From Pygmaiobacter massiliensis (GTDB lineage: Bacteria; Bacillota; Clostridia; Oscillospirales; Ruminococcaceae), in assembly GCF_900199435.1 (NCBI RefSeq), contig NZ_OAML01000003.1:1381166-1445165 (forward strand): a stretch of 64,000 nucleotides of DNA, read 5' to 3'. Each line of letters opens with the position of its first letter. Position 1 is the stretch's first letter. The notes beneath the pieces are model-generated. The model did no database searches and was not told the origin of the DNA. It worked only from the letters and a program-made list of their open reading frames with translations. Below, in pieces: positions 1 to 64,000 of the stretch. The position numbers and the translations under genes are program-made.

Positions 1-1
1 A

Positions 2-112
2 TGGCTTTTAGCAGTCGTTGACTATACGCCCAAAGAAAGGCGATTCGGTTCCTCTGTGATTATTTCCACCCGTTTGAGCGCAGAGAAGGACGGCGGCTCA
101 AAGAAAAAATAA
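2..112 (+). CDS. C-terminal end of an unidentified protein (partial)
   Basis: One frame is open from the left edge for 36 codons and stops at TAA 110-112. The visible tail has a hydrophobic start (WLLAVVDYTP) and a charged end (GGSKKK). I do not recognise the family. It reads like the end of a real gene because a hairpin follows immediately, but with so little sequence it could be chance. Confidence 0.25.
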   Translation, partial: WLLAVVDYTPKERRFGSSVIISTRLSAEKDGGSKKK

Positions 113-163
113 AAGCAGAGTGTGCTCATGAGGATACTCGAATCCAATAAGGACACTCTGCTT
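113..163 (+). terminator. Possible terminator hairpin after the truncated gene
   Basis: An 11-bp inverted repeat (AAGCAGAGTGT at 113-123, ACACTCTGCTT at 153-163) encloses a 29-nt loop. There is no good T-run after it, so the terminator role is uncertain. The remaining bases 164-368 show no convincing gene. Confidence 0.3.
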
Positions 164-368
164 ATTCCAGGTGACTTGGAATTGGTAGTGGGAAGTGTTT
201 GTTAATGGACGTTTTTAATCGAGAATTGCGAAGAAAAATACAGTCGGTTAGATTGTAAATAGAACTTGTCCGCCTCGTGATAAAAACATTGTAATTGCGG
301 CAAGAACGACATAAGGGCGTGCTTTAGTCAGAAAGATATGGGGAGTAAGTAGGCAGCAGAGGAAAACT

Positions 369-1352
369 TCAGTTGCAGTTTTTGTTTGAAGAAAAAGGGG
401 GCTTTTCTTCAAGGCTAGTGTTTTCTGAAAAAAATTCCATCACACGGCTAATGACTTCATGTGCAATAGGCGAAAGGGTGGCGTCTTCCCGTTTGATCCA
501 TGCCATTTCAGAAAAGATAGTGCTGTTTGCAAGCTTTAACGTCCTCAGTGAAGAGTACTCACTTTCGAAGCCTTTTTGCATTCGTTCGAACGGATATGCG
601 GAATTGAGATAATAGCAATCAGTAGCGCCAAGCATTTCATAAATTGTGGAACGGGAAGAAGTGACAAACCGGCTGCTTGCAATCGGCAGGTGAAGTCTTT
701 CGTAAATGTCCGAATAAGGACCGGAGTCAATGTTTGCGTACATAACTGCGGGATATTTTTTGAGTTCATTCGCTGCGACAGTATCGCTTTCGGAAGAATA
801 AAGGGGGCATTTTGGCCCTACGGTGATAGCAATTTCCAACTTAGCAATGGGGTAATATTGTAGTTTTTTAGAGTGCAATTGGCGGACATAGGAGTTTTTA
901 TAGCAACTCCAGATTCGTACAAAGCCGAGTTCAACCATCTGGCTTGCAACCATATCAGCTATATTGTTCTCATGATCCTCATAATCTTCTATGCGAACTC
1001 CAACTGCGTGATATTTTTTGTAAAGATCCGCACAAATATGGTTTAAAAAATAAAAGCCCATGCTGGCAACAGAAAAAGAAAAGGTATGGCTGGAGTCCCC
1101 ACGCTTGATTAAGGTGTCAAGCTGCTGTAGCTGGGTCTGAATGGCTGAAATATAAGAGGTGAAAGTATGCCCGAAAGGAGTCAGCGAAACGCCACGATTG
1201 TTTCGCATGAAAATTTCATGCCCAACCTCTTTCTCCAGATTCATGATAGCCGTGGATAAAACAGATTGCGATAAAAAAAGGTTAGAAGCAGCTTTATTGA
1301 TCGAACCGGTTTTTGCCACTTCTATTACATATCTTAATTGAACCAAGGTCAT
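369..1352 (-). CDS. LysR family transcriptional regulator
   Basis: A 327-residue LysR-type regulator. The N-terminal winged helix-turn-helix covers roughly residues 1-65 (MTLVQLRYVIEVAKTGSINK, then SLFLSQSVLST-like recognition helix text), followed by a substrate-binding-like effector domain. I chose the ATG at 1352 because AAGGAG lies 6 nt upstream; the frame stays open 14 codons further up without a better site. It is divergent from the NhaC/flavoprotein operon starting at 1974, so by the usual LysR arrangement it probably controls that operon in response to a substrate or intermediate. The effector is unknown. Confidence 0.9.
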   Translation of the reverse strand: MTLVQLRYVIEVAKTGSINKAASNLFLSQSVLSTAIMNLEKEVGHEIFMRNNRGVSLTPFGHTFTSYISAIQTQLQQLDTLIKRGDSSHTFSFSVASMGFYFLNHICADLYKKYHAVGVRIEDYEDHENNIADMVASQMVELGFVRIWSCYKNSYVRQLHSKKLQYYPIAKLEIAITVGPKCPLYSSESDTVAANELKKYPAVMYANIDSGPYSDIYERLHLPIASSRFVTSSRSTIYEMLGATDCYYLNSAYPFERMQKGFESEYSSLRTLKLANSTIFSEMAWIKREDATLSPIAHEVISRVMEFFSENTSLEEKPPFSSNKNCN

Positions 1353-1760
1353 TGTAATCTCCTTATCTCTTTTGACGATAGCGGCTATTTGCATTATAAA
1401 GCGAATTGTTCAAAAAAACAAGAAAAGCAATATTTAAAAGGGTGATGCAAAGACGGAAAAACCTTCAGAGATAAAACGGGTTAAACTAATTTGTCACTAT
1501 TCACTAATCCGATCAAGAATTTCATAGGAAAAACGTTGAAATTTTGTTCATACAAAATTTTGATATCTGCAAATAGTATAACAGGGATCTGTAAAAAAGA
1601 TAACAAACACAAGTATGCTTTTAAAAACTAAACGATTTTCATGAAAAAAGAGAAAATAAAATTAATACCGAATTTTTATATAGTGTACAAGGGAAGACAA
1701 AAACTGCGTACAGAGCTTTTAAGCTGCAAAAATTTTAGAATGTCGATTTGCGACGCAATC

Positions 1761-1785
1761 CAGTTATCTTTTAAATAGATAACTG
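1761..1785. promoter_or_regulatory. Perfect 9-bp inverted repeat, possible operator
   Basis: CAGTTATCT and AGATAACTG are separated by TTTAAAT. A smaller palindrome, TTGCG-A-CGCAA, lies just upstream at 1748-1758. Both sit in the AT-rich 620-bp gap between the divergent LysR gene and the operon at 1974, about 190 bp before that start codon. No T-run follows, so this looks more like a protein-binding site than a terminator. I see no gene in the gap and no clear consensus promoter. Confidence 0.4.
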
Positions 1786-1973
1786 TTGCGCAAAAAACAT
1801 GTTGGTCGGTTTGATGTTTGTTCGATATAATGACAACTGTTGCTGGCAACAAACTTACAGGCCCCGCATACGGCGTGCTGAGTATCCATGTGCTTGTGTA
1901 AGTAGCGGAAGTGGACTCTCAAAAGGAGTTACGTGTGCAGGTTATTTTGCGTTTTATAAGGAGGCGGACAATC

Positions 1974-3350
1974 ATGTCAAATAAAAAAGACAGTGTTTCG
2001 ATTCAAGCGGAAAAGAATTATGGCTTTGCCGCATTTGCCCCCCTGTTTATCTTCATTGCGATCTATGTAGGCTGCGGTTTTTTCTTTACCGCTATCGGCA
2101 CACCAGATCCATTTAAACAGGTGCCCAGAAACTTTGCATTGATCGTAGCTATTATAGTTGCACTTTTAATGGGAAAACGCAAGTTTTCAGTTAAATTTGA
2201 TAGCTGCTGCGAAAAGATGGCTAGCCCCGGCTTAATGACTATGTTTATGGTACTGATTTTTGCTGGTATTTTTGCAGGCACCACCAAGGCAATGGGGGCA
2301 GTAAGCTCTACCACAAACCTTGGTTTAAGTTTGCTTCCGCCGAGTTTTTTAGTTCCCAGCTTATTCTTGATTTCGGCTGTTCTTGCCACAGTGATGGGCA
2401 CCCACATGGGAACCATTGCCGCTATCGGTCCAGTCGCAGTGGGATTAGCACAGGCGACCGGACTTGATACCGGGCTTGCTATGGCTGCCGTAGTGGGCGG
2501 CGGCATGTTTGGCGATAACCTCTCCATTATTTCGGATACAACTATCGTAGCAACCAGAAGTGCTGGATGCCAAATGAAGGACAAGTTTCGTATGAATTTT
2601 GCGATTGCTGTTCCTGCAGCTATTGTGACAATGATTGTTTATGGGGTGATGACTTCTGGCGCTGTAGTTGCAGCGGGAGATTACGCCTACGAGCTAATAA
2701 AGATTGTCCCATATGTAGCGGTATTGGTGCTTGCAGTAGCGGGTATGGATGTAATTATTGTACTGATTGCCGGAACTCTGCTTTCCGGTGTGATTGGTAT
2801 GGTTACTGGCACACTGACTATTGTGACCTTCTCTCAGGCTGTTGCCAGCGGCGCAGCCAGTATGCTGGATACTATTTTCATTGCGCTGATGCTGAAAGCT
2901 ATTGTGGGCTTGGTAGAAGATATGGGCGGATTGCACAGCTTGGCGGTCATGGCTCACAAGAATATTAAAAGCCGGCGTGGAGCCCAGTATTTTATGGGCT
3001 TGCTGGTTGGCATCATTGACTTCTTTGTAGGAAATAACACCGTTTGTATTCTGCTTTCGGCACCATTGTGCAAGCCGATTGCAAAAAAGTTTAGAGTTGC
3101 CCCCGAACGGTTTGCATCCATCTTAGATATTTTTGCATGCATTATTCCGGGACTTTCTCCCATTGGCACCGGAATGCTGATGGCAACCTCTTTAGCAGGA
3201 CTGGATTCGCCCTTCGAAATTATTAAATATTCCTTTTATGTGGTGTTTTTGCTGATTGCGGTGTGTGCTACCATTCAGTTTAATCTGTTGCGTACTAAAG
3301 AAGAGATTGCGGGTAATGAATTTTATCCCGAGTTAGAAGAAGTAGCTTGA
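1974..3350 (+). CDS. NhaC-type Na+/H+ antiporter or related transporter
   Basis: A 458-residue polytopic membrane protein with about eleven to twelve hydrophobic segments, typical of the NhaC/ArsB-like ion transporter group. GGGMFGDNLSIISDTTIVAT, seen near residue 190, is a hallmark of NhaC proteins. The start at 1974 is set by AAGGAGG 8 nt upstream; 21 codons of open frame further up are not needed. It is the first gene of the operon. Relatives exchange Na+ for H+, and some move amino or organic acids (malate/lactate antiport), so it could instead import the compound that the operon degrades. Confidence 0.85.
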   Translation: MSNKKDSVSIQAEKNYGFAAFAPLFIFIAIYVGCGFFFTAIGTPDPFKQVPRNFALIVAIIVALLMGKRKFSVKFDSCCEKMASPGLMTMFMVLIFAGIFAGTTKAMGAVSSTTNLGLSLLPPSFLVPSLFLISAVLATVMGTHMGTIAAIGPVAVGLAQATGLDTGLAMAAVVGGGMFGDNLSIISDTTIVATRSAGCQMKDKFRMNFAIAVPAAIVTMIVYGVMTSGAVVAAGDYAYELIKIVPYVAVLVLAVAGMDVIIVLIAGTLLSGVIGMVTGTLTIVTFSQAVASGAASMLDTIFIALMLKAIVGLVEDMGGLHSLAVMAHKNIKSRRGAQYFMGLLVGIIDFFVGNNTVCILLSAPLCKPIAKKFRVAPERFASILDIFACIIPGLSPIGTGMLMATSLAGLDSPFEIIKYSFYVVFLLIAVCATIQFNLLRTKEEIAGNEFYPELEEVA

Positions 3351-3383
3351 GTTTTAAATACCGGCAAAAGAAAGGACCTTACC

Positions 3384-4079
3384 ATGTTGAAAGAATTCAC
3401 TGAAAAACACCACGCATTTCTGGCAGCAACTTTTTATACACTGCTGACTGAAAAATATCAGGAGCGAGGCGAAGCGGCTTTTGTATTGGCGACTCAGCGT
3501 TATGCTGAGCAGCGTGGATCGCGCATGGCGCAGCGAGCCATTCGAGATGGAAAGCCTCTGACATTTGCAACGTATCGGGAATATGGCGAGTGGGTCAATA
3601 CCCAGAGCGTAAAAGATGAAGGCTGCGACAACCAAGGATATATGGTTTCTTATCAGCCCGATTTTGACGAACGAGTGACCCAGTGCCCGTGGGCGACGCA
3701 ATTCCGCGAAATGAATATGTCTAAAGCCGGAACGGTTTACTGTACCCATTTGGACAAGTCAATTGTGCGCGGATTCAATCCCTATCTGGTATTTGAAGTT
3801 CCTCAGAGCATGCACGAGCATGATTGCTGTATCCAAACAGCCCGCAATGCTAATATTCCTGATGGAACGGTATTTCAGAAGCACAAAGAATATCTGAAGG
3901 GATTCGATTATCATTGTGCACACAGCTACAAAACCTATTCTCAGATTATAACAGCAATTTTTGCGACCGGCGGTGCAGCAATCAGCGCAGAGGTTCTTAA
4001 ACGTTTTGCAGATGCTTACGGCAGCGATATGGCAGACGTCCTGACTCGTTATCAGGACACGGATTTTAATCTTATTTAA
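3384..4079 (+). CDS. ATC hydrolase-like protein (L-2-amino-thiazoline-4-carboxylate hydrolase family)
   Basis: A 231-residue soluble protein that I place in the ATC_hydrolase family from its overall pattern: an N-terminal helical half (MLKEFTEKHHAFLAATFYTL) and a C-terminal half with conserved Cys, His and acidic positions around QCPWATQF, VYCTHLDKSIVRGFNP and MHEHDCCIQ. The named member in Pseudomonas opens the thiazoline ring of ATC to N-carbamoyl-cysteine on the way to cysteine. Many clostridial members sit beside flavoproteins and have no tested function. The gene lies 33 nt after the transporter and 31 nt before the flavoprotein, so it is part of one operon. Confidence 0.65.
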   Translation: MLKEFTEKHHAFLAATFYTLLTEKYQERGEAAFVLATQRYAEQRGSRMAQRAIRDGKPLTFATYREYGEWVNTQSVKDEGCDNQGYMVSYQPDFDERVTQCPWATQFREMNMSKAGTVYCTHLDKSIVRGFNPYLVFEVPQSMHEHDCCIQTARNANIPDGTVFQKHKEYLKGFDYHCAHSYKTYSQIITAIFATGGAAISAEVLKRFADAYGSDMADVLTRYQDTDFNLI

Positions 4080-4110
4080 GTACAATTTTGATACGGAAAG
4101 GATGGCTACC

Positions 4111-5925
4111 ATGCTGAAAGTAGCAGAAAAGATTTTTACGGATGTTCTCGTTGTCGGCGGCGGCGGTGCAGCGTGTACTGCCGCAGTAGCAGCGGCAAGA
4201 AACGGCGCTAAAGTTGCTTTGGTCTCCAAGGGAAAAACCGGCAACAGCGGCAACACAATCATGATTGGCGGTTCCTATGGGATGGACGGCGAAAGTGCCT
4301 ACCATGATTATCATATTGAAGAGGCCGACCCGACTTTTACAAAAGAGGAAATGTTTAAGTCGATTGTCAATGATGGCTTTAATCTCAGCGACCAGAATTT
4401 GGTGGAGCAGTTTATTGAAGAAAGCCCCCGTATTGTTTATGAGGTAAAGGAATGGGGCGAAGAAATCGGTGAAAAATTCCGTTTTTATGCCCCGGCAAAC
4501 TGGGATGTAACAGGCCGCAGCATGGGCCGCGCCCTGCTTGCAGGCGTAAAAAAGACCCCAGGAGTTTCCATCTACGACGACGTGGCTATTGTGGAACTGC
4601 TGAAAAACGGTGAGCAGGTTACCGGCGCATTGGGCATTGAGCTTTATACCGGCAGGCTGCTACAATTTGAGGCAAAGGCAACCATTTTAGGTACCGGCGG
4701 CTTTCAGCCGTACACACTGAAAAACACGAATACCGATATGACCGGCGACGGTCAGGCGATGGCTTATCGTGCCGGTGCAAAGCTGGCAGATATGGAATTC
4801 ATGCTCTTTTTGATGTCCGCCATTGAGCCGAATAATATGAGAGGTTCCATTCTACCCGCGATTTGTACGTTCCGTCGGGCGTTTAACTATGACCCGGTGG
4901 ACTGCAACGGCGATAAAATTGAGGTTCCGGAAGCATTGCGCGAAATGGAGGCAACCAGCGAAATGAGCAAGCTGGTGCATATGTTCTATTTCGGCAGGGT
5001 CATCAATCAGGGCCGTGGCTCGAAAAACGGCGGTATTTATTTTGATTTCAGCCGTTTCACCGACGAAGAAATTGATACGATGTTCGATGCGGTTATGGAG
5101 CATTTCGACGGCTTCTATCGCCACGGATATTATCATGGCGAGAGCGTGATAGAATATCGTGAGATGGCCAAGAAAAAACGAAAAATCGAAGTGGGCCTTT
5201 CCAGCGAGTACAGTGTAGGCGGTATCTTTATCGATGAAAACATGTTTACAGGTGTTCCGGGGTTGTATGCTGCCGGCGAGGTTGCCAGTGGAGCCTTTGG
5301 CGCAAACCGCGTAGCGGATGCTGTGACTGAGATGATTGTCCAGGGCTATAAAGCCGGCGAGGTTGCAGCGCAGCGCACTGCAGCGCAGGAATTGGTCGGT
5401 ACGGCATCGGAATCGGTTGAACAGGCTGTGGGGATGATTCAGAGCCTTCTCGATAACGACTCCAATGTAACGGTAGGTCAGCTGCTGCACCAGATGGAAA
5501 CTGTCACGGATGATGCTTTGGGCATGGTGCGTAATCAGGAACGCCTGGAAAAGGGATTGGATATCTACCATCAACTGGACGAGGCAGTCGAAAAGGTTGT
5601 AATTCATTCTAAAAGCTTGGTGTACAACCGTGAACTGATGCAGGCACTGCAGGTGAAAAATCTGGTGACCTGTTCTCGCGTGGCAACTGAAATGGCTTTG
5701 GCAAGAAAAGAAAGTCGCGGATTGCATCTGCGCGAGGACTATCCTTATATTGACAATGTGGATTGGCAGGTTCGCCTGCTGGCGCACTGCGAAGACGGCA
5801 AAGATATTCTGGAGAAAAAGGTTCCTGATGTTACCAAAATTCCACTTCGCAAGCCGGAAAAAATCGACTATGAGTCGTTTATCTTGGAAGAGGATTTGGG
5901 AATGAAGAATCTGGAGGAGAAATAA
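4111..5925 (+). CDS. FAD-dependent fumarate reductase/succinate dehydrogenase-like flavoprotein
   Basis: A 604-residue member of the SdhA/FrdA/NadB flavoprotein family. The dinucleotide-binding motif VVGGGGAACTAAVAA lies near the N-terminus, and the characteristic GLYAAGEVASGAFGANR for FAD is near residue 390. The His that binds FAD covalently in SdhA/FrdA appears to be Asn (SGNT), so FAD is probably non-covalent. There is no signal peptide. The start at 4111 has AAGGA about 8 nt upstream; an in-frame ATG at 4102 overlaps that site. The 2Fe-2S gene overlaps its stop by one base, so the two are likely a soluble oxidoreductase pair. The substrate is unknown. Confidence 0.85.
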   Translation: MLKVAEKIFTDVLVVGGGGAACTAAVAAARNGAKVALVSKGKTGNSGNTIMIGGSYGMDGESAYHDYHIEEADPTFTKEEMFKSIVNDGFNLSDQNLVEQFIEESPRIVYEVKEWGEEIGEKFRFYAPANWDVTGRSMGRALLAGVKKTPGVSIYDDVAIVELLKNGEQVTGALGIELYTGRLLQFEAKATILGTGGFQPYTLKNTNTDMTGDGQAMAYRAGAKLADMEFMLFLMSAIEPNNMRGSILPAICTFRRAFNYDPVDCNGDKIEVPEALREMEATSEMSKLVHMFYFGRVINQGRGSKNGGIYFDFSRFTDEEIDTMFDAVMEHFDGFYRHGYYHGESVIEYREMAKKKRKIEVGLSSEYSVGGIFIDENMFTGVPGLYAAGEVASGAFGANRVADAVTEMIVQGYKAGEVAAQRTAAQELVGTASESVEQAVGMIQSLLDNDSNVTVGQLLHQMETVTDDALGMVRNQERLEKGLDIYHQLDEAVEKVVIHSKSLVYNRELMQALQVKNLVTCSRVATEMALARKESRGLHLREDYPYIDNVDWQVRLLAHCEDGKDILEKKVPDVTKIPLRKPEKIDYESFILEEDLGMKNLEEK

Positions 5926-6233
5926 TGACTGCTAAAATTTATCGATTTGATCCCACGATTGACAAGCAGCCGCACTATGATGCTTTTGAGCTTGACATCA
6001 AAGCGGAAGATTGCATGACTGTTATGGATCTGCTGACTTATATCGCAGACAATTTAGATGGTTCTTTAAGCTTTTTCTCCCACAGTGCTTGTCAGCACGG
6101 CATCTGCGGCCGCTGCGGAGTGAAATGCAACGGTAAGCCGGGGCTTGCATGCGAGACAGTACTAACCGGAGAAGATGTCACGATTGAGCCGATAAAGGCA
6201 GACGTGGTAAAGGACTTAGTCGTCAAAAATTAA
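5925..6233 (+). CDS. Stand-alone 2Fe-2S ferredoxin-like subunit
   Basis: A 102-residue protein matching only the N-terminal plant-ferredoxin-type domain of SdhB/FrdB. The cluster ligands are Cys56, Cys61, Cys64 and Cys76 (CQHGICGRC then LAC). Normal SdhB/FrdB continues with a second domain holding 4Fe-4S and 3Fe-4S clusters; here the protein simply ends, followed by a strong hairpin, so this is a natural short form rather than a frameshift. The TAATG overlap with the flavoprotein points to translational coupling and a shared electron-transfer complex. Confidence 0.85.
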   Translation: MTAKIYRFDPTIDKQPHYDAFELDIKAEDCMTVMDLLTYIADNLDGSLSFFSHSACQHGICGRCGVKCNGKPGLACETVLTGEDVTIEPIKADVVKDLVVKN

Positions 6234-6255
6234 ACCAAAGGGAAAAGCTTCCCTG

Positions 6256-6297
6256 AATTGTGGGATGAGGAAAGCCTTATCCCACAATTTTATTTGT
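6256..6297 (+). terminator. Strong hairpin inside the operon (partial terminator)
   Basis: An 11-bp perfect stem (AATTGTGGGAT / ATCCCACAATT), extended by four more pairs around an AAAG loop, is followed by TTTATTTG. It lies between the 2Fe-2S gene and the cysteine desulfidase gene and could lower expression of the last two genes or end a shorter transcript. Confidence 0.75.
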
Positions 6298-6313
6298 AAT
6301 AAGGAGTAATATC

Positions 6314-7597
6314 ATGGAAAGAAACAGCTTGCAGTATCAGACGTATTTGCGCATTTTAGAAAGAGAACTCGTGCCGGCAATGGGATGTACCGAGCCGATT
6401 GCGATCGCATACTGTGCAGCAAAAGCTCGCGCGGTGCTGGGAAAGATTCCAGATACAATTCATGTAATCGCTAGCGGAAACATTATTAAAAACGTGAAAA
6501 GTGTCATTGTGCCAAATACTAACGGCGGCAGGGGAATTGAAGTTGCTGCGGCAGTGGGTGTGCTGGGCGGAGACGAGAGCAAAGCTTTAGAAGTGATCGC
6601 GTCGGTTTCGGACGAAGTGAAACAAAGTCTTGCGGATTATCTAAAAAACGCAAAAATTACTGTCTGTCCTGCAGAATCAGAGTATGTATTGGACATTACT
6701 GTTCGGGTGTCCACAGGCGGTCACTGTGCAGAGGTGCGGGCAGTGAATGAACATACAAATCTAGTGCTGGTCAGCAAGGACAATGAAGTTCTGGAAGAAA
6801 AAGCAATTACTGCAGCAGAAAACTCTGACATTCCCGATTATACAGTGTTGTCGGTAAATGATATTTACGAATTTGCGAACACAGCAAACGTGAATGACGT
6901 GAAAAAGATATTGGACCGTCAGATCGAGATGAACAGCGCTATTTCGGCAGAAGGGCTGAACAAAAGTTATGGAGCTAATATCGGCAAAGTATTGCTGGAT
7001 ACTTATGGCAACGATGTGCGGATTCGTGCTAGAGCATGTGCAGCAGCAGGTTCGGATGCCCGAATGAATGGCTGTGAACTCCCGGTAGTGATCAACTCGG
7101 GTAGTGGCAACCAAGGGATGACGACTTCACTGCCAGTTATTGAATTTGCAAAAGAACTTGGAGTAGAACAGGAAAAATTGTATCGAGCTCTGTTACTCTC
7201 CAATCTGCTGACACTGCACCAAAAAACCGGAATTGGCAGACTTTCAGCGTACTGCGGCGCGGTCAGTGCGGGCGCTGGTGCGGGCGCTGGAATCGCCTAC
7301 CTGAAGGGGGCGAATTTGCCCGCCATTAAGCAAACTTTAATTAATGCGCTGGCTATTACCTCAGGGATTATTTGCGATGGCGCAAAGTCGTCCTGTGCCG
7401 CGAAGATTGCTACTGCGGTAGACGCAGGCATTCTCGGTTATGAAATGTGTCAGAATAATCAGCGTTTCTGCGGCGGTGACGGCATTGTGGAAGATGATGT
7501 GGAGAGTACCATTCGCAATGTGGGGATTTTGGGCAAAGTAGGAATGAGGGAAACTGACCGAGTCATTATGCGCATGATGACGGGGCAAAATCAGTAA
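6314..7597 (+). CDS. cyuA: L-cysteine desulfidase family protein (CyuA/YhaM-like)
   Basis: A 427-residue member of the UPF0597/CyuA family, which cleaves L-cysteine to pyruvate, sulfide and ammonia with a 4Fe-4S cluster. Conserved cysteines are visible in AMGCTEPIA (Cys25), in the SDARMNGCELP region and in ICDGAKSSCAAK, with the glycine-rich NSGSGNQG segment between. The length is normal. AAGGAG precedes the ATG. It is followed 10 nt later by an M20 amidohydrolase. A paralogue lies at 19787-21079. Older annotation calls this family serine dehydratase alpha subunit, so the substrate could also be another beta-substituted amino acid. Confidence 0.85.
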   Translation: MERNSLQYQTYLRILERELVPAMGCTEPIAIAYCAAKARAVLGKIPDTIHVIASGNIIKNVKSVIVPNTNGGRGIEVAAAVGVLGGDESKALEVIASVSDEVKQSLADYLKNAKITVCPAESEYVLDITVRVSTGGHCAEVRAVNEHTNLVLVSKDNEVLEEKAITAAENSDIPDYTVLSVNDIYEFANTANVNDVKKILDRQIEMNSAISAEGLNKSYGANIGKVLLDTYGNDVRIRARACAAAGSDARMNGCELPVVINSGSGNQGMTTSLPVIEFAKELGVEQEKLYRALLLSNLLTLHQKTGIGRLSAYCGAVSAGAGAGAGIAYLKGANLPAIKQTLINALAITSGIICDGAKSSCAAKIATAVDAGILGYEMCQNNQRFCGGDGIVEDDVESTIRNVGILGKVGMRETDRVIMRMMTGQNQ

Positions 7598-7607
7598 GGA
7601 GAATCCT

Positions 7608-8789
7608 ATGGAAATACAAGAACAAATAGATCAAGATCTACCTTATCTCTACGAAATTCGGCATAAATTGCATCAGAATCCGGAATTGGGGCACTGCGAG
7701 ATTGCAACCAGTGAACTGATTCGTCAAGAACTGAAATCGTACGGTGTTGAGATACTGGAATACGGTTTGACTACCGGGGTGGTCGGCATTATTCGCGGCC
7801 AGCTGTCGGGCGAGTGCATTGCCCTACGAGCGGATATTGACGCGCTGCCGATTCAGGAACAGACAGCGTTGCCGTTTGCTTCCCGCAAGAACGGAATATC
7901 ACACGCCTGCGGGCATGATATTCATACAACTGCCCTGTTGGGGTGCGCTAAGACGCTGTCAGGCAGGCGTGACAAACTACATGGAAGTATTTTGCTGATT
8001 TTTCAATGTGCAGAAGAAACCTGTGACGGGGCGGCCACAATGCTGGAGCAGGGGGTGCTTTCAACTGTAAAAGCAGAGGCCTTGATAGGTCTGCATTGTG
8101 CTCCGGCTTTGCCGGTGGGTAAGATAGGGGTGCTGGCAGGAACCAGTAATGCCAGCTGCGATACAATTACCATTGAAGTGAAGGGAAAAGGGGGACATGG
8201 TGCCCATCCATACCTGTGTGTGGACCCGATTACAGTCAGTGCCTATCTTTTAACTCAGTTGCAAACGATTGTAAGCAGGGAAAACCGTCCGACTCAACCC
8301 GCAGTTTTGACGTTTGGGCAGATTAACGGGGGAACTGCTCCCAATATTATTCCGGATATGGTCACTTTGAAGGGGACGCTTCGTACTTTTGACGAGTCGG
8401 TTAGGCAGCATCATTTAGCGGCAATAAAACGCCTAAGCGCGAACTGCTGTGAGGCGATGAGAGCCTCATGTGAGATAAAGGCGGAAAAGGGGATGCCGCC
8501 ACTCATTAATACGCCCGATATCTGTGAGGCTATTTGCCGAGAGGTTGAGCCAATTTTGGGAAAAACGTCGATTATCCGTGATTTACAGCCGTCTATGGGG
8601 TCAGATGACTTTTCCTGTCTGCAGCAGGCCTGTGGAGGCGTAGGCGTACAATTTTTGGTAGGCACCCAAATAAAAGAAATGCCTGAAACAGGGTTAGGAT
8701 TGCACGTTGCAGAAAACATTTTTCCGGATGAAGCAATAAAACCGGCTGTGTTGGCCTTAGTGGCTGCTGTAAAGGCCTGCGAGAATTAG
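7608..8789 (+). CDS. M20 family amidohydrolase (N-acyl-amino-acid/hippurate hydrolase type)
   Basis: A 393-residue metallo-amidohydrolase of the M20D group. The N-terminal signature LHQNPELG, the ALRADIDALPIQE stretch, the metal-binding HACGHDIHTTALLG and the catalytic AEE motif are all present, with a dimerisation domain in the middle and a second metal region at the end. It removes an acyl or related group from an amino acid. It lacks the pattern I would expect of carbamoylase-type M20 enzymes, so deacylation is more likely than decarbamoylation. Start: TAAGGAG 7 nt upstream. Last gene of the operon. Confidence 0.9.
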   Translation: MEIQEQIDQDLPYLYEIRHKLHQNPELGHCEIATSELIRQELKSYGVEILEYGLTTGVVGIIRGQLSGECIALRADIDALPIQEQTALPFASRKNGISHACGHDIHTTALLGCAKTLSGRRDKLHGSILLIFQCAEETCDGAATMLEQGVLSTVKAEALIGLHCAPALPVGKIGVLAGTSNASCDTITIEVKGKGGHGAHPYLCVDPITVSAYLLTQLQTIVSRENRPTQPAVLTFGQINGGTAPNIIPDMVTLKGTLRTFDESVRQHHLAAIKRLSANCCEAMRASCEIKAEKGMPPLINTPDICEAICREVEPILGKTSIIRDLQPSMGSDDFSCLQQACGGVGVQFLVGTQIKEMPETGLGLHVAENIFPDEAIKPAVLALVAAVKACEN

Positions 8790-8981
8790 AAAGCTGTATA
8801 GAGATGGACACATTCTAAGGGATTTACTTAATAAGCATAATAAAGTATTTCTATATTATGTTTATTTAAAGCTAAAAGTGAACTTAACTTAATTGATGCT
8901 GAAGGAATGCTTGAATCCCCAACGGCGCTCCTAAAATACTTATAATCCACATAAATAATATAGTAAACTCCTTTAAAAAGC

Positions 8982-9027
8982 GTGTCATTAAAGAAAAAGC
9001 AAACTCTAATGGCACTCTTTTTGTTTT
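8982..9027 (+). terminator. Possible terminator before the tRNA fragment
   Basis: A 9-bp stem with one G-T pair (GTGTCATTA / TAATGGCAC), a 16-nt loop and the tail TCTTTTTGTTTT. It probably ends island transcripts. Bases 8790-8981 hold no convincing gene. Confidence 0.5.
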
Positions 9028-9035
9028 CGATAATT

Positions 9036-9080
9036 CTCATAACCCGAAGGTCGTCAGTTCAAATCTGGCTCCCGCAACCA
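9036..9080 (+). other. 3' fragment of an initiator tRNA-fMet gene, probable attachment site
   Basis: The sequence runs from the anticodon loop (CTCATAA) through CCCGA, the variable segment, a T-arm with stem GTCAG/CTGGC around TTCAAAT, and the acceptor end TCCCGCA-A-CCA. The three-C half of the anticodon stem and A at position 72 are marks of the initiator tRNA. The matching 5' half (TCGGG and upstream) is absent; the flanking TAATT does not pair. A lone 3' tRNA half in tRNA orientation is what tyrosine integrases leave at the far end of an integrated element, so the element should lie to the left and continue beyond the window. Confidence 0.8.
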
Positions 9081-9084
9081 TTTA

Positions 9085-9125
9085 AAAAGTGGCTTGAACG
9101 TAATGTTTAAGCCACTTTTACTTTT
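9085..9125 (+). terminator. Terminator after the tRNA fragment
   Basis: An 11-bp perfect stem (AAAAGTGGCTT / AAGCCACTTTT) with a 13-nt loop is followed by ACTTTTTATAT. It lies 4 nt after the CCA end of the tRNA fragment and is probably the original terminator of the tRNA gene. Bases 9126-9255 are AT-rich and show no gene. Confidence 0.75.
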
Positions 9126-9255
9126 TATATAAGTAAAAGATTTACACAAGTTTAGATAATATACAGGATACTATTTGCGCATAAGAAGAATGTCGCTACA
9201 AATAAGAAAAATTTTATAAGCATAAAAGCAGATACACTTTCCTAAGAGCATACGC

Positions 9256-9290
9256 AAGCGGCCGCCCAGTTATCGGGCGGCCGCTTTTTT
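9256..9290 (+). terminator. GC-rich intrinsic terminator
   Basis: A 12-bp perfect stem (AAGCGGCCGCCC / GGGCGGCCGCTT), a 7-nt loop and TTTTTT on the plus strand. No plus-strand gene now ends just upstream, so it may have served a gene at the tRNA locus before integration. On the minus strand it follows asnB but has no U-run. Confidence 0.8.
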
Positions 9291-9325
9291 ATAACAGTAA
9301 AAAGGACTATAGCTAATCGAAAAAC

Positions 9326-10915
9326 TTACATGCCGCTGGTGCCGTAGTTTGCCAGCACACGGGCGCTGGGGTCATTTACGTTGCAGCCTTCCCAGTCCTT
9401 ATTGGGCATCCAGAAATCTGCCACCATTTTGGCCATGCCAGGGTAGGCAGATTCAAAAATCTCACGATACATCAGCGACTCTTTGGTAAAAGGCTTGGCA
9501 TGATAGGCATATTTTTCTGCGCATGCTTTCCATTCTTCGTCGGTATAGCGTTCTTCCGCAGCGGCTTTTAGATCATCTACCAACGAATGGCCAACCGCAT
9601 CGCTAAAAGCGGCTTTTTCTCGCATCAAAATATCCTCCGGCAGCAGTGCATCTTTTTCAAAAGCATGGCGCAGCAGAAATTTTCCTTTGCCATAGGTGTT
9701 CAGTTTCTTTTTCGGATCGATAGACATCACATACGCTACAAAATCCAAATCTCCAAAGGGGACCCGGCCCTCGATGGAGTTGCCACTGATGCAGCGGTCT
9801 GCACGCAGAACGTCGTACATATAAAGCTCACGCACACGCTTAGCAGCCTCCTGCTGGAAAGCTTCCGCCGAAGGGGCAAAGTCGGTGTATTTATAGCCAA
9901 ACAGCTCATCGGAGATTTCGCCGGTCATTAGCACTCGAATATCAGTCGTCTCATGGATGGCTTTGCAGACCAGATACATACCCATGCTGGCGCGAATGGT
10001 AGTAATATCATAAGTTTCCAGCAGGCGAACGACAGTAGGTAAAGCCGTTAATACGTCTTGCTTGGTGATAATTACTTCGGTATGGTCACTGCCGATGAAG
10101 TCAGCTACTTCTTTTGCATATTTCAGGTCAATAGCGTCGGTTTCCATACCAATGGCAAAGGTGCGAATGGGCTTATTGGGCATCAGCTTCTGCGCAACAG
10201 CGCACACGAGAGAAGAATCGAGACCACCGGAGAGCAAAAAGCCCAAGGGTGCATCAGCATCCAGCCGCTTTTCAATACCTTTTACCAATTTATCGTGAAT
10301 TTGAGTACAAACAGACTCTAAATCCTCGTCGGTGTAAGCGGCAACGGCGGTCATGTCTCGATAGCAGATAAACTGACCATCTTTGTAATAATGGCCAGGA
10401 GGAAAAGGCATAATGTCGTGGCAGTTTGCCACAAGTGCTTTGGCTTCACTTGCGAAAGCGATGGCGCCATCTTTGGTATAGCCGTAAAATAACGGCCGAA
10501 TACCAATAGGGTCTCGAGCGGCGATGACGGTGCCTGATTTTGCATCATATAAAATCAGAGCATATTCCGCGTCCAGCTTTGCAAACATCTCAACGCCATA
10601 TTCTTGCCACAGCGGCAAAAGCAACTCGCAGTCACTTTCCGAAACAAAGGTATAGCCTTTCGTGGCCAGCTGCTGCTTTAAAGAGCGAAAGCCATATAAT
10701 TCGCCGTTGCAAACGACTGCGGACTCGCCGTCTGTAAACGGCTGCATCCCCTCGGGAGAAAGGCCCATGATAGCGAGCCGGGCAAAGCCCAGCCAGGCAC
10801 CTTTGGTCTCTAGCACCTCGGTCATATCCGGGCCTCGGCTCTCAACCGCAGCAAACTGGGCAAGAATCTGCTCTTTTGTAATTTCTTTCGTGGTAAAGCC
10901 AATAATCGAACACAT
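9326..10915 (-). CDS. asnB: Asparagine synthase (glutamine-hydrolysing)
   Basis: A 529-residue two-domain enzyme that makes asparagine from aspartate, ATP and glutamine. Cys2 (MCSIIG) becomes the N-terminal glutaminase nucleophile after Met removal, and SRGPD near residue 27 and CNGELYG near residue 70 bind glutamine. The synthetase domain carries the PP-loop SGGLDSS at residues 229-235. The length is close to the bacterial norm of about 550. It is preceded by a complete T-box leader with an asparagine specifier, which confirms the product and predicts induction when tRNA-Asn is uncharged. Confidence 0.95.
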   Translation of the reverse strand: MCSIIGFTTKEITKEQILAQFAAVESRGPDMTEVLETKGAWLGFARLAIMGLSPEGMQPFTDGESAVVCNGELYGFRSLKQQLATKGYTFVSESDCELLLPLWQEYGVEMFAKLDAEYALILYDAKSGTVIAARDPIGIRPLFYGYTKDGAIAFASEAKALVANCHDIMPFPPGHYYKDGQFICYRDMTAVAAYTDEDLESVCTQIHDKLVKGIEKRLDADAPLGFLLSGGLDSSLVCAVAQKLMPNKPIRTFAIGMETDAIDLKYAKEVADFIGSDHTEVIITKQDVLTALPTVVRLLETYDITTIRASMGMYLVCKAIHETTDIRVLMTGEISDELFGYKYTDFAPSAEAFQQEAAKRVRELYMYDVLRADRCISGNSIEGRVPFGDLDFVAYVMSIDPKKKLNTYGKGKFLLRHAFEKDALLPEDILMREKAAFSDAVGHSLVDDLKAAAEERYTDEEWKACAEKYAYHAKPFTKESLMYREIFESAYPGMAKMVADFWMPNKDWEGCNVNDPSARVLANYGTSGM

Positions 10916-10965
10916 AATTTTCTACCTCCAACAGTAAATCGAGATGGTTGCTGCAAAAAACGCAA

Positions 10966-11257
10966 CAAAAAAACGTCTACTCCGTTCCAAAAGTCTCACT
11001 TTGAGAACTTTAGGACGAATAGACGCAATCCGTGGTGCCACCTAACTTACCGTTTCCGGTCACTTTCACAGCCTGACAGCTGCTATCGGCTTAACGCGCC
11101 GAATACGAATCACCTACTTCCTCAAAGGGTTCGGCTCATAGCTCAGGAGTGTTCGTTCGCCGCCTGTCTACCGTCGGTTTCACACTATCACCGACTCACT
11201 GAAAGTGACCTTTGCGGGTACTTTTCTCCATCATTGCTTTTGGCAATATAGATTTGA
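10966..11257 (-). promoter_or_regulatory. T-box leader (tRNA-Asn sensing) of asnB
   Basis: Read on the minus strand, the leader holds the T-box core AGGTGGCACCACGG (11043-11030) that pairs with the tRNA acceptor end. A terminator stem around CGTCTA/TAGACG ends in seven T (10973-10967). In Stem I the basal helix GGAG (11229-11226) pairs with CTCC (11149-11146); the triplet just before it, AAC at 11153-11151 followed by A, is the expected specifier for asparagine. Uncharged tRNA-Asn should favour the antiterminator. Confidence 0.9.
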
Positions 11258-11264
11258 TGGTCGT

Positions 11265-11294
11265 ATTCTACCACCGTCGGCGCAATGCTGTCAA
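11265..11294 (-). promoter_or_regulatory. Promoter of the asnB T-box transcript
   Basis: On the minus strand TTGACA (11294-11289) and TAGAAT (11270-11265) are separated by 18 nt. This places transcription start near 11257, directly before Stem I of the T-box. Confidence 0.8.
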
Positions 11295-11601
11295 CTGTTT
11301 TTTTACGCGTTCTATAAAACTCACAAACAAATATCAAATATTTTTCGGATTTTTGAAGCCTCATAAGAAGGTGCGCCAAGACGTGTGAATAAGCAATAAA
11401 TGCTCGCTGCAGTGGTGAGGCGGTTTTGGTGTGCACGAGATACCGGACACCTTCTATAATTCTTATCGTTTATAGCATGAAAACAAAATGGCCAATTTTA
11501 GACACTTTACTTTCTTTTTACCGCTTTTTGTCATAGGGCTGGTGTTTGTGGTTTTCAATTATTGTTACAATCAAAACACAGAAAACGAAAGGCGGACTGA
11601 G

Positions 11602-12063
11602 ATGCAAGCGCAAACATTCTATACCGTAAAAGGTGTTTTGCCCAAGGGTTTTGTGGGCCACATTGCTTATAGCACCGTTTTGCCGAAAGCATTAACAGGT
11701 GTACAGCTGAAATTTGTATTTGATAAAAAGAATTTGATGGAGAGCCAAGAAGATTTTCGCGATGAGTGCGAGCAAACACTTGCCGCCCAGGCGCCGCAGC
11801 TTGTGCCAACGAAAGAGCTCCTCGACCATTTTTGTGCATCGGCAAAAACAGAGATTAACGTGTCGGTCTTTTTTGACGATTACTGCGCAGGCTCGGCACA
11901 CCGCAACAGTGCAGAAAAAGAATTTTTTATCACGCCTACGGCGGCGAGCGAAGGATTTACCCCTTGCCAGCCCTGCGGTGTGGCGCGGGTCGTTCTCCAT
12001 GTGCTGAATGTGCTGAACGATGAAACGGCGTATACCCTGACCATGGAGGAATACAAGCAATGA
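11602..12063 (+). CDS. Hypothetical protein, first gene of the organophosphate-type ABC operon
   Basis: I do not recognise this family with confidence. The ATG at 11602 (MQAQTFYTVKGVLP, 153 residues) has AAAGGCGG suitably placed. The frame is also open back to an ATG at 11488, which would add a hydrophobic N-terminal helix but has no ribosome binding site; a TATAAT at 11454-11459 allows either. Two CxxC-like cysteines (PCQPCG) lie near the C-terminus. It overlaps the PHP gene by four bases (ATGA), so its job is tied to that operon. Confidence 0.65.
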   Translation: MQAQTFYTVKGVLPKGFVGHIAYSTVLPKALTGVQLKFVFDKKNLMESQEDFRDECEQTLAAQAPQLVPTKELLDHFCASAKTEINVSVFFDDYCAGSAHRNSAEKEFFITPTAASEGFTPCQPCGVARVVLHVLNVLNDETAYTLTMEEYKQ

Positions 12064-13001
12064 AATATATTCGCGCAGAGCTGCACAACCATACCACCCA
12101 CTCTGACGGGCAGCTGCGAGTAGAACAGCTGCTTGCGTACGCCGCCGAAAACAAGTTTGAAACTTTGGCATTAACAGACCACAACACCGTTTCGGCCCAT
12201 AGGCCTGCGTTTGATTTGGCCCAAAAGGAGTATCCGCAGCTTAGCCTTGTTCCGGGGGTAGAGATTACCACTTTTTACGGTCATATTCTTGCACTCGGCC
12301 TGCGCAGGATGGTGGATTTGACCCGCCTGGACCCCGCAGCACCCGACCCCTTTTTGCAGACGCTGCATGATGCCGGGGCGGTTGCCGTTGGGCTGGCACA
12401 TCCGTTTTGCCTTGGACACCCAATCTCCGAAGGCTGCCGGATGAACCTGCAGGAGTATAACTGGGAACTGATTAATTATATTGAGGTAGCAAATACCTCT
12501 GGCCCGGACGCGGTGCTGGGCAATGCGCAAGCCCTCGCATTGTGGGAAAGCCTTGTTCTGCAAGGGCACCGGCTTGCGGCGGTCAGCGGCAAAGACCTGC
12601 ACCAACTGCCTACGCCCCAAAACGTTTTTGTCACCTACTGCATCAGCCCGGAGGGAGCCGAGGGCACTCGGGCAGAGCGTGTGTTGCAGGCGATTCTTGC
12701 CCAGCAAACGATAGTGACAAAGGGTCCGCTGTTTTGCACGCAAGCAGAAGATGGCAGCATCACTGTCACTTTTGCCCCCGCTGCACTGCCCTTGCCGAAA
12801 ACTGCTTTTTTGCTTGTGATACAGCAAAGCGACGGAGAAAGCATAACTTATGAAACCGACCTTTGCACCCCGCTAAAGCATACCCTGGCTGAGAGTGTAA
12901 CAAGCGCCGTGATAAAGTTGTACCAAAATAGCTGTACTTATGAAAATCTGCTCGCTGTGGGAGCCCCGGTTTACTGTGAAAAGGGGGAAGCACAACGATG
13001 A
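12060..13001 (+). CDS. PHP-domain metallohydrolase (CehA/McbA type)
   Basis: A 313-residue protein whose first 200 residues form a PHP metal-dependent phosphoesterase fold. HNHTTHSDG (residues 9-17), the ALTDHN segment and further His residues (LAHPFCLGHP, VSGKDLH) supply the metal ligands. Relatives hydrolyse phosphodiesters or, in CehA, a carbamate. There is no signal peptide, so it acts in the cytoplasm. GGAGG lies 10 nt before the ATG. It overlaps the upstream hypothetical gene and the downstream permease by four bases each, which implies co-expression with the importer. Probable role: cleaving the imported ester. Confidence 0.8.
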   Translation: MKYIRAELHNHTTHSDGQLRVEQLLAYAAENKFETLALTDHNTVSAHRPAFDLAQKEYPQLSLVPGVEITTFYGHILALGLRRMVDLTRLDPAAPDPFLQTLHDAGAVAVGLAHPFCLGHPISEGCRMNLQEYNWELINYIEVANTSGPDAVLGNAQALALWESLVLQGHRLAAVSGKDLHQLPTPQNVFVTYCISPEGAEGTRAERVLQAILAQQTIVTKGPLFCTQAEDGSITVTFAPAALPLPKTAFLLVIQQSDGESITYETDLCTPLKHTLAESVTSAVIKLYQNSCTYENLLAVGAPVYCEKGEAQR

Positions 13002-13819
13002 AACGTTTGTATTACACGCTCGGCAAAAACAAGTTTTGGGAGTACCTGCTTTGCGCTGCATTCTTGCTGATTTTCTACGGCCCACTGGTCAACATGGTGC
13101 TGGTTTCTTTTGCAGAAAAATACGAGTACCCCAACGTAGTACCGGCCACTTACGGGTTTAAGTGGTGGAACTACGTCTTTTCTAACGGCAAGTTGGTAGA
13201 GTCGATTCTGGTTTCGCTGGCACTGGCGGTGGTGGTAACGCTGCTTTCTCTGGTGGTATGTTTGCCGGCAGCTTATGCACTTGCCCGGTATGATTTTAAA
13301 GGCCGCAGCCTTGTGCGACTGAGCTTTTTGTTCACCAATGCTTTTCCCAAAATGGGCATTTATACGGCAATGGCAGTTATCTTTTACAAGATTGGTCTGA
13401 TGGGCACATTTTTCGGTGTCGTGCTGGTGCACATTGTAAACACGATGATGTTTATGGTGTGGATTCCGAGCGGATCTTTCCGCACGGTGCACATCCAGCA
13501 GGAAGAAAGTGCGCGTGATGTTGGAGCCTCTGCGCTGCGCACTTTTTTTATGATTACGCTGCCCATGGCAAAGCCGGGCATTATTGTAGCGGCGCTTTAC
13601 ACTTTCCTCGGTTCGATGGAAGAAGCTCAGGGCTCTTTGCTGATTGGCTTGCCTAATGTACATACCATGCCCAGCGAGTTGTACGGCATTATCATGTCTT
13701 TTCCGGATACGGCAGGTGCGGTGTTTGCGATTGTGCTGTTGGTGCCATCGGTGGTGCTGATGATTGTATTTCGCAAATACCTCAGTGCAAGTGCTTTGTC
13801 CAATGGTCTTAAAATGTAA
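12998..13819 (+). CDS. ABC importer permease (PhnV/PotC-like)
   Basis: A 273-residue inner-membrane permease with six predicted helices and the EAA loop SARDVGASALRTFF-MITLP near residue 168 that contacts the ATPase. It resembles the permeases of 2-aminoethylphosphonate and spermidine importers. It pairs with the second permease at 16181. The start ATG overlaps the PHP gene stop. Confidence 0.85.
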   Translation: MKRLYYTLGKNKFWEYLLCAAFLLIFYGPLVNMVLVSFAEKYEYPNVVPATYGFKWWNYVFSNGKLVESILVSLALAVVVTLLSLVVCLPAAYALARYDFKGRSLVRLSFLFTNAFPKMGIYTAMAVIFYKIGLMGTFFGVVLVHIVNTMMFMVWIPSGSFRTVHIQQEESARDVGASALRTFFMITLPMAKPGIIVAALYTFLGSMEEAQGSLLIGLPNVHTMPSELYGIIMSFPDTAGAVFAIVLLVPSVVLMIVFRKYLSASALSNGLKM

Positions 13820-13873
13820 CAGAACTTTTTCGTATTGTGTATGCCGTACAGTGCGGCAGAATGGAGCATATTG

Positions 13874-14842
13874 ATGAAGAACAATTCCCCGGTAAAACTG
13901 GCTATCTCTGGCCTTACAAAAAAATTCAGCGCAAACGAAGGTGTTGCAAATATCAACCTGGAAGTACACCAAAACGAGCTGCTTACCCTGCTGGGACCTT
14001 CCGGCTGTGGCAAAACCACGATTTTGCGCGCCATTGGCGGATTCAATAAAATCGACAGCGGTAAAATTGTGCTGGACGGCAAAGAAATTCAAAACCTTGC
14101 GCCGGAACAACGCCCTACGGGAATGGTGTTTCAAAGCTACAATCTGTGGCCACACATGACCGTTTATGAAAATATGGCCTTTGGCTTAAAGCTGCGCAAA
14201 GAGCCGAAAGAAAAAATGCAGGAAGAAATTCGTGCCATGTTGCAGCTGGTGAATATGAGCGGCAGCGAAAAAAAGTACCCTGCACAGCTGTCTGGCGGGC
14301 AGCAGCAGCGCATTGCCATTGCTCGTGCGCTGGTACTCAAGCCATCTTTATTACTGCTGGACGAGCCTTTTTCTGCGCTGGATGCAAAGATACGCGGCCA
14401 GATGCGAGAAGAGCTGAAGCGCATCCAGAACGAGGCAGGCCTTACCGTGTTGTTCGTTACCCATGATCAAGAAGAAGCAATGGCCGTTTCTGACCGAATT
14501 GCGGTGATGCACCAGGGAAATATTGAACAACTGGCGGTACCGACAGAAATTTATAACGCCCCGGCGAGCCGCTTTGTTGCAGGCTTTATCGGAGAAATGA
14601 ATTTTATCTCTCACGGCAGCGAAACACTTGCTGTGCGCCCGGAAGATATCTCTATTACCAGCGGCGGCGCCGGAGGAAACGGTGAGATTGAAAATATTAT
14701 GTTGCTGGGGCACTACGCGCAAATCTTTTTGCGGGCCGCCAGCGGAGAAACGCTGAAGGTGTTTTTGCCCAAAGAGCGTCTGGCTGATTTTACCCAAGGG
14801 CAGCGGGTGCATTACACCATCACCCGGCAGACTGTTTTTTAA
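13874..14842 (+). CDS. ABC importer ATP-binding protein
   Basis: A 322-residue ATPase with Walker A GPSGCGKT (residues 41-48), signature LSGGQQQR, Walker B LLLLDEPFSALD and a C-terminal TOBE-like regulatory domain (LAVRPEDISI onwards), as in spermidine, iron and phosphonate importers. I chose the ATG at 13874 because GGAG lies 7 nt upstream; the frame is open 13 codons further without such a site. It energises the permeases at 12998 and 16181. Confidence 0.92.
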   Translation: MKNNSPVKLAISGLTKKFSANEGVANINLEVHQNELLTLLGPSGCGKTTILRAIGGFNKIDSGKIVLDGKEIQNLAPEQRPTGMVFQSYNLWPHMTVYENMAFGLKLRKEPKEKMQEEIRAMLQLVNMSGSEKKYPAQLSGGQQQRIAIARALVLKPSLLLLDEPFSALDAKIRGQMREELKRIQNEAGLTVLFVTHDQEEAMAVSDRIAVMHQGNIEQLAVPTEIYNAPASRFVAGFIGEMNFISHGSETLAVRPEDISITSGGAGGNGEIENIMLLGHYAQIFLRAASGETLKVFLPKERLADFTQGQRVHYTITRQTVF

Positions 14843-14906
14843 CCGATTCTCTCCTTGTTGAGTGAATAAATTTTTCTAAATTCAAGAAAAGAAAGAGGAA
14901 CCATCC

Positions 14907-16130
14907 ATGAAAAAACGCAATCTTTTGGCTAAAAAGTGCGGTGCGGCAATGCTGGCGGCAGCGCTCGGCCTCTCGATGACTGCCTGTGGCTCTACCGCAA
15001 CCGGCGGCACTGCTTCGGCGGGCGCAGCTTCTCAGTCTGGTGCAGCACAGGTGCCCACAGTCACCATCTGGGGCCATGGCGGGCAAGAAGTGCGCGATGC
15101 GCTGCAGGCAGTCGCGGATGCGCATAATGCGGATGCCAACTATAACACAAAAGCTCGTGTTGAAATTCAGTTTGTCGTATCCGGTACGAGCGAGCAAAGC
15201 CTGCCCGACCGCTTGGCGGCAGCTTACGCAGCAGGGGAAACCGATACCGATTTTGATCTGATTGCGCTGGATGACAGCGGCATCTCTTCGATTCTGGCAC
15301 AGACTGCTCCTGATTTTTTTATCCCAATCGACACTTCTAAAATCCCGAATTATGAGAATGTGATTTTTAAAGAAAACGTGGTGGGCGATACCTTTGTGCC
15401 GTACCGCGGCACGGCGGTGTATCTCGCTTATAACTCAGAAACTGTCCCGAATCCGCCCAAGACGGAAGAGGAACTGTATGCATGGATTAAAGAGAATCCG
15501 GGCCGATTTACTTATTGTGACCCGTCCACCGGTGGCAGCGGCACCAGCTTTGTAGCGAACACCGTGTACAATCAGCTGCCCGCCGAGGCAGCTACCAGCG
15601 CTGACCTGAAGTGGAAAGACGAACACACGGCAGAGTGGGATAGCGCTTTCGCCCTGCTTGAAGAGCTGCACCCGTACCTTTACCAGACCGCGGGCAAGGT
15701 GCAGTACCCGATGAAAAATGCCGGCGCGCTGGACTTGCTGGCAACCAAGCAGATTGATATGACCCCTGCTTTTGTAAATATGGTGCTTAGCCAAAAAGCC
15801 ATGGGCACCATGCCGGAATCCATCAAACTTACCCAGATTGAGCCTTCTTTTATGGGCGCACTGGCCGGGTTCTGCATCCCTACCATCGCAAAAGATAAAG
15901 AAGCTGCACTTTCCGTTATTGATTATTTTCTCAGCTATGAGGCACAGTCTCTGGGCTGGAATACGATGTATGCTTCGCCTGTTGTGGACTCCGCTAAGCT
16001 TGAGAATCTGGATAATGCTGATTGGCTGGCAGAAACTGATATGAAAAGCCTGCGCTACTTTTCGATTGGCTCTATGATGGTGGATTTGCGCACACGCTGG
16101 GCAGAACAGATTTCTCCGCTGGCAAAATAA
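14907..16130 (+). CDS. ABC importer substrate-binding lipoprotein
   Basis: A 407-residue extracellular binding protein. The signal peptide ends in a lipobox (LSMTAC, Cys near residue 27) and is followed by a Ser/Ala/Gly-rich linker, then two lobes starting VTIWGHGG. The pattern (type-1 binding protein with a YASPVV segment near the end) fits iron, phosphonate and polyamine-type systems. The ligand is unknown; the PHP and phosphatase genes of the operon suggest an organophosphate. Confidence 0.88.
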   Translation: MKKRNLLAKKCGAAMLAAALGLSMTACGSTATGGTASAGAASQSGAAQVPTVTIWGHGGQEVRDALQAVADAHNADANYNTKARVEIQFVVSGTSEQSLPDRLAAAYAAGETDTDFDLIALDDSGISSILAQTAPDFFIPIDTSKIPNYENVIFKENVVGDTFVPYRGTAVYLAYNSETVPNPPKTEEELYAWIKENPGRFTYCDPSTGGSGTSFVANTVYNQLPAEAATSADLKWKDEHTAEWDSAFALLEELHPYLYQTAGKVQYPMKNAGALDLLATKQIDMTPAFVNMVLSQKAMGTMPESIKLTQIEPSFMGALAGFCIPTIAKDKEAALSVIDYFLSYEAQSLGWNTMYASPVVDSAKLENLDNADWLAETDMKSLRYFSIGSMMVDLRTRWAEQISPLAK

Positions 16131-16180
16131 GCACAGGCACGCCTGGCGCATTTGCCAGCACAGAAAGGTGACAATCTTTT

Positions 16181-17122
16181 ATGACACAACAAAAACAGCA
16201 TAAATGGCTGCCTTACATTATGGTGCTGCCGGCATTTTCAATCATGCTCTGCGTCGTGGTTTTGCCGGTAATTAACACAGTGGTCAAATCCTTCTGCACC
16301 ACAGACGGCGCGTTTACGCTAGATAATTACCTTTATTTTTTTAAAAGCAGAGAAAGTTTTGAAAGCTTTGTATTTACTCTTGTAGTTTCACTTTCGGTGA
16401 TGGCGCTTAGCGTGGTGCTCAGCTTTTTGCTCGCACTTTACCTCCGGTTTTCAAAAGGGCCAGTCAGCAGGCTGCTTGGCAAATTATATCTGCTGCCGCG
16501 CTTTATGCCGGGCATTGCCGCTGTGTATGCGGTGATGAATGTGATTAAAGATGCGGGACTGATTCACCGCATTTTGCTCGCTTTTGGCATACAGTATCAA
16601 CCCGGGCTTATATATGATATTAAAGGAATCATTCTGTGCAACCTGTGGTTTTCGGTGCCTTTCTCGGCCATGCTGCTCAGCGCGGCGCTATCCAGCGTAA
16701 ACGATTCTTACATTGAGAGCGCCCGCGACTGCGGCTGCTCGGCCTGGAATATTCTAAAAACCATCATTCTGCCCCTTACTTACAAAGACATCATCGTCAG
16801 CGCTACTTTTATTTTGATGGGACAGATTGGCTCGTTTACCATTCCGTACCTGACCGGCCCGAATAATCCGAAAATGCTGGGTATTCTTTTATACCAGCAA
16901 ACAAGCACCTACATGGACTACCAAAGAGCGGCTGCACTTTCGGTGCTGATGTTCCTCATTTGCCTTGGTGGAGCAGTGGTATATATTCGCGCAAATATGC
17001 GTGAAGATGTGTGGGAAAACACCAGCCTGCACACGGCGAAAAAGAAAATCTCGCGCCGCACTGCACAAGGCACCCGCTGGGGGGCGCTGACCAAATCGAA
17101 AGTAGGAGAAAGCCATGTCTAA
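16181..17122 (+). CDS. ABC importer permease (PhnU/PotB-like)
   Basis: A 313-residue permease with about six helices and an EAA loop at ESARDCGCSAWNILKTIILP. It is the partner of the permease at 12998. Separation of the two permeases by the ATPase and binding protein is unusual for importers but the frames are all intact. The Lys/Arg-rich tail after residue 280 is cytoplasmic. AAAGGTG lies upstream of the ATG. Confidence 0.85.
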   Translation: MTQQKQHKWLPYIMVLPAFSIMLCVVVLPVINTVVKSFCTTDGAFTLDNYLYFFKSRESFESFVFTLVVSLSVMALSVVLSFLLALYLRFSKGPVSRLLGKLYLLPRFMPGIAAVYAVMNVIKDAGLIHRILLAFGIQYQPGLIYDIKGIILCNLWFSVPFSAMLLSAALSSVNDSYIESARDCGCSAWNILKTIILPLTYKDIIVSATFILMGQIGSFTIPYLTGPNNPKMLGILLYQQTSTYMDYQRAAALSVLMFLICLGGAVVYIRANMREDVWENTSLHTAKKKISRRTAQGTRWGALTKSKVGESHV

Positions 17123-17858
17123 ATTTATTTGCAGTTCGCAGCCTTTGCCTCTTTGCGGCACCCGCAATACACGAGACCTCGGCGGATACCCCGCTGCCGA
17201 TGGTGCCGTGACCAAAACACATCGCTTTTTGCGCTCAGATGGGCTTGCTGCGCTTACTCAGGCCGATATTGAATTTTTGCTGGCGTATGGCGTGGGCTGT
17301 GTGGTTGACCTGCGCAGCGAAAAAGAGCGGGCCGAAGAACCCAGCCCCGAGGCACTGTTGCAACAGGTAAGCTACTATTCTTTCCCCATGCTGGACAAAG
17401 CAGCCTCGAGCGGCTTTACGAAAGACATGCCCCCCAGCATGGGCGAAGTGTATGTGGAATTGCTACAATACAGTGCGCAAAAATTGTTGAAAGTGCTTAA
17501 AACTTTTGCGGCCCACAGCGACCAAACCGTTTTGTTTCATTGCTCTGCGGGCAAAGACCGCACCGGGGTGGTGGCGATGTTGCTGCTTTTACTTGCCGGG
17601 GTGCCGCGCGAGCAAATTATAGCCGATTATAGCACCAGCCAAAAAAATATGCAGCAGATTTTTGAGCAAAAACAACAGCGTATGCTGCAAAACCATGGGA
17701 TTGTGATTCCGGATGCCGTGTTCTCGTCAGCCCCCTGCGAGATTGAAAAGGCACTTGATTTTATTGCAAATACCTATGGCACAGCAGAAAGCTACCTGCT
17801 ACACGCTGGTGCAGAGGATGCCCTGATTTCAATGCTACGTCATCGGTTGCTTACATAA
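17115..17858 (+). CDS. Tyrosine/lipid phosphatase-type protein (Y_phosphatase3)
   Basis: A 247-residue cysteine phosphatase. The P-loop HCSAGKDRTG (residues 142-151) has nucleophile Cys143 and Arg149; the N-terminal TRNTRDLGGYP and the VVDLRSEKER general-acid region are family marks. Relatives dephosphorylate protein tyrosine, phosphoinositides or small phosphoesters. It overlaps the permease gene by 8 bases and is the last gene of the ABC operon, so it probably removes phosphate from the imported substrate or its hydrolysis product. Confidence 0.88.
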   Translation: MSKFICSSQPLPLCGTRNTRDLGGYPAADGAVTKTHRFLRSDGLAALTQADIEFLLAYGVGCVVDLRSEKERAEEPSPEALLQQVSYYSFPMLDKAASSGFTKDMPPSMGEVYVELLQYSAQKLLKVLKTFAAHSDQTVLFHCSAGKDRTGVVAMLLLLLAGVPREQIIADYSTSQKNMQQIFEQKQQRMLQNHGIVIPDAVFSSAPCEIEKALDFIANTYGTAESYLLHAGAEDALISMLRHRLLT

Positions 17859-17922
17859 AGGCGCAGGTTAAAGAATACCAGAAAAAGCAAGCCGCCCGTT
17901 TCTCATAAATGGTTTGTAATAC

Positions 17923-17952
17923 AAAAAGAGGAGACTTTCGTCTCCTCTTTTT
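17923..17952 (+). terminator. Terminator of the ABC operon
   Basis: A 13-bp perfect stem (AAAAAGAGGAGAC / GTCTCCTCTTTTT) with a TTTC-type 4-nt loop. The A and T arms make it work in both directions, suiting the convergent anti-sigma gene at 18029. Confidence 0.9.
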
Positions 17953-18028
17953 TGGTGCCCATAAAGAAAGCGGGGGTAAGCGCACAAAGTGAATTGTCCG
18001 CAGACTTACCCATGCTTCGCAGCAAAGT

Positions 18029-18898
18029 TTAATTTGCGAGCAGGGAAGCAAAAGCGTCTTTGCCCTCGGCGGTAAGCTCGTAGGTGTTGTCACCGACCAT
18101 CACGAGTCCCAGCTCCGGAATGGCATAGAATTGGTACTGGGTGCCGTCGTTCAACGAGCACTCCACAGAGAAAGACTTGCCGTTGGTCTGCATGGTGCCG
18201 ATTTGTTCGTATTGCTCGTTGCTGAGTTTGGCTTTTTGTGCGTCTTCCACCAGCGAAAGCAGTTGCTGCGCTGCGGTTTGGTCAAGCTCTTTGAGAAGCT
18301 CTTGCCCAAAGTGATCAAATACTATAATTTCGAGAGTGTTCTCGAAGATGCCAGTGTTTTGAAAGAAAGAAGCAAGGTCAAGCCCTTCTCCGCTGAGGGT
18401 ATCGGTAACCTGACAAACGTAAACTTTTTCGCCATCAGAAACTGCAAGGCGAAGGTCGGGGCTTTGCCCTTTGATAGAATAAATTTTACTGCCGGGTAAA
18501 AAGGTGCCTGCAAGGTCGGCTGCTGCCAGCTTTTCCGGGTCAGTGCTAAGGTCTGCGGTAATCTCTGCCACTTCATTTTCCAGCTCGAGATACTGGTCCG
18601 GGATAAGATTACTTTCATAGGCATAGCGCAAACCGTTGTAATTGAAAAATCTGCGCATTTCCATCGGGCTGGTGTTGCCTACACCGTCGGTATAGCCCGG
18701 GGGAGGAGTGGTGGTAAGGCCACCCTGGTTGCGCAGCTGGTAGCCCGCACCGACAGCTACTGTCAGAGCAAGTGCAGCGGCAATGGGCGCAACCCAGCGC
18801 AGCTTGATTTTTTTAGATGTAACTTTTTTGTCAGCCTCGGCAATCAGATTATCGTCTATCCCGCCAATGGCGTGCATTAATTTTTCATTTTGATTCAT
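18029..18898 (-). CDS. Membrane-anchored anti-sigma factor-like protein
   Basis: A 289-residue single-pass membrane protein. A cytoplasmic N-terminus (NEKLMHAIGGIDDNLIAEAD) is followed by one helix near residues 34-54 and a large extracytoplasmic domain without a motif I recognise. The layout and its four-base overlap with the sigma factor gene upstream are typical of clostridial anti-sigma partners. It probably holds the sigma factor at the membrane until an envelope signal releases it. Confidence 0.8.
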   Translation of the reverse strand: MNQNEKLMHAIGGIDDNLIAEADKKVTSKKIKLRWVAPIAAALALTVAVGAGYQLRNQGGLTTTPPPGYTDGVGNTSPMEMRRFFNYNGLRYAYESNLIPDQYLELENEVAEITADLSTDPEKLAAADLAGTFLPGSKIYSIKGQSPDLRLAVSDGEKVYVCQVTDTLSGEGLDLASFFQNTGIFENTLEIIVFDHFGQELLKELDQTAAQQLLSLVEDAQKAKLSNEQYEQIGTMQTNGKSFSVECSLNDGTQYQFYAIPELGLVMVGDNTYELTAEGKDAFASLLAN

Positions 18899-19455
18899 AA
18901 AGAAATCCCCTCTTTCAGCAGGTGTGATTTTAGCTTGTTTCTGGTACGGAAAAGCGAAGATTTAACTTTGCTCTCACTTATTTGCAGCTGGGTAGCAATT
19001 TGCTCTACCGAGATAAGATACCAGTACCGCTTGATAAAAATAATTCGATTTTCCGCCGTCTGCTCCTTTAAAAAGCGATTAATAGAGGCAGTAATTTCTC
19101 TGCATTCGGTTGCAGTCTGTAAAGAATGCGCAGGGGTAATACAGTCCTCCAGCTCAGAAAGTGCCAGCGGGATTTGCCCGAGGTTTCTTTTTTGAGCAGT
19201 AAAGTGTTTGTATCGGTTGAGTGCAAGGTTGCGCACAATCTTTCCCCAAAAAGCGCAAAGCACCTCAGGTTTTTGTGGGGGAATGCTGTTCCAAAGCCGT
19301 AAGTAGCCGTCATTGACACATTCCTCAGCATCTTCGCTGCTGCCTAAAATATTGTAAGCGATAGAAAAACCGTAGTTTCCGTAGCGCGCCTGCATTTCTG
19401 CCACAGCTTGTTCGTTGCGCGTTTCATAAAGCGCAATAATTTCGTGATCGTGCAT
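18895..19455 (-). CDS. ECF-type RNA polymerase sigma factor
   Basis: A 186-residue sigma-70 family protein with region 2 (SIAYNILGSSEDAEECVNDG, then LWNSIPP) and region 4 (SVEQIATQLQISESKVKSSL) and no regions 1 or 3. The ATG at 19455 follows AAAGGAGG; a frame extension of 12 codons upstream has no such site. It is cotranscribed with the anti-sigma gene. Its targets are not evident in the window. Confidence 0.92.
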   Translation of the reverse strand: MHDHEIIALYETRNEQAVAEMQARYGNYGFSIAYNILGSSEDAEECVNDGYLRLWNSIPPQKPEVLCAFWGKIVRNLALNRYKHFTAQKRNLGQIPLALSELEDCITPAHSLQTATECREITASINRFLKEQTAENRIIFIKRYWYLISVEQIATQLQISESKVKSSLFRTRNKLKSHLLKEGISL

Positions 19456-19659
19456 TGTATCCTCCTTTCCGTCAGCATAAAGGCCTTTCACTTATAAGGA
19501 CCCCGAAAACAGGGCGAGGTTGCGCAAGTTTTATATTTTTTTTATTTTTATCATCATAACACGCCAGGCAACTGGTGAGGATGGCATAGAGGCTGAAACG
19601 ATGACACCGGTGCGGACAGCTTTGTCCATTATTATAAGGCGGAATCGCGCTGCAAAAAC

Positions 19660-19700
19660 AAAAAGGCCCACCCGGAGATAAATCCGAGTGGGCCTTTTTG
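19660..19700 (-). terminator. Terminator of the second cysteine desulfidase gene
   Basis: On the minus strand a GC-rich stem (AAGGCCCACTCGGA pairing with TCCGGGTGGGCCTT, one mismatch) ends in TTTGTTTTTG. It lies 87 bp after the stop at 19787. Confidence 0.85.
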
Positions 19701-19786
19701 CAATTGGATGGTTATTCTGACAGAAGCGATGTACCAGGACAAGTCGTACAAAGTAAGCAGAAAAACAAAGCAGAGCTTTGCGGAAA

Positions 19787-21079
19787 TTAGTTGTTGAGCA
19801 TGATGTTGAGAATCTCGACATCGGTGCTGCGCATACCCTCGCGTGCCATACGGCCAACGCTTTTGATGGTTTCTTCAGCGGTTTCTTTTACAATGCCTTC
19901 GCCCGGCTGGAACGCACGTTTGCGTTTTGCCATTTCAAGTGCATTCAAAGCATTTTCTACTGCTACCGAGATTTTTGCAGCACAGCTGGGCTTCGCGCCG
20001 TCGCAAACCATGCCGCCAATGGTGGCAATCGAGTTAACGATGGTATCGCAGATGATAGCAAACGATTCATCCTGCAGGTAGGCGATGCCGCAAGCAGCAC
20101 CGGTTGCAGCAGAAACAGCGCCGCAGTAAGCAGAAAGGCTACCGATATACTTTTTCTGCTGGATGCTGACCAGGTTGGAGAGTGCCAGTGCACGGTACAG
20201 CTTCTCTTCAGAAGCATTGAGTGCGCGTGCATACTCCACAACGGGCAGGGTAACAGTGATGCCCTGGTTGCCAGAGCCGGAATTGATTACAGCGGGCAGA
20301 GTGCAGCCGCTCATGCGGGCATCACTGCCAGCGGCAGCCGCAGCACGTGCACGAACACGCACATCGTCGTCGCCATAAATTTCAAGCAAAGTGCGGCCTA
20401 CCTGGGTGCCCCAGGCGTTTTTGAGACCCTCTTCCGAGATGGCAGAGTTGCAGGTAATCTGTGCGCTGAGGATAGGTTTCAGATCCTCCAGTTTTACCTC
20501 GTTTACGAACTCCACAATGTTTTGCAGAGTCATCAACTCGGGACGGCCAGAGGTAGTTTCGGCTTCAGCCGGGGCTGCGGTAACCGGGTTTTGCTGGTCA
20601 AGAAGGACAGTGCCATCTTTCTCAATATGAGTGATATTCGTGTGGTAATCGCGCATCACAACTTCGGCGTTGTGGCCGTCTGCGGATTCAATGAATACGC
20701 GGATGTAAAGGTTTTCAACACCCTCTACCAAACGGCAGCAGCAGAAGTTTTGCTCTAAAAGCTGAGCGGTTTTGGCGATATGCTCTTTCGTGACACCCTG
20801 CAACACTTCGAGTTGACGGGACGCATCGCCGCCGACCATGCCGAGCACCGCAGCCACATCTACGCCCTTCATTTGGTCAGAATTCGGCACCACGACGCCA
20901 TTTACGTTTTTAATGATGTTGCCGCTGCATTCGACGGTCAGCTTGCAGGGCTCGGTGCCCAAAAGCTCGCGGGCTTTTGCCGACGCGTAAGCAACTGCAA
21001 TGGGCTCTGTGCAACCCAGTGCGAGTTTCAAATTTTGTTTTAAAAGGGCCAGATGGTTTTGGTAGAGCATCTCATCCAT
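19787..21079 (-). CDS. cyuA: L-cysteine desulfidase family protein, second copy
   Basis: A 430-residue paralogue of the protein at 6314-7597, with the same marks: ALGCTEPIAVAYASAKAREL near the N-terminus (Cys23), SDARMSGCTLPAVINSGSGN in the middle and VCDGAKPSCAAK near the end. It should convert L-cysteine to pyruvate, ammonia and sulfide. AGGAG precedes the ATG. It stands alone with its own terminator and is divergent from a LysR regulator 160 bp away, which is probably its activator. It has the GC-rich codon use of the surrounding core, unlike the copy on the island. Confidence 0.87.
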   Translation of the reverse strand: MDEMLYQNHLALLKQNLKLALGCTEPIAVAYASAKARELLGTEPCKLTVECSGNIIKNVNGVVVPNSDQMKGVDVAAVLGMVGGDASRQLEVLQGVTKEHIAKTAQLLEQNFCCCRLVEGVENLYIRVFIESADGHNAEVVMRDYHTNITHIEKDGTVLLDQQNPVTAAPAEAETTSGRPELMTLQNIVEFVNEVKLEDLKPILSAQITCNSAISEEGLKNAWGTQVGRTLLEIYGDDDVRVRARAAAAAGSDARMSGCTLPAVINSGSGNQGITVTLPVVEYARALNASEEKLYRALALSNLVSIQQKKYIGSLSAYCGAVSAATGAACGIAYLQDESFAIICDTIVNSIATIGGMVCDGAKPSCAAKISVAVENALNALEMAKRKRAFQPGEGIVKETAEETIKSVGRMAREGMRSTDVEILNIMLNN

Positions 21080-21239
21080 AATGTTTAAACTCCTATTCTG
21101 TTTCTTGCCAGGCGTGATTGCGCAGGGGTGTAAAAAATGCGCTTTCTTGTGCTAAAAAGTGCGATATGTTATTCTTAATGTAGCCATAGCTCGAATTTTC
21201 AATTAAAATTTTATCTTTATTTACATAAGGGGCAATTAC

Positions 21240-22172
21240 ATGAATTTTTTAAACTTACACTACTTTGTAGTAGTAGCGGAAGAATTGAATTTTTCCAGAG
21301 CGGCAAAACAACTTTTTATCTCTCAGCAGTCGTTGAGCAACCATATTAAAAAACTAGAAAACGAATATGGTGTGCTGCTTTTTGACCGGCACGCGCCCAT
21401 TTCGCTTACCGAAGCGGGAGAAAGCCTTTACAGCAACGCCAAAGAAATTTTGGCATTACATAAAAAGGCAGAAAAAGAGCTGCTGGATATCAAAGACTTC
21501 CGTCGGGGCGAAGTGACGGTTGGCATTGCACCTTCCCGGGGAAATATCATGCTTCCCCGCCTAATCAGTGAATACCACCGCCGCTTTCCCCAAGTGCGGA
21601 TTCATGTGTATGAAGGGGACCAAAGCGCGCTGCGCGAACGGCTGGAGCTGGGCAAAATTGATGTGGCCATCGGGTTTGATTTTGCCAGCGAACTGATTGA
21701 AACACAGCCGCTGTTTTTCGAAAGCCAGTACATTGTGGTGCCTGCCCCAATTTTGCAGCAATATTTTTCCGAAGAAGAGCGCCAGCAGATTATGAGCAGC
21801 AAATCGCTACCGCTGCAAACCTTTGCACACTGTCCGTTTGTTGTGGCGAACAGCAGCTCCTGGACCGGCCAGCTCCTTCATCAAGTATCTGCCAAAGAAG
21901 GCGGTTTTGAACCGATGGTGTCTGCACACACCTACAATACAATGACAATGCTGGCCCTTTGCCGCGCTGGCATCGGGGTCAGCCTTTGTGCAAAAACCTT
22001 TCTATGGGACGAGCTGAAAAAGGCAAATAAGCCTTCGTCAGATCTGTTCTGCTTTTTGCTGGATGACTCTTTGGCAAGCAGCCAATTGGTCATCGGCACC
22101 AAAAAAGGTGGGTATCATGCGCGCTCGGTCACCGAGTTCATCAAAGCAGCCAAAGAGGTGTTTGATGAATAA
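21240..22172 (+). CDS. LysR family transcriptional regulator
   Basis: A 310-residue LysR regulator with the classic N-terminal MNFLNLHYFVVVAEELNFSR helix-turn-helix and a C-terminal effector-binding domain. AAGGGG precedes the ATG. It is divergent from the cysteine desulfidase gene, so sulfur amino acid control is the simplest proposal; the AT-rich intergenic bases 21150-21239 (for example ATTTTCAATTAAAATTTTAT) are the probable binding region. Confidence 0.92.
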   Translation: MNFLNLHYFVVVAEELNFSRAAKQLFISQQSLSNHIKKLENEYGVLLFDRHAPISLTEAGESLYSNAKEILALHKKAEKELLDIKDFRRGEVTVGIAPSRGNIMLPRLISEYHRRFPQVRIHVYEGDQSALRERLELGKIDVAIGFDFASELIETQPLFFESQYIVVPAPILQQYFSEEERQQIMSSKSLPLQTFAHCPFVVANSSSWTGQLLHQVSAKEGGFEPMVSAHTYNTMTMLALCRAGIGVSLCAKTFLWDELKKANKPSSDLFCFLLDDSLASSQLVIGTKKGGYHARSVTEFIKAAKEVFDE

Positions 22173-22184
22173 GGACGGTGTAGA

Positions 22185-23195
22185 TTAGCAGCAGCTGCCG
22201 CAAGTGCAGCCTTCTACGGATTCTTTTGCGGAACGGATGTAAGAAAGCATGCCTTTATTCAGCGGGTAGCGAATGACGCAGCCCGGGGTAAGAATCAGGC
22301 CGCGGCCGCCGGTGAGACGTTTGCAATCGAAAATCTGGTGGCGAATGGCGTTGCGGTCACAGCTGGTGATGTCGGTACGGTTCAGGCCGCCCATCAGGCA
22401 TTTGCCGGTCAGCTGCTGTGCCTCGTCAATGGCGGGCAGGGTTTCCCATGCGTGCCAGTTGAATACATGCACCGGGTAATCGCGCAGAACGTCAAACATA
22501 ATATTGGAACCATGAGCGTGCAGCGTGTTCATCCAGCCGTCTTTTGCCGCCTCGAGCACCTGAATGTCGTACGGTTTGCCGTATTCGAGATAGACTTCGG
22601 TGTCCATAACGTCATAAACGCTCATCTGAGAAGCAAAGAAGACGCCGTCTGCACCCAAACGAATTGCTTCCGCAGCCAGCTGGGCAGTGGTTTCAGCGAT
22701 GACAGAAAGAGCGCGCTTTACTTCTTCGCCATAACCGGCACGGATATGGTCGAGCACTTTTTTGCCACACAGTTTATCTGCAATGGTAATGGGGGAGAAA
22801 ACAGTAAAGATAACAGGAACGTTCTCGTCCTTTACCAGCTCAAGCAGCTGTTTCAAGCTGTCCAACTCGCGGGCAAGGCTGCCCTCGTGAATCGAGCAGG
22901 GCTGCACTTTGCTCCAGTCTTCCGGTGCCTGTACCGGGGTGTAAACGATTTTGGCGACGCCGCCTTTTTCAATTTCGGAATAGTCGATTTCGCAGCCGAA
23001 ATCTTCAATGGCATACATGCCGTTGTTCATGGTTTTGATAAAGTCAAGATCATATGTCTTATAAAAATCATAAGTAGCATGAGCTAACTGAGTAGCATCC
23101 AGATCGATGCCCGGCAGATGACTCCAAAAAGAGTACGGAATCTCGTCGGTCTCCTGAAAATGAATAGCTGCATACACGCGTTCTTTTTTGTTCAT
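22185..23195 (-). CDS. Uroporphyrinogen decarboxylase family protein (MtaA/CmuA-like)
   Basis: A 336-residue URO-D fold protein. Clostridia use such stand-alone members mainly as methyltransferases acting on corrinoid or thiol carriers rather than for haem. Supporting marks are the FFASQMSVYD segment, HAHGSN and the late HAWETLP and GGLNR segments, with a Cys-rich tail CTCGSCC that could bind metal. No corrinoid protein or haem gene is near. It is convergent with the LysR gene (12 bp apart) and divergent from TctC. The substrate is unknown. Confidence 0.8.
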   Translation of the reverse strand: MNKKERVYAAIHFQETDEIPYSFWSHLPGIDLDATQLAHATYDFYKTYDLDFIKTMNNGMYAIEDFGCEIDYSEIEKGGVAKIVYTPVQAPEDWSKVQPCSIHEGSLARELDSLKQLLELVKDENVPVIFTVFSPITIADKLCGKKVLDHIRAGYGEEVKRALSVIAETTAQLAAEAIRLGADGVFFASQMSVYDVMDTEVYLEYGKPYDIQVLEAAKDGWMNTLHAHGSNIMFDVLRDYPVHVFNWHAWETLPAIDEAQQLTGKCLMGGLNRTDITSCDRNAIRHQIFDCKRLTGGRGLILTPGCVIRYPLNKGMLSYIRSAKESVEGCTCGSCC

Positions 23196-23332
23196 CGTTT
23201 TAACCTATCCTTTTGTTTTTTTGCCGTACGTTGCCGGTGGGTGGCTTGCACGAAAATAATCTTACGTATGGGGATAGTATAAAAACAGAAGTACACTACT
23301 GTCCAACAGAAAAAACGTTTGTTTTAACAACC

Positions 23333-23380
23333 AAAAGGCTGTTCCGGGTGGCTGTAAGCAGTTTCCGGCAACAGCCTTTT
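23333..23380 (+). terminator. Hairpin upstream of the TctCBA operon
   Basis: An 11-bp stem (AAAAGGCTGTT / AACAGCCTTTT), with CCGG bases extending it inside, sits about 155 bp before the TctC start. The tail is only TTTTAATTG. It lies upstream of both divergent genes, so it is more likely a leader attenuator or RNA-stabilising element than an end-of-gene terminator. The rest of 23196-23536 shows no gene. Confidence 0.5.
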
Positions 23381-23536
23381 AATTGTTGGTGACCAGGGAA
23401 AAACTGTTGGTCAAGAAGTGCAGGCGTTTGTATAATAACAACATAAATCGTCACGGGCTGAGGCTAAATTTTGCACAGTTTTGCCCGTGCAGATGAAAAC
23501 GAAAAAGAACACAAAACAAAAGGAGAACAGAAGACT

Positions 23537-24538
23537 ATGAAAAAAATTATCGCTGCAATCCTGTCCATGTCCCTTGCGCTTGCGCTGGTGGGCTGTGGTG
23601 GCGCGGCTTCCTCTTCGGCAGCCGGTTCTGACACGGCTAGCAAGCCGGCAAAAGGTGCATTTCCCAGTGGGCCTATTACATTGGTATGTCCTTTTTCTGC
23701 TGGCGGCGGCACCGACCTCGGCGCTCGCTACATGGCAACCGCACTTTCTAAAGAGCTGGGCGTCAACGTTGTTGTAGAGAACCAGACTGGCTCCGGCGGC
23801 TGGATCGCCTGGACCGACCTGATCACCGGCGATTACGACGACGGCTACACCATCGGCCTCATCAACCACAACTATGTTATGGGTGCGCTTGATCCCGAAA
23901 ACCCGCGCAAATACACCCTTGACGACGTTCAGGTGCTCTCCAACCAGGTGCTTGATTACAACGTTATCGCCATTCGTGCAGACGAAACCCGCTTTAGCGA
24001 TATGGATAGCTTTATCGAGTATGCAAAAGCAAACCCGGTACTGATCTCCGCACAGGCTACCGGCATCACCGACGGTGACTCTACCACCGCACAGTGGTTC
24101 AACAACAACTTCGGCACTCAGATTGTTACCATCCCGGTTGACGGCGCATCTGACGGCCGCAGCATGTTCCTCGCAGGCGATACCGACGTATTCTTCGCTT
24201 CCATCTCGGACGTACAGAGCTACTACGAGAAGGGCGAAATGAAGATTCTTTCCGTCTTTGCTGACGAGCGCAACGACTTTATGCCCGACGTGCCGACCAT
24301 TGAAGAAGCTACCGGCAAAAGCTATGTTGCATTTGCAGCACGCGGCTACTTCTACCCGAACAGCGTGCCGGAAGAAATCGTTACTATGATGAACGAGGCC
24401 ATGCAGAAGGCTATGCAGGACGAAACTTACATTAAAGATATGGCTACCCTCGGCTTGCAGCTGGACAACACCAGTGGCGAAGAATATGCAGAATTGCTGC
24501 AGAGCCAGGTTGAGGCACGCCAGGAAATCTGGGGTTAA
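23537..24538 (+). CDS. tctC: Tripartite tricarboxylate transporter substrate-binding lipoprotein
   Basis: A 333-residue TctC family binding protein with a lipoprotein signal (LALVGC) and the family start GPITLVCPFSAGGGTDLGAR plus the QTGSGGW and DYDDGYTIG ligand-loop segments. The ATG at 23537 has AAGGAG upstream; the frame is open 22 codons further without a site. The ligand is a carboxylate, not necessarily citrate. Followed by TctB and TctA. Confidence 0.9.
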   Translation: MKKIIAAILSMSLALALVGCGGAASSSAAGSDTASKPAKGAFPSGPITLVCPFSAGGGTDLGARYMATALSKELGVNVVVENQTGSGGWIAWTDLITGDYDDGYTIGLINHNYVMGALDPENPRKYTLDDVQVLSNQVLDYNVIAIRADETRFSDMDSFIEYAKANPVLISAQATGITDGDSTTAQWFNNNFGTQIVTIPVDGASDGRSMFLAGDTDVFFASISDVQSYYEKGEMKILSVFADERNDFMPDVPTIEEATGKSYVAFAARGYFYPNSVPEEIVTMMNEAMQKAMQDETYIKDMATLGLQLDNTSGEEYAELLQSQVEARQEIWG

Positions 24539-24541
24539 TCT

Positions 24542-24577
24542 AAAAAAGGTGCCCTTGTTATAAGGGCACCCTTTTTT
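24542..24577 (+). terminator. Hairpin between tctC and tctB
   Basis: A 9-bp GC-rich stem (GGTGCCCTT / AAGGGCACC) with A- and T-rich arms and TTTTTT. Its place just after the binding-protein gene fits partial termination that keeps binding protein in excess over the membrane parts. Confidence 0.88.
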
Positions 24578-24629
24578 ACGAAAACAGATTCACTGCATTG
24601 GTGTTTATGTGTATGGAGAAGAGGATACT

Positions 24630-25100
24630 ATGAAAAAACAAATCCATCGTGACGTTTGGGTTGGCGCGGTTTTGCTGGCCTTCTCTGCTTGGGTATTGGT
24701 GCTTTCTTTGAATATTCCGGGACAAGCATCGGTACTGCCGGTCGCGCTTTGTGCGATGATGGCAGTCTGCGCATTGATTGTTATCGTTAATGGTCTGCGC
24801 AAAACCAAAGAGGCAGAAGGCGAGTTTCAGTACGCCATGACCCTGAAAAGCAGCAAAAATGCATTCTTGTTCTTGCTGTTTATCTTTATTTACTATCTGG
24901 GCTTTAAATACATCGGTTACTGGGTAGCCACCCCCATCTTCCTGCTTTTTGCACAGAAGTACCTGCGTGTAAAGTCCTGGAAGGTAAATGTGATTATCAC
25001 CGTTTCGTACGTGGTTATCACCTACATCCTGTTCGTTGTTATTCTGAAACTGCCCATCTACAAAATCGGCATTTTGGGATCTTATTTCCGCTTTATTTAA
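24630..25100 (+). CDS. tctB: Tripartite tricarboxylate transporter small membrane subunit
   Basis: A 156-residue protein with four predicted helices, as in TctB: near residues 8-28, 35-55, 75-95 and 115-150. The ATG at 24630 has GAGGA 5 nt upstream. It works with TctA at 25119. Confidence 0.85.
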   Translation: MKKQIHRDVWVGAVLLAFSAWVLVLSLNIPGQASVLPVALCAMMAVCALIVIVNGLRKTKEAEGEFQYAMTLKSSKNAFLFLLFIFIYYLGFKYIGYWVATPIFLLFAQKYLRVKSWKVNVIITVSYVVITYILFVVILKLPIYKIGILGSYFRFI

Positions 25101-25118
25101 CCAGGGAGGTAATAGAAT

Positions 25119-26639
25119 ATGTTAGAATACATTACTAGCGCCCTGGGGCTTTTCGCTTCGTGGGAAGTGATTTTGGCACTTGTCATTGGCGTTGTTGCAG
25201 GCATGGCGATTGGTATTATCCCCGGCCTTGGACCTTCGGTGGGTATTGCACTGCTGATTCCCATCACATTCTCCATGAGCCCTCAGGCTGCACTGGTCAT
25301 GATGACCGCAATGTACACCACCGGTGTTTATGGCGGTTCCATCACTGCAGTTTTGTGCCACACACCGGGCACGGCAGCTTCGGCAGCTACAACCGAAGAC
25401 GGTTACGAGCTGGCCAAAAAAGGCAGAGGCATGGAAGCAATCTCGGTTGTTACCGTTGCTTCTGTGGTCGGCGGCATTATTGGCGCACTGTGCCTTATCC
25501 TGTTTGCCCCCGTGCTGGGAAAACTCAGCCTTCGTTTCTCTGCGCTTGAGTACTTCCTGATTGCTTGCTTTGGCTTGCTGGTCGTTTCCGGCCTTACCGG
25601 AAAAAACCGTGCAAAGGGCATCTTCTCCGCGCTGGTCGGTTTGTTAATCGGCTGCGTCGGCATGGACTCGATTACCGGCGTTTCTCGCTTTACCTTTGGC
25701 CAGATGTGGCTGGAGGATGGTCTTGACTCCACCCCGATTCTCATCGGCTTGTTCTCGATTGCCCAGGTTTTGATTCTGGTAGATCGTCTGATTACCGGCC
25801 GTGGCAACACCATCGTAGACGATCCCTCGAAAGCGCTTACCGGCAAACGCTGGGAGAAGGGCAATGCCAAAAAGCTTAGCCCGACCATGATGCGCAGCTC
25901 TCTGATTGGCTCCTTTGTCGGCTTTATTCCGGCAGCTGGTTGCTCTATCGCAGCTTGGATCAGCTATAGCATGGCAAAACGCTCTTCTAAAAACCCCGAA
26001 GAATTCGGCAAGGGTTCTACTGTGGGTATTGCTGCTTCGGAAGCAGCTAACAACGCAGCTTGCGGTGGTGCACTGATTCCGCTGTTTACGCTCGGCATCC
26101 CGGGCAGCCCCGTTACCGCTATTTTGTACGGTGCACTGCTGATGCACGGCTTGCAGCCGGGCAGCGAGCTCTTCACCGGTGCTAAAGCGCCGACTACTTA
26201 CGCAATTTTCCTTGGCTTTATGTTTGCAAATATCCTTATGGGTATTATCGGTCTGACCATGGCAAAACAGATGGCAAAAGTTTGCCTCGTGCCGAACTCT
26301 GTGCTGGTGCCCATCATCGTAGCACTTGCAACCATCGGCACCTTCGCACTTGCCAACAGCATGTACGAAGTTTTGATCATGCTCATCTTCGGTGTCATTG
26401 GCTACTTAATGAAAATCTATGGCTTCGAGCCGGCTCCGCTGGTTCTGGGCGTTGTGCTTGCTGACATTTTGGAAGCAAACTTCCGCCGTGCACTGCTGAT
26501 GGCAAGCACCAAGGGCGGCCTGTTCGCTTACTTCCTGACCCGTCCGGTTGCAATCGTCATCGTTCTGGTCATCTTGGGCTTTGCACTGATTCCGGTTGTA
26601 AATGCTCTCATGCAGCGCAAAAAAGAGAAGGTAGCATAA
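25119..26639 (+). CDS. tctA: Tripartite tricarboxylate transporter large membrane subunit
   Basis: A 506-residue polytopic permease of the TctA family with the N-terminal signature GIIPGLGPSVGIALLIPITF and PAAGCSIAAWISY in the middle, about twelve helices. GGGAGG precedes the ATG. It drives solute uptake by ion symport with TctB and TctC. Confidence 0.92.
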   Translation: MLEYITSALGLFASWEVILALVIGVVAGMAIGIIPGLGPSVGIALLIPITFSMSPQAALVMMTAMYTTGVYGGSITAVLCHTPGTAASAATTEDGYELAKKGRGMEAISVVTVASVVGGIIGALCLILFAPVLGKLSLRFSALEYFLIACFGLLVVSGLTGKNRAKGIFSALVGLLIGCVGMDSITGVSRFTFGQMWLEDGLDSTPILIGLFSIAQVLILVDRLITGRGNTIVDDPSKALTGKRWEKGNAKKLSPTMMRSSLIGSFVGFIPAAGCSIAAWISYSMAKRSSKNPEEFGKGSTVGIAASEAANNAACGGALIPLFTLGIPGSPVTAILYGALLMHGLQPGSELFTGAKAPTTYAIFLGFMFANILMGIIGLTMAKQMAKVCLVPNSVLVPIIVALATIGTFALANSMYEVLIMLIFGVIGYLMKIYGFEPAPLVLGVVLADILEANFRRALLMASTKGGLFAYFLTRPVAIVIVLVILGFALIPVVNALMQRKKEKVA

Positions 26640-26679
26640 GAAATTTTCTGAACAAGAAGTGTTTTGAAATATTTTACGA

Positions 26680-26968
26680 GTGCTGTTGAAATCAGCACCA
26701 AGCGGTCGCTGTGCAAAGCAAGGGCGCAGCCGCCGCCGGGAGTCTTATTTGGTGATAGGGCCTGGCAAAACTGCTTTGTGCAGAAGCAGAAAGCCAAGTT
26801 GTAATCGCTCCGCCCGCCAGAAGGCACTCTCCGCCGAGAGCTTTTTGGGGAGGAGATTCCTATCAGGGTTTTTCGCTCCGCAGCAAAACCCAGGAACTTG
26901 TTAGAGCGCAAGTTTCCCGCGCTTCTCTAAAGCTAAGGCAGGGTCGCCCGAAAGGGTGGCCCTGTTTT
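26680..26968 (+). ncRNA. Candidate structured RNA or structured 3' UTR ending in a terminator
   Basis: About 290 non-coding bases after tctA contain hairpins in series: GTGCTG/CAGCAC (26680-26698), a longer CTGGC...CTGCTT/AAGCAG...GCCAAG (26762-26798) and GGGTTTT/AAAACCC (26866-26891). The final hairpin CAGGGTCGCCC-GAAA-GGGTGGCCCTG (26939-26964) has a TTTTGGCTTTT tail and is a good terminator. I see no promoter for a separate RNA and no family match, so it may be just the tctA 3' UTR or a degraded repeat. Confidence 0.3.
26939..26968 (+). terminator. Terminator ending the TctCBA transcript
   Basis: An 11-bp stem with two G-T pairs and a GAAA tetraloop, followed by TTTTGGCTTTT. It lies about 300 bp after the tctA stop. 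Confidence 0.75.
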
Positions 26969-27091
26969 GGCTTTTATAAAAATGAAAGCTGTATTTTAGA
27001 ACCTGCGACAGTACAGCTATCATGCAAGGTTTGCGATGATGGACAAAAATGAAACAGAGAAAAATGTTCGTTATATGGAAGGCAGCGAAAG

Positions 27092-27132
27092 AGCAAACGG
27101 CGAGGCATGGCCCGTTGCCGTTTGCTTTTTTC
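27092..27132 (+). terminator. Second terminator between tctA and the ABC exporter operon
   Basis: A 10-bp stem (AGCAAACGGC / GCCGTTTGCT) with a 15-nt loop and TTTTTTC. An ATG at 27037 opens a 50-codon frame through it, but the overlap argues against coding. Confidence 0.75.
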
Positions 27133-27241
27133 TATATAAAGGTAAGCAATTAACAAAAACTGTGAATGAAGTAAAAGCAAAAATAAATTTTTGAAAAAAC
27201 ATTTTGGTATTATTTCCTATCAAGCTTAAACTGAAATTTGC

Positions 27242-27270
27242 TTGACTTTTTTAAGGAAAGTCCGTATGAT
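27242..27270 (+). promoter_or_regulatory. Promoter of the ABC exporter operon
   Basis: TTGACT (27242-27247), a 17-nt spacer and TATGAT (27265-27270), with transcription start near 27277, give a leader of about 130 nt. Confidence 0.8.
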
Positions 27271-27278
27271 AAAAAACG

Positions 27279-27328
27279 GTTAGCTTGCACTAACTTATTT
27301 TTTACACAAGCAGTTAGCTTAAACTAAC
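27279..27328. promoter_or_regulatory. Paired operator palindromes, DtxR/IdeR-like
   Basis: Two copies of GTTAGCTTNNACTAAC lie at 27279-27294 and 27313-27328, centres 34 bp apart (about three helix turns). Copy two is palindromic at 14 of 16 positions. The first covers the expected transcription start of the promoter at 27242, so a repressor here would block it. The TTAG...CTAA spacing resembles DtxR-family iron or manganese boxes; this assignment is by eye. Confidence 0.6.
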
Positions 27329-27410
27329 CAAGCCAAATAATAGAAAATGCCACCGTAACTCTTTGGTAAAGAGGAACGGCGAGAACATCGAATGTAAAGG
27401 GAAATAGGTT

Positions 27411-29150
27411 ATGATGATTAACAAACGGCTTATCGGTACAGTGCCGGAAAGCAAAAAATACATCGCCGGTAACGTGGCGCTGCAATGGACTGCACTTGTC
27501 GCCAACATCGGCATGATTTTAGCTGTAACGCGGTTGATGCAAAAACTGTATGAAGGCACTGCGAGCAACAAAACGCTGGCGTTTACAGCCTTGGTAATCA
27601 CCTGCGCCGTTGCAGTACGTTTTGTTTGCACCAAAGCCGCCACAAAAATGGGGTTTCTTTCTTCGAAATCAGTAAAAAGCACGCTGCGGCAGCTGATTTA
27701 TGAAAAACTGCTGCGGCTGGGGCTGACCTATAAAGAAAAAGCTTCGGCAGCCGAGGTGGTACAAGTAGCCGTAGAAGGTGTTGATCAGTTGGAGACCTAT
27801 TTCGGTGCTTACCTTCCGCAGTTTTTTTACAGTATGCTGGCACCGCTTACCCTATTTGTGGTACTTTGCTTTATCAACGTTCCCGCTGCGTCGGTGCTGC
27901 TGGTTTGTGTGCCGCTCATTCCCATTACCATTGCAGCCGTGCAAACCTTTGCAAAAAAATTGCTCGCGAAATATTGGGGAGAGTACACCACGCTGGGCGA
28001 CACTTTCTTGGAAAACCTGCAGGGTCTTACCACGATGAAGATTTACCAGGCAGATGAGTTTAAACATCAGGAAATGAACGAGCAGTCTGAGCGCTTTCGT
28101 AAAATCACGATGAAAGTGCTTACCATGCAGCTAAACTCAATTACGCTGATGGACGCACTGGCCTACGGTGGCGCCGCGCTGGGCGTGATTATGGCAGCCA
28201 CACAGTTGCGCAGCGGCGCGGTAAGCCTTGGCGGTGCGCTGGCGATTATTTTGCTGTCGGCAGATTTCTACATACCGATGCGGCTTTTGGGCAGTTTTTT
28301 TCATATTGCGATGAACGGCATGGCCGCAAGCGAAAAGATTTTTCGTCTGCTGGATATCGCAGAGCCTAATATGCGTGGTACGGCTGATTTTCCGCAAGAC
28401 AGCACGATTCGCTGCGAAAATCTTCGCTTTTCTTACGAACCGGAGCGTGAGATTCTTCACGGGATTAACTTTTCTTTCCCCGCAGGCAGTTTCACTGCAA
28501 TCGTAGGGGAATCCGGCTGCGGTAAATCTACGGTGGCTTCTATCCTCATGGGGTGCAACAGCGATTACACCGGCAGAGTTACCATTGGCGGCATAAACTT
28601 GAAAGACATTTCTGAAGCGAGCCTGATGCGCGGCATGACCTATGTAGGTTTTGACAGCTACCTGTTTAAGGGCACGGTGCGCGAAAACCTGCGCATGGGT
28701 GCACCGGCTGCAACCGAGGATGCCCTGTGGCAGGTGCTTGAGCAGGTAAACTTGGCAGAGTTTCTGCGTAGTGAAAACGGGCTGGACACCCGACTTGCCG
28801 AAAAGGGCAGCAATTTTTCGGGCGGGCAGCGCCAGCGCTTGGCTTTGGCACGCGCAATGCTGCACGACAGCCCGGTTTACATTTTTGACGAGGCAACTTC
28901 TAATGTTGATGTCGAAAGTGAAAATGAGATTATGGAAGAGATTCAGCAATTGGCAAAGACGAAAACAGTCATTCTCATTACGCATCGCCTTGCGAATGCC
29001 CAAGGCACAGACGTCATTTGCGCAATGGAGAGCGGCATAGTGAAAGAGTTCGGTACCCATGCCGAGCTGCTTGCAAAAGGCGGCGTTTATGCGCAGCTTT
29101 GGAATACGCAGCAAAATCTGGAGCAGTTTGCACAGGAGGCGAAAGCATGA
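27411..29150 (+). CDS. ABC exporter half-transporter 1 (permease fused to ATPase)
   Basis: A 579-residue type I exporter half: six helices over residues 20-315, then an ATPase with Walker A GESGCGKST near residue 365, signature FSGGQRQRLALARAML, Walker B VYIFDEATSNVD and the ITHRLANA switch His. It resembles CydD-type halves. It overlaps the next gene by ATGA, so the two form a heterodimer. Behind putative iron-type operators and followed by a nitrous-oxide-stimulated-promoter family gene and a YbaN gene, it may export a thiol, haem precursor or metallophore; the substrate is not shown. Confidence 0.9.
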   Translation: MMINKRLIGTVPESKKYIAGNVALQWTALVANIGMILAVTRLMQKLYEGTASNKTLAFTALVITCAVAVRFVCTKAATKMGFLSSKSVKSTLRQLIYEKLLRLGLTYKEKASAAEVVQVAVEGVDQLETYFGAYLPQFFYSMLAPLTLFVVLCFINVPAASVLLVCVPLIPITIAAVQTFAKKLLAKYWGEYTTLGDTFLENLQGLTTMKIYQADEFKHQEMNEQSERFRKITMKVLTMQLNSITLMDALAYGGAALGVIMAATQLRSGAVSLGGALAIILLSADFYIPMRLLGSFFHIAMNGMAASEKIFRLLDIAEPNMRGTADFPQDSTIRCENLRFSYEPEREILHGINFSFPAGSFTAIVGESGCGKSTVASILMGCNSDYTGRVTIGGINLKDISEASLMRGMTYVGFDSYLFKGTVRENLRMGAPAATEDALWQVLEQVNLAEFLRSENGLDTRLAEKGSNFSGGQRQRLALARAMLHDSPVYIFDEATSNVDVESENEIMEEIQQLAKTKTVILITHRLANAQGTDVICAMESGIVKEFGTHAELLAKGGVYAQLWNTQQNLEQFAQEAKA

Positions 29151-30805
29151 AAAAAAGAAGCAATTTCAAGGTTTGCATGCGGCTGATTGGCCTGGTAAAC
29201 CCGCTTGCAGGATATATGACACTAGCAGTGCTGCTCGGCACGCTGGGGCATTTGTGCGCTGTCATGATTCCGGTATTCGGCGGTATGGCACTGCTGGATA
29301 TTCTGGGTATGAGCGTTCACTTTACGGCGAAAACGGTTTTTGTGGCAGTTTTAATTTTTGCGCTGCTGCGCGGCGTACTTCGCTATGGCGAGCAATACTG
29401 CAACCACTTTATTGCGTTTAAACTGCTCGCTTTATTACGAGATAAAGTATTTGCTGCACTGCGGCGTTTGTGCCCGGCAAAGTTGGAGAGCAAAGATAAA
29501 GGCAACCTCATCTCCATCATCACCTCGGATATTGAGCTGCTCGAAGTTTTTTATGCGCATACCATTTCACCGGTACTTATTGCTTTTCTGATGGCGCTTT
29601 TTATGGGCAAAATCATCGGGCATCTGCACCCGGTGTTGGCGGCGGTTGCACTGGTGGCATACCTTACCGTAGGTGTTATTATTCCGCTCGTCACCTCTAG
29701 ATGCAGCAAAGATAATGGGCTGAGCTTTCGTCGTCAATCCGGCGAACTGAGCACCTTTGTGCTGGATAGTTTGCGCGGGCTTTCAGAAACGCTGCAATAT
29801 AATGCCGGCCAAGAACGCCTGGCAGAAATGCAAAGCAGAACAGAGCAGCTGTCTGCCCAGCAAAAAGCAATGAAAGACCGAGCGGGAACCAACACTGCAA
29901 TGACGCAGACGGCTATTTTGCTGTTTGATTTACTGATGCTTTTTGTGGCGTCGGCATTGCTGCTTAGCGGACAGATTAACTTTTCTCGCGCGCTGATTGC
30001 TGTGATTACACTGATGAGCTCGTTTGGCCCGTTTGTGGCACTGGCAGACCTCGGCAGCGGATTGCAAAACACCTTTGCCGCAGGCAATCGCGTGCTGGAT
30101 ATTTTAGAAGAAAAACCGGTAGCAGAAGAGATTACCGGCAAAACAGATTGTGAGTTCTCCGGTGCAAGCGTTGAAAATTTAAGTTTTTCTTACGGTGGTG
30201 AAGAGATTTTGCAAAATGTAAAGGCGAACTTCCCTGAAGGAAAGGTGATTGGCGTTACCGGCAAAAGCGGTAGCGGAAAATCTACCTTACTGAAGCTGCT
30301 GATGCGCTTTTGGGTGGCAGAGCAAGGCGAAATTGCTGTTTCTGGGCACAGCATCAACGAGATCAACACCACCTGTCTGCGAGAGATGCAGGGATTTGTC
30401 ACACAGGAAACGCACCTTTTTCAGGATAGCATTGCAAATAATTTGCGCATTGCAAAACTGGATGCAACCCAAGCTGAACTTGAAGAAGCCTGCAAAAAAG
30501 CGGCGGTGCATGATTTTATCAGCAAGCTGCCACAAGGCTACGAAACACATGTCGGCGAGCTTGGTGACACGCTTTCTGGCGGCGAGCGTCAACGTATCGG
30601 CTTGGCACGTGCCTTTTTGCACGATGCACCATTTATGCTGCTGGACGAGCCGACCAGCAACCTCGACAGCCTGAATGAAGCAGTGATTTTGAAATCTATT
30701 GCCGAGCAGCGCAAGGGCAAAACCGTGGTGTTGGTATCTCACCGTGCGTCTACCATGCGGCTGGCAGATAGCGTGTACAGCGTAGAGCATGGCCGGGTGA
30801 GCTAA
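29147..30805 (+). CDS. ABC exporter half-transporter 2 (permease fused to ATPase)
   Basis: A 552-residue partner of the previous protein. Walker A GKSGSGKST, signature LSGGERQR, Walker B FMLLDEPTSNLD and the VSHRAST switch region are all intact, so both nucleotide sites could be active. The ATG at 29147 has AGGAGG 7 nt upstream and overlaps the upstream stop; open frame further up is a shadow of that gene. Confidence 0.9.
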   Translation: MKKRSNFKVCMRLIGLVNPLAGYMTLAVLLGTLGHLCAVMIPVFGGMALLDILGMSVHFTAKTVFVAVLIFALLRGVLRYGEQYCNHFIAFKLLALLRDKVFAALRRLCPAKLESKDKGNLISIITSDIELLEVFYAHTISPVLIAFLMALFMGKIIGHLHPVLAAVALVAYLTVGVIIPLVTSRCSKDNGLSFRRQSGELSTFVLDSLRGLSETLQYNAGQERLAEMQSRTEQLSAQQKAMKDRAGTNTAMTQTAILLFDLLMLFVASALLLSGQINFSRALIAVITLMSSFGPFVALADLGSGLQNTFAAGNRVLDILEEKPVAEEITGKTDCEFSGASVENLSFSYGGEEILQNVKANFPEGKVIGVTGKSGSGKSTLLKLLMRFWVAEQGEIAVSGHSINEINTTCLREMQGFVTQETHLFQDSIANNLRIAKLDATQAELEEACKKAAVHDFISKLPQGYETHVGELGDTLSGGERQRIGLARAFLHDAPFMLLDEPTSNLDSLNEAVILKSIAEQRKGKTVVLVSHRASTMRLADSVYSVEHGRVS

Positions 30806-31143
30806 TGAAACAACAAGATAAGCGCGAGCGGGAAAAGCAACTGGTAAGCGAAATGATTCAGCTTTATTGCCGCAAAAAGCATGGCGCTTTAGAAGGGTTG
30901 TGTGCTGATTGTGCCGCGTTGGAGGCGTATGCCAGAGCGCGCAGTGATAAGTGCCCGTTTATGGAAACAAAGACGTTTTGTTCTAACTGCAAGGTGCATT
31001 GCTATAACGCGGAGATGCGCGAAAAAATTCGCGAAGTGATGCGTTTTGCAGGACCGCGGATGCTGTTTGTGCACCCTGTTATGGCGGTGCGACATGTAAT
31101 AGAAAGCACCCGGGAAAAGCGAAGAAAGGCAGAGAGTCAATGA
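30805..31143 (+). CDS. Nitrous oxide-stimulated promoter family protein
   Basis: A 112-residue cytosolic protein with a conserved cysteine set, GLCADCAAL, KCPFMETKTFCSNCKVHCY, that probably binds a metal. The family name comes from a promoter-linked gene and its biochemical role is unknown. It commonly sits beside YbaN-like proteins and such ABC exporters in Clostridia. The start overlaps the exporter stop by one base (TAATG). Confidence 0.85.
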   Translation: MKQQDKREREKQLVSEMIQLYCRKKHGALEGLCADCAALEAYARARSDKCPFMETKTFCSNCKVHCYNAEMREKIREVMRFAGPRMLFVHPVMAVRHVIESTREKRRKAESQ

Positions 31144-31541
31144 AATTGAAAAAAGTGATTTATATTACCCTTGGCTGTATTGGGGTAGGGCTTGGGGCAC
31201 TGGGCGCTGCACTGCCACTGCTGCCGGCTTTTCCATTTCTAATGTTGGCAGCGTGCTGCTTTGGCAAAAGCTCTGAGCGTTTGCATCATTGGTTTGTTGC
31301 GACAAAGCTTTATAAAAACAATCTTGAATCCTTCGTAAAAGGGGAGGGCATGACATGGAAAACCAAGCTGCGCATTATGCTTCTGGTTACCGTGACCATG
31401 GCATTTGGATTTTTGATGATGGGCAGAGTCCCAATTGGTCGCATGATCCTTGCAGCAGTCTGGGTGTTTCATATCGTCTATTTTGTGTTTGGGATTAAAA
31501 CCATACCTCCAACGGTAACGGCACAGCCGAAAACCGAATAA
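31140..31541 (+). CDS. YbaN/DUF454 family membrane protein
   Basis: A 133-residue inner-membrane protein with hydrophobic segments near residues 8-35 and 80-120 and the family stretch LPLLPAFPFLMLAACCFGKS followed by SERLHHWF. Function unknown. The ATGA overlap puts it in the exporter operon, whose terminator follows directly. Confidence 0.88.
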   Translation: MKLKKVIYITLGCIGVGLGALGAALPLLPAFPFLMLAACCFGKSSERLHHWFVATKLYKNNLESFVKGEGMTWKTKLRIMLLVTVTMAFGFLMMGRVPIGRMILAAVWVFHIVYFVFGIKTIPPTVTAQPKTE

Positions 31542-31580
31542 AAAAATCCGCAGAAGATAGCTTCTGCGGATTTTTATTTT
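31542..31580 (+). terminator. Terminator of the ABC exporter operon
   Basis: A 15-bp perfect stem (AAAAATCCGCAGAAG / CTTCTGCGGATTTTT) with an ATAG loop and TTTTT ATTTT. Confidence 0.92.
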
Positions 31581-31663
31581 CTAATTAGCTCCTAAAAAAG
31601 AAGCTTTTATCGCTTTATAAGTAAAGTGTCATTTCAAGAAAATAAGCGACACAATTGTGATAA

Positions 31664-31687
31664 ACCACGTGGCTTTCGTGGATTTTT
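31664..31687 (+). other. Small hairpin in the gap before pgsB
   Basis: CCACG and CGTGG enclose TGGCTTT and are followed by ATTTTT. Another inverted repeat, GTGTC/GACAC, lies just upstream at 31627-31653. The 380-bp gap holds no gene that I believe; these may be remnants of an attenuator or a weak terminator. Confidence 0.3.
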
Positions 31688-31873
31688 AGGGGTGAGAAGA
31701 TGAAATTTTGTCGCTCAAAAGCGGATTCAAACATTCGCTAAAAGGTAAGTGTTTGAAAAGAATAGCTTTTTATCTGAGCGAAATTTATAAAATATATCTT
31801 CTAAAGGAAAGTTTTCGAATCAATTTAATGCACTGCCTTACTCAGCTGGAAGAATTTCTCTCTTTTTTCTCCT

Positions 31874-31902
31874 TTGGCTTTTGTAGGCGTGTCTTATATA
31901 AT
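31874..31902 (+). promoter_or_regulatory. Promoter of the PGA synthesis operon
   Basis: TTGGCT (31874-31879), a 17-nt spacer and TATAAT (31897-31902) put transcription start near 31909, only a few bases before the ribosome binding site AAAGGA of pgsB, so the leader is very short. Confidence 0.7.
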
Positions 31903-31925
31903 GGTAAAGAAAGGATGTGACGCGA

Positions 31926-33056
31926 TTGCTGGAGCTTTTTATTTTATTGCTGTTTGCGGGCGAGATCATTTATCTGGTTTATGAAAACCGCCGCGTCTTG
32001 CGCAACCGGGCAAAGCTACAGCATGTGGTTTACGTCAATGGTATCCGCGGCAAATCTTCTGTAACAAGGTTGATTGACGCAGGTCTGCGCGCTGGGGGAA
32101 AGCGATGCTTCTGCAAAACCACGGGAACCTTGCCAATGACAATTAATGCGGAGGGGGGCGAACAACAGATTCTCCGCCGCGGGCCGGCCAATATCCGAGA
32201 ACAGCTTTGGGTGTTGCAACGTGCCGCAGAAAATAGCGCGGAGGTTTTGATAGCAGAGTGCATGGCGGTAGACCCGGCACTGCAAAAACTGTCGCAGCAA
32301 AAAATGATGCGTGCTGACATCGGCGTTATTACCAATGTGCGGCTGGATCACACCGATGAGATGGGGGGCACGCTGTCAGAAATTTGTGATTCGCTTTGCT
32401 CGATGATTCCAGAAAATGGTGTGGTATTTACCGCAGATGCAATTTTTTATCCGCAGATAGCAAAAAATGCAGCACAAAAAGGCGCCAAGGCGATTCTGGC
32501 AACCGCAGAAAATTTACCGGCACAAGCCATAGATTTTGACGAGAACGTAGCATTGGCGTTGGCAGTGTGTGCACACCTTGGCGTGCCGCGCCCGCAAGCA
32601 TTGCAGGGGATGGCGCATTATTGTAAGGACCCGTATGCGCTTTCCTTGCATCGGTTGCCGGGTGGTGCACTTTTTGTAGGGGCATTATCGGTCAACGACC
32701 CACAATCGTCCGAACAGGTGTGGCATCAGATGAAAGAGCGACACGAACTCGCACAGCGCCGGCTAGTGTTGCTGATTAACAACCGACGGGACCGCGGCTA
32801 CCGCACCGCACATATGCTTTTGCTGGCCAAACGGCTAAAGCCGGACGAGGTATGGCTGCTTGGCGCGGCCCAAAAAGCTTTTGCGCGCAAACTGCAAAAA
32901 GTGGGGCCAGTACCGGTGCGCTGCTTTGCCTCCGCTGACGAGCTTGATCTTGCAGCCGATGAAAATATGGTTATTTTTGCTGCGGGCAATATTGCCGCAG
33001 AAGGCCATTTGCTAATGGCAAGAGTGAGAGAGGAGGGGGATGCGCTTGTACCATGA
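31926..33056 (+). CDS. pgsB: Poly-gamma-glutamate synthase subunit PgsB/CapB
   Basis: About 376 residues. This is the ATP-dependent amide ligase that polymerises glutamate through its side chain. It has an N-terminal membrane helix, then the ligase P-loop VNGIRGKSSVTRLIDAG, KTTGT, and AECMAVDPALQ with GVITNVRLDHTDEMG, all close to Bacillus PgsB. I prefer the TTG at 31926, spaced 10 nt from AAGGA; a GTG at 31917 sits too close to it. It overlaps pgsC by 17 bases. Membrane bound, with PgsC. Confidence 0.9.
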   Translation: MLELFILLLFAGEIIYLVYENRRVLRNRAKLQHVVYVNGIRGKSSVTRLIDAGLRAGGKRCFCKTTGTLPMTINAEGGEQQILRRGPANIREQLWVLQRAAENSAEVLIAECMAVDPALQKLSQQKMMRADIGVITNVRLDHTDEMGGTLSEICDSLCSMIPENGVVFTADAIFYPQIAKNAAQKGAKAILATAENLPAQAIDFDENVALALAVCAHLGVPRPQALQGMAHYCKDPYALSLHRLPGGALFVGALSVNDPQSSEQVWHQMKERHELAQRRLVLLINNRRDRGYRTAHMLLLAKRLKPDEVWLLGAAQKAFARKLQKVGPVPVRCFASADELDLAADENMVIFAAGNIAAEGHLLMARVREEGDALVP

Positions 33057-33480
33057 TATCGTAATTTTAGGGGTTGTACTCAGCCTGATTTATTATGAGT
33101 GCACCGGCCTTTCTCCCGCAGGGTTGGTTGTACCGGGGTATATTGCCCTTTGTCTGCAAACACCGGCGCGTATTGGCTATACGCTGGCGGTTGTTCTTGC
33201 CACGTGGGGACTCTCAAGGTTGCTTGGCAACGTCACCATTTTATATGGGCGGCGCAGATTTGCGGTTATGATTCTTCTTTCGTTTGCCATCAACTGGGCA
33301 ATTTTAAAAACAGGTTTGCTGGTACATAACCCCGGGCTTATCGGTGCGTTGGTGCCGGGCATTATTGCACAGGAATTTGAAAAACAAGGCATTGCAAAAT
33401 CTCTCGTTTCGCTCTCCATCGTTACGGGGATACTGGCGCTTATTATGCTTTGGCTTGGCATACCGGTGTTTCCGGTATGA
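33040..33480 (+). CDS. pgsC: Poly-gamma-glutamate biosynthesis protein PgsC/CapC
   Basis: A 146-residue integral membrane protein with four to five helices and the family start LSLIYYECTGLSPAGLVVPG. It forms the synthase/export core with PgsB. The start lies inside the end of pgsB and its stop overlaps pgsW by ATGA, so translation is coupled. Confidence 0.92.
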   Translation: MRLYHDIVILGVVLSLIYYECTGLSPAGLVVPGYIALCLQTPARIGYTLAVVLATWGLSRLLGNVTILYGRRRFAVMILLSFAINWAILKTGLLVHNPGLIGALVPGIIAQEFEKQGIAKSLVSLSIVTGILALIMLWLGIPVFPV

Positions 33481-34619
33481 GCAAAAAACGAGTTTACAGC
33501 CTGTTGTTCGCTGCGGCACTTTTGCTTTGGAGCATTGTTGGCGTTGCAAGCACAATGGGCACCCGAGCAAAAACCACCTGCTACGAGGCACAGCTGGATG
33601 CCTACCGCAGAATGGAGACTGCCATGCAGGCGGTAAAACACTACAAGCAGGCGTACGGCATCGAATTTTCACCGCTCGATTTGCGTAAAACCGGAATGAT
33701 TGGCGAAGAGTACAACGGCATTACCACCACGCTTGGCGCGCTGGAAGCTAAGCGCACCACGGCAGACCCCAACATGGCTGCGATGGTCGTTCGTATGTTC
33801 ACTGAGGCGGGGCTTGCGGCTGGCGACAATGTTGGCGCCGGATTTTCTGGTTCTTTCCCGGCGCTGAACCTTGCGGTAATTGCTGCCTGCGACGCGATGA
33901 AACTGAACCTGACCTATATTTCTTCGGTTGGCGCTTCAACCTATGGTGCCAATAACCCGCAGCTGACCTTTCCGGAAATGGCTCATCTGCTCTACATGGA
34001 CGGGCTGATTTCTACTGACAGCCGTCTTGTGACCATGGGCGGCGACTACGACACCGGGCATGGTATGGATGAGACGCTTGCGGCTGAGATAGAGCAGCGG
34101 CTGCAAACCGCAGGACTTGAGTTGATGAAACAGACTGACTATAACGCAAACCTTACCGCGCGCCGCCAACTGTATGAAGCCGCGGGGATTGATTGCTTTG
34201 TAGCGGTGGGCGGCAATACCACCTCGCTTGGACAGGGCGAAACAACGGTAGTTGGGCAAGGGCTTTTGGAAAGCACGTTATCGGTCGGGCGAATAGACGA
34301 AAAAAGCGGTCTTGTGCAATGGTATCAAGCGCAGGGGTTGCCGGTCATTAATCTGCTCAACATAAAGCAGATTGTTGCTGACTACGCGTTACCGTTTGAT
34401 CCGCTTGTGACGTCCGTAGCCGGAGAAAGTGCTGTGTTTTATACCACAGCTTATCCTCGTGGGCTGATTACTGCCGCGCTTGCGAGCGTGCTGGCACTGC
34501 TGGTCTGGCTTTGGTGGATGCGCCGCCCGGTAGACCCTGAAACCCAGCTTTCCATCGGGGCAAAAGAAAACGGTGGAAAACCCTATGCGGAAAGGGGAAC
34601 AAGACCTTGGAAAAAATAG
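33477..34619 (+). CDS. pgsW: Poly-gamma-glutamate system protein PgsW
   Basis: A 380-residue protein of the family that replaces PgsA in some PGA loci. One N-terminal helix (residues 7-24), a large extracytoplasmic domain with GVGASTYGANNPQLTF-like text and conserved VAVGGNTTSLGQGE, and a C-terminal helix near residues 345-362 with a short basic tail. By analogy with PgsA/CapA it should help polymer transport or length control. The ATG at 33477 overlaps the pgsC stop; an upstream ATG at 33450 lies within pgsC. Confidence 0.85.
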   Translation: MSKKRVYSLLFAAALLLWSIVGVASTMGTRAKTTCYEAQLDAYRRMETAMQAVKHYKQAYGIEFSPLDLRKTGMIGEEYNGITTTLGALEAKRTTADPNMAAMVVRMFTEAGLAAGDNVGAGFSGSFPALNLAVIAACDAMKLNLTYISSVGASTYGANNPQLTFPEMAHLLYMDGLISTDSRLVTMGGDYDTGHGMDETLAAEIEQRLQTAGLELMKQTDYNANLTARRQLYEAAGIDCFVAVGGNTTSLGQGETTVVGQGLLESTLSVGRIDEKSGLVQWYQAQGLPVINLLNIKQIVADYALPFDPLVTSVAGESAVFYTTAYPRGLITAALASVLALLVWLWWMRRPVDPETQLSIGAKENGGKPYAERGTRPWKK

Positions 34620-36004
34620 AAGTGCGGCGCTTTTATAAAAGAAAATTTACAGTTGGATTGCTGTTGGTAGCCCTCGGCATTTTGATGCCGCGCCTTTTTA
34701 CCGTGATGCAGCTGCATATTCCGCGAGATTTAATAACGGCAATCCGCGAAGAAAACACGGTATATGTAATGATAGCTGCGCTGAAATTGGTGAGCCTGAA
34801 TATTCTGCGCTGTCTGCCGCATTATCTCGGCACTTTTATTATGGCCGATTCGATTGTTCTTACACGGGGCGGCAAAGAGCTGCGGTTGGAAAAAGCGGCG
34901 ATTGTACTGATTATCATTCCACAGGTGTATTTTTTAATTGAACGGCTATTTGATATTCGGTACGATTTTGGCGTGCCCGCGTTTGTGCTGATTGGGCTGC
35001 TGCTCTTTCTCGGTAGAGCAGACTATAACCTGGTCAGTCTGCCGAAAAAACTGATGATGGTCACAATGTTTATTTCGGCGGTGCAGTTTCTCGATGTGAT
35101 GCCAGCACTCTCCGCTTTGCCGGTGGGGCGGGGAGAAACCTCGACAGAAATTAAGTTTACAGCAGCATTTCTCGAGGCCGAAGGCGTGCTGCAATCGATG
35201 GCACTGTTGTTTTTTGTGCTGTTTATGCTGGTTGGCCTGCTGCTTTACATGCTGGTGCGAGACGAAAATAATTTGCGCGCAGTAGGCGAACTGAAAAAGC
35301 AGAATGAAGAAATGATGATGGAAACCCGCATACGCGTACTGGAAAATCGAACCTATGCCGAAATGCGGCATTTGGTACACGATTTAAAATCTCCGCTTAC
35401 CTCGGCACAGGCATTGGTGAGCCTTGTGAAGCTGGCCAGTGAACAGCGTGGAGACTTGCAAGAGCAGGTGTACTTACAAAAAATAGAATCCTCGATTGAA
35501 CGAATGAGCGGAATGATTTCTGAGATTCTCAACGAAAACCATTTTACTCCGATTACTACGCAAAGCTTATTTGACGCAGTGTTGGCAGATATTTCGGTTT
35601 CGGAATATGCAAGCTTAGTAGAAGTGTATAACGATGCACCGAATGCTGTGATAGAAGTGAATAAAATTCGCTTTGTGCGTGCACTGGTCAACCTAATTGA
35701 AAACGCTTTTTATGCTGTAGATAAGCAATCCGGGCGGATTGGGCTATCCGCAGTGTACAGCAATCAGGAACAGGAACATTATATTATTTTACGCGTGGAA
35801 GACAACGGAAGAGGCATTCCGCAGGACGTAATGCAGCAGATTTGGGAAAGTGGATTTTCTACTCGTTCTTCGCACGGGCTGGGGCTAAGTTTTGTCAAGC
35901 AGGTTGTTACCAGTTCGGGAGGAACCATCCACATGGAAAGCAGGGCAGACGAGGGAACCGACGTTACCATTGTACTGCCAGAAGGGAAGGAAACAGATGA
36001 ATAA
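34607..36004 (+). CDS. Membrane sensor histidine kinase of the PGA operon
   Basis: A 465-residue kinase. The N-terminal ~215 residues hold about seven hydrophobic helices with no large extracytoplasmic loop, then a coiled linker, a HisKA-type H-box with His258 (VHDLKSPL) and an ATPase domain with NLIENAFYA, VEDNGRGIP and GLGLSFVKQV. The start is TTG at 34607, with AGGGG upstream, overlapping the end of pgsW. Its signal may be membrane-linked. It pairs with the regulator that overlaps its stop. Confidence 0.88.
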   Translation: MEKIEVRRFYKRKFTVGLLLVALGILMPRLFTVMQLHIPRDLITAIREENTVYVMIAALKLVSLNILRCLPHYLGTFIMADSIVLTRGGKELRLEKAAIVLIIIPQVYFLIERLFDIRYDFGVPAFVLIGLLLFLGRADYNLVSLPKKLMMVTMFISAVQFLDVMPALSALPVGRGETSTEIKFTAAFLEAEGVLQSMALLFFVLFMLVGLLLYMLVRDENNLRAVGELKKQNEEMMMETRIRVLENRTYAEMRHLVHDLKSPLTSAQALVSLVKLASEQRGDLQEQVYLQKIESSIERMSGMISEILNENHFTPITTQSLFDAVLADISVSEYASLVEVYNDAPNAVIEVNKIRFVRALVNLIENAFYAVDKQSGRIGLSAVYSNQEQEHYIILRVEDNGRGIPQDVMQQIWESGFSTRSSHGLGLSFVKQVVTSSGGTIHMESRADEGTDVTIVLPEGKETDE

Positions 36005-36620
36005 CCGCACACTTACCATTCTTGCCATCGACGATGACGAAGAAATTCGTTTTGCGCTCAAAGCCGTGTTTGACTTTCAAGGCTGGCAAGCCCTAACGGC
36101 AAGCCATGTGAAAGAAGGAATTGCGCTTTTTCGAGAACACCGGCCCGACATAGTGCTGATTGACTACCACATGCCAGAAATCAACGGCATTGAGGGGGTG
36201 CGTATGCTGCGGCAAATTGGCGGGGATGTGCCGATTATTGTGTTTACGATTGACGAGGACCAGCAGGTGGCAGATCGCTTTTTGGAAGCCGGAGCAAGCG
36301 ATTTTGCCCTTAAACCCATCAAGGCCCCCGACATTATCAGCCGTATTAAATTGCATGTGCGTCTGATGGAGAGCCGAAAGGCTGCTGAGCCGGTGGCCAA
36401 AGGGATTGGCGGTGCAACGTTAGATTTGATTCGCGACTGCCTGACCCGCGCAGGAGAAACCTACCTGACTGCAAATGAGATAGCAGTTGCTACCGGGCTT
36501 GCATACCAAACAACCTATCGCTATTTACAGCACCTGGTCGCAGAAGGTGTATTAGAAAGTAAAAGCAGCTATGGTAAGATTGGCAGACCCAAACAAAGTT
36601 TTCGATGGATAGAAAAATAA
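35997..36620 (+). CDS. Response regulator with C-terminal winged-helix-type domain
   Basis: A 207-residue regulator: receiver with phosphoacceptor Asp56 (VLIDYHMPE) and Lys in DFALKPIKAP, then a DNA-binding domain with LTANEIAVATGLAYQTTYRYL like CitB/DcuR-type regulators. GGAAGG precedes the ATG at 35997, which lies 8 bases inside the kinase gene. It likely controls the PGA synthesis unit, the ggt unit or both. Confidence 0.88.
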   Translation: MNNRTLTILAIDDDEEIRFALKAVFDFQGWQALTASHVKEGIALFREHRPDIVLIDYHMPEINGIEGVRMLRQIGGDVPIIVFTIDEDQQVADRFLEAGASDFALKPIKAPDIISRIKLHVRLMESRKAAEPVAKGIGGATLDLIRDCLTRAGETYLTANEIAVATGLAYQTTYRYLQHLVAEGVLESKSSYGKIGRPKQSFRWIEK

Positions 36621-36649
36621 AACGCATATACAATTGAATATATATGCAT

Positions 36650-36695
36650 AAGGCTGGCGGACGCTTTTTAAGAAGTTCGGCAGCCTTTTGTATTT
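36650..36695 (+). terminator. Terminator of the PGA synthesis and two-component operon
   Basis: A 7-bp outer stem (AAGGCTG / CAGCCTT) plus inner CG and AC pairs and a T-rich loop, with tail TTTGTATTT. Confidence 0.75.
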
Positions 36696-36851
36696 CCATG
36701 CGAAGAGAAGAAATGTTTCATATTATGAAAATTGCTTGTTTTAGAAAGAAAAAACTTACATTTCGCCCAAATCAGGAAGAAAAACGGATTTATATTCCAA
36801 AAAACGTTGCTTTTTTTAGTCAAACTGCCACGAAAGATAAAAGAGAAAAAA

Positions 36852-36880
36852 TAGACCAAGCTATTTTTATGTGCTAAGAT
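36852..36880 (+). promoter_or_regulatory. Probable promoter of the ggt operon
   Basis: TAGACC, a 17-nt spacer and TAAGAT put the start near 36887, giving an 84-nt leader before ggt. The -35 box is imperfect. The AT-rich bases 36696-36851 show no gene. Confidence 0.5.
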
Positions 36881-36970
36881 AGGGCTAAGATAAATGTGAA
36901 AGATTCGTGATTAATGAAAAAATATTAAGTTTTCTTTCGCGTTAAATGATTAAAAGGAGTATGAGAGAAG

Positions 36971-38776
36971 ATGGGAAAACGTTTTCTAGCACTGGCACTT
37001 GCGTGTGCAATGGCTTTATCTTTTGCAAGTTGCGGCGCGGCATCCAGTTCTGCACCGGCAGCCTCCTCTAGCACATCGGGCTCTGCGACCGATGCAAGCT
37101 ACACCTCGCTGGACGATTTTGTTTTATGGGGGGATGATCTGAGTCTGACCAAAACTGGTCGTGATGCCACCGGCAGCACCGGCGTGGTTTCTGCTGGCAA
37201 ATATGAGGCATCCAAAATTGGCAAAATCATTATGGAGCAGGGCGGCAACGCAGTAGACGCGGCAGTCGCAGTTGGCTTTACGCTTGGTTTTGCAGAGGCA
37301 AATGCAACCGGCCTTGGCGGTGGCGGCTTTATGACGCTGCACATCGCAGAAACTGGCGAAGACCTTTTCATCAACTTCCGTGAGTCTGCACCGGCAGCAG
37401 CCACACCGGATATGTGGCAGACCTATACCGATGCAGACGGCAACACCAAAGTTATTGGCAACCAGAACTGGGTTGGCGGCAAATCGGCAGGTGTCCCCGG
37501 CTTTGTGGCGGGCCTGCTTTACGCGCTGGATAACTATGGTACCATGACTCGTGAGCAGGTGCTCGCGCCGGTCATTGAGCTGGCAAATAAGGGCCTTACC
37601 GTTACCCCGACTCTGGCCAACGACATGAAAAACAGCTACGATAGCCTTACCCTTTTTGCGGAGAGCGGCGAGATTTTTCTCAAAGATGTCGACGGCATGA
37701 AACTTCCGTACGAAGTTGGCGAGACGTTCAAAAATCTGGATTACGCCAAGACTCTCGAGCTGATTTCTGAGCAGGGCGCAGACGTTTTCTACAAAGGCGA
37801 AATCGCAGAATCCATTGTCGCCAATGCAAACAAATACGGCGGCGTGTTTACGATGGAAGATCTCGCAAACTATGAAGTTGAAGTTATGAAGCCGGTGGTA
37901 GGCAGCTACCGCGGTTACGATATTATTTCTTCTCCTTCTCCGTCCTCCGGCGGCACCATCGTGCTGGAGATACTTAATATCCTCGAGAACTTTGATTTGC
38001 CCTCGATGGAAGATTGCTCGGCAGAAGAGCTGCACATCATTGCTGAGGCATTTAAGCTGGCTTACGCTGACCGCGGCGAATACATGGGCGACACCAAATT
38101 TGTTGATGTGCCCATCAATGGCCTGCTCAGCAAAGACTACGCAAAGAAACTCGCCGGCAAAATCGATGCCGAAGTTGCTCTCGAAAATGTTCTGCCCGAC
38201 GATCCTTGGATGTTCGAGCACGAAGATACCACACACTACTCGGTAGCCGACGCAAAAGGCAACATGGTCTCGGTGACTTCTACGGTCAATGGCTACTTCG
38301 GTAGCAGCGTTGCAGTAGATGGCTATGGCTTTGTACTGAACAACGAAATGGCTGACTTCGTGGTTGGTCCGGATCACCCGAACTCCATCGCAGGCAACAA
38401 AACCCCGCTGAGCTCGATGAGCCCGACCATCATCATGAAAGACGGCAAGCCTTTCGCCGTACTGGGCAGCCCGGGCGGCACCACCATCATTGCTACGGTT
38501 GCACAGGTTGTCTCTAACCTCATCGACCACGGCATGACCATGCAGGAAGCCGTCGATGCACCCCGTATCTCCGGTTTCCGCAATAACACCATCAGCTACG
38601 AAACCCGCATTGGCGAAGATGTCATTGCTGAGCTGACCGAGATGGGCCACATCTGTAACCCGAACGACGAATGGAACCGCAGCTTTGGTTCTGTTAACGC
38701 AGTACGTTATGCAGAAGACGGTACCCTTGACGGCGCAGGCGACCCCCGCCGTGACGGTAAGGCACTTGGCTTCTAA
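36971..38776 (+). CDS. ggt: Gamma-glutamyltransferase, lipoprotein form (GGT/CapD family)
   Basis: A 601-residue N-terminal nucleophile hydrolase precursor with a lipoprotein signal (SFASC) and a Ser/Ala linker, so it acts outside the membrane. Family marks are GLGGGGFMTLH, SPSPSSGGTI and LGSPGGTTII. Self-cleavage should occur before Thr420 in DTTHYSV, making that Thr the nucleophile of the small subunit. It cleaves or transfers gamma-glutamyl groups. Directly after the PGA synthesis unit it probably trims PGA or, like CapD, attaches it to the wall. AAGGAG precedes the ATG. Confidence 0.93.
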   Translation: MGKRFLALALACAMALSFASCGAASSSAPAASSSTSGSATDASYTSLDDFVLWGDDLSLTKTGRDATGSTGVVSAGKYEASKIGKIIMEQGGNAVDAAVAVGFTLGFAEANATGLGGGGFMTLHIAETGEDLFINFRESAPAAATPDMWQTYTDADGNTKVIGNQNWVGGKSAGVPGFVAGLLYALDNYGTMTREQVLAPVIELANKGLTVTPTLANDMKNSYDSLTLFAESGEIFLKDVDGMKLPYEVGETFKNLDYAKTLELISEQGADVFYKGEIAESIVANANKYGGVFTMEDLANYEVEVMKPVVGSYRGYDIISSPSPSSGGTIVLEILNILENFDLPSMEDCSAEELHIIAEAFKLAYADRGEYMGDTKFVDVPINGLLSKDYAKKLAGKIDAEVALENVLPDDPWMFEHEDTTHYSVADAKGNMVSVTSTVNGYFGSSVAVDGYGFVLNNEMADFVVGPDHPNSIAGNKTPLSSMSPTIIMKDGKPFAVLGSPGGTTIIATVAQVVSNLIDHGMTMQEAVDAPRISGFRNNTISYETRIGEDVIAELTEMGHICNPNDEWNRSFGSVNAVRYAEDGTLDGAGDPRRDGKALGF

Positions 38777-38809
38777 ATCTTACACAATTTATTAAATTGC
38801 TCTTTTTAT

Positions 38810-38847
38810 GGAATAAGCACAATGGGCTTGCCCGTTGTGCTTATTCC
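38810..38847 (+). other. Strong hairpin between ggt and the lipoprotein gene
   Basis: A perfect 13-bp stem (GGAATAAGCACAA / TTGTGCTTATTCC) around a 12-nt GC-rich loop with no T-run. It is more likely an RNA stabiliser or processing site than a terminator. Confidence 0.6.
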
Positions 38848-38909
38848 CCTAAATAGGGGCATGAGAAAAAAGAGAAAAACCAACAACCACCCATCAGGAG
38901 GATATTACG

Positions 38910-39524
38910 ATGATGAAAAAAATGATTGCCGTTGCAATGGCAGCTATGCTCGCACTTTCCATGACCGCTTGCGGCAGCAAACCGGCTTCTTCGGCAGCGG
39001 GCAGCACCGCAACAGGCAGCACCGCAACCGTAGAGGGACTGAAAGAGGCCATCGCAGAGCAGCCTGCACTGCTTACCAGCGTAGGCCAGAGTGCTGACGT
39101 TGAAATGGTAAAAGTAATGATGGACAAAGCTGAGCTGAAATACAGCATCGACAATATGTCCGACGGCAGCGACCTCGGCGATGCAAAAACGCTGGTGCTT
39201 GCCATCGGCGGTTCTTCCAAAGGCCTTGGTGCTGCCGGTATTGACGCAGACCAGGAGATTGCGCGTGTAGAGAAGCTGATTAACGCAGCGGACGAAGCAG
39301 GCCTTACCATCCTTGCGCTGCACATCGGCGGCGAAGCACGCCGTGGCGACCTTTCTGATAAATTTATCGCCCCCTGCTTTACCAAGGCAGATTACGCTAT
39401 CGTTGTTAAAGAGGGCAACAAAGACGGCATGATGACCGAGCTTGCCTCCAAAGCTGGCATCCCGATGGATGAAGTGACTTCGATGGGCGAAGTGCTCACC
39501 CCGCTGAAAGCTGCTTTTAAATAA
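38910..39524 (+). CDS. DUF6305-like lipoprotein of the PGA turnover operon
   Basis: A 204-residue lipoprotein (LSMTAC signal) with a Ser/Thr/Ala linker and one compact domain containing LVLAIGGSSKGLGAAGID and ALHIGGEARRGDLSDKFI. I place it in the DUF6305 family from memory. The function is unknown. Its position before a DctM-like permease suggests an extracytoplasmic ligand-binding partner, but it is much smaller than a DctP protein. AGGAGG precedes the ATG. Confidence 0.7.
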   Translation: MMKKMIAVAMAAMLALSMTACGSKPASSAAGSTATGSTATVEGLKEAIAEQPALLTSVGQSADVEMVKVMMDKAELKYSIDNMSDGSDLGDAKTLVLAIGGSSKGLGAAGIDADQEIARVEKLINAADEAGLTILALHIGGEARRGDLSDKFIAPCFTKADYAIVVKEGNKDGMMTELASKAGIPMDEVTSMGEVLTPLKAAFK

Positions 39525-39605
39525 GCACTGCGGTACCGCGCGGCGCGCGGGCAGAGAAAAAACGCTTATTTTCGTGTGTGGCTGCACACGATTCGGAGGT
39601 ATGAA

Positions 39606-40883
39606 ATGAGTCACGAGTTAATTATTTTTCTCGCGATGGTGGTCACCTTTGCCGCTGGTTGCTTTGCACTGAAACTGCCGGTAAGCATTTCCATGGTGCT
39701 TTCCGCAGTTATCGGTGCGCTGGTTGGCGGGCAGGGCATTCCCCTGCGCCATCTCGTTGAGGGCACCTTCTCTTATGTAGACACCGTGCTGGTTATTACC
39801 TGCGCGATGATTTTTATGAAGGTGGTGCAGGAATCCGGTGCGTTGGACGCACTGGCTTCGCTGATTATTGAAAAATTCCATAAAGTGCCCGCACTTTTGC
39901 TTTGCCTTATCATGCTGGTTATCATGTTCCCCGGTATGATTACCGGCTCTTCCACCGCGGCAGTGCTTTCTGCCGGTTCCATCATGGCACCGGTGCTGAT
40001 GTTAATGGGCATCCCCGCGCTGGAAACAGCAAGCATTATTGCTATGGGCGGCCTGCTGGGTATGATTGCGCCCCCGGTCAACATCCCTGCAATGATTATC
40101 GGTGGCGGTATTGATATTCCCTATGTTGGATTTGAGCTGCCGCTTACGCTGCTTACTTTCCCGCTTGCTATTTTTACCGTGCTGCTATTTGGCTACAAAT
40201 ATGTCAAAAAGCTGGACTATGAAGCAATTAAGCTGAAACTGAACAATGAGCCGCGCGAAAAGTATGGCTTCCGTATCTTTATTCCTATTTTGCTTGCGCT
40301 GGTATTGATGGTACTGAACAAAGCGGTACCGTCTTTCCCGAGCCTGGGCATGCCGCTGATTTTCCTCATCGGTGCGGCGGTAGGCCTGTTCACCGGCAAC
40401 AAAATTAAGGTTGTTACCGTCTGCAAAGACGCAGTGCAGAGTGTTTTGCCAGTACTCGGTATTTTGATGGGCGTAGGCATGTTTATTCAGGTGATGACGC
40501 TAACCGGCGTGCGTGGCTTTATCGTAACCAGCTGCCTGAGCCTGCCCAACGGTTTGTTGTACGTGGCAATGGCGGTTGCTATCCCGCTATTCGGTGCAGT
40601 TTCCTCTTACGGTGCAGCGTCGGTACTGGGCGTCCCCTTCCTGTTGGCTTTTATGAGCAGCAACCAGATTATCACTGCCTCTGCTATTTCTCTGATTGCA
40701 GCACTGGGCGACATGATGCCGCCGACGGCACTAGCTGGCATTTTTGCAGCACAGGTGGTTGGCATGAAAAAATATACGCCGGTCCTTAAAAAGTGCCTTA
40801 TCCCTGCGCTGGTGCTTATTGTCTGGGCAATTCTGTTTATCATTTTCGCCAACCAGCTTGCACCTTTTATCGTACTGAAATAA
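39606..40883 (+). CDS. TRAP DctM-like large permease subunit
   Basis: A 425-residue membrane protein with about twelve helices and the DctM-type TGSSTAAVLSAGSIMAPVL and GLLGMIAPPVNIPAM segments. TRAP permeases use ion gradients to take up carboxylates or amino acids. No ordinary DctQ subunit or DctP binding protein is beside it; instead a small lipoprotein and a 48-residue membrane peptide flank it. In this operon glutamate or gamma-glutamyl oligomers are attractive substrates. The ATG at 39606 has GGAGG upstream. Confidence 0.82.
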   Translation: MSHELIIFLAMVVTFAAGCFALKLPVSISMVLSAVIGALVGGQGIPLRHLVEGTFSYVDTVLVITCAMIFMKVVQESGALDALASLIIEKFHKVPALLLCLIMLVIMFPGMITGSSTAAVLSAGSIMAPVLMLMGIPALETASIIAMGGLLGMIAPPVNIPAMIIGGGIDIPYVGFELPLTLLTFPLAIFTVLLFGYKYVKKLDYEAIKLKLNNEPREKYGFRIFIPILLALVLMVLNKAVPSFPSLGMPLIFLIGAAVGLFTGNKIKVVTVCKDAVQSVLPVLGILMGVGMFIQVMTLTGVRGFIVTSCLSLPNGLLYVAMAVAIPLFGAVSSYGAASVLGVPFLLAFMSSNQIITASAISLIAALGDMMPPTALAGIFAAQVVGMKKYTPVLKKCLIPALVLIVWAILFIIFANQLAPFIVLK

Positions 40884-40898
40884 CAGGAGGTTAACACT

Positions 40899-41045
40899 AT
40901 GATTACCCTGATTTACCGAGGCATTATCGGTCTCGTACTGGTATTTACGGTGTGGAATCTCTTCACCGAAGAAAAAGTAACGAACCAGGCAAATGCAGCG
41001 CTGGTGGTCATTCCGATGATTCTCAGATTGCTGATGATTAAGTAA
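40899..41045 (+). CDS. Small 48-residue membrane peptide
   Basis: MITLIYRGIIGLVLVFTVWN begins a 48-residue protein with two hydrophobic stretches (residues 2-20 and 33-47). It has a perfect AGGAGG 8 nt upstream and lies 15 nt after the permease and 9 nt before the M14 gene, whose own ribosome site overlaps its stop. It is too regular in position to be chance. It may take the place of a DctQ-type small subunit, but there is no homology that I can name. Confidence 0.75.
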   Translation: MITLIYRGIIGLVLVFTVWNLFTEEKVTNQANAALVVIPMILRLLMIK

Positions 41046-41054
41046 GGAGGACAG

Positions 41055-42206
41055 ATGATGAAGAAAAACACCATTACCGGTGCCATCTGCCTCGTGCTTG
41101 CTTTGGCGATTGCGACAGTTACTGGCATCAATTTTATAGAGCTTAAAAACCCCGGTGACATTATCCCCGGTCCCGGCGTTTCCGAAGTTCATATGCTTAG
41201 CGAATATTTTGACGGCATTGCTGGCACCAACGGCGATACCGAAATCTATGTGATGCAGGGCAAAAAGCCCGGCGGCAAAGTGCTCATTTTGGGTGGCACT
41301 CACGGCAACGAGCCTTCCGGCTATATGAGCGCTATTACTTTTATTGAAAATGCAGTGGTGGACGAGGGTACCGTTTACGTCATCCCCTACACCAACCGCA
41401 GCGGTATGACGCACAACGATGCTCAGGAGGCTTCGCCTCAGTATATCCACTTTAGCAACAAAGATGGCGCTGTCCGTACTTTCCGCTACGGCTCTCGTGC
41501 AACCAACCCAATCGACCAGTGGCCCGACCCGGATGTATATGTGCACGCGGCTTCCGGGCAGACACTTTCCGGCTCTGAAACACGCAACATTAACCGCGCT
41601 TATCCCGGTGTGGAAAACGGAAATCTCACTGAGAAAGTGGCATATGCCATTACTCAGATGATCAAAGCTGAAAATGTAAACCTTACCTTTGATTTGCACG
41701 AAGCATCGCCCGAATACCCGGTTATTAATGCGACTGTTTCTCATGAAAAAGGCATGAGCGTTGCTTCGGTTGGCCTTATGGAGCTGCAGTTTGCCGGTAT
41801 TTCGATGGCGCTGGAGCCCTCGCCGGTCAACCTGCACGGCCTTACCCACCGCGAACTGGGCGACTATACCGACACGATTCCACTTCTGATGGAAACCGCT
41901 AACGCCTCTCAGGGCCGTTTGCGCGGCGCTACCAACGAAGCGTTGGCATTGACCGGTATCGACAAAGCCTATGAGAAGAGCGCCGAACTCGGCATGCTCT
42001 ATGTGCCCTACGATGAAAACGGCCACCCGATTGAAGAACGTGTCGGCCGCCACCTGCAAGGCATTATTGAGTATACCAAATCCTACTCAGAACAGTATGC
42101 AGACGCACCTGTTAGTTTCAGCAATGTGCCCGGCTATGCAGAACTGTTTACGGATTCTGACGGCAGCGACCTTGGCGGAGCTCGCTTGGGTCAATACCTG
42201 AACTAG
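41055..42206 (+). CDS. Membrane-anchored succinylglutamate desuccinylase/aspartoacylase-like (M14) metalloenzyme
   Basis: A 383-residue zinc enzyme. One N-terminal signal/anchor helix (residues 6-26), then the zinc motif GGTHGNEPSG (His and Glu), the NINRAYPG substrate-binding segment and the third ligand FDLHEASPEYP. The family removes acyl groups from glutamate or aspartate, and M14 relatives also include gamma-D-Glu carboxypeptidases. Its outside location in a PGA locus suggests hydrolysis of gamma-glutamyl or N-acyl-glutamate products. TAAGGAGG precedes the ATG. Confidence 0.85.
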   Translation: MMKKNTITGAICLVLALAIATVTGINFIELKNPGDIIPGPGVSEVHMLSEYFDGIAGTNGDTEIYVMQGKKPGGKVLILGGTHGNEPSGYMSAITFIENAVVDEGTVYVIPYTNRSGMTHNDAQEASPQYIHFSNKDGAVRTFRYGSRATNPIDQWPDPDVYVHAASGQTLSGSETRNINRAYPGVENGNLTEKVAYAITQMIKAENVNLTFDLHEASPEYPVINATVSHEKGMSVASVGLMELQFAGISMALEPSPVNLHGLTHRELGDYTDTIPLLMETANASQGRLRGATNEALALTGIDKAYEKSAELGMLYVPYDENGHPIEERVGRHLQGIIEYTKSYSEQYADAPVSFSNVPGYAELFTDSDGSDLGGARLGQYLN

Positions 42207-42262
42207 TGTCCCAGTTAAGCCCCTCCTCATTTTGTGTCCGGACCTGTGCAGAAATAATCCGG

Positions 42263-42307
42263 AAAAACCGCGCATCTCTCTGTTTGCAGAGCCGATGCGC
42301 GGTTTTT
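42263..42307 (+). terminator. Terminator of the ggt/PGA turnover operon
   Basis: A 13-bp stem (AAAACCGCGCATC / GATGCGCGGTTTT) topped by a second stem CTCTG/CAGAG and followed by TTGTTTTAT. Confidence 0.9.
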
Positions 42308-42360
42308 GTTTTATATGATACAACTGCACCTTACACTTGAGAGAATATTACTATAACTGC

Positions 42361-42402
42361 AAAGCAGCCGCCTTCTTATTGAAAGAAAGCGACTGCTTTT
42401 AA
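42361..42402 (+). terminator. Second terminator-like hairpin in the convergent gap
   Basis: AAAGCAGCCGC and GCGACTGCTTT pair with one mismatch and are followed by TAATTATAT. It lies between the M14 gene and the convergent DUF6132 gene. Confidence 0.6.
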
Positions 42403-42433
42403 TTATATAATTGATTTGACGGAAAAGACGAGC

Positions 42434-42646
42434 TTATTTGCTTTTTGCAGGGGTAAATACATATCCAAGCAAAGCGCCGATAGCTCCACCGTAAAAGGTG
42501 GAAAGCAGCGGATTGGAAGAAATCACACAGTTGCCGGTCGTGCATCCGACAGAGCGGTACCAAAGAAAGCCACCCAAGGTGCCCAAAAGTGCGAGCAGCA
42601 GCATGGGCAGCCAGCGGGGGATGTTGCGTTTCGGTTTTTCGTTCAT
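42434..42646 (-). CDS. DUF6132-like small membrane protein
   Basis: A 70-residue protein with two hydrophobic helices (residues 12-28 and 48-63) joined by the cysteine-bearing segment GCTTGNCVISSNPLLST. I associate this pattern with DUF6132 proteins often found with redox or rhodanese genes. AAAGGAGG precedes the ATG. It ends the operon with the two iron-sulfur proteins upstream. Confidence 0.75.
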   Translation of the reverse strand: MNEKPKRNIPRWLPMLLLALLGTLGGFLWYRSVGCTTGNCVISSNPLLSTFYGGAIGALLGYVFTPAKSK

Positions 42647-42685
42647 AAAAAGCCTCCTTTTGCAATAAAAGCCTCACCCAATGCG

Positions 42686-43249
42686 CTAAGCTTTGGCCTT
42701 GCAAATAAGTTGGGTCATCGTACCCATAGGGCAGTAAACACACCAGGACCTGGGTTTAAACAGCAGCATTGTGAGAAAACCAAGCACGGTAGAAGTGAGC
42801 ATTACACTGTAAAAGCCAAAAGCAAACTGTGCTACCCAAGGGGCGACGCTGCTATGGTAGGCCCAGTGCCAGGGCAGACGAAAACTCCAGAGCAATGTTA
42901 CTGCCTGGCGCAGGTCGTTTACCTCGGAAAAGACGAGCCAGGTGTTCCAGAGCATTTGAAAAAACATGACAAAAAAGAAAATCAAAAAACCATAACGAAA
43001 CCATTTGCTCCGCAAAAAGCGTGGCATATCTTTTTTGCGAGAAAATCCGTACCGACCACCCACCAGAGCCAGCAGCTGGCCCCGTCCGCAATAGCGATTA
43101 CAATATGTCTTGCCGCCCCCAAAAAGAGAAATAACAAGGGGAACAAAAAAGCAGATTAACCCCAGCCATGCAAATAGAATGTTAAAAAAACCGAGGGTGA
43201 GATAAAGCAGCGAGGGAATCCATAAAAAATCGTACCAATGCTTTTTCAT
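42686..43249 (-). CDS. Membrane 4Fe-4S binding protein (NapH/NosR C-terminal type)
   Basis: A 187-residue membrane protein with four to five helices and cytoplasmic cysteine motifs YCNRYCGRGQ and WCVYCPMGT, typical of Fer4_5 quinol- or flavin-linked electron transfer proteins. The ATG at 43249 has GGAGG 8 nt upstream and overlaps the ferredoxin stop by ATGA, so the two should pass electrons to each other. The terminal acceptor is not evident. Confidence 0.85.
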   Translation of the reverse strand: MKKHWYDFLWIPSLLYLTLGFFNILFAWLGLICFFVPLVISLFGGGKTYCNRYCGRGQLLALVGGRYGFSRKKDMPRFLRSKWFRYGFLIFFFVMFFQMLWNTWLVFSEVNDLRQAVTLLWSFRLPWHWAYHSSVAPWVAQFAFGFYSVMLTSTVLGFLTMLLFKPRSWCVYCPMGTMTQLICKAKA

Positions 43250-43458
43250 GCAGGCACCTCCAACAAAGAGATGATGGAAGCCGGACATTCGCGGGCGCAC
43301 AAACCGCAGCCGATACATTTTTGCACTGCCACTAGAGCGCAGATGCCGTCTGGGACGCTGATTGCATCGCGCGGGCAAACTTTGACACAGCAGCCACAGG
43401 CCACACAGTTTTCTGTTTCGACATACGCTTTTTTGATTCGTTTTATAATTGTTTGCAC
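43246..43458 (-). CDS. Ferredoxin with two 4Fe-4S clusters
   Basis: A 70-residue protein with two CxxCxxCxxxCP motifs (CVACGCCVKVCP and CIGCGLCARECP). The best start is GTG at 43458, 7 nt after GGGAGG; ATGs 5 and 10 codons upstream lack that spacing. It is the electron donor or acceptor for the membrane protein that overlaps it. Confidence 0.9.
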   Translation of the reverse strand: MQTIIKRIKKAYVETENCVACGCCVKVCPRDAISVPDGICALVAVQKCIGCGLCARECPASIISLLEVPA

Positions 43459-43567
43459 AAGGTTACCTCCCATTGATTGTTTCACCATTGTACAGGAAAA
43501 ATCACGACGGCTACCGTGACATGGTCACTTTTGTGCGAGGTAGGCTGTTTGAAGCATGGCAAAAGGT

Positions 43568-43612
43568 AAAAGCCAGCACCTTTCCTTTAAAAGAATGGGT
43601 GCTGGCTTTTTG
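43568..43612 (-). terminator. Terminator of the diguanylate cyclase gene
   Basis: A 13-bp stem (AAAAGCCAGCACC / GGTGCTGGCTTTT) with a 17-nt loop, usable in both directions; it lies 16 bp after the GGDEF stop. Confidence 0.88.
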
Positions 43613-43627
43613 GTTTTGAAAAAGTGG

Positions 43628-45289
43628 TTATTCGATGAGCCCTGCTTCTTGACGGTGGTGCTTTTTCATGTTGTACATTTCTGCATCTGCCTGTGCGGTA
43701 AGTGCCGCTAAGGTCCGAAACTCGGTCGAATCAGAGATGCCATACGAGAAAGAAAAGATTGCAAGATTTTGAAAACGATGGGCAGCAAGACTTTTTACCA
43801 CTTCCTCTAAAACCAGCCGAAGTTCGGTTTTGCTGCGGTAAGTCAGCAGAATCGTGAACTCATCGCCACCGATACGATAGATGCCAAGGTTTTTAGGGAA
43901 GGCCTTTTTCAGCACCTCGGCAATGGTTTGAAGCAACAAATCGCCCGCAGCGTGTCCCTCTTGGTCATTGGTGCGTTTCAGATTATCGGCATCTACTGCA
44001 ATACAGCTAATGTTATATCGCAAATTGCGTTTTAGCATAACGTCCAGATACTCGGCATCTGACTCGTAGGCATTGCGGTTTTTCAGCCCGGTTAAAAGGT
44101 CGGTATAGGCAAGCGTCTCGTACGCTTTTGAGCGTTGCTCCACCTCCCATGCTTTCAGATAAAGCCGAATCAAAAAGAATGCCTGCAATACAACAAAGGT
44201 GAAAAAGCCAATTTGCAGGAAGAAGGCAGGCAGCGCAACGTTGGTAAAGTAGTGGATGATGGTATCAATACTGCTGCATACAATAATAGGAACAAGAGAA
44301 ATGCAGACTTGCCTCCGTTGGCCTGATTGTCGAAAGCGACCAAAAGCAAGTATTGGTACCGTGATGATAACCAAGATCAACAACTGAAGGTGCGCCGCGG
44401 GAAGCATTTCGCGAAATTCAATTCCTGCGAATAAAAAAAGCAGGCTCTGAATAGTTGCGTGCAGGGCCGTAGCACAAAGGCACCCGTCAATTACCCTGCG
44501 ACTACGGTCGGCCAATGCATTCTTTAACACAAGTAGTAAAGGCAAGGGGAGTAGTAAATGGGCAACAAACTCTGCGATATACAGCAGAGTGGTATTGGCG
44601 AACAAGAGCTTATTCCAACCAAGCTGGGTGCTGAGATAAATGCTGCAAAGCAGCGAAAATAGTGCCAGTGCCAGCAGGCCGGAATCATTATGGTTGTTTT
44701 TACGCAATACCCGATACAAGACCACAAGGCATATGCCGAGTAAAAAAATAATGTTTGTGGCAACCAGGCTGGGGAGATTAAGTAGATAAATTTCGGTCAG
44801 AGCATCTGTTTGGAAACAAAGAGTAGGTGCGGTCAATTTAACCGAGGAAATCTGTACCTGGGGCGTAATTACAATGGTAAGTTGTTTTCCCTCCCAATCA
44901 TCAGGCAAGGAAACGAAAACCTTGCGCGCCCCGTTGGTGCGAGAAAAGTAGACAGGCTCAAACTTTTCTTTTAGCAGCGGCTGATCGTCCAGATACACCT
45001 CAAGGTCATAATAATAAGGTGAAAAATAAAGTTCGGTATAGGGATGAGGGCTGCTTTCAGGCAGCGTAAATTGCAGTGTGAGCGGCACGTTTTTTGTCAG
45101 GGACAAGCTGGCCGGTAAGCTGACAGTATCGCCAGAAGTAGTGTTTATCCAATTTTCCTGCAGCGGTAAAGCTTGTTTATCGGTAAAAGAAGAATTATCT
45201 CTTAACAGGCAGATGGCGGCGAAACCTGTGAGGGCAAATAAGATGAGGAATATTACAATGCGGTCTAGGAGCTTAGGTAAAGATTTCAC
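43628..45289 (-). CDS. Membrane diguanylate cyclase (7TM-type sensor plus GGDEF)
   Basis: A 553-residue protein. An N-terminal helix and a beta-rich extracytoplasmic domain (residues 30-175) are followed by about seven helices (180-375), in the style of 7TMR-DISM receptors, a short coil and a GGDEF domain. The active site YRIGGDEF and the metal-binding DADNLKRTND are intact, so it should make cyclic di-GMP from GTP. I see no RxxD product-inhibition site just upstream of GGDEF. GTG start at 45289 after AAGGAG. It lies between the PGA and fibre loci, which c-di-GMP commonly controls in other bacteria. Confidence 0.9.
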   Translation of the reverse strand: MKSLPKLLDRIVIFLILFALTGFAAICLLRDNSSFTDKQALPLQENWINTTSGDTVSLPASLSLTKNVPLTLQFTLPESSPHPYTELYFSPYYYDLEVYLDDQPLLKEKFEPVYFSRTNGARKVFVSLPDDWEGKQLTIVITPQVQISSVKLTAPTLCFQTDALTEIYLLNLPSLVATNIIFLLGICLVVLYRVLRKNNHNDSGLLALALFSLLCSIYLSTQLGWNKLLFANTTLLYIAEFVAHLLLPLPLLLVLKNALADRSRRVIDGCLCATALHATIQSLLFLFAGIEFREMLPAAHLQLLILVIITVPILAFGRFRQSGQRRQVCISLVPIIVCSSIDTIIHYFTNVALPAFFLQIGFFTFVVLQAFFLIRLYLKAWEVEQRSKAYETLAYTDLLTGLKNRNAYESDAEYLDVMLKRNLRYNISCIAVDADNLKRTNDQEGHAAGDLLLQTIAEVLKKAFPKNLGIYRIGGDEFTILLTYRSKTELRLVLEEVVKSLAAHRFQNLAIFSFSYGISDSTEFRTLAALTAQADAEMYNMKKHHRQEAGLIE

Positions 45290-45552
45290 TTTTTCGCTCC
45301 TTCCCTTGCACTCTTTTTTAATGGCAATTAAGATGTCTTAAATTTACCATATTTTTATTGACGAATCAACTTTAGTTATAAGATTTAAAACGTTTTGAAT
45401 TTTCAGGAAAACGAGAAATAAAATCGCTATATTGACACTTTTTTGCTTTTTTCCACTTCTGGGAATTGACAAAAAGTTTCGTCTAATACTACCATTTTAC
45501 TAACATAATTTAAGTAGATATTACATTTTTTTCGCTTTACATTATTTGCCTG

Positions 45553-45581
45553 TTGATGAAAAGGCTCCTTGTTATTATTAT
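45553..45581 (+). promoter_or_regulatory. Probable promoter of the DUF6514 gene
   Basis: TTGATG, a 17-nt spacer and TATTAT, with start near 45588. The AT-rich gap 45290-45638 also holds two TTGACA boxes (near 45453 and 45472) without well-spaced -10 boxes. Confidence 0.5.
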
Positions 45582-45638
45582 TAAAGGTAGTACATAGAAA
45601 TCGCTCATCATTAATTTAAAGAGAGAAGGCGCTAAAAA

Positions 45639-45875
45639 ATGCAGGAGGAACAGTATTTTTTGACCCAAACGACTTTAATGTCGGAAGAAGGAGAATCGTA
45701 CATAGCATTTGGCATTCGGGCAGAGAAATCTTCAGCGGCGGTAGAAGATATTTCGACCCGAAAAAATCAGGTGGAAGCCATGGTTTCGTTTTTCAACTTT
45801 CGGCATCTTCCCCCCCAGCGATTGACGGAAGCGGTAGAGCAGATGCTGGCACTGGAAATACTTTTTGACCAGTAA
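45639..45875 (+). CDS. DUF6514-like small protein
   Basis: A 78-residue soluble protein with YIAFGIRAE, VEDISTRKNQVEAMVSFFN and LPPQRLTEAVEQML, a pattern that I associate with the DUF6514 family of Clostridia. Function unknown. It is a single-gene transcript with its own promoter and a perfect terminator. AGAGAGAAGG lies upstream of the ATG. Confidence 0.75.
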   Translation: MQEEQYFLTQTTLMSEEGESYIAFGIRAEKSSAAVEDISTRKNQVEAMVSFFNFRHLPPQRLTEAVEQMLALEILFDQ

Positions 45876-45929
45876 TGCAAACTTTTGTGCCAAGGCGAAA
45901 AACAGTTTTTCCTTTGCTTTCGGCAACGC

Positions 45930-45971
45930 AAAACCCTCTTACAGAGAGTACTCTCTGTAAGAGGGTTTTTT
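45930..45971 (+). terminator. Perfect-palindrome terminator
   Basis: Arms of 20 bp meet with no unpaired loop (ending GAGAGT/ACTCTC) and are followed by TTTTTT in total. The real RNA hairpin will open a few bases at the tip. The remaining bases 45972-46190 hold only a possible TTGACT (46130) / TAGGCT (46152) promoter for the kinase gene. Confidence 0.9.
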
Positions 45972-46190
45972 GCGTGTAATTAAAAAGCAATCCGGTCTCC
46001 GCAAAAAAGGCTGCTTTTAGCAAAAAAATTGTAGACAAGAAAAAACAAGCAGTTACACCGTTTGCCCATATGTGTGCTCCTGTGCCCCAAAACAACACGA
46101 ACCTTGCCGAATACGGCGATGAAAAAGAATTGACTCAGGATAGAAAAATGTTAGGCTAATAAAAAGGTGTCTTTACAGGTAGGTGACGGG

Positions 46191-47816
46191 ATGGAAAAAG
46201 AAGAGCTGGCACGGTATGGCAGGCTCTGTATTCGGTTTCGGTGGGTCGCCGCATTGGTCTCTACTTTGGTATTTCTTACCCTTGCGCCGCACCAAAGCGG
46301 GCATACGGCAATACGTTTGGTGATTGCTGCAGGGATGTTGTCGGCCTGTGCTTTAGGGAATTATTTATATAAAAAATTGTTTATAGAGCAGGGCAGCAGA
46401 ACCGTGTTTTATATTACGCTGGGCATCGAATTGATTGCTTACGGCGTTTTTACCTTGCTCAGCGGCGGCGTTGCAAGCCCATACCTTTGGTACTACTTTG
46501 GCTCGTTAATGATGTTAATGGCATTAAAGCGTACGGTTGTCGGTACGGTGATTGTTTTTGTATGGTGTACCGCCAGCCTTACGCTGAGCCGTTTTTTTTT
46601 GCCAAACGAGATGAGCGCGTTTTATATGGCAGCGAATATCTGCTTTGGGGCCGTTATTGTGCTGGGCAGCAGCGACGTTATCTGTCGTTACGTGCGCAGG
46701 CTCAGTGCTTTGCAAGAAAAGCAGCAGGCACTCAACTGTATTCTGCTGCACGAAAAGGAGCTCAATCATCAGGCGATTGACCAGATTACAGACTTGTATA
46801 ACACGTTTACTTTGTTTGCGATGACGCAGCCAGAACGGGTAATGGCGCAGCTTACTGACACCCTCTGCCGCACCATTGCACCGGAGGGCTGTGCTCTTGT
46901 GAAATTTAGCGGAGAGCACGAGGTGGAGAGACTTCAGAGCAACAAAGTATCGGCAGAGGACGCAAAAGTCTTGGCGCATAATTTTTTGGCAGAAGCAGAA
47001 GGCGAAAACAAGATGAGCTACCGTACGATGCAAGCTGGCCAAACTTATGAAGTGCAGCCAGTTGGTGCAGCGGGTTGGCTGCCAGCCGGTCTGATAATTT
47101 TACCTGTTTCTTCGCACGATAAGACAGAGACAGGGCAAAAAAATTTTTACTTTGAACTCATCGAACTGATTTTTAAAAACCTAGATAGCCAAAAACAACT
47201 AGAGGAGTTGATTGTCACCCAGGAAAAGAGTCGCATCACTGACGAGATTCACGATACTGTTATCCAGAGGCTTTTTGGCATTGCCTGCAATCTGAAACGA
47301 TTGGAACGAGACGCGGGGAATGCGTCAGAAGAGAAAATGAAAGAAGAAATTTGTGCACTTGAGCGCTCTACCGAACAAACCATGAAAGAACTGCGCCAAA
47401 CCATTTATGGCAAAAGCTTTGAGGGCGAGACCTTTACCAGCCGCTTGCAGGAATATATGCAAGAGATGCAGCGGCTCAGTGATGCCCAGCTGGAGCTAGA
47501 GCTGGATGACCGAGTAGAGCAGATGACAAGCGCGCAAAAAATAGCAGCTTACCGTATCATTTGCGAAGGGGTAAGCAATGCTCTGCGTCACGGCAAAGCC
47601 ACCTATGCAGATGTTTCGATTCGGATGGATGAGAGCAACATTACATTAAAAGTGGCGGATAACGGAGAGGGATTCAAACGGGAAGAGAGCAAACCATTTG
47701 AAGGCAACGGCCTAAATAACATCAACAAGATGGTAAAGCTGCTGGCGGGGCAGGTATCCATTGGACCGGGTGAGCCAAAAGGCACCCGGCTTATGGCTCA
47801 GATTCCGCTGCATTGA
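46191..47816 (+). CDS. NarL-type sensor histidine kinase of the fibre operon
   Basis: A 541-residue kinase with about six N-terminal helices (residues 18-170), a middle GAF-like segment, a HisKA_3 domain with phosphoacceptor His354 (TDEIHDTVIQRLFG) and a short ATPase domain (ICEGVSNALRHG, VADNGEGF, GLNNI). No large extracytoplasmic loop is seen, so sensing is in the membrane or cytoplasm. I chose the ATG at 46191 after AGGTGA. The cognate regulator follows 16 nt later. Confidence 0.9.
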   Translation: MEKEELARYGRLCIRFRWVAALVSTLVFLTLAPHQSGHTAIRLVIAAGMLSACALGNYLYKKLFIEQGSRTVFYITLGIELIAYGVFTLLSGGVASPYLWYYFGSLMMLMALKRTVVGTVIVFVWCTASLTLSRFFLPNEMSAFYMAANICFGAVIVLGSSDVICRYVRRLSALQEKQQALNCILLHEKELNHQAIDQITDLYNTFTLFAMTQPERVMAQLTDTLCRTIAPEGCALVKFSGEHEVERLQSNKVSAEDAKVLAHNFLAEAEGENKMSYRTMQAGQTYEVQPVGAAGWLPAGLIILPVSSHDKTETGQKNFYFELIELIFKNLDSQKQLEELIVTQEKSRITDEIHDTVIQRLFGIACNLKRLERDAGNASEEKMKEEICALERSTEQTMKELRQTIYGKSFEGETFTSRLQEYMQEMQRLSDAQLELELDDRVEQMTSAQKIAAYRIICEGVSNALRHGKATYADVSIRMDESNITLKVADNGEGFKREESKPFEGNGLNNINKMVKLLAGQVSIGPGEPKGTRLMAQIPLH

Positions 47817-47832
47817 TTTTTAGGAGGTAGTT

Positions 47833-48504
47833 ATGGTCCTGATTTTAGATGACCATCCGATTGCCCGTCAGGGGTTGGCATCACTGATAGAACTACATTT
47901 TTCGCAAAAAGAAATCGCGCAGGCAGGAACAGTACGCGAAGCTAAAGAGCAAGTGCAGAAAGAAAACGCAGAAGTTGCTTTTATAGATTTGAACCTAGGT
48001 GTCGAGAGCGGATTTGATTTTTTAGAGTGGGCACTCCCCAAATATCCGCAGATGAAAACGTTTTTAATCACCTCCTGTTCGCGTAAAAGTGATTTTGAGT
48101 ATGCCAAGCGTCTAGGGGTGGATGCCTACGTGCTAAAAGATGCATTTGTAGACGAAATTCTTTATGGACTTACCGTAGTGCAGCGGGGAGGAAAATTTTA
48201 CTCCCCCGCGCTGTTTGACACGCAAGAGCAGTTAAGCCAGGATGAGCGATGTGTGCAGCAGCTGACCAACCGAGAACTGGATGTGCTGATGCTGCTGGGG
48301 CAGGGGCTGTGCAACGAAAAGATTTCGAAACAGCTTTATATTTCAGAGGGAACTACAAAGAAGTATGTTGCCGGTATCATGGAAAAACTGAACGCTACAA
48401 ACCGGGTAGAGGCAGCTTTGTTTGCCAACAAAAACACCTTTTTGCTTCAGCGTGCCTACCAAAGCGCGCTGCTGGAAAATAGAAGAAAGGAGAGGGTTGT
48501 TTGA
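47833..48504 (+). CDS. NarL/FixJ-type response regulator of the fibre operon
   Basis: A 223-residue regulator: receiver with Asp52 (VAFIDLNLG) and a LuxR-type helix-turn-helix (LTNRELDVLMLLGQGLCNEK, then YISEGTTKKYVAGIMEKL). It overlaps the first SipW-type substrate gene by four bases, so the sensor pair and the fibre genes are one transcript and probably autoregulate. TAGGAGG precedes the ATG. Confidence 0.92.
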   Translation: MVLILDDHPIARQGLASLIELHFSQKEIAQAGTVREAKEQVQKENAEVAFIDLNLGVESGFDFLEWALPKYPQMKTFLITSCSRKSDFEYAKRLGVDAYVLKDAFVDEILYGLTVVQRGGKFYSPALFDTQEQLSQDERCVQQLTNRELDVLMLLGQGLCNEKISKQLYISEGTTKKYVAGIMEKLNATNRVEAALFANKNTFLLQRAYQSALLENRRKERVV

Positions 48505-49199
48505 AGCGGCAACGTCGTACCATGATAAAAGCAGTAACGGTGGTATTGCTGGTAGCAGGCTTTTCTGGCATTGGCACCGCGTATGCTTACTGGACGGACC
48601 AACTGAATATCACAGCTTCGCTGAAAACGAGCAACTTTGGCCTGCAGTTTGCACCTGCACAGCAATGCGGCGTTCGGTTGCAACAGCCGGGGCTTGAGCA
48701 GGAAACAGGAGTTAAGGCTACGTTGACCGGAGATGGCCGAAGCCTGCTCATAAATTTCGATGAAGGATTGCCAGAGGCCTTTCTGCAAGGGCAGTATCTG
48801 GTTGTAGAATATCCATTGATTCAGCCGGAGGCAGGCAGCGCGCCAGTAGCGGCAAAGGAAGCAAACCTGGCAGAACCGGAGATGAAAGCGGCACTTACCG
48901 CAGAAAATTTTGTGCTTCGGTTAGGCGAAAAAGAGTACCCACTGAGTAGCTGCCCGGAGGGCATCCCCGCCGCGCTGGAAGTGCAGGCTACTCAAGGTAT
49001 TGCGTATGCTAAAAGCGGAGAAGCCATCGGTACTCTTTACCTGAAGCTCACAGAAGAAAGTGTCGCGCTGGCGAAAATGCGGGAAAAAGCAGTAGTCCTC
49101 CCCGCGAGCACTCTGCCGGAAGAAATACAGGGCCAAGAGGGCGCGCTTGCCGTACAATATCGGCTGCAGTTGCCGCTTGCCTTTACCCAAGGGGCATAA
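48501..49199 (+). CDS. Secreted protein with SipW-dependent signal peptide, substrate 1
   Basis: A 232-residue secreted protein. The signal ends in GTAYAYWTDQLNITASLKTS, the pattern of TasA/camelysin-type proteins processed by SipW. The mature part is a single beta-rich domain. The start is TTG at 48501 (after AAAGGAGAGGG), overlapping the regulator stop, which gives the basic MKRQRRT n-region; an ATG seven codons in would lose it. Probable matrix fibre component or anchor. Confidence 0.82.
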   Translation: MKRQRRTMIKAVTVVLLVAGFSGIGTAYAYWTDQLNITASLKTSNFGLQFAPAQQCGVRLQQPGLEQETGVKATLTGDGRSLLINFDEGLPEAFLQGQYLVVEYPLIQPEAGSAPVAAKEANLAEPEMKAALTAENFVLRLGEKEYPLSSCPEGIPAALEVQATQGIAYAKSGEAIGTLYLKLTEESVALAKMREKAVVLPASTLPEEIQGQEGALAVQYRLQLPLAFTQGA

Positions 49200-49242
49200 A
49201 TTGCAAAACGGGCCCAATTGTGTAATGGAGGTTCATCCAAAC

Positions 49243-49680
49243 ATGCTATTTAAAAATCGAAAAAAAGCTTTGGTGGCTTTTATTTTAGTTTTTTGTGCTG
49301 TGCCAACTGCCCTGGCCTACTGGACAGCACAGCTGGAACTGGACGGCACAGGCGAAATTTGCTACCCCGTGAAAATCGAGGCGGCGGCTGCAACGAAAAA
49401 ACAGCCAGTGGCTGAAGTTGCTGTACCGGATGCGCTGCCTACGCATCCACAGACAACACCGCAGCCTAGTGCATCCACAGCGACAGACTCTTCTCCGGCG
49501 CAGCAGACGGCAGAACCGAGTGCAGTGCCCAGCGCGGAGCCTGGCATAGTCCTCAATACACCGGAGCCTACGGCTGCACCGGAACCGGATATGACCCTCA
49601 CGCCGGAGCAACCCGCAGTGCAAGAAGCTGCCCCGCCTGCGAATGGGCAATTGCTGCCTATGGCAGATATGGCTGCTTAG
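49243..49680 (+). CDS. Small secreted protein with SipW-dependent signal peptide, substrate 2
   Basis: A 145-residue protein: signal with PTALAYWTAQLELDGTGE at the cleavage region, a very short folded part, then about 85 residues rich in Pro, Thr, Ala, Ser and Glu with repeated TPEPTAAPEP-like text. Such low-complexity tails act as extended wall- or matrix-spanning stalks. The start at 49243 uses GGAGG 11 nt away; an ATG at 49225 overlaps that site. Too small to be an ordinary fibre monomer. Confidence 0.75.
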   Translation: MLFKNRKKALVAFILVFCAVPTALAYWTAQLELDGTGEICYPVKIEAAAATKKQPVAEVAVPDALPTHPQTTPQPSASTATDSSPAQQTAEPSAVPSAEPGIVLNTPEPTAAPEPDMTLTPEQPAVQEAAPPANGQLLPMADMAA

Positions 49681-49704
49681 TGCGTTGCTGTACTGGAGGA
49701 GAAA

Positions 49705-50895
49705 ATGATCAGCACGAAAAAATACGGCATTACGGCAATCGCAATTTTTTTGCTGTTTGCCGGTTTTTCTGCACCGGCATGGCAAAGGCTGATGAATTTT
49801 TCGGTTTTTGCCATGCCGATTTGCTGGGTCAGCCTTTTTTTGCTTGTGCAATTTGGGCTGCCCCAGCTGGGTACTTACGGTAAACTGGTTCATCGTGGCA
49901 CCATGCAAAGTTGTGCGGTGCTGGGCGCGCTGATGAAACTGGCGCTCTGCTTTTTGCTGGCGGCCTTTTTAAAAGAGCTTGCCCCATCACCGTACGACCA
50001 TACCCCTCTGGGTGTTCTCTACAATTTGCTGGCTTTACTGCCGCTATTGGCCGCACGGGAAACAGTGCGGGCTTATGGTCTGGGCCTTGCGATTTACCTG
50101 CCCCGCTGGCGGGTGCCGCTTATGGTGTTTACTACCTTGCTGCTTACGGCAACGCAGTGGAACTGGGCAAAGCTCACGGGTTCGGGCAAATCTCTTTTTA
50201 TTGCGGTGTGCAGTGAAACGTTGCCGGTGCTTGCAGAAAATTTGGCTGCATGTGTGCTGGTGTGGTATGGCGGGCCGGCAACAAGTATGCTATACCTCGG
50301 CATTTTGCAGGTGTTTGAACGAATTTTTCCGGTGCTGCCGAATCTGGGCTGGCTTGCAAAAAGCGCCATCGGTATTTGCTACCCGGTATTTTTTGCGCAA
50401 ATTCTAAAAGCGCGCTATGAAGTTTTGAACCACGAGGTACTGCCAGACAGAGAAGAGAATTTTGGCAGCTACATTGCCAGCATATCCGCAGCGGTGCTGT
50501 TTTGCTGGTTTTGTGTCGGGGTGTTCCGTTACTATCCGTCCGTGGTTTTAACCGGCAGTATGGAACCGCTGATTCAGCCCGGAGATGCAGTGGTAATTCG
50601 GAAACTGAAAACAGAAGCAGAGCTGGAACAACTACGAGAAGGCGATATCATCAATTTTAAAAGAGAGGATATCACGATTACACATCGCATCCTCACCATA
50701 AAAAAGGACGAGGCTGGCAACCTCTCTTTTGTAACCAAAGGCGACAATAACGATTCGCCCGACCAGCAGGAAGTAGCCCCAAATGATATTCAGGGCACCG
50801 TAGAAAAAATTGTGCCAAAAGTAGGGATGCCGGTACTTTTGCTGAAAAGCCAGGAGGAAATTCCGGAAGGGGTAGTGGAGAATGGAGCAAAATAG
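49705..50895 (+). CDS. sipW: SipW-type signal peptidase I with long membrane N-terminus
   Basis: A 396-residue protein. Residues 1-255 form about eight helices not found in Bacillus SipW (about 190 residues). The C-terminal catalytic domain has the Ser motif LTGSMEPLIQPGD, a His (ITHRIL) in place of the usual Lys, and KGDNNDSPD, so it is the ER/archaeal-type peptidase. It should cleave the three YWT-type precursors of the operon outside the membrane. GGAGGAG precedes the ATG. Confidence 0.92.
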   Translation: MISTKKYGITAIAIFLLFAGFSAPAWQRLMNFSVFAMPICWVSLFLLVQFGLPQLGTYGKLVHRGTMQSCAVLGALMKLALCFLLAAFLKELAPSPYDHTPLGVLYNLLALLPLLAARETVRAYGLGLAIYLPRWRVPLMVFTTLLLTATQWNWAKLTGSGKSLFIAVCSETLPVLAENLAACVLVWYGGPATSMLYLGILQVFERIFPVLPNLGWLAKSAIGICYPVFFAQILKARYEVLNHEVLPDREENFGSYIASISAAVLFCWFCVGVFRYYPSVVLTGSMEPLIQPGDAVVIRKLKTEAELEQLREGDIINFKREDITITHRILTIKKDEAGNLSFVTKGDNNDSPDQQEVAPNDIQGTVEKIVPKVGMPVLLLKSQEEIPEGVVENGAK

Positions 50896-52030
50896 CACGG
50901 CAAAGGCCGTAGAAAAAACAGAAATACCGATGATTGCAGATAGCGCCGAGCGGGTAATGAGAGGAGCAGAAAAAGCGCCTAAGCGCGCACTGAGCGCGAA
51001 AAATAAGTTGATAGCGCTCGCAGCAGCTGCCGGGCTGGTATGTGGCGGTGCTGCATTGCTGTTTACAGGCAGCCAACGTGCCCCGGTGACAACACAGCAA
51101 CCGTTGTACCAAGCGCAAATTACAGTAGACGCTGCTTACCGGGTTCACCTGATAGCCAACGAGCTGTACCCGCAGGAGTGGATGGAAGAAGGCAGCGTGT
51201 ATTCGGAAAAGCTAACAGATTACATTGAACTAATCCCTACAGCAACACTGGAAGGCAGCGGAGAGGCCGCGATAACTGGCAGATACGAACTGACTGCCGT
51301 ACTGGAAGGCTACCGTACCGTAAACGAAACAAAGCAGGTGGTTTACAGCCAAAGCTATTCGCTGCAAACGGGTAGTATCAACCAGCAGGCAGTGCAGGCA
51401 AAAATGGAAGCCCCGATTCGCATTGTACCGGCGGAATACCGCGAGAAGGCCGCACAGGCAGACGCAATTTTAGATACCAGTCCCAACCGGGACTTCTATC
51501 TGCTGTATCAGGGGACTTTTTCTGCGAATACGCCGGATGGCGCTACCGAAAAAGAGTTTAGCTACCAGTTTCATATTCCGCTGGGCAAAGGCAATGATCT
51601 TTATGAGTTGGCAAAGTCCGAACCCACAGCCCTTACAGCGGATATTTCCACTGAAGTGACAACTCCGGGCCACCCGGATGCTGCGAAAATAGTATTGGGT
51701 GCCGTTTGCCTTGCGGCTGGCGCTGCTGTGGCTTGGTATGTGCTGCGTAGAACCCGCCCGCAGACGCCAGAAGAAAAATACCGCGACAGCCTGCGTGAAA
51801 TTTTAAGAAAATACGGCAGCCGCATGGTGAACATTCATCAAATGCCGCCCACAGAAGGGCGAGAGCTGCTCAAGGTGGAAGAAATCTCTCAGCTGATTTT
51901 GCTCTCGGAAGAGTTGCAGCAACCGGTGCTTTATGCGGCTGATCTTGCGGGCCTTGCCAAAGAGGGTTTGTTTGGCGTGCTAAGCGAAAACCGGTGGTAC
52001 CTTTATTGCCACCCACACATTACTACTTAA
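50882..52030 (+). CDS. DUF5305-like membrane protein of the fibre operon
   Basis: A 382-residue protein: cytoplasmic N-terminus, helix near residues 45-62, an extracytoplasmic domain of about 210 residues (begins LYQAQITVDAAYRVHLIANE), a second helix near 275-292 and a cytoplasmic tail with a two-helix domain. I associate this with DUF5305, commonly beside SipW. It overlaps sipW by 14 bases. Possible roles are fibre assembly or anchoring and signalling back across the membrane. Confidence 0.78.
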   Translation: MEQNSTAKAVEKTEIPMIADSAERVMRGAEKAPKRALSAKNKLIALAAAAGLVCGGAALLFTGSQRAPVTTQQPLYQAQITVDAAYRVHLIANELYPQEWMEEGSVYSEKLTDYIELIPTATLEGSGEAAITGRYELTAVLEGYRTVNETKQVVYSQSYSLQTGSINQQAVQAKMEAPIRIVPAEYREKAAQADAILDTSPNRDFYLLYQGTFSANTPDGATEKEFSYQFHIPLGKGNDLYELAKSEPTALTADISTEVTTPGHPDAAKIVLGAVCLAAGAAVAWYVLRRTRPQTPEEKYRDSLREILRKYGSRMVNIHQMPPTEGRELLKVEEISQLILLSEELQQPVLYAADLAGLAKEGLFGVLSENRWYLYCHPHITT

Positions 52031-52162
52031 GTAGTAGTTAGCCCGATGCTTTTGGGGTGAATTGATTGGATATTTTGGCCCTCAAAAAGGGGCAGAAAGT
52101 GCGCTGTGGAAAATCAAAACCTTTCTTATAATAAAGATACAAACTTTTTGGGAGGTTTTGAA

Positions 52163-53203
52163 ATGAGAAAAGCAAGCAAAAAATCAGTCATCGCCGGTGT
52201 TCTGGCATTTTCCATGATTTTAACCGGTACCGGGTACGCATACTGGACCGATACCCTGAATGTAACTACTAAGGCCACCACCGGTGATTTGGATGTCACC
52301 TTTGTTGACTTTGGTTTGTATGCTCAGTATAACAATGAGCTCGGAGCAGCTAAAGAGAATGGCTGGAGCATCATCGATGGCATCAAAGGAGCCAACGGCG
52401 AAAATAGTAACTATGTAAAGAGTGATTATTTTAGACGTGGCACCTATTACAATAGAATTGCAGACGCAAATGCTTTAAAAAGCTATGCAAAGCGCACCGA
52501 GGGATACCATAGTGTGACCATTGACCCCCAAACCACCAAACTGGATGATGCGACTCCTCTCACGGCGGACGAAAAGGTGAATAAGGTTTATCCGGAGGGC
52601 ACTCTGCACAGTGATAAAATTGCAATCTCTCTTAATAATCTCTATCCGGGCTATGCACAGGCATACCGTTCCGATATTATCAATATCGGCAACCTTGCAG
52701 CCAAATTGAGCAATGTGAAATTTAGTGTTTCGGGCATTGACAAAGCTCACGTAGATGATATGCTGGGTGTTGCACTGCTGGTAGACCATGAGACTGGGGG
52801 AAATAGCGACGGCGATACTTTCGCACTCTGCAAAGAGCTAGCTGTTAAAGCTGGTCCCGGGTCCACATTTACGGTAGGTGGTGTAGAGTTTCTGCGCTTG
52901 TCTGCCTTTACTAACTTGAGTGAGGCAACTATTGCTCAAGTGTGTGAACACAATACTTTGCTCTGCAAACCGAATGATGAGCGTTTGGACCTTTTCCTGG
53001 CCGTTGCAATGGATCCCGATGCCCAGGGTGTTTATACCAGCGGCAACGCTCAAAAAATGAGCGGAATCAGCGATGAGCTTTCCCAGCGGGGCAATGCAAC
53101 CCTTTCTATAGATCTTGCATGGGATCAGTTTAATTCTGGCAAAGAAACCGCGAATGTTCCGGGAAATATCTTGCAAAAGCAGAACAGTAACACTCTTAGC
53201 TAA
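52163..53203 (+). CDS. TasA-like matrix fibre protein with SipW-dependent signal peptide, substrate 3
   Basis: A 346-residue secreted protein. Signal and mature start read GTGYAYWTDTLNVTTKATTG, followed by DLDVTFVDFGLY and a beta-rich domain with INIGNLAAKLSNVKFSVSGI, as in TasA/camelysin fibre subunits. The ATG at 52163 has GGGAGG 7 nt upstream; the frame is open to 52106 without a site. It is the largest substrate and the likely main fibre protein. A strong terminator follows. Confidence 0.88.
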   Translation: MRKASKKSVIAGVLAFSMILTGTGYAYWTDTLNVTTKATTGDLDVTFVDFGLYAQYNNELGAAKENGWSIIDGIKGANGENSNYVKSDYFRRGTYYNRIADANALKSYAKRTEGYHSVTIDPQTTKLDDATPLTADEKVNKVYPEGTLHSDKIAISLNNLYPGYAQAYRSDIINIGNLAAKLSNVKFSVSGIDKAHVDDMLGVALLVDHETGGNSDGDTFALCKELAVKAGPGSTFTVGGVEFLRLSAFTNLSEATIAQVCEHNTLLCKPNDERLDLFLAVAMDPDAQGVYTSGNAQKMSGISDELSQRGNATLSIDLAWDQFNSGKETANVPGNILQKQNSNTLS

Positions 53204-53244
53204 TCGGTTGTTCTTGTTGCAACACTTAGTTGAAAATTTTTGCT

Positions 53245-53285
53245 AAAACACAGCCGAACAACAAAAAGTTCGGCTGTGTTTTTGT
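53245..53285 (+). terminator. Terminator of the fibre operon
   Basis: A 15-bp perfect stem (AAAACACAGCCGAAC / GTTCGGCTGTGTTTT) with an 8-nt A-rich loop and TTGTTT. Confidence 0.92.
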
Positions 53286-53385
53286 TTGGGTACATTTACC
53301 GATGAGTATGAAAGTTAAGAAGGAGTGCTGATGCGATAGGGAGCCAACATTTGCTGTTCTATGCTAATCTCGACGATTCTGCTGA

Positions 53386-53414
53386 TTGTGCCTATCGGAA
53401 AAGCAGGTTATAAT
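53386..53414 (+). promoter_or_regulatory. Promoter of the GTPase-NYN fusion gene
   Basis: TTGTGC (53386-53391), a 17-nt spacer and a consensus TATAAT (53409-53414); start near 53421, leader of about 58 nt. Confidence 0.75.
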
Positions 53415-53478
53415 AACATAAAAGAGATGGCACACGGCAAGTTGCCGAAAGCCGAAAACAAGATGGGACGGCAACGCT

Positions 53479-56055
53479 ATGAAACAACTGGCTCTGGGCA
53501 TACTCGCGCATGTAGATGCCGGCAAAACCACTCTGTCAGAGGGGCTGCTTTATACTGCGGGGGCACTGCGCAAATTGGGCCGCGTAGACCACCGCGACGC
53601 TTTTTTAGATACGAACGCGCAGGAGAAAGAACGCGGCATTACAATTTTTTCAAAACAGGCTGTGCTGCAATATGGCACGGCCCGCTTTACGCTATTGGAT
53701 ACCCCGGGCCATGTGGACTTTTCGACCGAGATGGAACGCACCTTGCAGGTGATGGATTATGCCATTCTCGTAATTAGCGGTACCGACGGAGTGCAAAGCC
53801 ATACCGAAACGCTTTGGCGGCTGCTTGCACGGCACCGGATTCCTACTTTTTTATTCTTAAATAAAATGGACCTTGCCGGGGCGGATGCGCAGCGGCTTTT
53901 AGAAGAGCTAAAACAACGGCTCAGCGAAAACTGCGTTGTGTTTGGGCAAGCGCAGGATACGGCCTTTGCAGAAAACCTTGCCCTTTGCGACGAAGCGCTG
54001 ATGGAAGAAGTGCTGGAAAGCGGAGCACCGTCACAAGGCGGTACCATCCGTGCAGTGGCAGCGCGAAAAGTGTTTCCATGCTATTTTGGCTCCGCGCTGC
54101 GTCTGGACGGCATTGAAGCGTTGCTGCGCGGGCTGGAGGATTACACGCAAGCGCCAGCCTGTGCTGAAGCATTTGGCGCAAAAGTTTTTAAAATTGCGCG
54201 GGACGAGCAGGGTGCACGTCTGACCTACTGCAAAATTACCGGAGGTAGCCTGCCGGTGAAAACGTCACTTGCGGGAACAACTAAAACAGGTGAGCCGTGG
54301 AGTGAAAAAGTCAACCAGATTCGGATTTACTCCGGTACAAAATACGAAACCACCGAAGTGGCGGAGTGTGGCATGGTTTGCGCCCTTACCGGTTTCAGTA
54401 AAACATATCCCGGAGAGGGGCTGGGCGCCGAACCCGATGCAGAAGCCCCGGTGCTGGAGCCGGTGCTGACCTACCGGGCAGAACTGCCCGCGCAGGTGTC
54501 GGCTCATACGGCACTTGCGCAGCTGCGCGCGCTGGAAGAAGAAGACCCGCAGCTGCATATTGTGTGGAACGAACAGTTGCAAGAGATTCATCTGCAATTA
54601 ATGGGCGAAGTGCAACTGGAAGTGCTGCAAAGGCTTGTGGCAGAGCGTTTTGGCTGGCAGGTGGGCTTTGGGCAGGGTAGCATCGTGTACAAAGAAACGA
54701 TTGCAAAAACAGTAGAAGGCATCGGCCATTTTGAGCCGCTCCGCCATTACGCAGAAGTGCATCTGTTACTGGAGCCGACAGCGCCCGGCAGCGGTTTGCG
54801 GTTTGCAACCAACTGTAGTGAAGAAGTTCTGGATAAAAACTGGCAACGGTTGATTTTAACCCACCTGGAAGAAAAAACGCATCCTGGTGTGCTGACCGGC
54901 TCACCGATTACGGATATGAAAATCACCCTTGCTGCCGGGCGCGCGCATTTAAAGCACACCGAGGGCGGGGATTTTCGGCAGGCGACCTACCGTGCGGTGC
55001 GGCAGGGGCTGCGCCAGGCAGAAAGCATTTTGCTGGAGCCCTGGTATGATTATCGTTTGACGCTGCCTGCTGAGTCGCTGGGACGCGCAATGGCGGACAT
55101 GCAGCGCAAAAGCGGCACCTTTGCACCGCCCCTGCAACAGGGCGAGATGGCAGTGCTGTCCGGCAGTGCACCCGTGGCAGAATTACAAGGCTATCAGCGA
55201 GAAGTAATCAGCTATACCCGTGGGCGCGGGCAGCTTGCCTGCACTTTAAAGGGATATGCCCCCTGCCACAATGCGCAAGAGGTAATTGCGGCTGTTGGGT
55301 ATGATTGTGATGCCGATGTGGAAAACACGGCGGATTCGGTTTTTTGTGAGCACGGTGCTGGTTTTAATGTGCGCTGGGACGAAGTGCCAGAGCATATGCA
55401 TCTGCCAAGTGTTTTGGCAAAGCCCGTCATGCCGCAAGCACCCGTGCAGGCAAGGCCACGCCATACCGGAGATTCCGGATTGGGCTTTTCTGACGACAAA
55501 GAGTTGCAGAAGATTTTTGAGCAGACCTACGGTCCGCTGAAACGTGACCCGCGCAAAAGCTTTGCCCCGGCAGAGCAGACGCAGGGTTACCAGCGCAGCA
55601 GCGCAGAGGTGCGGCTTTCCGGTCCGGAATACCTGCTGGTGGATGGGTACAACATTATTTTTGCATGGGACGAGCTGAGCACCCTTGCAAAAGAAAACCT
55701 GGATGCGGCCCGCAATAAGCTAATTCAAATGATGTGCAACTATCAGGGTTATTGCAAATGCCATCTGATTTTGGTTTTCGATGCTTATAAAGTGAAAAAC
55801 AATCCCGGCGAGGTTGAGCAGGTTGCCGGCATCAGCGTGGTGTATACCAAAGAAGCCGAAACGGCAGATATGTATATCGAAAAGGTCACCCATGAGCTTG
55901 GCCGTAAGTACCGCGTTAAGGTGGCGACCTCGGATGGAATGGAACAGCTGATTATTCTGGGGCAGGGGGCAATGCGGGTGTCTGCGGCTATGTTTCGGCA
56001 AGAGGTTGACCGAATAGAAGCCGCGATTCGTGAGCACTTGGGGACGGGTAGGTAA
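53479..56055 (+). CDS. TetM/EF-G-like translational GTPase fused to a YacP/Rae1-type NYN nuclease domain
   Basis: An 858-residue fusion. Residues 1-640 follow the TetM/TetO layout: G1 AHVDAGKTT (10-18), G3 DTPGHVD (74-80), G4 NKMD (128-131), then domains II-V. The domain IV tip that in TetM carries YSPVST reads HLKHTEGGDF here, so tetracycline protection is doubtful. After a Pro/Gln-rich linker, residues 717-855 match Bacillus YacP/Rae1, the A-site mRNA endonuclease: LLVDGYN (Asp722), LVFDAYK, ETADMYIEK, VATSDGMEQ and ILGQGAMRVSA, all acidic positions kept. Own promoter; monocistronic. Weak ribosome binding site. Confidence 0.9.
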   Translation: MKQLALGILAHVDAGKTTLSEGLLYTAGALRKLGRVDHRDAFLDTNAQEKERGITIFSKQAVLQYGTARFTLLDTPGHVDFSTEMERTLQVMDYAILVISGTDGVQSHTETLWRLLARHRIPTFLFLNKMDLAGADAQRLLEELKQRLSENCVVFGQAQDTAFAENLALCDEALMEEVLESGAPSQGGTIRAVAARKVFPCYFGSALRLDGIEALLRGLEDYTQAPACAEAFGAKVFKIARDEQGARLTYCKITGGSLPVKTSLAGTTKTGEPWSEKVNQIRIYSGTKYETTEVAECGMVCALTGFSKTYPGEGLGAEPDAEAPVLEPVLTYRAELPAQVSAHTALAQLRALEEEDPQLHIVWNEQLQEIHLQLMGEVQLEVLQRLVAERFGWQVGFGQGSIVYKETIAKTVEGIGHFEPLRHYAEVHLLLEPTAPGSGLRFATNCSEEVLDKNWQRLILTHLEEKTHPGVLTGSPITDMKITLAAGRAHLKHTEGGDFRQATYRAVRQGLRQAESILLEPWYDYRLTLPAESLGRAMADMQRKSGTFAPPLQQGEMAVLSGSAPVAELQGYQREVISYTRGRGQLACTLKGYAPCHNAQEVIAAVGYDCDADVENTADSVFCEHGAGFNVRWDEVPEHMHLPSVLAKPVMPQAPVQARPRHTGDSGLGFSDDKELQKIFEQTYGPLKRDPRKSFAPAEQTQGYQRSSAEVRLSGPEYLLVDGYNIIFAWDELSTLAKENLDAARNKLIQMMCNYQGYCKCHLILVFDAYKVKNNPGEVEQVAGISVVYTKEAETADMYIEKVTHELGRKYRVKVATSDGMEQLIILGQGAMRVSAAMFRQEVDRIEAAIREHLGTGR

Positions 56056-56140
56056 ACGCGCAATCAAATGCGGTGACAACGCTATCCACCCAGCCTAATA
56101 AATATTCAGCGCAAACCCGGTTTTAAAAAATAGCTAAATA

Positions 56141-56180
56141 AAAAACAGGCAGGCGCCGGGCTGGGCGTCTGCCTGTTTTA
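56141..56180 (+). terminator. Terminator of the GTPase-NYN gene
   Basis: A GC-rich stem (AAAACAGGCAGGCGCC pairing with GGGCGTCTGCCTGTTTT, one wobble and one mismatch) with a short loop, then ATTG. A- and T-arms allow use by hisH from the other side. Confidence 0.85.
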
Positions 56181-56236
56181 TTGCTAACGAAAGCTACTGT
56201 GTCATGCTCTTTTAGAGAGGGCAAAAAGAACGAAGT

Positions 56237-56878
56237 TCAGCTGTTTTCGCAAAGCCGAAGATATTCCCCTAAAATGGCAAGGCCAATGCGGCCGCTTTTT
56301 TCGGGGTGAAATTGGGTGCCAAATACGTTTTTGCAGCGCACTGCGGCAGTGACGGCGTGGCCCCCGTAAAAAGTATCGGCAAGGTGGAACGAAGCGTCCG
56401 TTTCTGCCGCGAAAGAGTGTACAAAATAGGTTTCATCGCTGGGGGTAAGCGGCGCAAGTATACCGGTAAATTGCTCGCTGCCCACCGGGTAGAGTCCGTT
56501 CCAACCCACGTGAGGAATCCGCAGCGGCGCACCGTCAGTGTCGCGGTCTGCAAGTTTCACCACTCGGCCGGGAATAAGCCCCAGCCCTTTGTGGCAGCCG
56601 AATTCTTCCCCTTCGTCAAACAGCATTTGCATGCCAAGGCAGATGCCCAGCAGTGGGGTGCCGGCTGCAACAGCTTTTTTTACAGCATCGTCAAGGCCCA
56701 GCTTTTGCAGCCCAGCCATGCCATCGGCAAAGGCGCCCACACCGGGCAGCACCAGCGCATCGGCCGTTAGCACCTCTTCGGGCGAAGAAGAAACGACCGG
56801 CTCGCACCCAAGGAATGCGAAGCTGCGGCAGACGCTGAGCAGATTCGAAAGACCGTAGTCAATCACGACCAGTTTCAT
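56237..56878 (-). CDS. hisH: HisH-type glutaminase subunit, probably of sugar amidotransferase
   Basis: A 213-residue class I glutaminase with nucleophile Cys80 (GICLGMQ), His191 and Glu193 (QFHPE). It frees ammonia from glutamine and channels it to HisF. No other histidine gene is present, and upstream lie a WbpG/PseA-like sugar amidotransferase and an altered HisF, so it most likely feeds sugar amidination. Four-base overlap with hisF. Confidence 0.9.
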   Translation of the reverse strand: MKLVVIDYGLSNLLSVCRSFAFLGCEPVVSSSPEEVLTADALVLPGVGAFADGMAGLQKLGLDDAVKKAVAAGTPLLGICLGMQMLFDEGEEFGCHKGLGLIPGRVVKLADRDTDGAPLRIPHVGWNGLYPVGSEQFTGILAPLTPSDETYFVHSFAAETDASFHLADTFYGGHAVTAAVRCKNVFGTQFHPEKSGRIGLAILGEYLRLCENS

Positions 56879-57630
56879 CTTCTCACCTCCACGCCCGCGG
56901 CGCGCAGTGCGTCTTTCAGCTCTGGCACTGTGGTTTTGTTATAATGCAAAATACTTGCGGCGGCAACCGCAGAAGCCCCAGCAGATACGGCGTGCACAGC
57001 GTCCGCCGCACAGCCACAGCCGCCCGATACAATAACCGGCACATCCACCGCTTCGGTAACGGCCTTAATGAGGTCATCGTCCATGCCTCGCTGCAAACCT
57101 TCTTTGTCGACGCTGGTCAGCAAAATCTCGCCTGCGCCCAATGCCACCCCACGGCGCGCCCATTCTACCACTTCTTTGCCGGAATGGTTGCGCCCGTTGT
57201 CAAAATAGGCTTCGTAATGTCCGTCTGCCCGGCGTTTTGCCTCGATGGAAAGCACCATGCACTGGCTGCCAAAACTTTGCGCCACCCGGGTAATAATGTT
57301 TTCGTCGCGGATAGCCGCTGTGTTGACTGCAACTTTATCTGCACCCATGGAGAGGATGCTGCGCACATCTTCTACGCTGCGCAGGCCACCGCCTACTGTA
57401 ATCGGGATAAATATATCCTCGGTGGTACGGCGTACGATATCCGAAAGATTGTTGCGGTTATAAAGGCTTGCGACGATGTCCATATACAAAATTTCGTCGA
57501 TGCCCTGTTCATAGTAGCGGGCCGCGAAGTCGTGGGGGCTGCCCAGCTTGCGCAGCCCCTCCAGCTGAATGCCTTTGACAAGGTAGTCGTTTTTGACATC
57601 CAGCCGCGCAATTACGCGCACTTTGCTCAT
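56875..57630 (-). CDS. hisF: HisF-like cyclase subunit (HisF2 type, sugar amidination)
   Basis: A 251-residue beta/alpha barrel. Asp11 (RLDVKND) is kept, but the second catalytic acid of histidine-pathway HisF, Asp130, is Glu here (LSIEAKRR). The N-terminal loop KGIQLEGLRKLG also differs from biosynthetic HisF and resembles the copies next to WbpG in O-antigen loci. It probably conducts ammonia from HisH to the sugar amidotransferase at 57670 rather than forming imidazole glycerol phosphate. Confidence 0.88.
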   Translation of the reverse strand: MSKVRVIARLDVKNDYLVKGIQLEGLRKLGSPHDFAARYYEQGIDEILYMDIVASLYNRNNLSDIVRRTTEDIFIPITVGGGLRSVEDVRSILSMGADKVAVNTAAIRDENIITRVAQSFGSQCMVLSIEAKRRADGHYEAYFDNGRNHSGKEVVEWARRGVALGAGEILLTSVDKEGLQRGMDDDLIKAVTEAVDVPVIVSGGCGCAADAVHAVSAGASAVAAASILHYNKTTVPELKDALRAAGVEVRR

Positions 57631-57669
57631 CTGGTAGACCTTCTTTCTACTGCAGGCAGGCCTGCTTTT

Positions 57670-59040
57670 TTAAAGAATTGCGCTTTTCTCGGGCGGTTTG
57701 CCGTAGGCGCAGTCGCTTTCGCCTTCAAACGGGGTGTGGCGAAGCTTCCAAACGCCGTTGTCACACTGCCAGATATGCGGCGAGCGGAAACGGTCGGCAA
57801 GGTGCATGAAATATTCACGGTCCATAATTGGCTGTTCAAACAGCTCTTTCGCGAACGGGAAATGCTTCTCGTCCAGCGAGAGGTAATCCCATATTTCCTG
57901 CTCGAAGCGGTCTGGAAACTCGCCATCATAGCGGCGGGTGAGCAGTTGACCCTCTTCGCGGGTGATCTCGCCGTTGCGGATTTCCTGTGCCGCGTCGTAG
58001 GTAGTGCGCCCGATGCCGTATTTAATATAGGTGGTGTAATAGAAGAAATCGTCAATTTTATCGTCGATGGAATTGTATTTGGAGTAGGTGCCCTGGGTAC
58101 GCTCCGGGCTGGGAATGAAGCCGCCATGCTCTACACTGTAATAGTAAGCCCCTTGCGGATGCCACTTTTCATAGTAGCCCATGTAGTGCACCTGAATGTT
58201 GTTCTTTTCGATGTCGCTTGTTTCGCTGGGCAGATAGATGGCAAGGTCAGCCTTGTCGACATGGTAATCTTCTTCCAGCTCACGCAGAGAAACGCCGCCC
58301 AGCCAGATGTTGTCGTGGTCGTTGGTGGCGAAATAGCGTGCATCGCGCAGGGCGCTTTCGTTGTCTGCAATCGGGTTGCCGAACTCGGCTTCGTTTTCCC
58401 CGTAAAATACAAGGGGAATCCCAAACTTTGCAGCCATTTTAGGCGCAAGCTGTTTTTGCCCAAGGATAAATGCCTGGAACGGATGAAACAAATTTTCGGT
58501 GGCAAGTCGGGTGAGCAGACGGTGGGTCATACCATTAGGTGTACAAAGGTAGTTGTCAAAACCGGCATGAATCCATGCCTCAAAGTTGGCAAAGCCCCAC
58601 GGCGTATAGATGTGCGGCGCCCAGGTGACGGTAAGCGGATGCATACCGTATTTGTATTTCAGCAGATGGGCCGCATAAAAGCTGTCTTTGCCGCCAGAGC
58701 CGGGCACCAGGCAGTCGTAGCTGCCATCATTTTTACGGTAGCGGTCGCAAAGCTCGCGCAGCTGGCGTTCGCGGTCTTCCCAATCAATTTTGCCTTCTTT
58801 GTCATGGCAGGCGTGGCAGGCATCACAAACGCCGTCTGCCTGAATTCGCATCGACTTTTTCAGACTATCGGGACGGTGCTCAAACTCAAAGCAGGAGTTC
58901 GGTTTCTGGTTGCTCATTACACATTCTTTGCAGAATTTTACTTCCTGCGGCAGGCCGTATTTCGCCTCGCGCGCATTGTCGGGAATCTCCGGCGCAAATT
59001 TAGAGTAATCAATGGGGACATAGCGGGGATAACGCTTCAT
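57670..59040 (-). CDS. N-acetyl sugar amidotransferase (WbpG/PseA family)
   Basis: A 456-residue PP-loop ATPase with PGSGGKDS near residue 112 and two zinc-type cysteine sets before it (CKECVMSNQKP and CDACHACHDK). WbpG-type enzymes, with HisH/HisF ammonia, turn an N-acetyl group of a nucleotide sugar into an acetamidino group, as in some O-antigen and sialic-acid-like sugars. No sugar nucleotide genes lie nearby, so the substrate is unknown. The ATG at 59040 has AAGGAGG upstream; 27 extra codons of open frame are not used. Confidence 0.87.
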   Translation of the reverse strand: MKRYPRYVPIDYSKFAPEIPDNAREAKYGLPQEVKFCKECVMSNQKPNSCFEFEHRPDSLKKSMRIQADGVCDACHACHDKEGKIDWEDRERQLRELCDRYRKNDGSYDCLVPGSGGKDSFYAAHLLKYKYGMHPLTVTWAPHIYTPWGFANFEAWIHAGFDNYLCTPNGMTHRLLTRLATENLFHPFQAFILGQKQLAPKMAAKFGIPLVFYGENEAEFGNPIADNESALRDARYFATNDHDNIWLGGVSLRELEEDYHVDKADLAIYLPSETSDIEKNNIQVHYMGYYEKWHPQGAYYYSVEHGGFIPSPERTQGTYSKYNSIDDKIDDFFYYTTYIKYGIGRTTYDAAQEIRNGEITREEGQLLTRRYDGEFPDRFEQEIWDYLSLDEKHFPFAKELFEQPIMDREYFMHLADRFRSPHIWQCDNGVWKLRHTPFEGESDCAYGKPPEKSAIL

Positions 59041-59134
59041 AATGGCCTCCTTTTGGCTTTTGAAATAAAAAGAGAGGCTGCCCGGACCGAAGCGGTTTTG
59101 CTTCAGCCTGGACAGCCCCATTGCTGTCTTTTTT

Positions 59135-60739
59135 TTACTTTTCTGCCTGTTTTAATGCAGCGCCGACAAACCCGTAGAACAGCGGGTGCGGACGCGCGGG
59201 ACGGCTCTTGAATTCCGGGTGGAACTGCACGCCGATAAAGAACGGATGATCCGGCAACTCAACGGTTTCTACAATGTGCTCGTCAGGCGAGGTGCCGCTG
59301 ACACAAAGGCCTTTTTGAATCATCAATTCGCGGAAGTCGTTGTTGAATTCATAACGATGGCGGTGGCGTTCAGCAATCTCCGGCTTTTGGTAGCACTGCT
59401 CGAGCAGGCTGCCGGGGCGAACTTTGCAGGGATAGCTGCCCAAGCGCATTGAATGGCCTTTGTCTACCACGCCGCGCTGGTCGGGCATCAAATCGATAAC
59501 CGGATACGCATTGTTTTCATCAAATTCTCGAGAGGTAGCACCGGCAAGGTCGCAGACGTTGCGAGCAAACTCGATGACGGCGATCTGCATGCCGAGGCAG
59601 ATGCCAAAGTAGGGGATTTTGTGAGTGCGGGCATAAGAGCAGGCAAGAATCTTGCCTTCGATGCCGCGGTCGCCAAAGCCGCCGGGAATTAAAACACCGG
59701 AGACGTCAGAAAGCAGCTCGTCCACGCTTTCAGGGGTAACATCTTCGCTCTCTACCCATTTCAGTTCTACTTTTGCGTGCTGGGCATAACCGGCGTGGTA
59801 GAGCGACTCCATAACGGATAGGTAAGCATCATGCAGCTTGACGTATTTGCCGACAATTGCGATTTTTACGCTCCGCTCCGGTGCTTTGATGCGCTCGACC
59901 ATCGCCTTCCACTCGGTGAGATTCGGCTTGGTGCAGACGAGCGAAAGCTCGCGGCATGCCACCCGGTCAATGCCGTTTTCATGCAGCATCAGCGGTGCTT
60001 CGTAAAGGCAGGGCAGTGTGAGGTTTTCGATGACGCAGTCGGGTTTGACATTGCAGAACAGCGCAATTTTATCGCGGATGGAACTGTCGATAGGCTCGTC
60101 CGCACGCATGACGATGATGTCCGGCGTGATGCCCAGCGATTGCAGCTCTTTGACCGAGTGCTGGGTGGGCTTGGACTTATGCTCGTGCGAACCTTTGAGG
60201 TAGGGGACCAGCGTGACATGCACAAACAGGCAGTTGTCGCGACCAACCTCTAAAGAAATTTGGCGAATAGCCTCCAAAAACGGCAGGCTTTCAATATCGC
60301 CCGTGGTGCCGCCAATTTCGGTAATCAGCACCTCGGCGCCGGTAGAAGCAGCGCCATTGTAGATGAAGTCTTTGATTTCACCGGTGATGTGCGGAATAAC
60401 CTGAACGGTCTCGCCAAGGTACTCGCCGCGGCGTTCTTTGGTGAGCACGTTGTAGTATACCTTGCCAGAGGTCAGGTTGGAAAAGCGGTTCAAATCCTCA
60501 TCGATAAACCGCTCGTAGTGTCCGAGGTCGAGGTCGGTTTCTGCGCCGTCCTCGGTGACGAATACCTCGCCGTGTTGAAACGGACTGATGGTGCCGGGGT
60601 CCACGTTCATATACGGGTCCAGCTTTTGCGCTGCGACCTTGAGGCCGCGCAGCTTGAGCAGACAGCCCAGTGAGGCGGCGGTGATGCCCTTGCCGAGGCC
60701 GGACACCACACCGCCGGTTACAAAAATATACTTTGTCAT
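59135..60739 (-). CDS. pyrG: CTP synthase
   Basis: A 534-residue enzyme that aminates UTP to CTP with glutamine and ATP. The N-terminal synthetase begins [20 protein letters not shown] and has the [15 protein letters not shown] motif; the C-terminal glutaminase has Cys in GICLGMQ and His/Glu in QFHPEFKS. The length is standard. AAGGGTG lies upstream of the ATG. No pyrimidine attenuator was recognised in the 68 bp upstream. Confidence 0.96.
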
Positions 60740-60807
60740 AACTTTTCACCCTTCTTTCAATCTAAATAAAAATAGGAAAAGCGCAGCGTGGGAAACGCTG
60801 TGCAAGA

Positions 60808-61377
60808 TCAGTCTTCGTAAGTTTTCAAAATGTCTTCTGCCACACTGCGCCGGGTGATGCGCAGGTCCATTGCCTGCTTTTCAATATGCTTGTGCGCTTC
60901 GGCTTCGGTAAGCCCAAGGTGAGAGATAAGCACGCATTTGGCACGGTCTACAATGCGGATATCCGCAATTTTTTGCAGCAGTACGCTGTTTTCGCGCCGC
61001 ATTTTTTTAATGCGGACCGAGGAAGCAGCGCAAAGCTTTAAAACGTTCCAAAACAAGGTGCGGTTGATGGGCTTGGAAAGTGTAAACACGCCCAGCTCTT
61101 CTGCTTTTTCTGAAAATTCGTTGTAGTCTTCGGCCTTTACAATCAGCACGACCTGGCCGTAACCTTCGGTCATAATGTCCCGCGCAAGCGGCAGGCCATT
61201 TTCGTCAGGCAACGGGGCGTTGATAATGCAAAGGTCAAAGTCTTCCTCAATCAGGCGACGGCGTGCTTCGCCGCCGCTTGCCGCGCAGGTGACATCTCTG
61301 CAGCCCGTTTCGGCGAGAAACTGGGTCAGATATTCAGCCCCCTGCCGGGTAGACGATACAATCAATGCAGTTTTCAA
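60808..61377 (-). CDS. ANTAR-domain response regulator-like antiterminator
   Basis: A 189-residue protein with a receiver-like N-terminus (the usual aspartate region reads CIINAPLPDENG, so phosphorylation there is doubtful), a coiled segment (residues 115-135) and a C-terminal ANTAR RNA-binding domain (AKCVLISHLGLTEAEAHKHI, then ITRRSVAEDI). ANTAR proteins bind paired hexaloop hairpins and prevent termination. It lies 30 bp after glnA on the same strand, and the glnA leader carries such a hairpin, so nitrogen control is likely. Confidence 0.9.
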   Translation of the reverse strand: MKTALIVSSTRQGAEYLTQFLAETGCRDVTCAASGGEARRRLIEEDFDLCIINAPLPDENGLPLARDIMTEGYGQVVLIVKAEDYNEFSEKAEELGVFTLSKPINRTLFWNVLKLCAASSVRIKKMRRENSVLLQKIADIRIVDRAKCVLISHLGLTEAEAHKHIEKQAMDLRITRRSVAEDILKTYED

Positions 61378-61407
61378 CTTCCGTCACCTCCTTTGGTTGC
61401 GCTCTGC

Positions 61408-62706
61408 TTATACTTTGCGGAAAGCACGTTCGCGGCAGCCTTCGGCATCCTCCAGCTCGCGACGTTTGAGCAAAATATAGCGGCGAATCAGTTCCGGCCC
61501 AAACACTTCGGCGGCAAAGCTGCTGGTTTCCAAAAGGTCCAGTGCTTCGCCCAGCGAGGTGGGCAGCGGTTGCAGCGATGCCGTAATGGTTTCCGGCGCG
61601 GTGTAGAGATTCTCATTCACCGGCGGTGCCAGCGGCAGCTTTCGGTCAATGCCGTCCAGCCCAGCATGCAGAATGGCGGCAAAGGCAAGGTAGGGGTTGA
61701 TGGTGCAGTCGGGGCTGCGCAGCTCCATGCGCATACCCTCGCCTTTAGAGGCGGGAATACGAATCAGCTGCGAGCGGTTTTCGGGCGACCAGCTGATATA
61801 CTTGGGCGCTTCAAAGCTGCCAAAGCGGTCGTAGGAGTTTTCCAGCGGGTTAAGCAGTGCGGTAATCTCGGCGGTACGCTCAAGAATGCCTGCAATAAAG
61901 CTGCGGATATATTCCGCGGCGGGGTCGTTTACATTAAATATGTTGATGCCGTTTTTCGAAAGGGAAACATTGATGTGCATCCCACTGCCGCTTTTGCCGG
62001 GCAAAGGCTTAGGCAAAAAAGAGGCAAACAGCCCGTTGCGTGCTGCAATGGCTTTTACGGCAGATTTGAAGGTGAGCAGATTGTCGGCGGCGCTGACCGC
62101 TTCACTGTACTTAAAATCAATCTCGTTCTGGCCCGGTCCGCTTTCGTGATGCGAGCATTCCGGCGCAATGCCCATTTCTTCAAGGCAAAGGCAGATTTCG
62201 CGGCGCACGTTTTCTCCGCGGTCGATGGGGGCGACATCCAGATAACCGCCTTGATCAAATGGTACCGGCATCGGTTCGCCTGCCTCATCGGTGCGGAAAA
62301 GGTAAAACTCACATTCAGTACCGATTTTAGCAAGATGGCCGGTAGATTCATACCGCGCCACCGCGTCGCTTAGGATGCGGCGAGTGTCAAAAGCGTAGGG
62401 AGTGCCATCGGTGTTCATGATATGGCAGTAAAACCGTACCACGCGCCCCTGCTGCGGCCGCCAAGGCAGCACACTTAAAGTAGAAGCGTCCGGTACCAGC
62501 AGCAAGTCAGACTGTTCTACATTAGAAAAACCCTTAATGTTAGAACCGTCGAATGAGATGCCACAGGTAAAAGCTTTTTCGATTTCGCTGGGCAAAATCG
62601 AGATATTTTTCAGTGTGCCGAGCAGATCACAAAAAGCAAGACGGATAAACTGCACATCATTCTGCTGAATGAAAGCGATCGTCTCCCGAATGGTCTGGTT
62701 TATCAT
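61408..62706 (-). CDS. glnA: Glutamine synthetase
   Basis: A 432-residue type I glutamine synthetase that joins ammonia to glutamate with ATP. Marks: SFDGSNIKGF near residue 50, GTECEFYLFR in the active site, GSGMHINVS and the NPYLAFAAIL segment. The length fits the shorter Gram-positive form without adenylylation segment. The ATG at 62706 has AAAGGAG 9 nt upstream. It has a regulated leader and is followed by the ANTAR gene. Confidence 0.94.
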   Translation of the reverse strand: MINQTIRETIAFIQQNDVQFIRLAFCDLLGTLKNISILPSEIEKAFTCGISFDGSNIKGFSNVEQSDLLLVPDASTLSVLPWRPQQGRVVRFYCHIMNTDGTPYAFDTRRILSDAVARYESTGHLAKIGTECEFYLFRTDEAGEPMPVPFDQGGYLDVAPIDRGENVRREICLCLEEMGIAPECSHHESGPGQNEIDFKYSEAVSAADNLLTFKSAVKAIAARNGLFASFLPKPLPGKSGSGMHINVSLSKNGINIFNVNDPAAEYIRSFIAGILERTAEITALLNPLENSYDRFGSFEAPKYISWSPENRSQLIRIPASKGEGMRMELRSPDCTINPYLAFAAILHAGLDGIDRKLPLAPPVNENLYTAPETITASLQPLPTSLGEALDLLETSSFAAEVFGPELIRRYILLKRRELEDAEGCRERAFRKV

Positions 62707-62796
62707 TGGTACCGCTCCTTTTCTTGGCCGGGGCAATGCCGGCAAAATCAACCCACTAAAATGCAAAACCGGGACGATGTGCCCCGGCAAATGATT

Positions 62797-62911
62797 CTGA
62801 AAAAACAAGAAAGACGCTCATTTTGTAAAACTTGGAGAGGTGGCAAACACACCTCGAAGGGGGGAGATAACTAGCCCGTCAAGTTCCATAAAATGAACGC
62901 CTTTGTTCAAC
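62797..62911 (-). promoter_or_regulatory. Structured glnA leader: ANTAR-type hairpin and long terminator
   Basis: Read on the minus strand, the transcript starts with stem TGAAC / GTTCA around hexaloop AAAGGC (62909-62894), with A at loop position 1 and G at 4 as ANTAR proteins require. The right arm of this hairpin overlaps the left arm (62901-62879) of a helix in which 21 of 23 positions pair with 62835-62813, followed by the U-rich tail TTTCTTGTTTTTTC. A GAGGTG/CACCTC hairpin (62855-62837) lies in the loop. The two forms exclude each other, so protein binding could prevent termination. A clean second hexaloop hairpin was not found. Confidence 0.7.
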
Positions 62912-62917
62912 GGAAAT

Positions 62918-62946
62918 AGTTTATATCAAGCTCGCGGGTTTGTCAA
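62918..62946 (-). promoter_or_regulatory. Promoter of glnA
   Basis: On the minus strand TTGACA (62946-62941), a 17-nt spacer and TAAACT (62923-62918), with start near 62911, exactly before the ANTAR-type hairpin. Confidence 0.75.
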
Positions 62947-63079
62947 TGCTTTTTTGCAGATAGAAAGCAGCAAAGAGAAAACGCATAAAATTTTTGTTGC
63001 CTGCAAAGCTGTTTTTATACAACTATCTAAGCAGAAAACGCGCACCGCAAAATAGATGAAACTTTTTTTCAAAAGGGGA

Positions 63080-63109
63080 TTGACAGATAAGCTTTCAGGG
63101 CGGTATAAT
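63080..63109 (+). promoter_or_regulatory. Consensus promoter of asnA
   Basis: TTGACA (63080-63085), 18-nt spacer and TATAAT (63104-63109), both exact consensus boxes. Transcription should start near 63116. Confidence 0.88.
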
Positions 63110-63123
63110 ACGCCCATGCAGCA

Positions 63124-63164
63124 AAGGCGCTGTGGACACATTCGTCCACAGCGCCTTATTTTTT
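63124..63164 (+). terminator. Terminator inside the asnA leader
   Basis: A perfect 14-bp stem (AAGGCGCTGTGGAC / GTCCACAGCGCCTT) with a 6-nt loop, then ATTTTTTT. It lies between the asnA promoter and the start codon, so most transcripts should stop after about 50 nt unless something overrides it. Confidence 0.88.
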
Positions 63165-63186
63165 TGCTGGGAAAGGAAAGAAGAAC

Positions 63187-64000
63187 ATGAGCAAGCTGAT
63201 CGTCCCGGACGGGTATAAGCCCGCCCTCTCCCCCCGCGAGACACAAACCGCCATTGCGTTTTTAAAACGGAGCTTTCAAGATGATTTGTGCCGCGTACTT
63301 AACCTTACCCGCGTTTCGGCACCGCTTTTCGTAGAGGAGGGCACCGGCCTGAATGACGATCTCAACGGAACAGAGCGCCCGGTGCGTTTTGATCTCGCAG
63401 AGACCGGCGCAGATGCCGTTGTAGTGCATTCGCTCGCGAAATGGAAGCGCATGGCCCTTCACAAATATGGCTTTGTACCATTTGAAGGCCTTTGCACCGA
63501 CATGAACGCCATTCGCCGCGACGAGGAACTTGACAATCTTCATTCCGCTTATGTCGACCAGTGGGACTGGGAGATGGTAATCGACCGCGAGCACCGCACC
63601 GAAGCATATCTGCGCCGCGTGGTGCAGCTGATCGTAGATGCGATTTGTGATACTGCCGAGGCGTTGGAGGCGCAGTTTCCGCCGCTGAAATGCGGCTTGA
63701 GCCGCCAGATTGCCTTTGTTACCACCCAGGAGCTGGAAGATCGCTATCCTGACCTTACCCCGAAACAGCGAGAAGATGCTTTCTTAAAAGAGCACCGCAC
63801 TGCGTTTATTATGCAGATTGGCGGCAAGCTGCGCTCGGGCGAGCGGCACGATGGCCGCGCGCCCGACTACGATGATTGGAGCCTCAATGGCGACATCGTA
63901 TTTTACAACGAACTGCTTGGCTGCGCATTTGAAGTTTCTTCTATGGGCATTCGCGTAGATGCCGCGGCATTGCGCGCACAGCTTGCAGAAGCAGGCTGCC
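63187..64000 (+). CDS. asnA: Aspartate-ammonia ligase, cut off by the window end
   Basis: The frame is open from ATG 63187 to the right edge (271 codons; the family has about 330). It makes asparagine from aspartate, ammonia and ATP, and has the class II synthetase-like AsnA pattern: LTRVSAPLFVEEGTGLNDDL, AVVVHSLAKWKRMALHKY and SLNGDIVFYNELLG. AAAGGAAAG lies upstream. With asnB at 9326 the genome has both asparagine synthesis routes. The 3' end is not visible. Confidence 0.93.
   Translation, partial: MSKLIVPDGYKPALSPRETQTAIAFLKRSFQDDLCRVLNLTRVSAPLFVEEGTGLNDDLNGTERPVRFDLAETGADAVVVHSLAKWKRMALHKYGFVPFEGLCTDMNAIRRDEELDNLHSAYVDQWDWEMVIDREHRTEAYLRRVVQLIVDAICDTAEALEAQFPPLKCGLSRQIAFVTTQELEDRYPDLTPKQREDAFLKEHRTAFIMQIGGKLRSGERHDGRAPDYDDWSLNGDIVFYNELLGCAFEVSSMGIRVDAAALRAQLAEAGC

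What the first reader, a model, noticed from the sequence alone, without database searches (positions are those of the whole stretch)
31926..42206. Possible poly-gamma-glutamate production, trimming and recovery locus
pgsB-pgsC-pgsW with a two-component system is followed by an outside gamma-glutamyltransferase, a small lipoprotein, a DctM-like permease, a 48-residue membrane peptide and an anchored M14 metallo-deacylase. Synthesis and degradation genes side by side with a permease suggest that the cell makes PGA as capsule or store and can take back glutamate or short oligomers. The degradation/uptake half with this composition is not a standard PGA operon.
Basis: partly seen in the sequence, partly recalled or inferred. 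Interest (0 to 1): 0.7.

Follow-up and report, generated by a model that had tools for sequence, protein, structure and literature searches.

The report
Polyglutamate synthesis with a recycling module
This bacterium carries, beside the genes for a polyglutamate coat, a conserved gene set that probably digests that polymer outside the cell and takes the pieces back; the same pairing recurs across several phyla of mostly anaerobic bacteria and seems not to have been described.

Summary
Window 31917-42206 holds pgsB-pgsC-pgsW-HK-RR, then GGT, a DUF6305 lipoprotein, a DctM-like permease, a 48-residue membrane peptide and a membrane-anchored AstE/AspA-type M14 enzyme, as two hairpin-bounded units. 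PgsC genomes without PgsW never have it. Eighty permease loci from Clostridia, Fusobacteriota, Spirochaetota, Synergistota and KSB1/Calditrichota show the same set; 43 have pgs genes within 10 kb, and 29 of 35 other genomes have PgsC elsewhere. The 48-residue peptide is a real, unnamed microprotein (88 copies, C-terminal LR.L.IK). The GGT lacks the lid loop, like PGA-degrading Bacillus GGTs. The M14 model best matches Csd4 (Z 21.6), which cuts gamma-D-Glu amide bonds from the C-terminus, so it is more likely a gamma-glutamyl carboxypeptidase than a deacylase. DUF6305 is fused to an M14 domain in some pgs operons. Most likely a dedicated PGA turnover and uptake system of PgsBCW-type producers. 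No activity has been tested; transport substrate and direction are inferred.

The parts
31542..31575 (+). intrinsic terminator upstream of the pgs unit
   Evidence: 15-bp stem + T run; MFE -22.0, z -8.6
31917..33056 (+). pgsB, amide ligase of poly-gamma-glutamate synthase
   Evidence: TIGR04012 302 bits over cut-off; PF08245
33040..33480 (+). pgsC, membrane subunit
   Evidence: PF14102, TIGR04011 over cut-offs
33477..34619 (+). pgsW, poly-gamma-glutamate system protein
   Evidence: TIGR04332 332 bits, cut-off 100
34607..36004 (+). sensor histidine kinase with multi-pass N-terminus
   Evidence: HisKA + HATPase_c; same family beside DUF6305 in other loci
35997..36620 (+). response regulator, receiver + IclR-type HTH
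   Evidence: PF00072 + PF09339; conserved with HK
36644..36693 (+). hairpin between the two units, candidate terminator
   Evidence: MFE -24.4, z -3.7, 0 of 200 shuffles as stable
36971..38776 (+). GGT, lipoprotein-type gamma-glutamyltransferase, no lid loop, the only GGT of the genome
   Evidence: PF01019, TIGR00066; best PDB match B. licheniformis-type GGT 4y23, 15-residue spacing as in Bacillus vs 25 in E. coli; single copy
38910..39524 (+). DUF6305 lipoprotein, single Rossmann-like domain
   Evidence: PF19823 E 8e-53; AF2 pLDDT 92; no clear structural relative
39606..40883 (+). DctM-like (ion transporter superfamily) permease
   Evidence: PF06808 weak; own profile A1 finds 23/398 phylum genomes, all with PgsW
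40899..41045 (+). 48-residue conserved hydrophobic microprotein
   Evidence: 88 copies counting this one, at the same place in other loci, consensus ....iY..i.a.vl.....nlf.ek....q..aa.V.iPL.LR.L.IK; substitutions by codon position 0.30/0.14/0.55
41055..42206 (+). membrane-anchored M14-fold metallohydrolase (AstE/AspA family), likely gamma-glutamyl carboxypeptidase
   Evidence: PF24827; H83, E86, H215, E280, R181 invariant in 27 sequences; AF2 pLDDT 92.8, Csd4 Z 21.6
42265..42306 (+). intrinsic terminator of the second unit
   Evidence: MFE -26.1, z -7.0, T-rich tail

Best explanation
The locus is a two-unit poly-gamma-glutamate (PGA) economy. Unit 1: PgsB-PgsC, with PgsW, makes and exports PGA, and a multi-pass histidine kinase with an IclR-HTH response regulator controls the system. 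Unit 2 is a dedicated turnover module. GGT (extracytoplasmic, open active site) removes glutamate from the amino end of PGA. The anchored M14 enzyme removes residues from the carboxyl end by cutting the gamma-glutamyl amide bond. The DctM-like permease, with its 48-residue microprotein, carries released glutamate or short gamma-glutamyl oligomers back in. The DUF6305 lipoprotein docks or presents product to the M14 enzyme, the permease or the kinase. The glutamate can then feed fermentation: the genome has a 2-hydroxyglutaryl-CoA dehydratase pair near a carboxyltransferase. Shown: the genes, their conservation and co-occurrence with PgsW, intact catalytic residues, predicted folds, and the microprotein as coding sequence. 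Inferred: every biochemical activity, substrate, transport direction and the regulatory link.
For: Permease profile: 23 of 398 phylum genomes, all 23 with PgsW, 13 families sharing both; PgsC genomes without PgsW: 0 of 12 with permease. The gene set recurs in 80 loci of several phyla: 43 with pgs genes within 10 kb, 29 of 35 other genomes with PgsC elsewhere. Correlated pairwise distances among GGT, DUF6305, permease and M14 (0.73-0.86), and of pgsB with them (0.58-0.69). DUF6305 fused to an M14 domain inside pgs operons, C69 dipeptidases in the same operons. GGT closest to a Bacillus-type GGT and without lid loop; lid-loop-less GGTs are the PGA-degrading type (PMC8062742). GGT is the only one in the genome. 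[quoted passage not shown] metal ligands, general base and Asn-Arg carboxylate pair conserved. Host and relatives look like glutamate fermenters: HGD-D pair; C. symbiosum, C. tetanomorphum and Fusobacterium among the loci.
Against: No enzyme, transport or PGA assay. Permease substrate unknown; the wider superfamily also has efflux members. 37 of 80 loci have the module without adjacent pgs genes and several genomes carry many copies, so some copies may serve other gamma-glutamyl or N-acyl amino acids. One isolate (Flintibacter muris, L120) has permease + microprotein + M14 without a detected PgsC. DUF6305 also occurs beside Opp-type ABC transporters without PGA genes. The Arg86-equivalent of Csd4 was not found at the expected spacing. 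Distances correlate also through shared ancestry.
Confidence: 0.66

Rival explanations
1. Capsule finishing rather than recycling: GGT acts like CapD, cutting PGA and linking it to the cell wall, the M14 enzyme trims chain length, and the permease exports or balances ions for PGA secretion.
For: CapD is a GGT-family enzyme beside cap genes (PMC4497714; PMC8062742). Some loci carry two GGT genes.
Against: Window GGT scores far better with B. licheniformis-type GGT 4y23 (387 bits) than with CapD (150 bits, one chain). C69 dipeptidases and a permease in the same operons fit degradation and uptake better.
Confidence: 0.15
2. General gamma-glutamyl peptide scavenging: the module takes up glutathione and other gamma-glutamyl compounds, and neighbours pgs genes only because both concern glutamate.
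For: GGT and C69 dipeptidases classically act on glutathione and dipeptides (established knowledge); multi-copy modules away from pgs in several genomes.
Against: Permease and PgsW co-occur 23 of 23 in the phylum sample; PgsC without PgsW never with permease. Lid-loop-less GGT.
Confidence: 0.12
3. PgsBCW makes a different or modified gamma-linked polymer, not plain PGA, and the AstE/AspA-type enzyme removes an N-acyl cap or handles another amino acid.
For: The M14 enzyme belongs to the N-acyl amino acid deacylase family by sequence; I found no chemical analysis of a PgsW-type product other than the report on F. nucleatum, and whether that species has PgsW was not tested here.
Against: PgsB is over the PgsB equivalog cut-off; Fusobacterium relatives have the PgsBCW + module locus (L123, L130) and F. 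nucleatum is reported to make polyglutamate (cited in PMC3815933).
Confidence: 0.07

Closest known systems
Bacillus pgsBCA(E)-pgdS with unlinked ggt (B. subtilis)
   Same: PgsB/PgsC synthase; secreted GGT removes glutamate from the amino end of PGA, reuse as nitrogen source (PMC8062742; PMC4497714)
   Different: There ggt is unlinked, the endo-hydrolase is PgdS, and a CapA-type protein (PgsA) is part of the operon; PgsW, DUF6305, permease, microprotein and M14 enzyme are not part of it
B. anthracis capBCADE with CapD
   Same: A GGT-family enzyme encoded beside the synthase
   Different: CapD anchors PGA to peptidoglycan; window GGT is much closer to Bacillus GGT; no permease or M14 enzyme known there
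Helicobacter pylori Csd4 (M14-type D,L-carboxypeptidase)
   Same: Closest fold to the M14 model, Z 21.6; same type of metal site, Asn-Arg pair, C-terminal cleavage of a gamma-D-Glu amide bond
   Different: Csd4 has Gln in place of the first His, extra beta-barrel and Ig-like domains, and acts on peptidoglycan; 17% identity
AstE/AspA deacylases (DoeB/EutE, aspartoacylase)
   Same: Pfam family of the M14 enzyme, among the best folds
   Different: Those known are cytoplasmic (from memory); this one is membrane-anchored and expected outside by its N-terminal helix
TRAP transporters (DctPQM)
   Same: Large DctM-like subunit with a small membrane protein and an extracytoplasmic lipoprotein encoded beside it
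   Different: No DctQ- or DctP-family gene found; the small protein has 48 residues with two short hydrophobic stretches; DUF6305 is a 155-residue Rossmann-like domain

Membership tests
PgsBCW-type poly-gamma-glutamate synthase locus | PgsB, PgsC and PgsW over curated cut-offs, adjacent | tested here: met
PgsBCA/CapBCA operon of Bacillus | CapA/PgsA (PF09587) in the operon | tested here: not met
   no CapA in the locus; one PF09587 protein elsewhere in the genome, C2:181388
PGA-degrading, lid-loop-less GGT | GGT family with absent lid loop | tested here: met
   spacing 15 residues as in B. licheniformis-type GGT, 25 in E. coli
PGA-degrading, lid-loop-less GGT | hydrolysis of PGA | not testable with these tools
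   needs an enzyme assay
M14-fold / AstE-AspA metallohydrolase | HxxE...H metal site, catalytic Glu, fold | tested here: met
   invariant H83, E86, H215, E280 in 27 sequences; fold
Csd4 (Peptidase M99) | PF17033 family match and three-domain architecture | tested here: not met
   no PF17033 match for the window protein at E <= 0.001; one catalytic domain after the anchor; works-like only
TRAP transporter | DctM plus DctQ plus DctP | tested here: not met
   only the DctM-like subunit matches; DUF6305 model is Rossmann-like
CapD | closer to CapD than to GGT | tested here: not met
   150 bits to a CapD chain vs 387 bits to 4y23; peptidoglycan anchoring itself not testable

The most novel reading that the evidence does not exclude
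A previously undescribed, signal-regulated PGA recycling system (two-ended exo-digestion by GGT and a Csd4-like carboxypeptidase, a new permease with an obligate microprotein subunit, and DUF6305 as sensor or docking factor) that turns exported polyglutamate into an external glutamate reserve in anaerobic glutamate fermenters of several phyla.
Probability: 0.45. Interest if true: 0.75.

Novelty: new variant of a known kind. Interest (0 to 1): 0.6.

Why it matters
PGA is known mainly as a Bacillus capsule or slime. This locus points to a second, widespread PGA lifestyle in anaerobes in which synthesis, digestion and uptake are inherited together. It gives a first functional context to DUF6305 and to an unnamed microprotein, proposes a gamma-glutamyl carboxypeptidase, and makes the old question of whether PGA serves as a nutrient reserve testable by gene removal.

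Tried and rejected
Chance neighbourhood: rejected by conservation and co-occurrence. Unit occurring widely without pgs genes: tested, not seen at genome level in the phylum sample. CapD-type GGT: rejected on score. TRAP membership: rejected, no DctQ/DctP. DUF6305 by fold: Foldseek and VIA-align gave only generic Rossmann-like matches (best Z 9.1 to a sugar kinase, TM below 0.5), so no function from fold. Shared regulatory repeats between the two upstream regions: none convincing. Methylaspartate pathway marker PF06368: absent in the host. Literature: no paper for DUF6305 and none found describing this module; PgsW as a term led nowhere. The two Cloacimonadota PGA papers describe CapBC/CapBCA only.
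Full report
What is there. The window is G000:C1:1381166-1445165 of a 2.8 Mb, 3-contig genome. Unit 1: pgsB 31917-33056, pgsC 33040-33480, pgsW 33477-34619, histidine kinase 34607-36004, response regulator 35997-36620, overlapping one another. Unit 2: GGT 36971-38776, DUF6305 lipoprotein 38910-39524, permease 39606-40883, 48-residue peptide 40899-41045, M14 enzyme 41055-42206. A terminator precedes pgsB, a stable hairpin lies between the units and a terminator follows the M14 gene. GGT and DUF6305 have lipoprotein-type signal peptides and the M14 protein an N-terminal membrane helix (sequence), so all three are expected outside the membrane.

Is the pairing more than chance? DUF6305 is rare in the order (2 of 295 genomes over the cut-off) and present in 46 of 398 in the phylum. 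In the same 398 genomes PgsW was found in 26, PgsC in 36 and the permease, by a profile of 21 homologues at E <= 1e-40, in 23. All 23 permease genomes have PgsW, spread over 13 families; the three PgsW genomes without it are one weak fragment hit and two drafts. Of 12 genomes with a PgsC hit but no PgsW, none has the permease. Fisher p is about 2e-34 at genome level, without correction for relatedness.

A search of named genomes with the permease profile gave 80 loci from Clostridia (Clostridium symbiosum, C. tetanomorphum, Fusibacter, Anaerotruncus, Lutispora, Neofamilia), Fusobacteriota (Cetobacterium, Fusobacterium gastrosuis), Spirochaetota, Synergistota, KSB1 and Calditrichota. Their gene maps repeat GGT, DUF6305, permease, microprotein and M14, often with a second M14-like protein; 43 of 80 have pgs genes within 10 kb, in several different orders. 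Of 35 genomes whose module is not next to pgs, 29 have PgsC elsewhere; of the six without, five are drafts from metagenomes and one is an isolate, Flintibacter muris. Pairwise distances correlate among GGT, DUF6305, permease and M14 (0.73-0.86) and less with pgs genes, so the module travels as a block but can be re-paired with pgs.

The parts. GGT: the genome's only GGT. Its best solved relative is 4y23, a Bacillus-type GGT; its segment between the NNxMxDF and PLSSM motifs has 15 residues, as in Bacillus, against 25 in E. coli. The 50 module GGTs that could be parsed show the same short spacing; 31 others did not match the pattern. Lid-loop-less GGTs have an open site and degrade PGA (PMC8062742).

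M14 enzyme: AstE/AspA family by sequence. The AF2 model (pLDDT 92.8) aligns best with Csd4 (Z 21.6, 215 residues, 2.4 A), above pancreatic-type carboxypeptidases (about 18-19) and DoeB (18.4). Csd4 cuts the gamma-D-Glu-mDAP bond from the C-terminus, using a metal site, Glu222 and Arg94 that holds the terminal carboxylate (PMC4220969). The corresponding H83, E86, H215, E280 and R181 are invariant in 27 sequences and N180 in 26; this correspondence is read from motifs, not from superposed coordinates. A gamma-glutamyl carboxypeptidase is therefore a better guess than a deacylase, but it is a guess from fold and motif; the counterpart of Csd4 Arg86 was not located.

Microprotein: a 47-54-residue hydrophobic ORF sits between permease and M14 in nearly all loci where the two are adjacent. 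It was picked by length and hydrophobicity, not similarity, yet all 88 copies end in R-x(2-4)-hydrophobic-K/R/N, and 55% of substitutions fall in third and 14% in second codon positions. No Pfam or NCBIfam model matches it. It is most likely a small subunit of the permease (inference from position).

DUF6305: high-confidence model of one Rossmann-like domain without a clear relative. In three related pgs operons one copy is fused to an AstE/AspA-type domain (shown for L037 by Pfam; L040 and L042 have the same-sized protein in the same place). In other genomes without pgs genes it precedes a histidine kinase and response regulator of the same family as here, mostly beside an Opp-type ABC transporter. 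Both facts suggest an extracytoplasmic docking or sensing role.

Physiology. The genome has an adjacent 2-hydroxyglutaryl-CoA dehydratase pair close to a carboxyltransferase that resembles glutaconyl-CoA decarboxylase alpha (the last identification is partly from memory), and lacks methylaspartate mutase. C. symbiosum, C. tetanomorphum and Fusobacterium species, members or relatives of the locus carriers, are classical glutamate fermenters (PMC8473912). This makes a PGA reserve plausible, not shown.

Verdict. Observation confirmed; interpretation supported in its core and corrected in detail. PGA synthesis and GGT digestion are known, so the kind is known; the coupled module with DUF6305, permease, microprotein and Csd4-like enzyme appears undescribed in the open papers searched, with the limit that subscription literature was not searchable.

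Noticed in passing
L035, L044, L046, L048-L050, L065, L067, L069-L073 (e.g. L046:9549-18005): DUF6305-HK-RR triad beside a five-gene Opp-type ABC transporter, without PGA genes: a conserved candidate three-part sensing system with an unusual response regulator.
   Followed up: partly
L037:9024-10229, L040:9024-10229, L042:9024-10223: DUF6305 domain fused to an AstE/AspA-type domain inside pgsBCW-HK-RR operons (Pfam run on L037 only).
   Followed up: partly
L037:305-3542, L040:390-3600, L062, L064: C69-family dipeptidases with signal-like N-termini next to the module, possibly the last digestion step.
   Followed up: partly
L170:4743-13559 and L161, L167, L171, L177-L179: Spirochaete loci with two tandem, diverged permease-M14 pairs (GGT-PERM-M14-DUF6305-PERM-M14-M14b).
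   Followed up: no
window 30805-31541: YgbA_NO (PF11756) and DUF454 (PF04304) genes follow an ABC exporter pair (27411-30805) just upstream of the pgs unit, ended by the terminator at 31542.
   Followed up: no
L124:15096-18824: In Clostridium transplantifaecale the module is followed by a sodium/glutamate symporter gene (PF03616).
   Followed up: no
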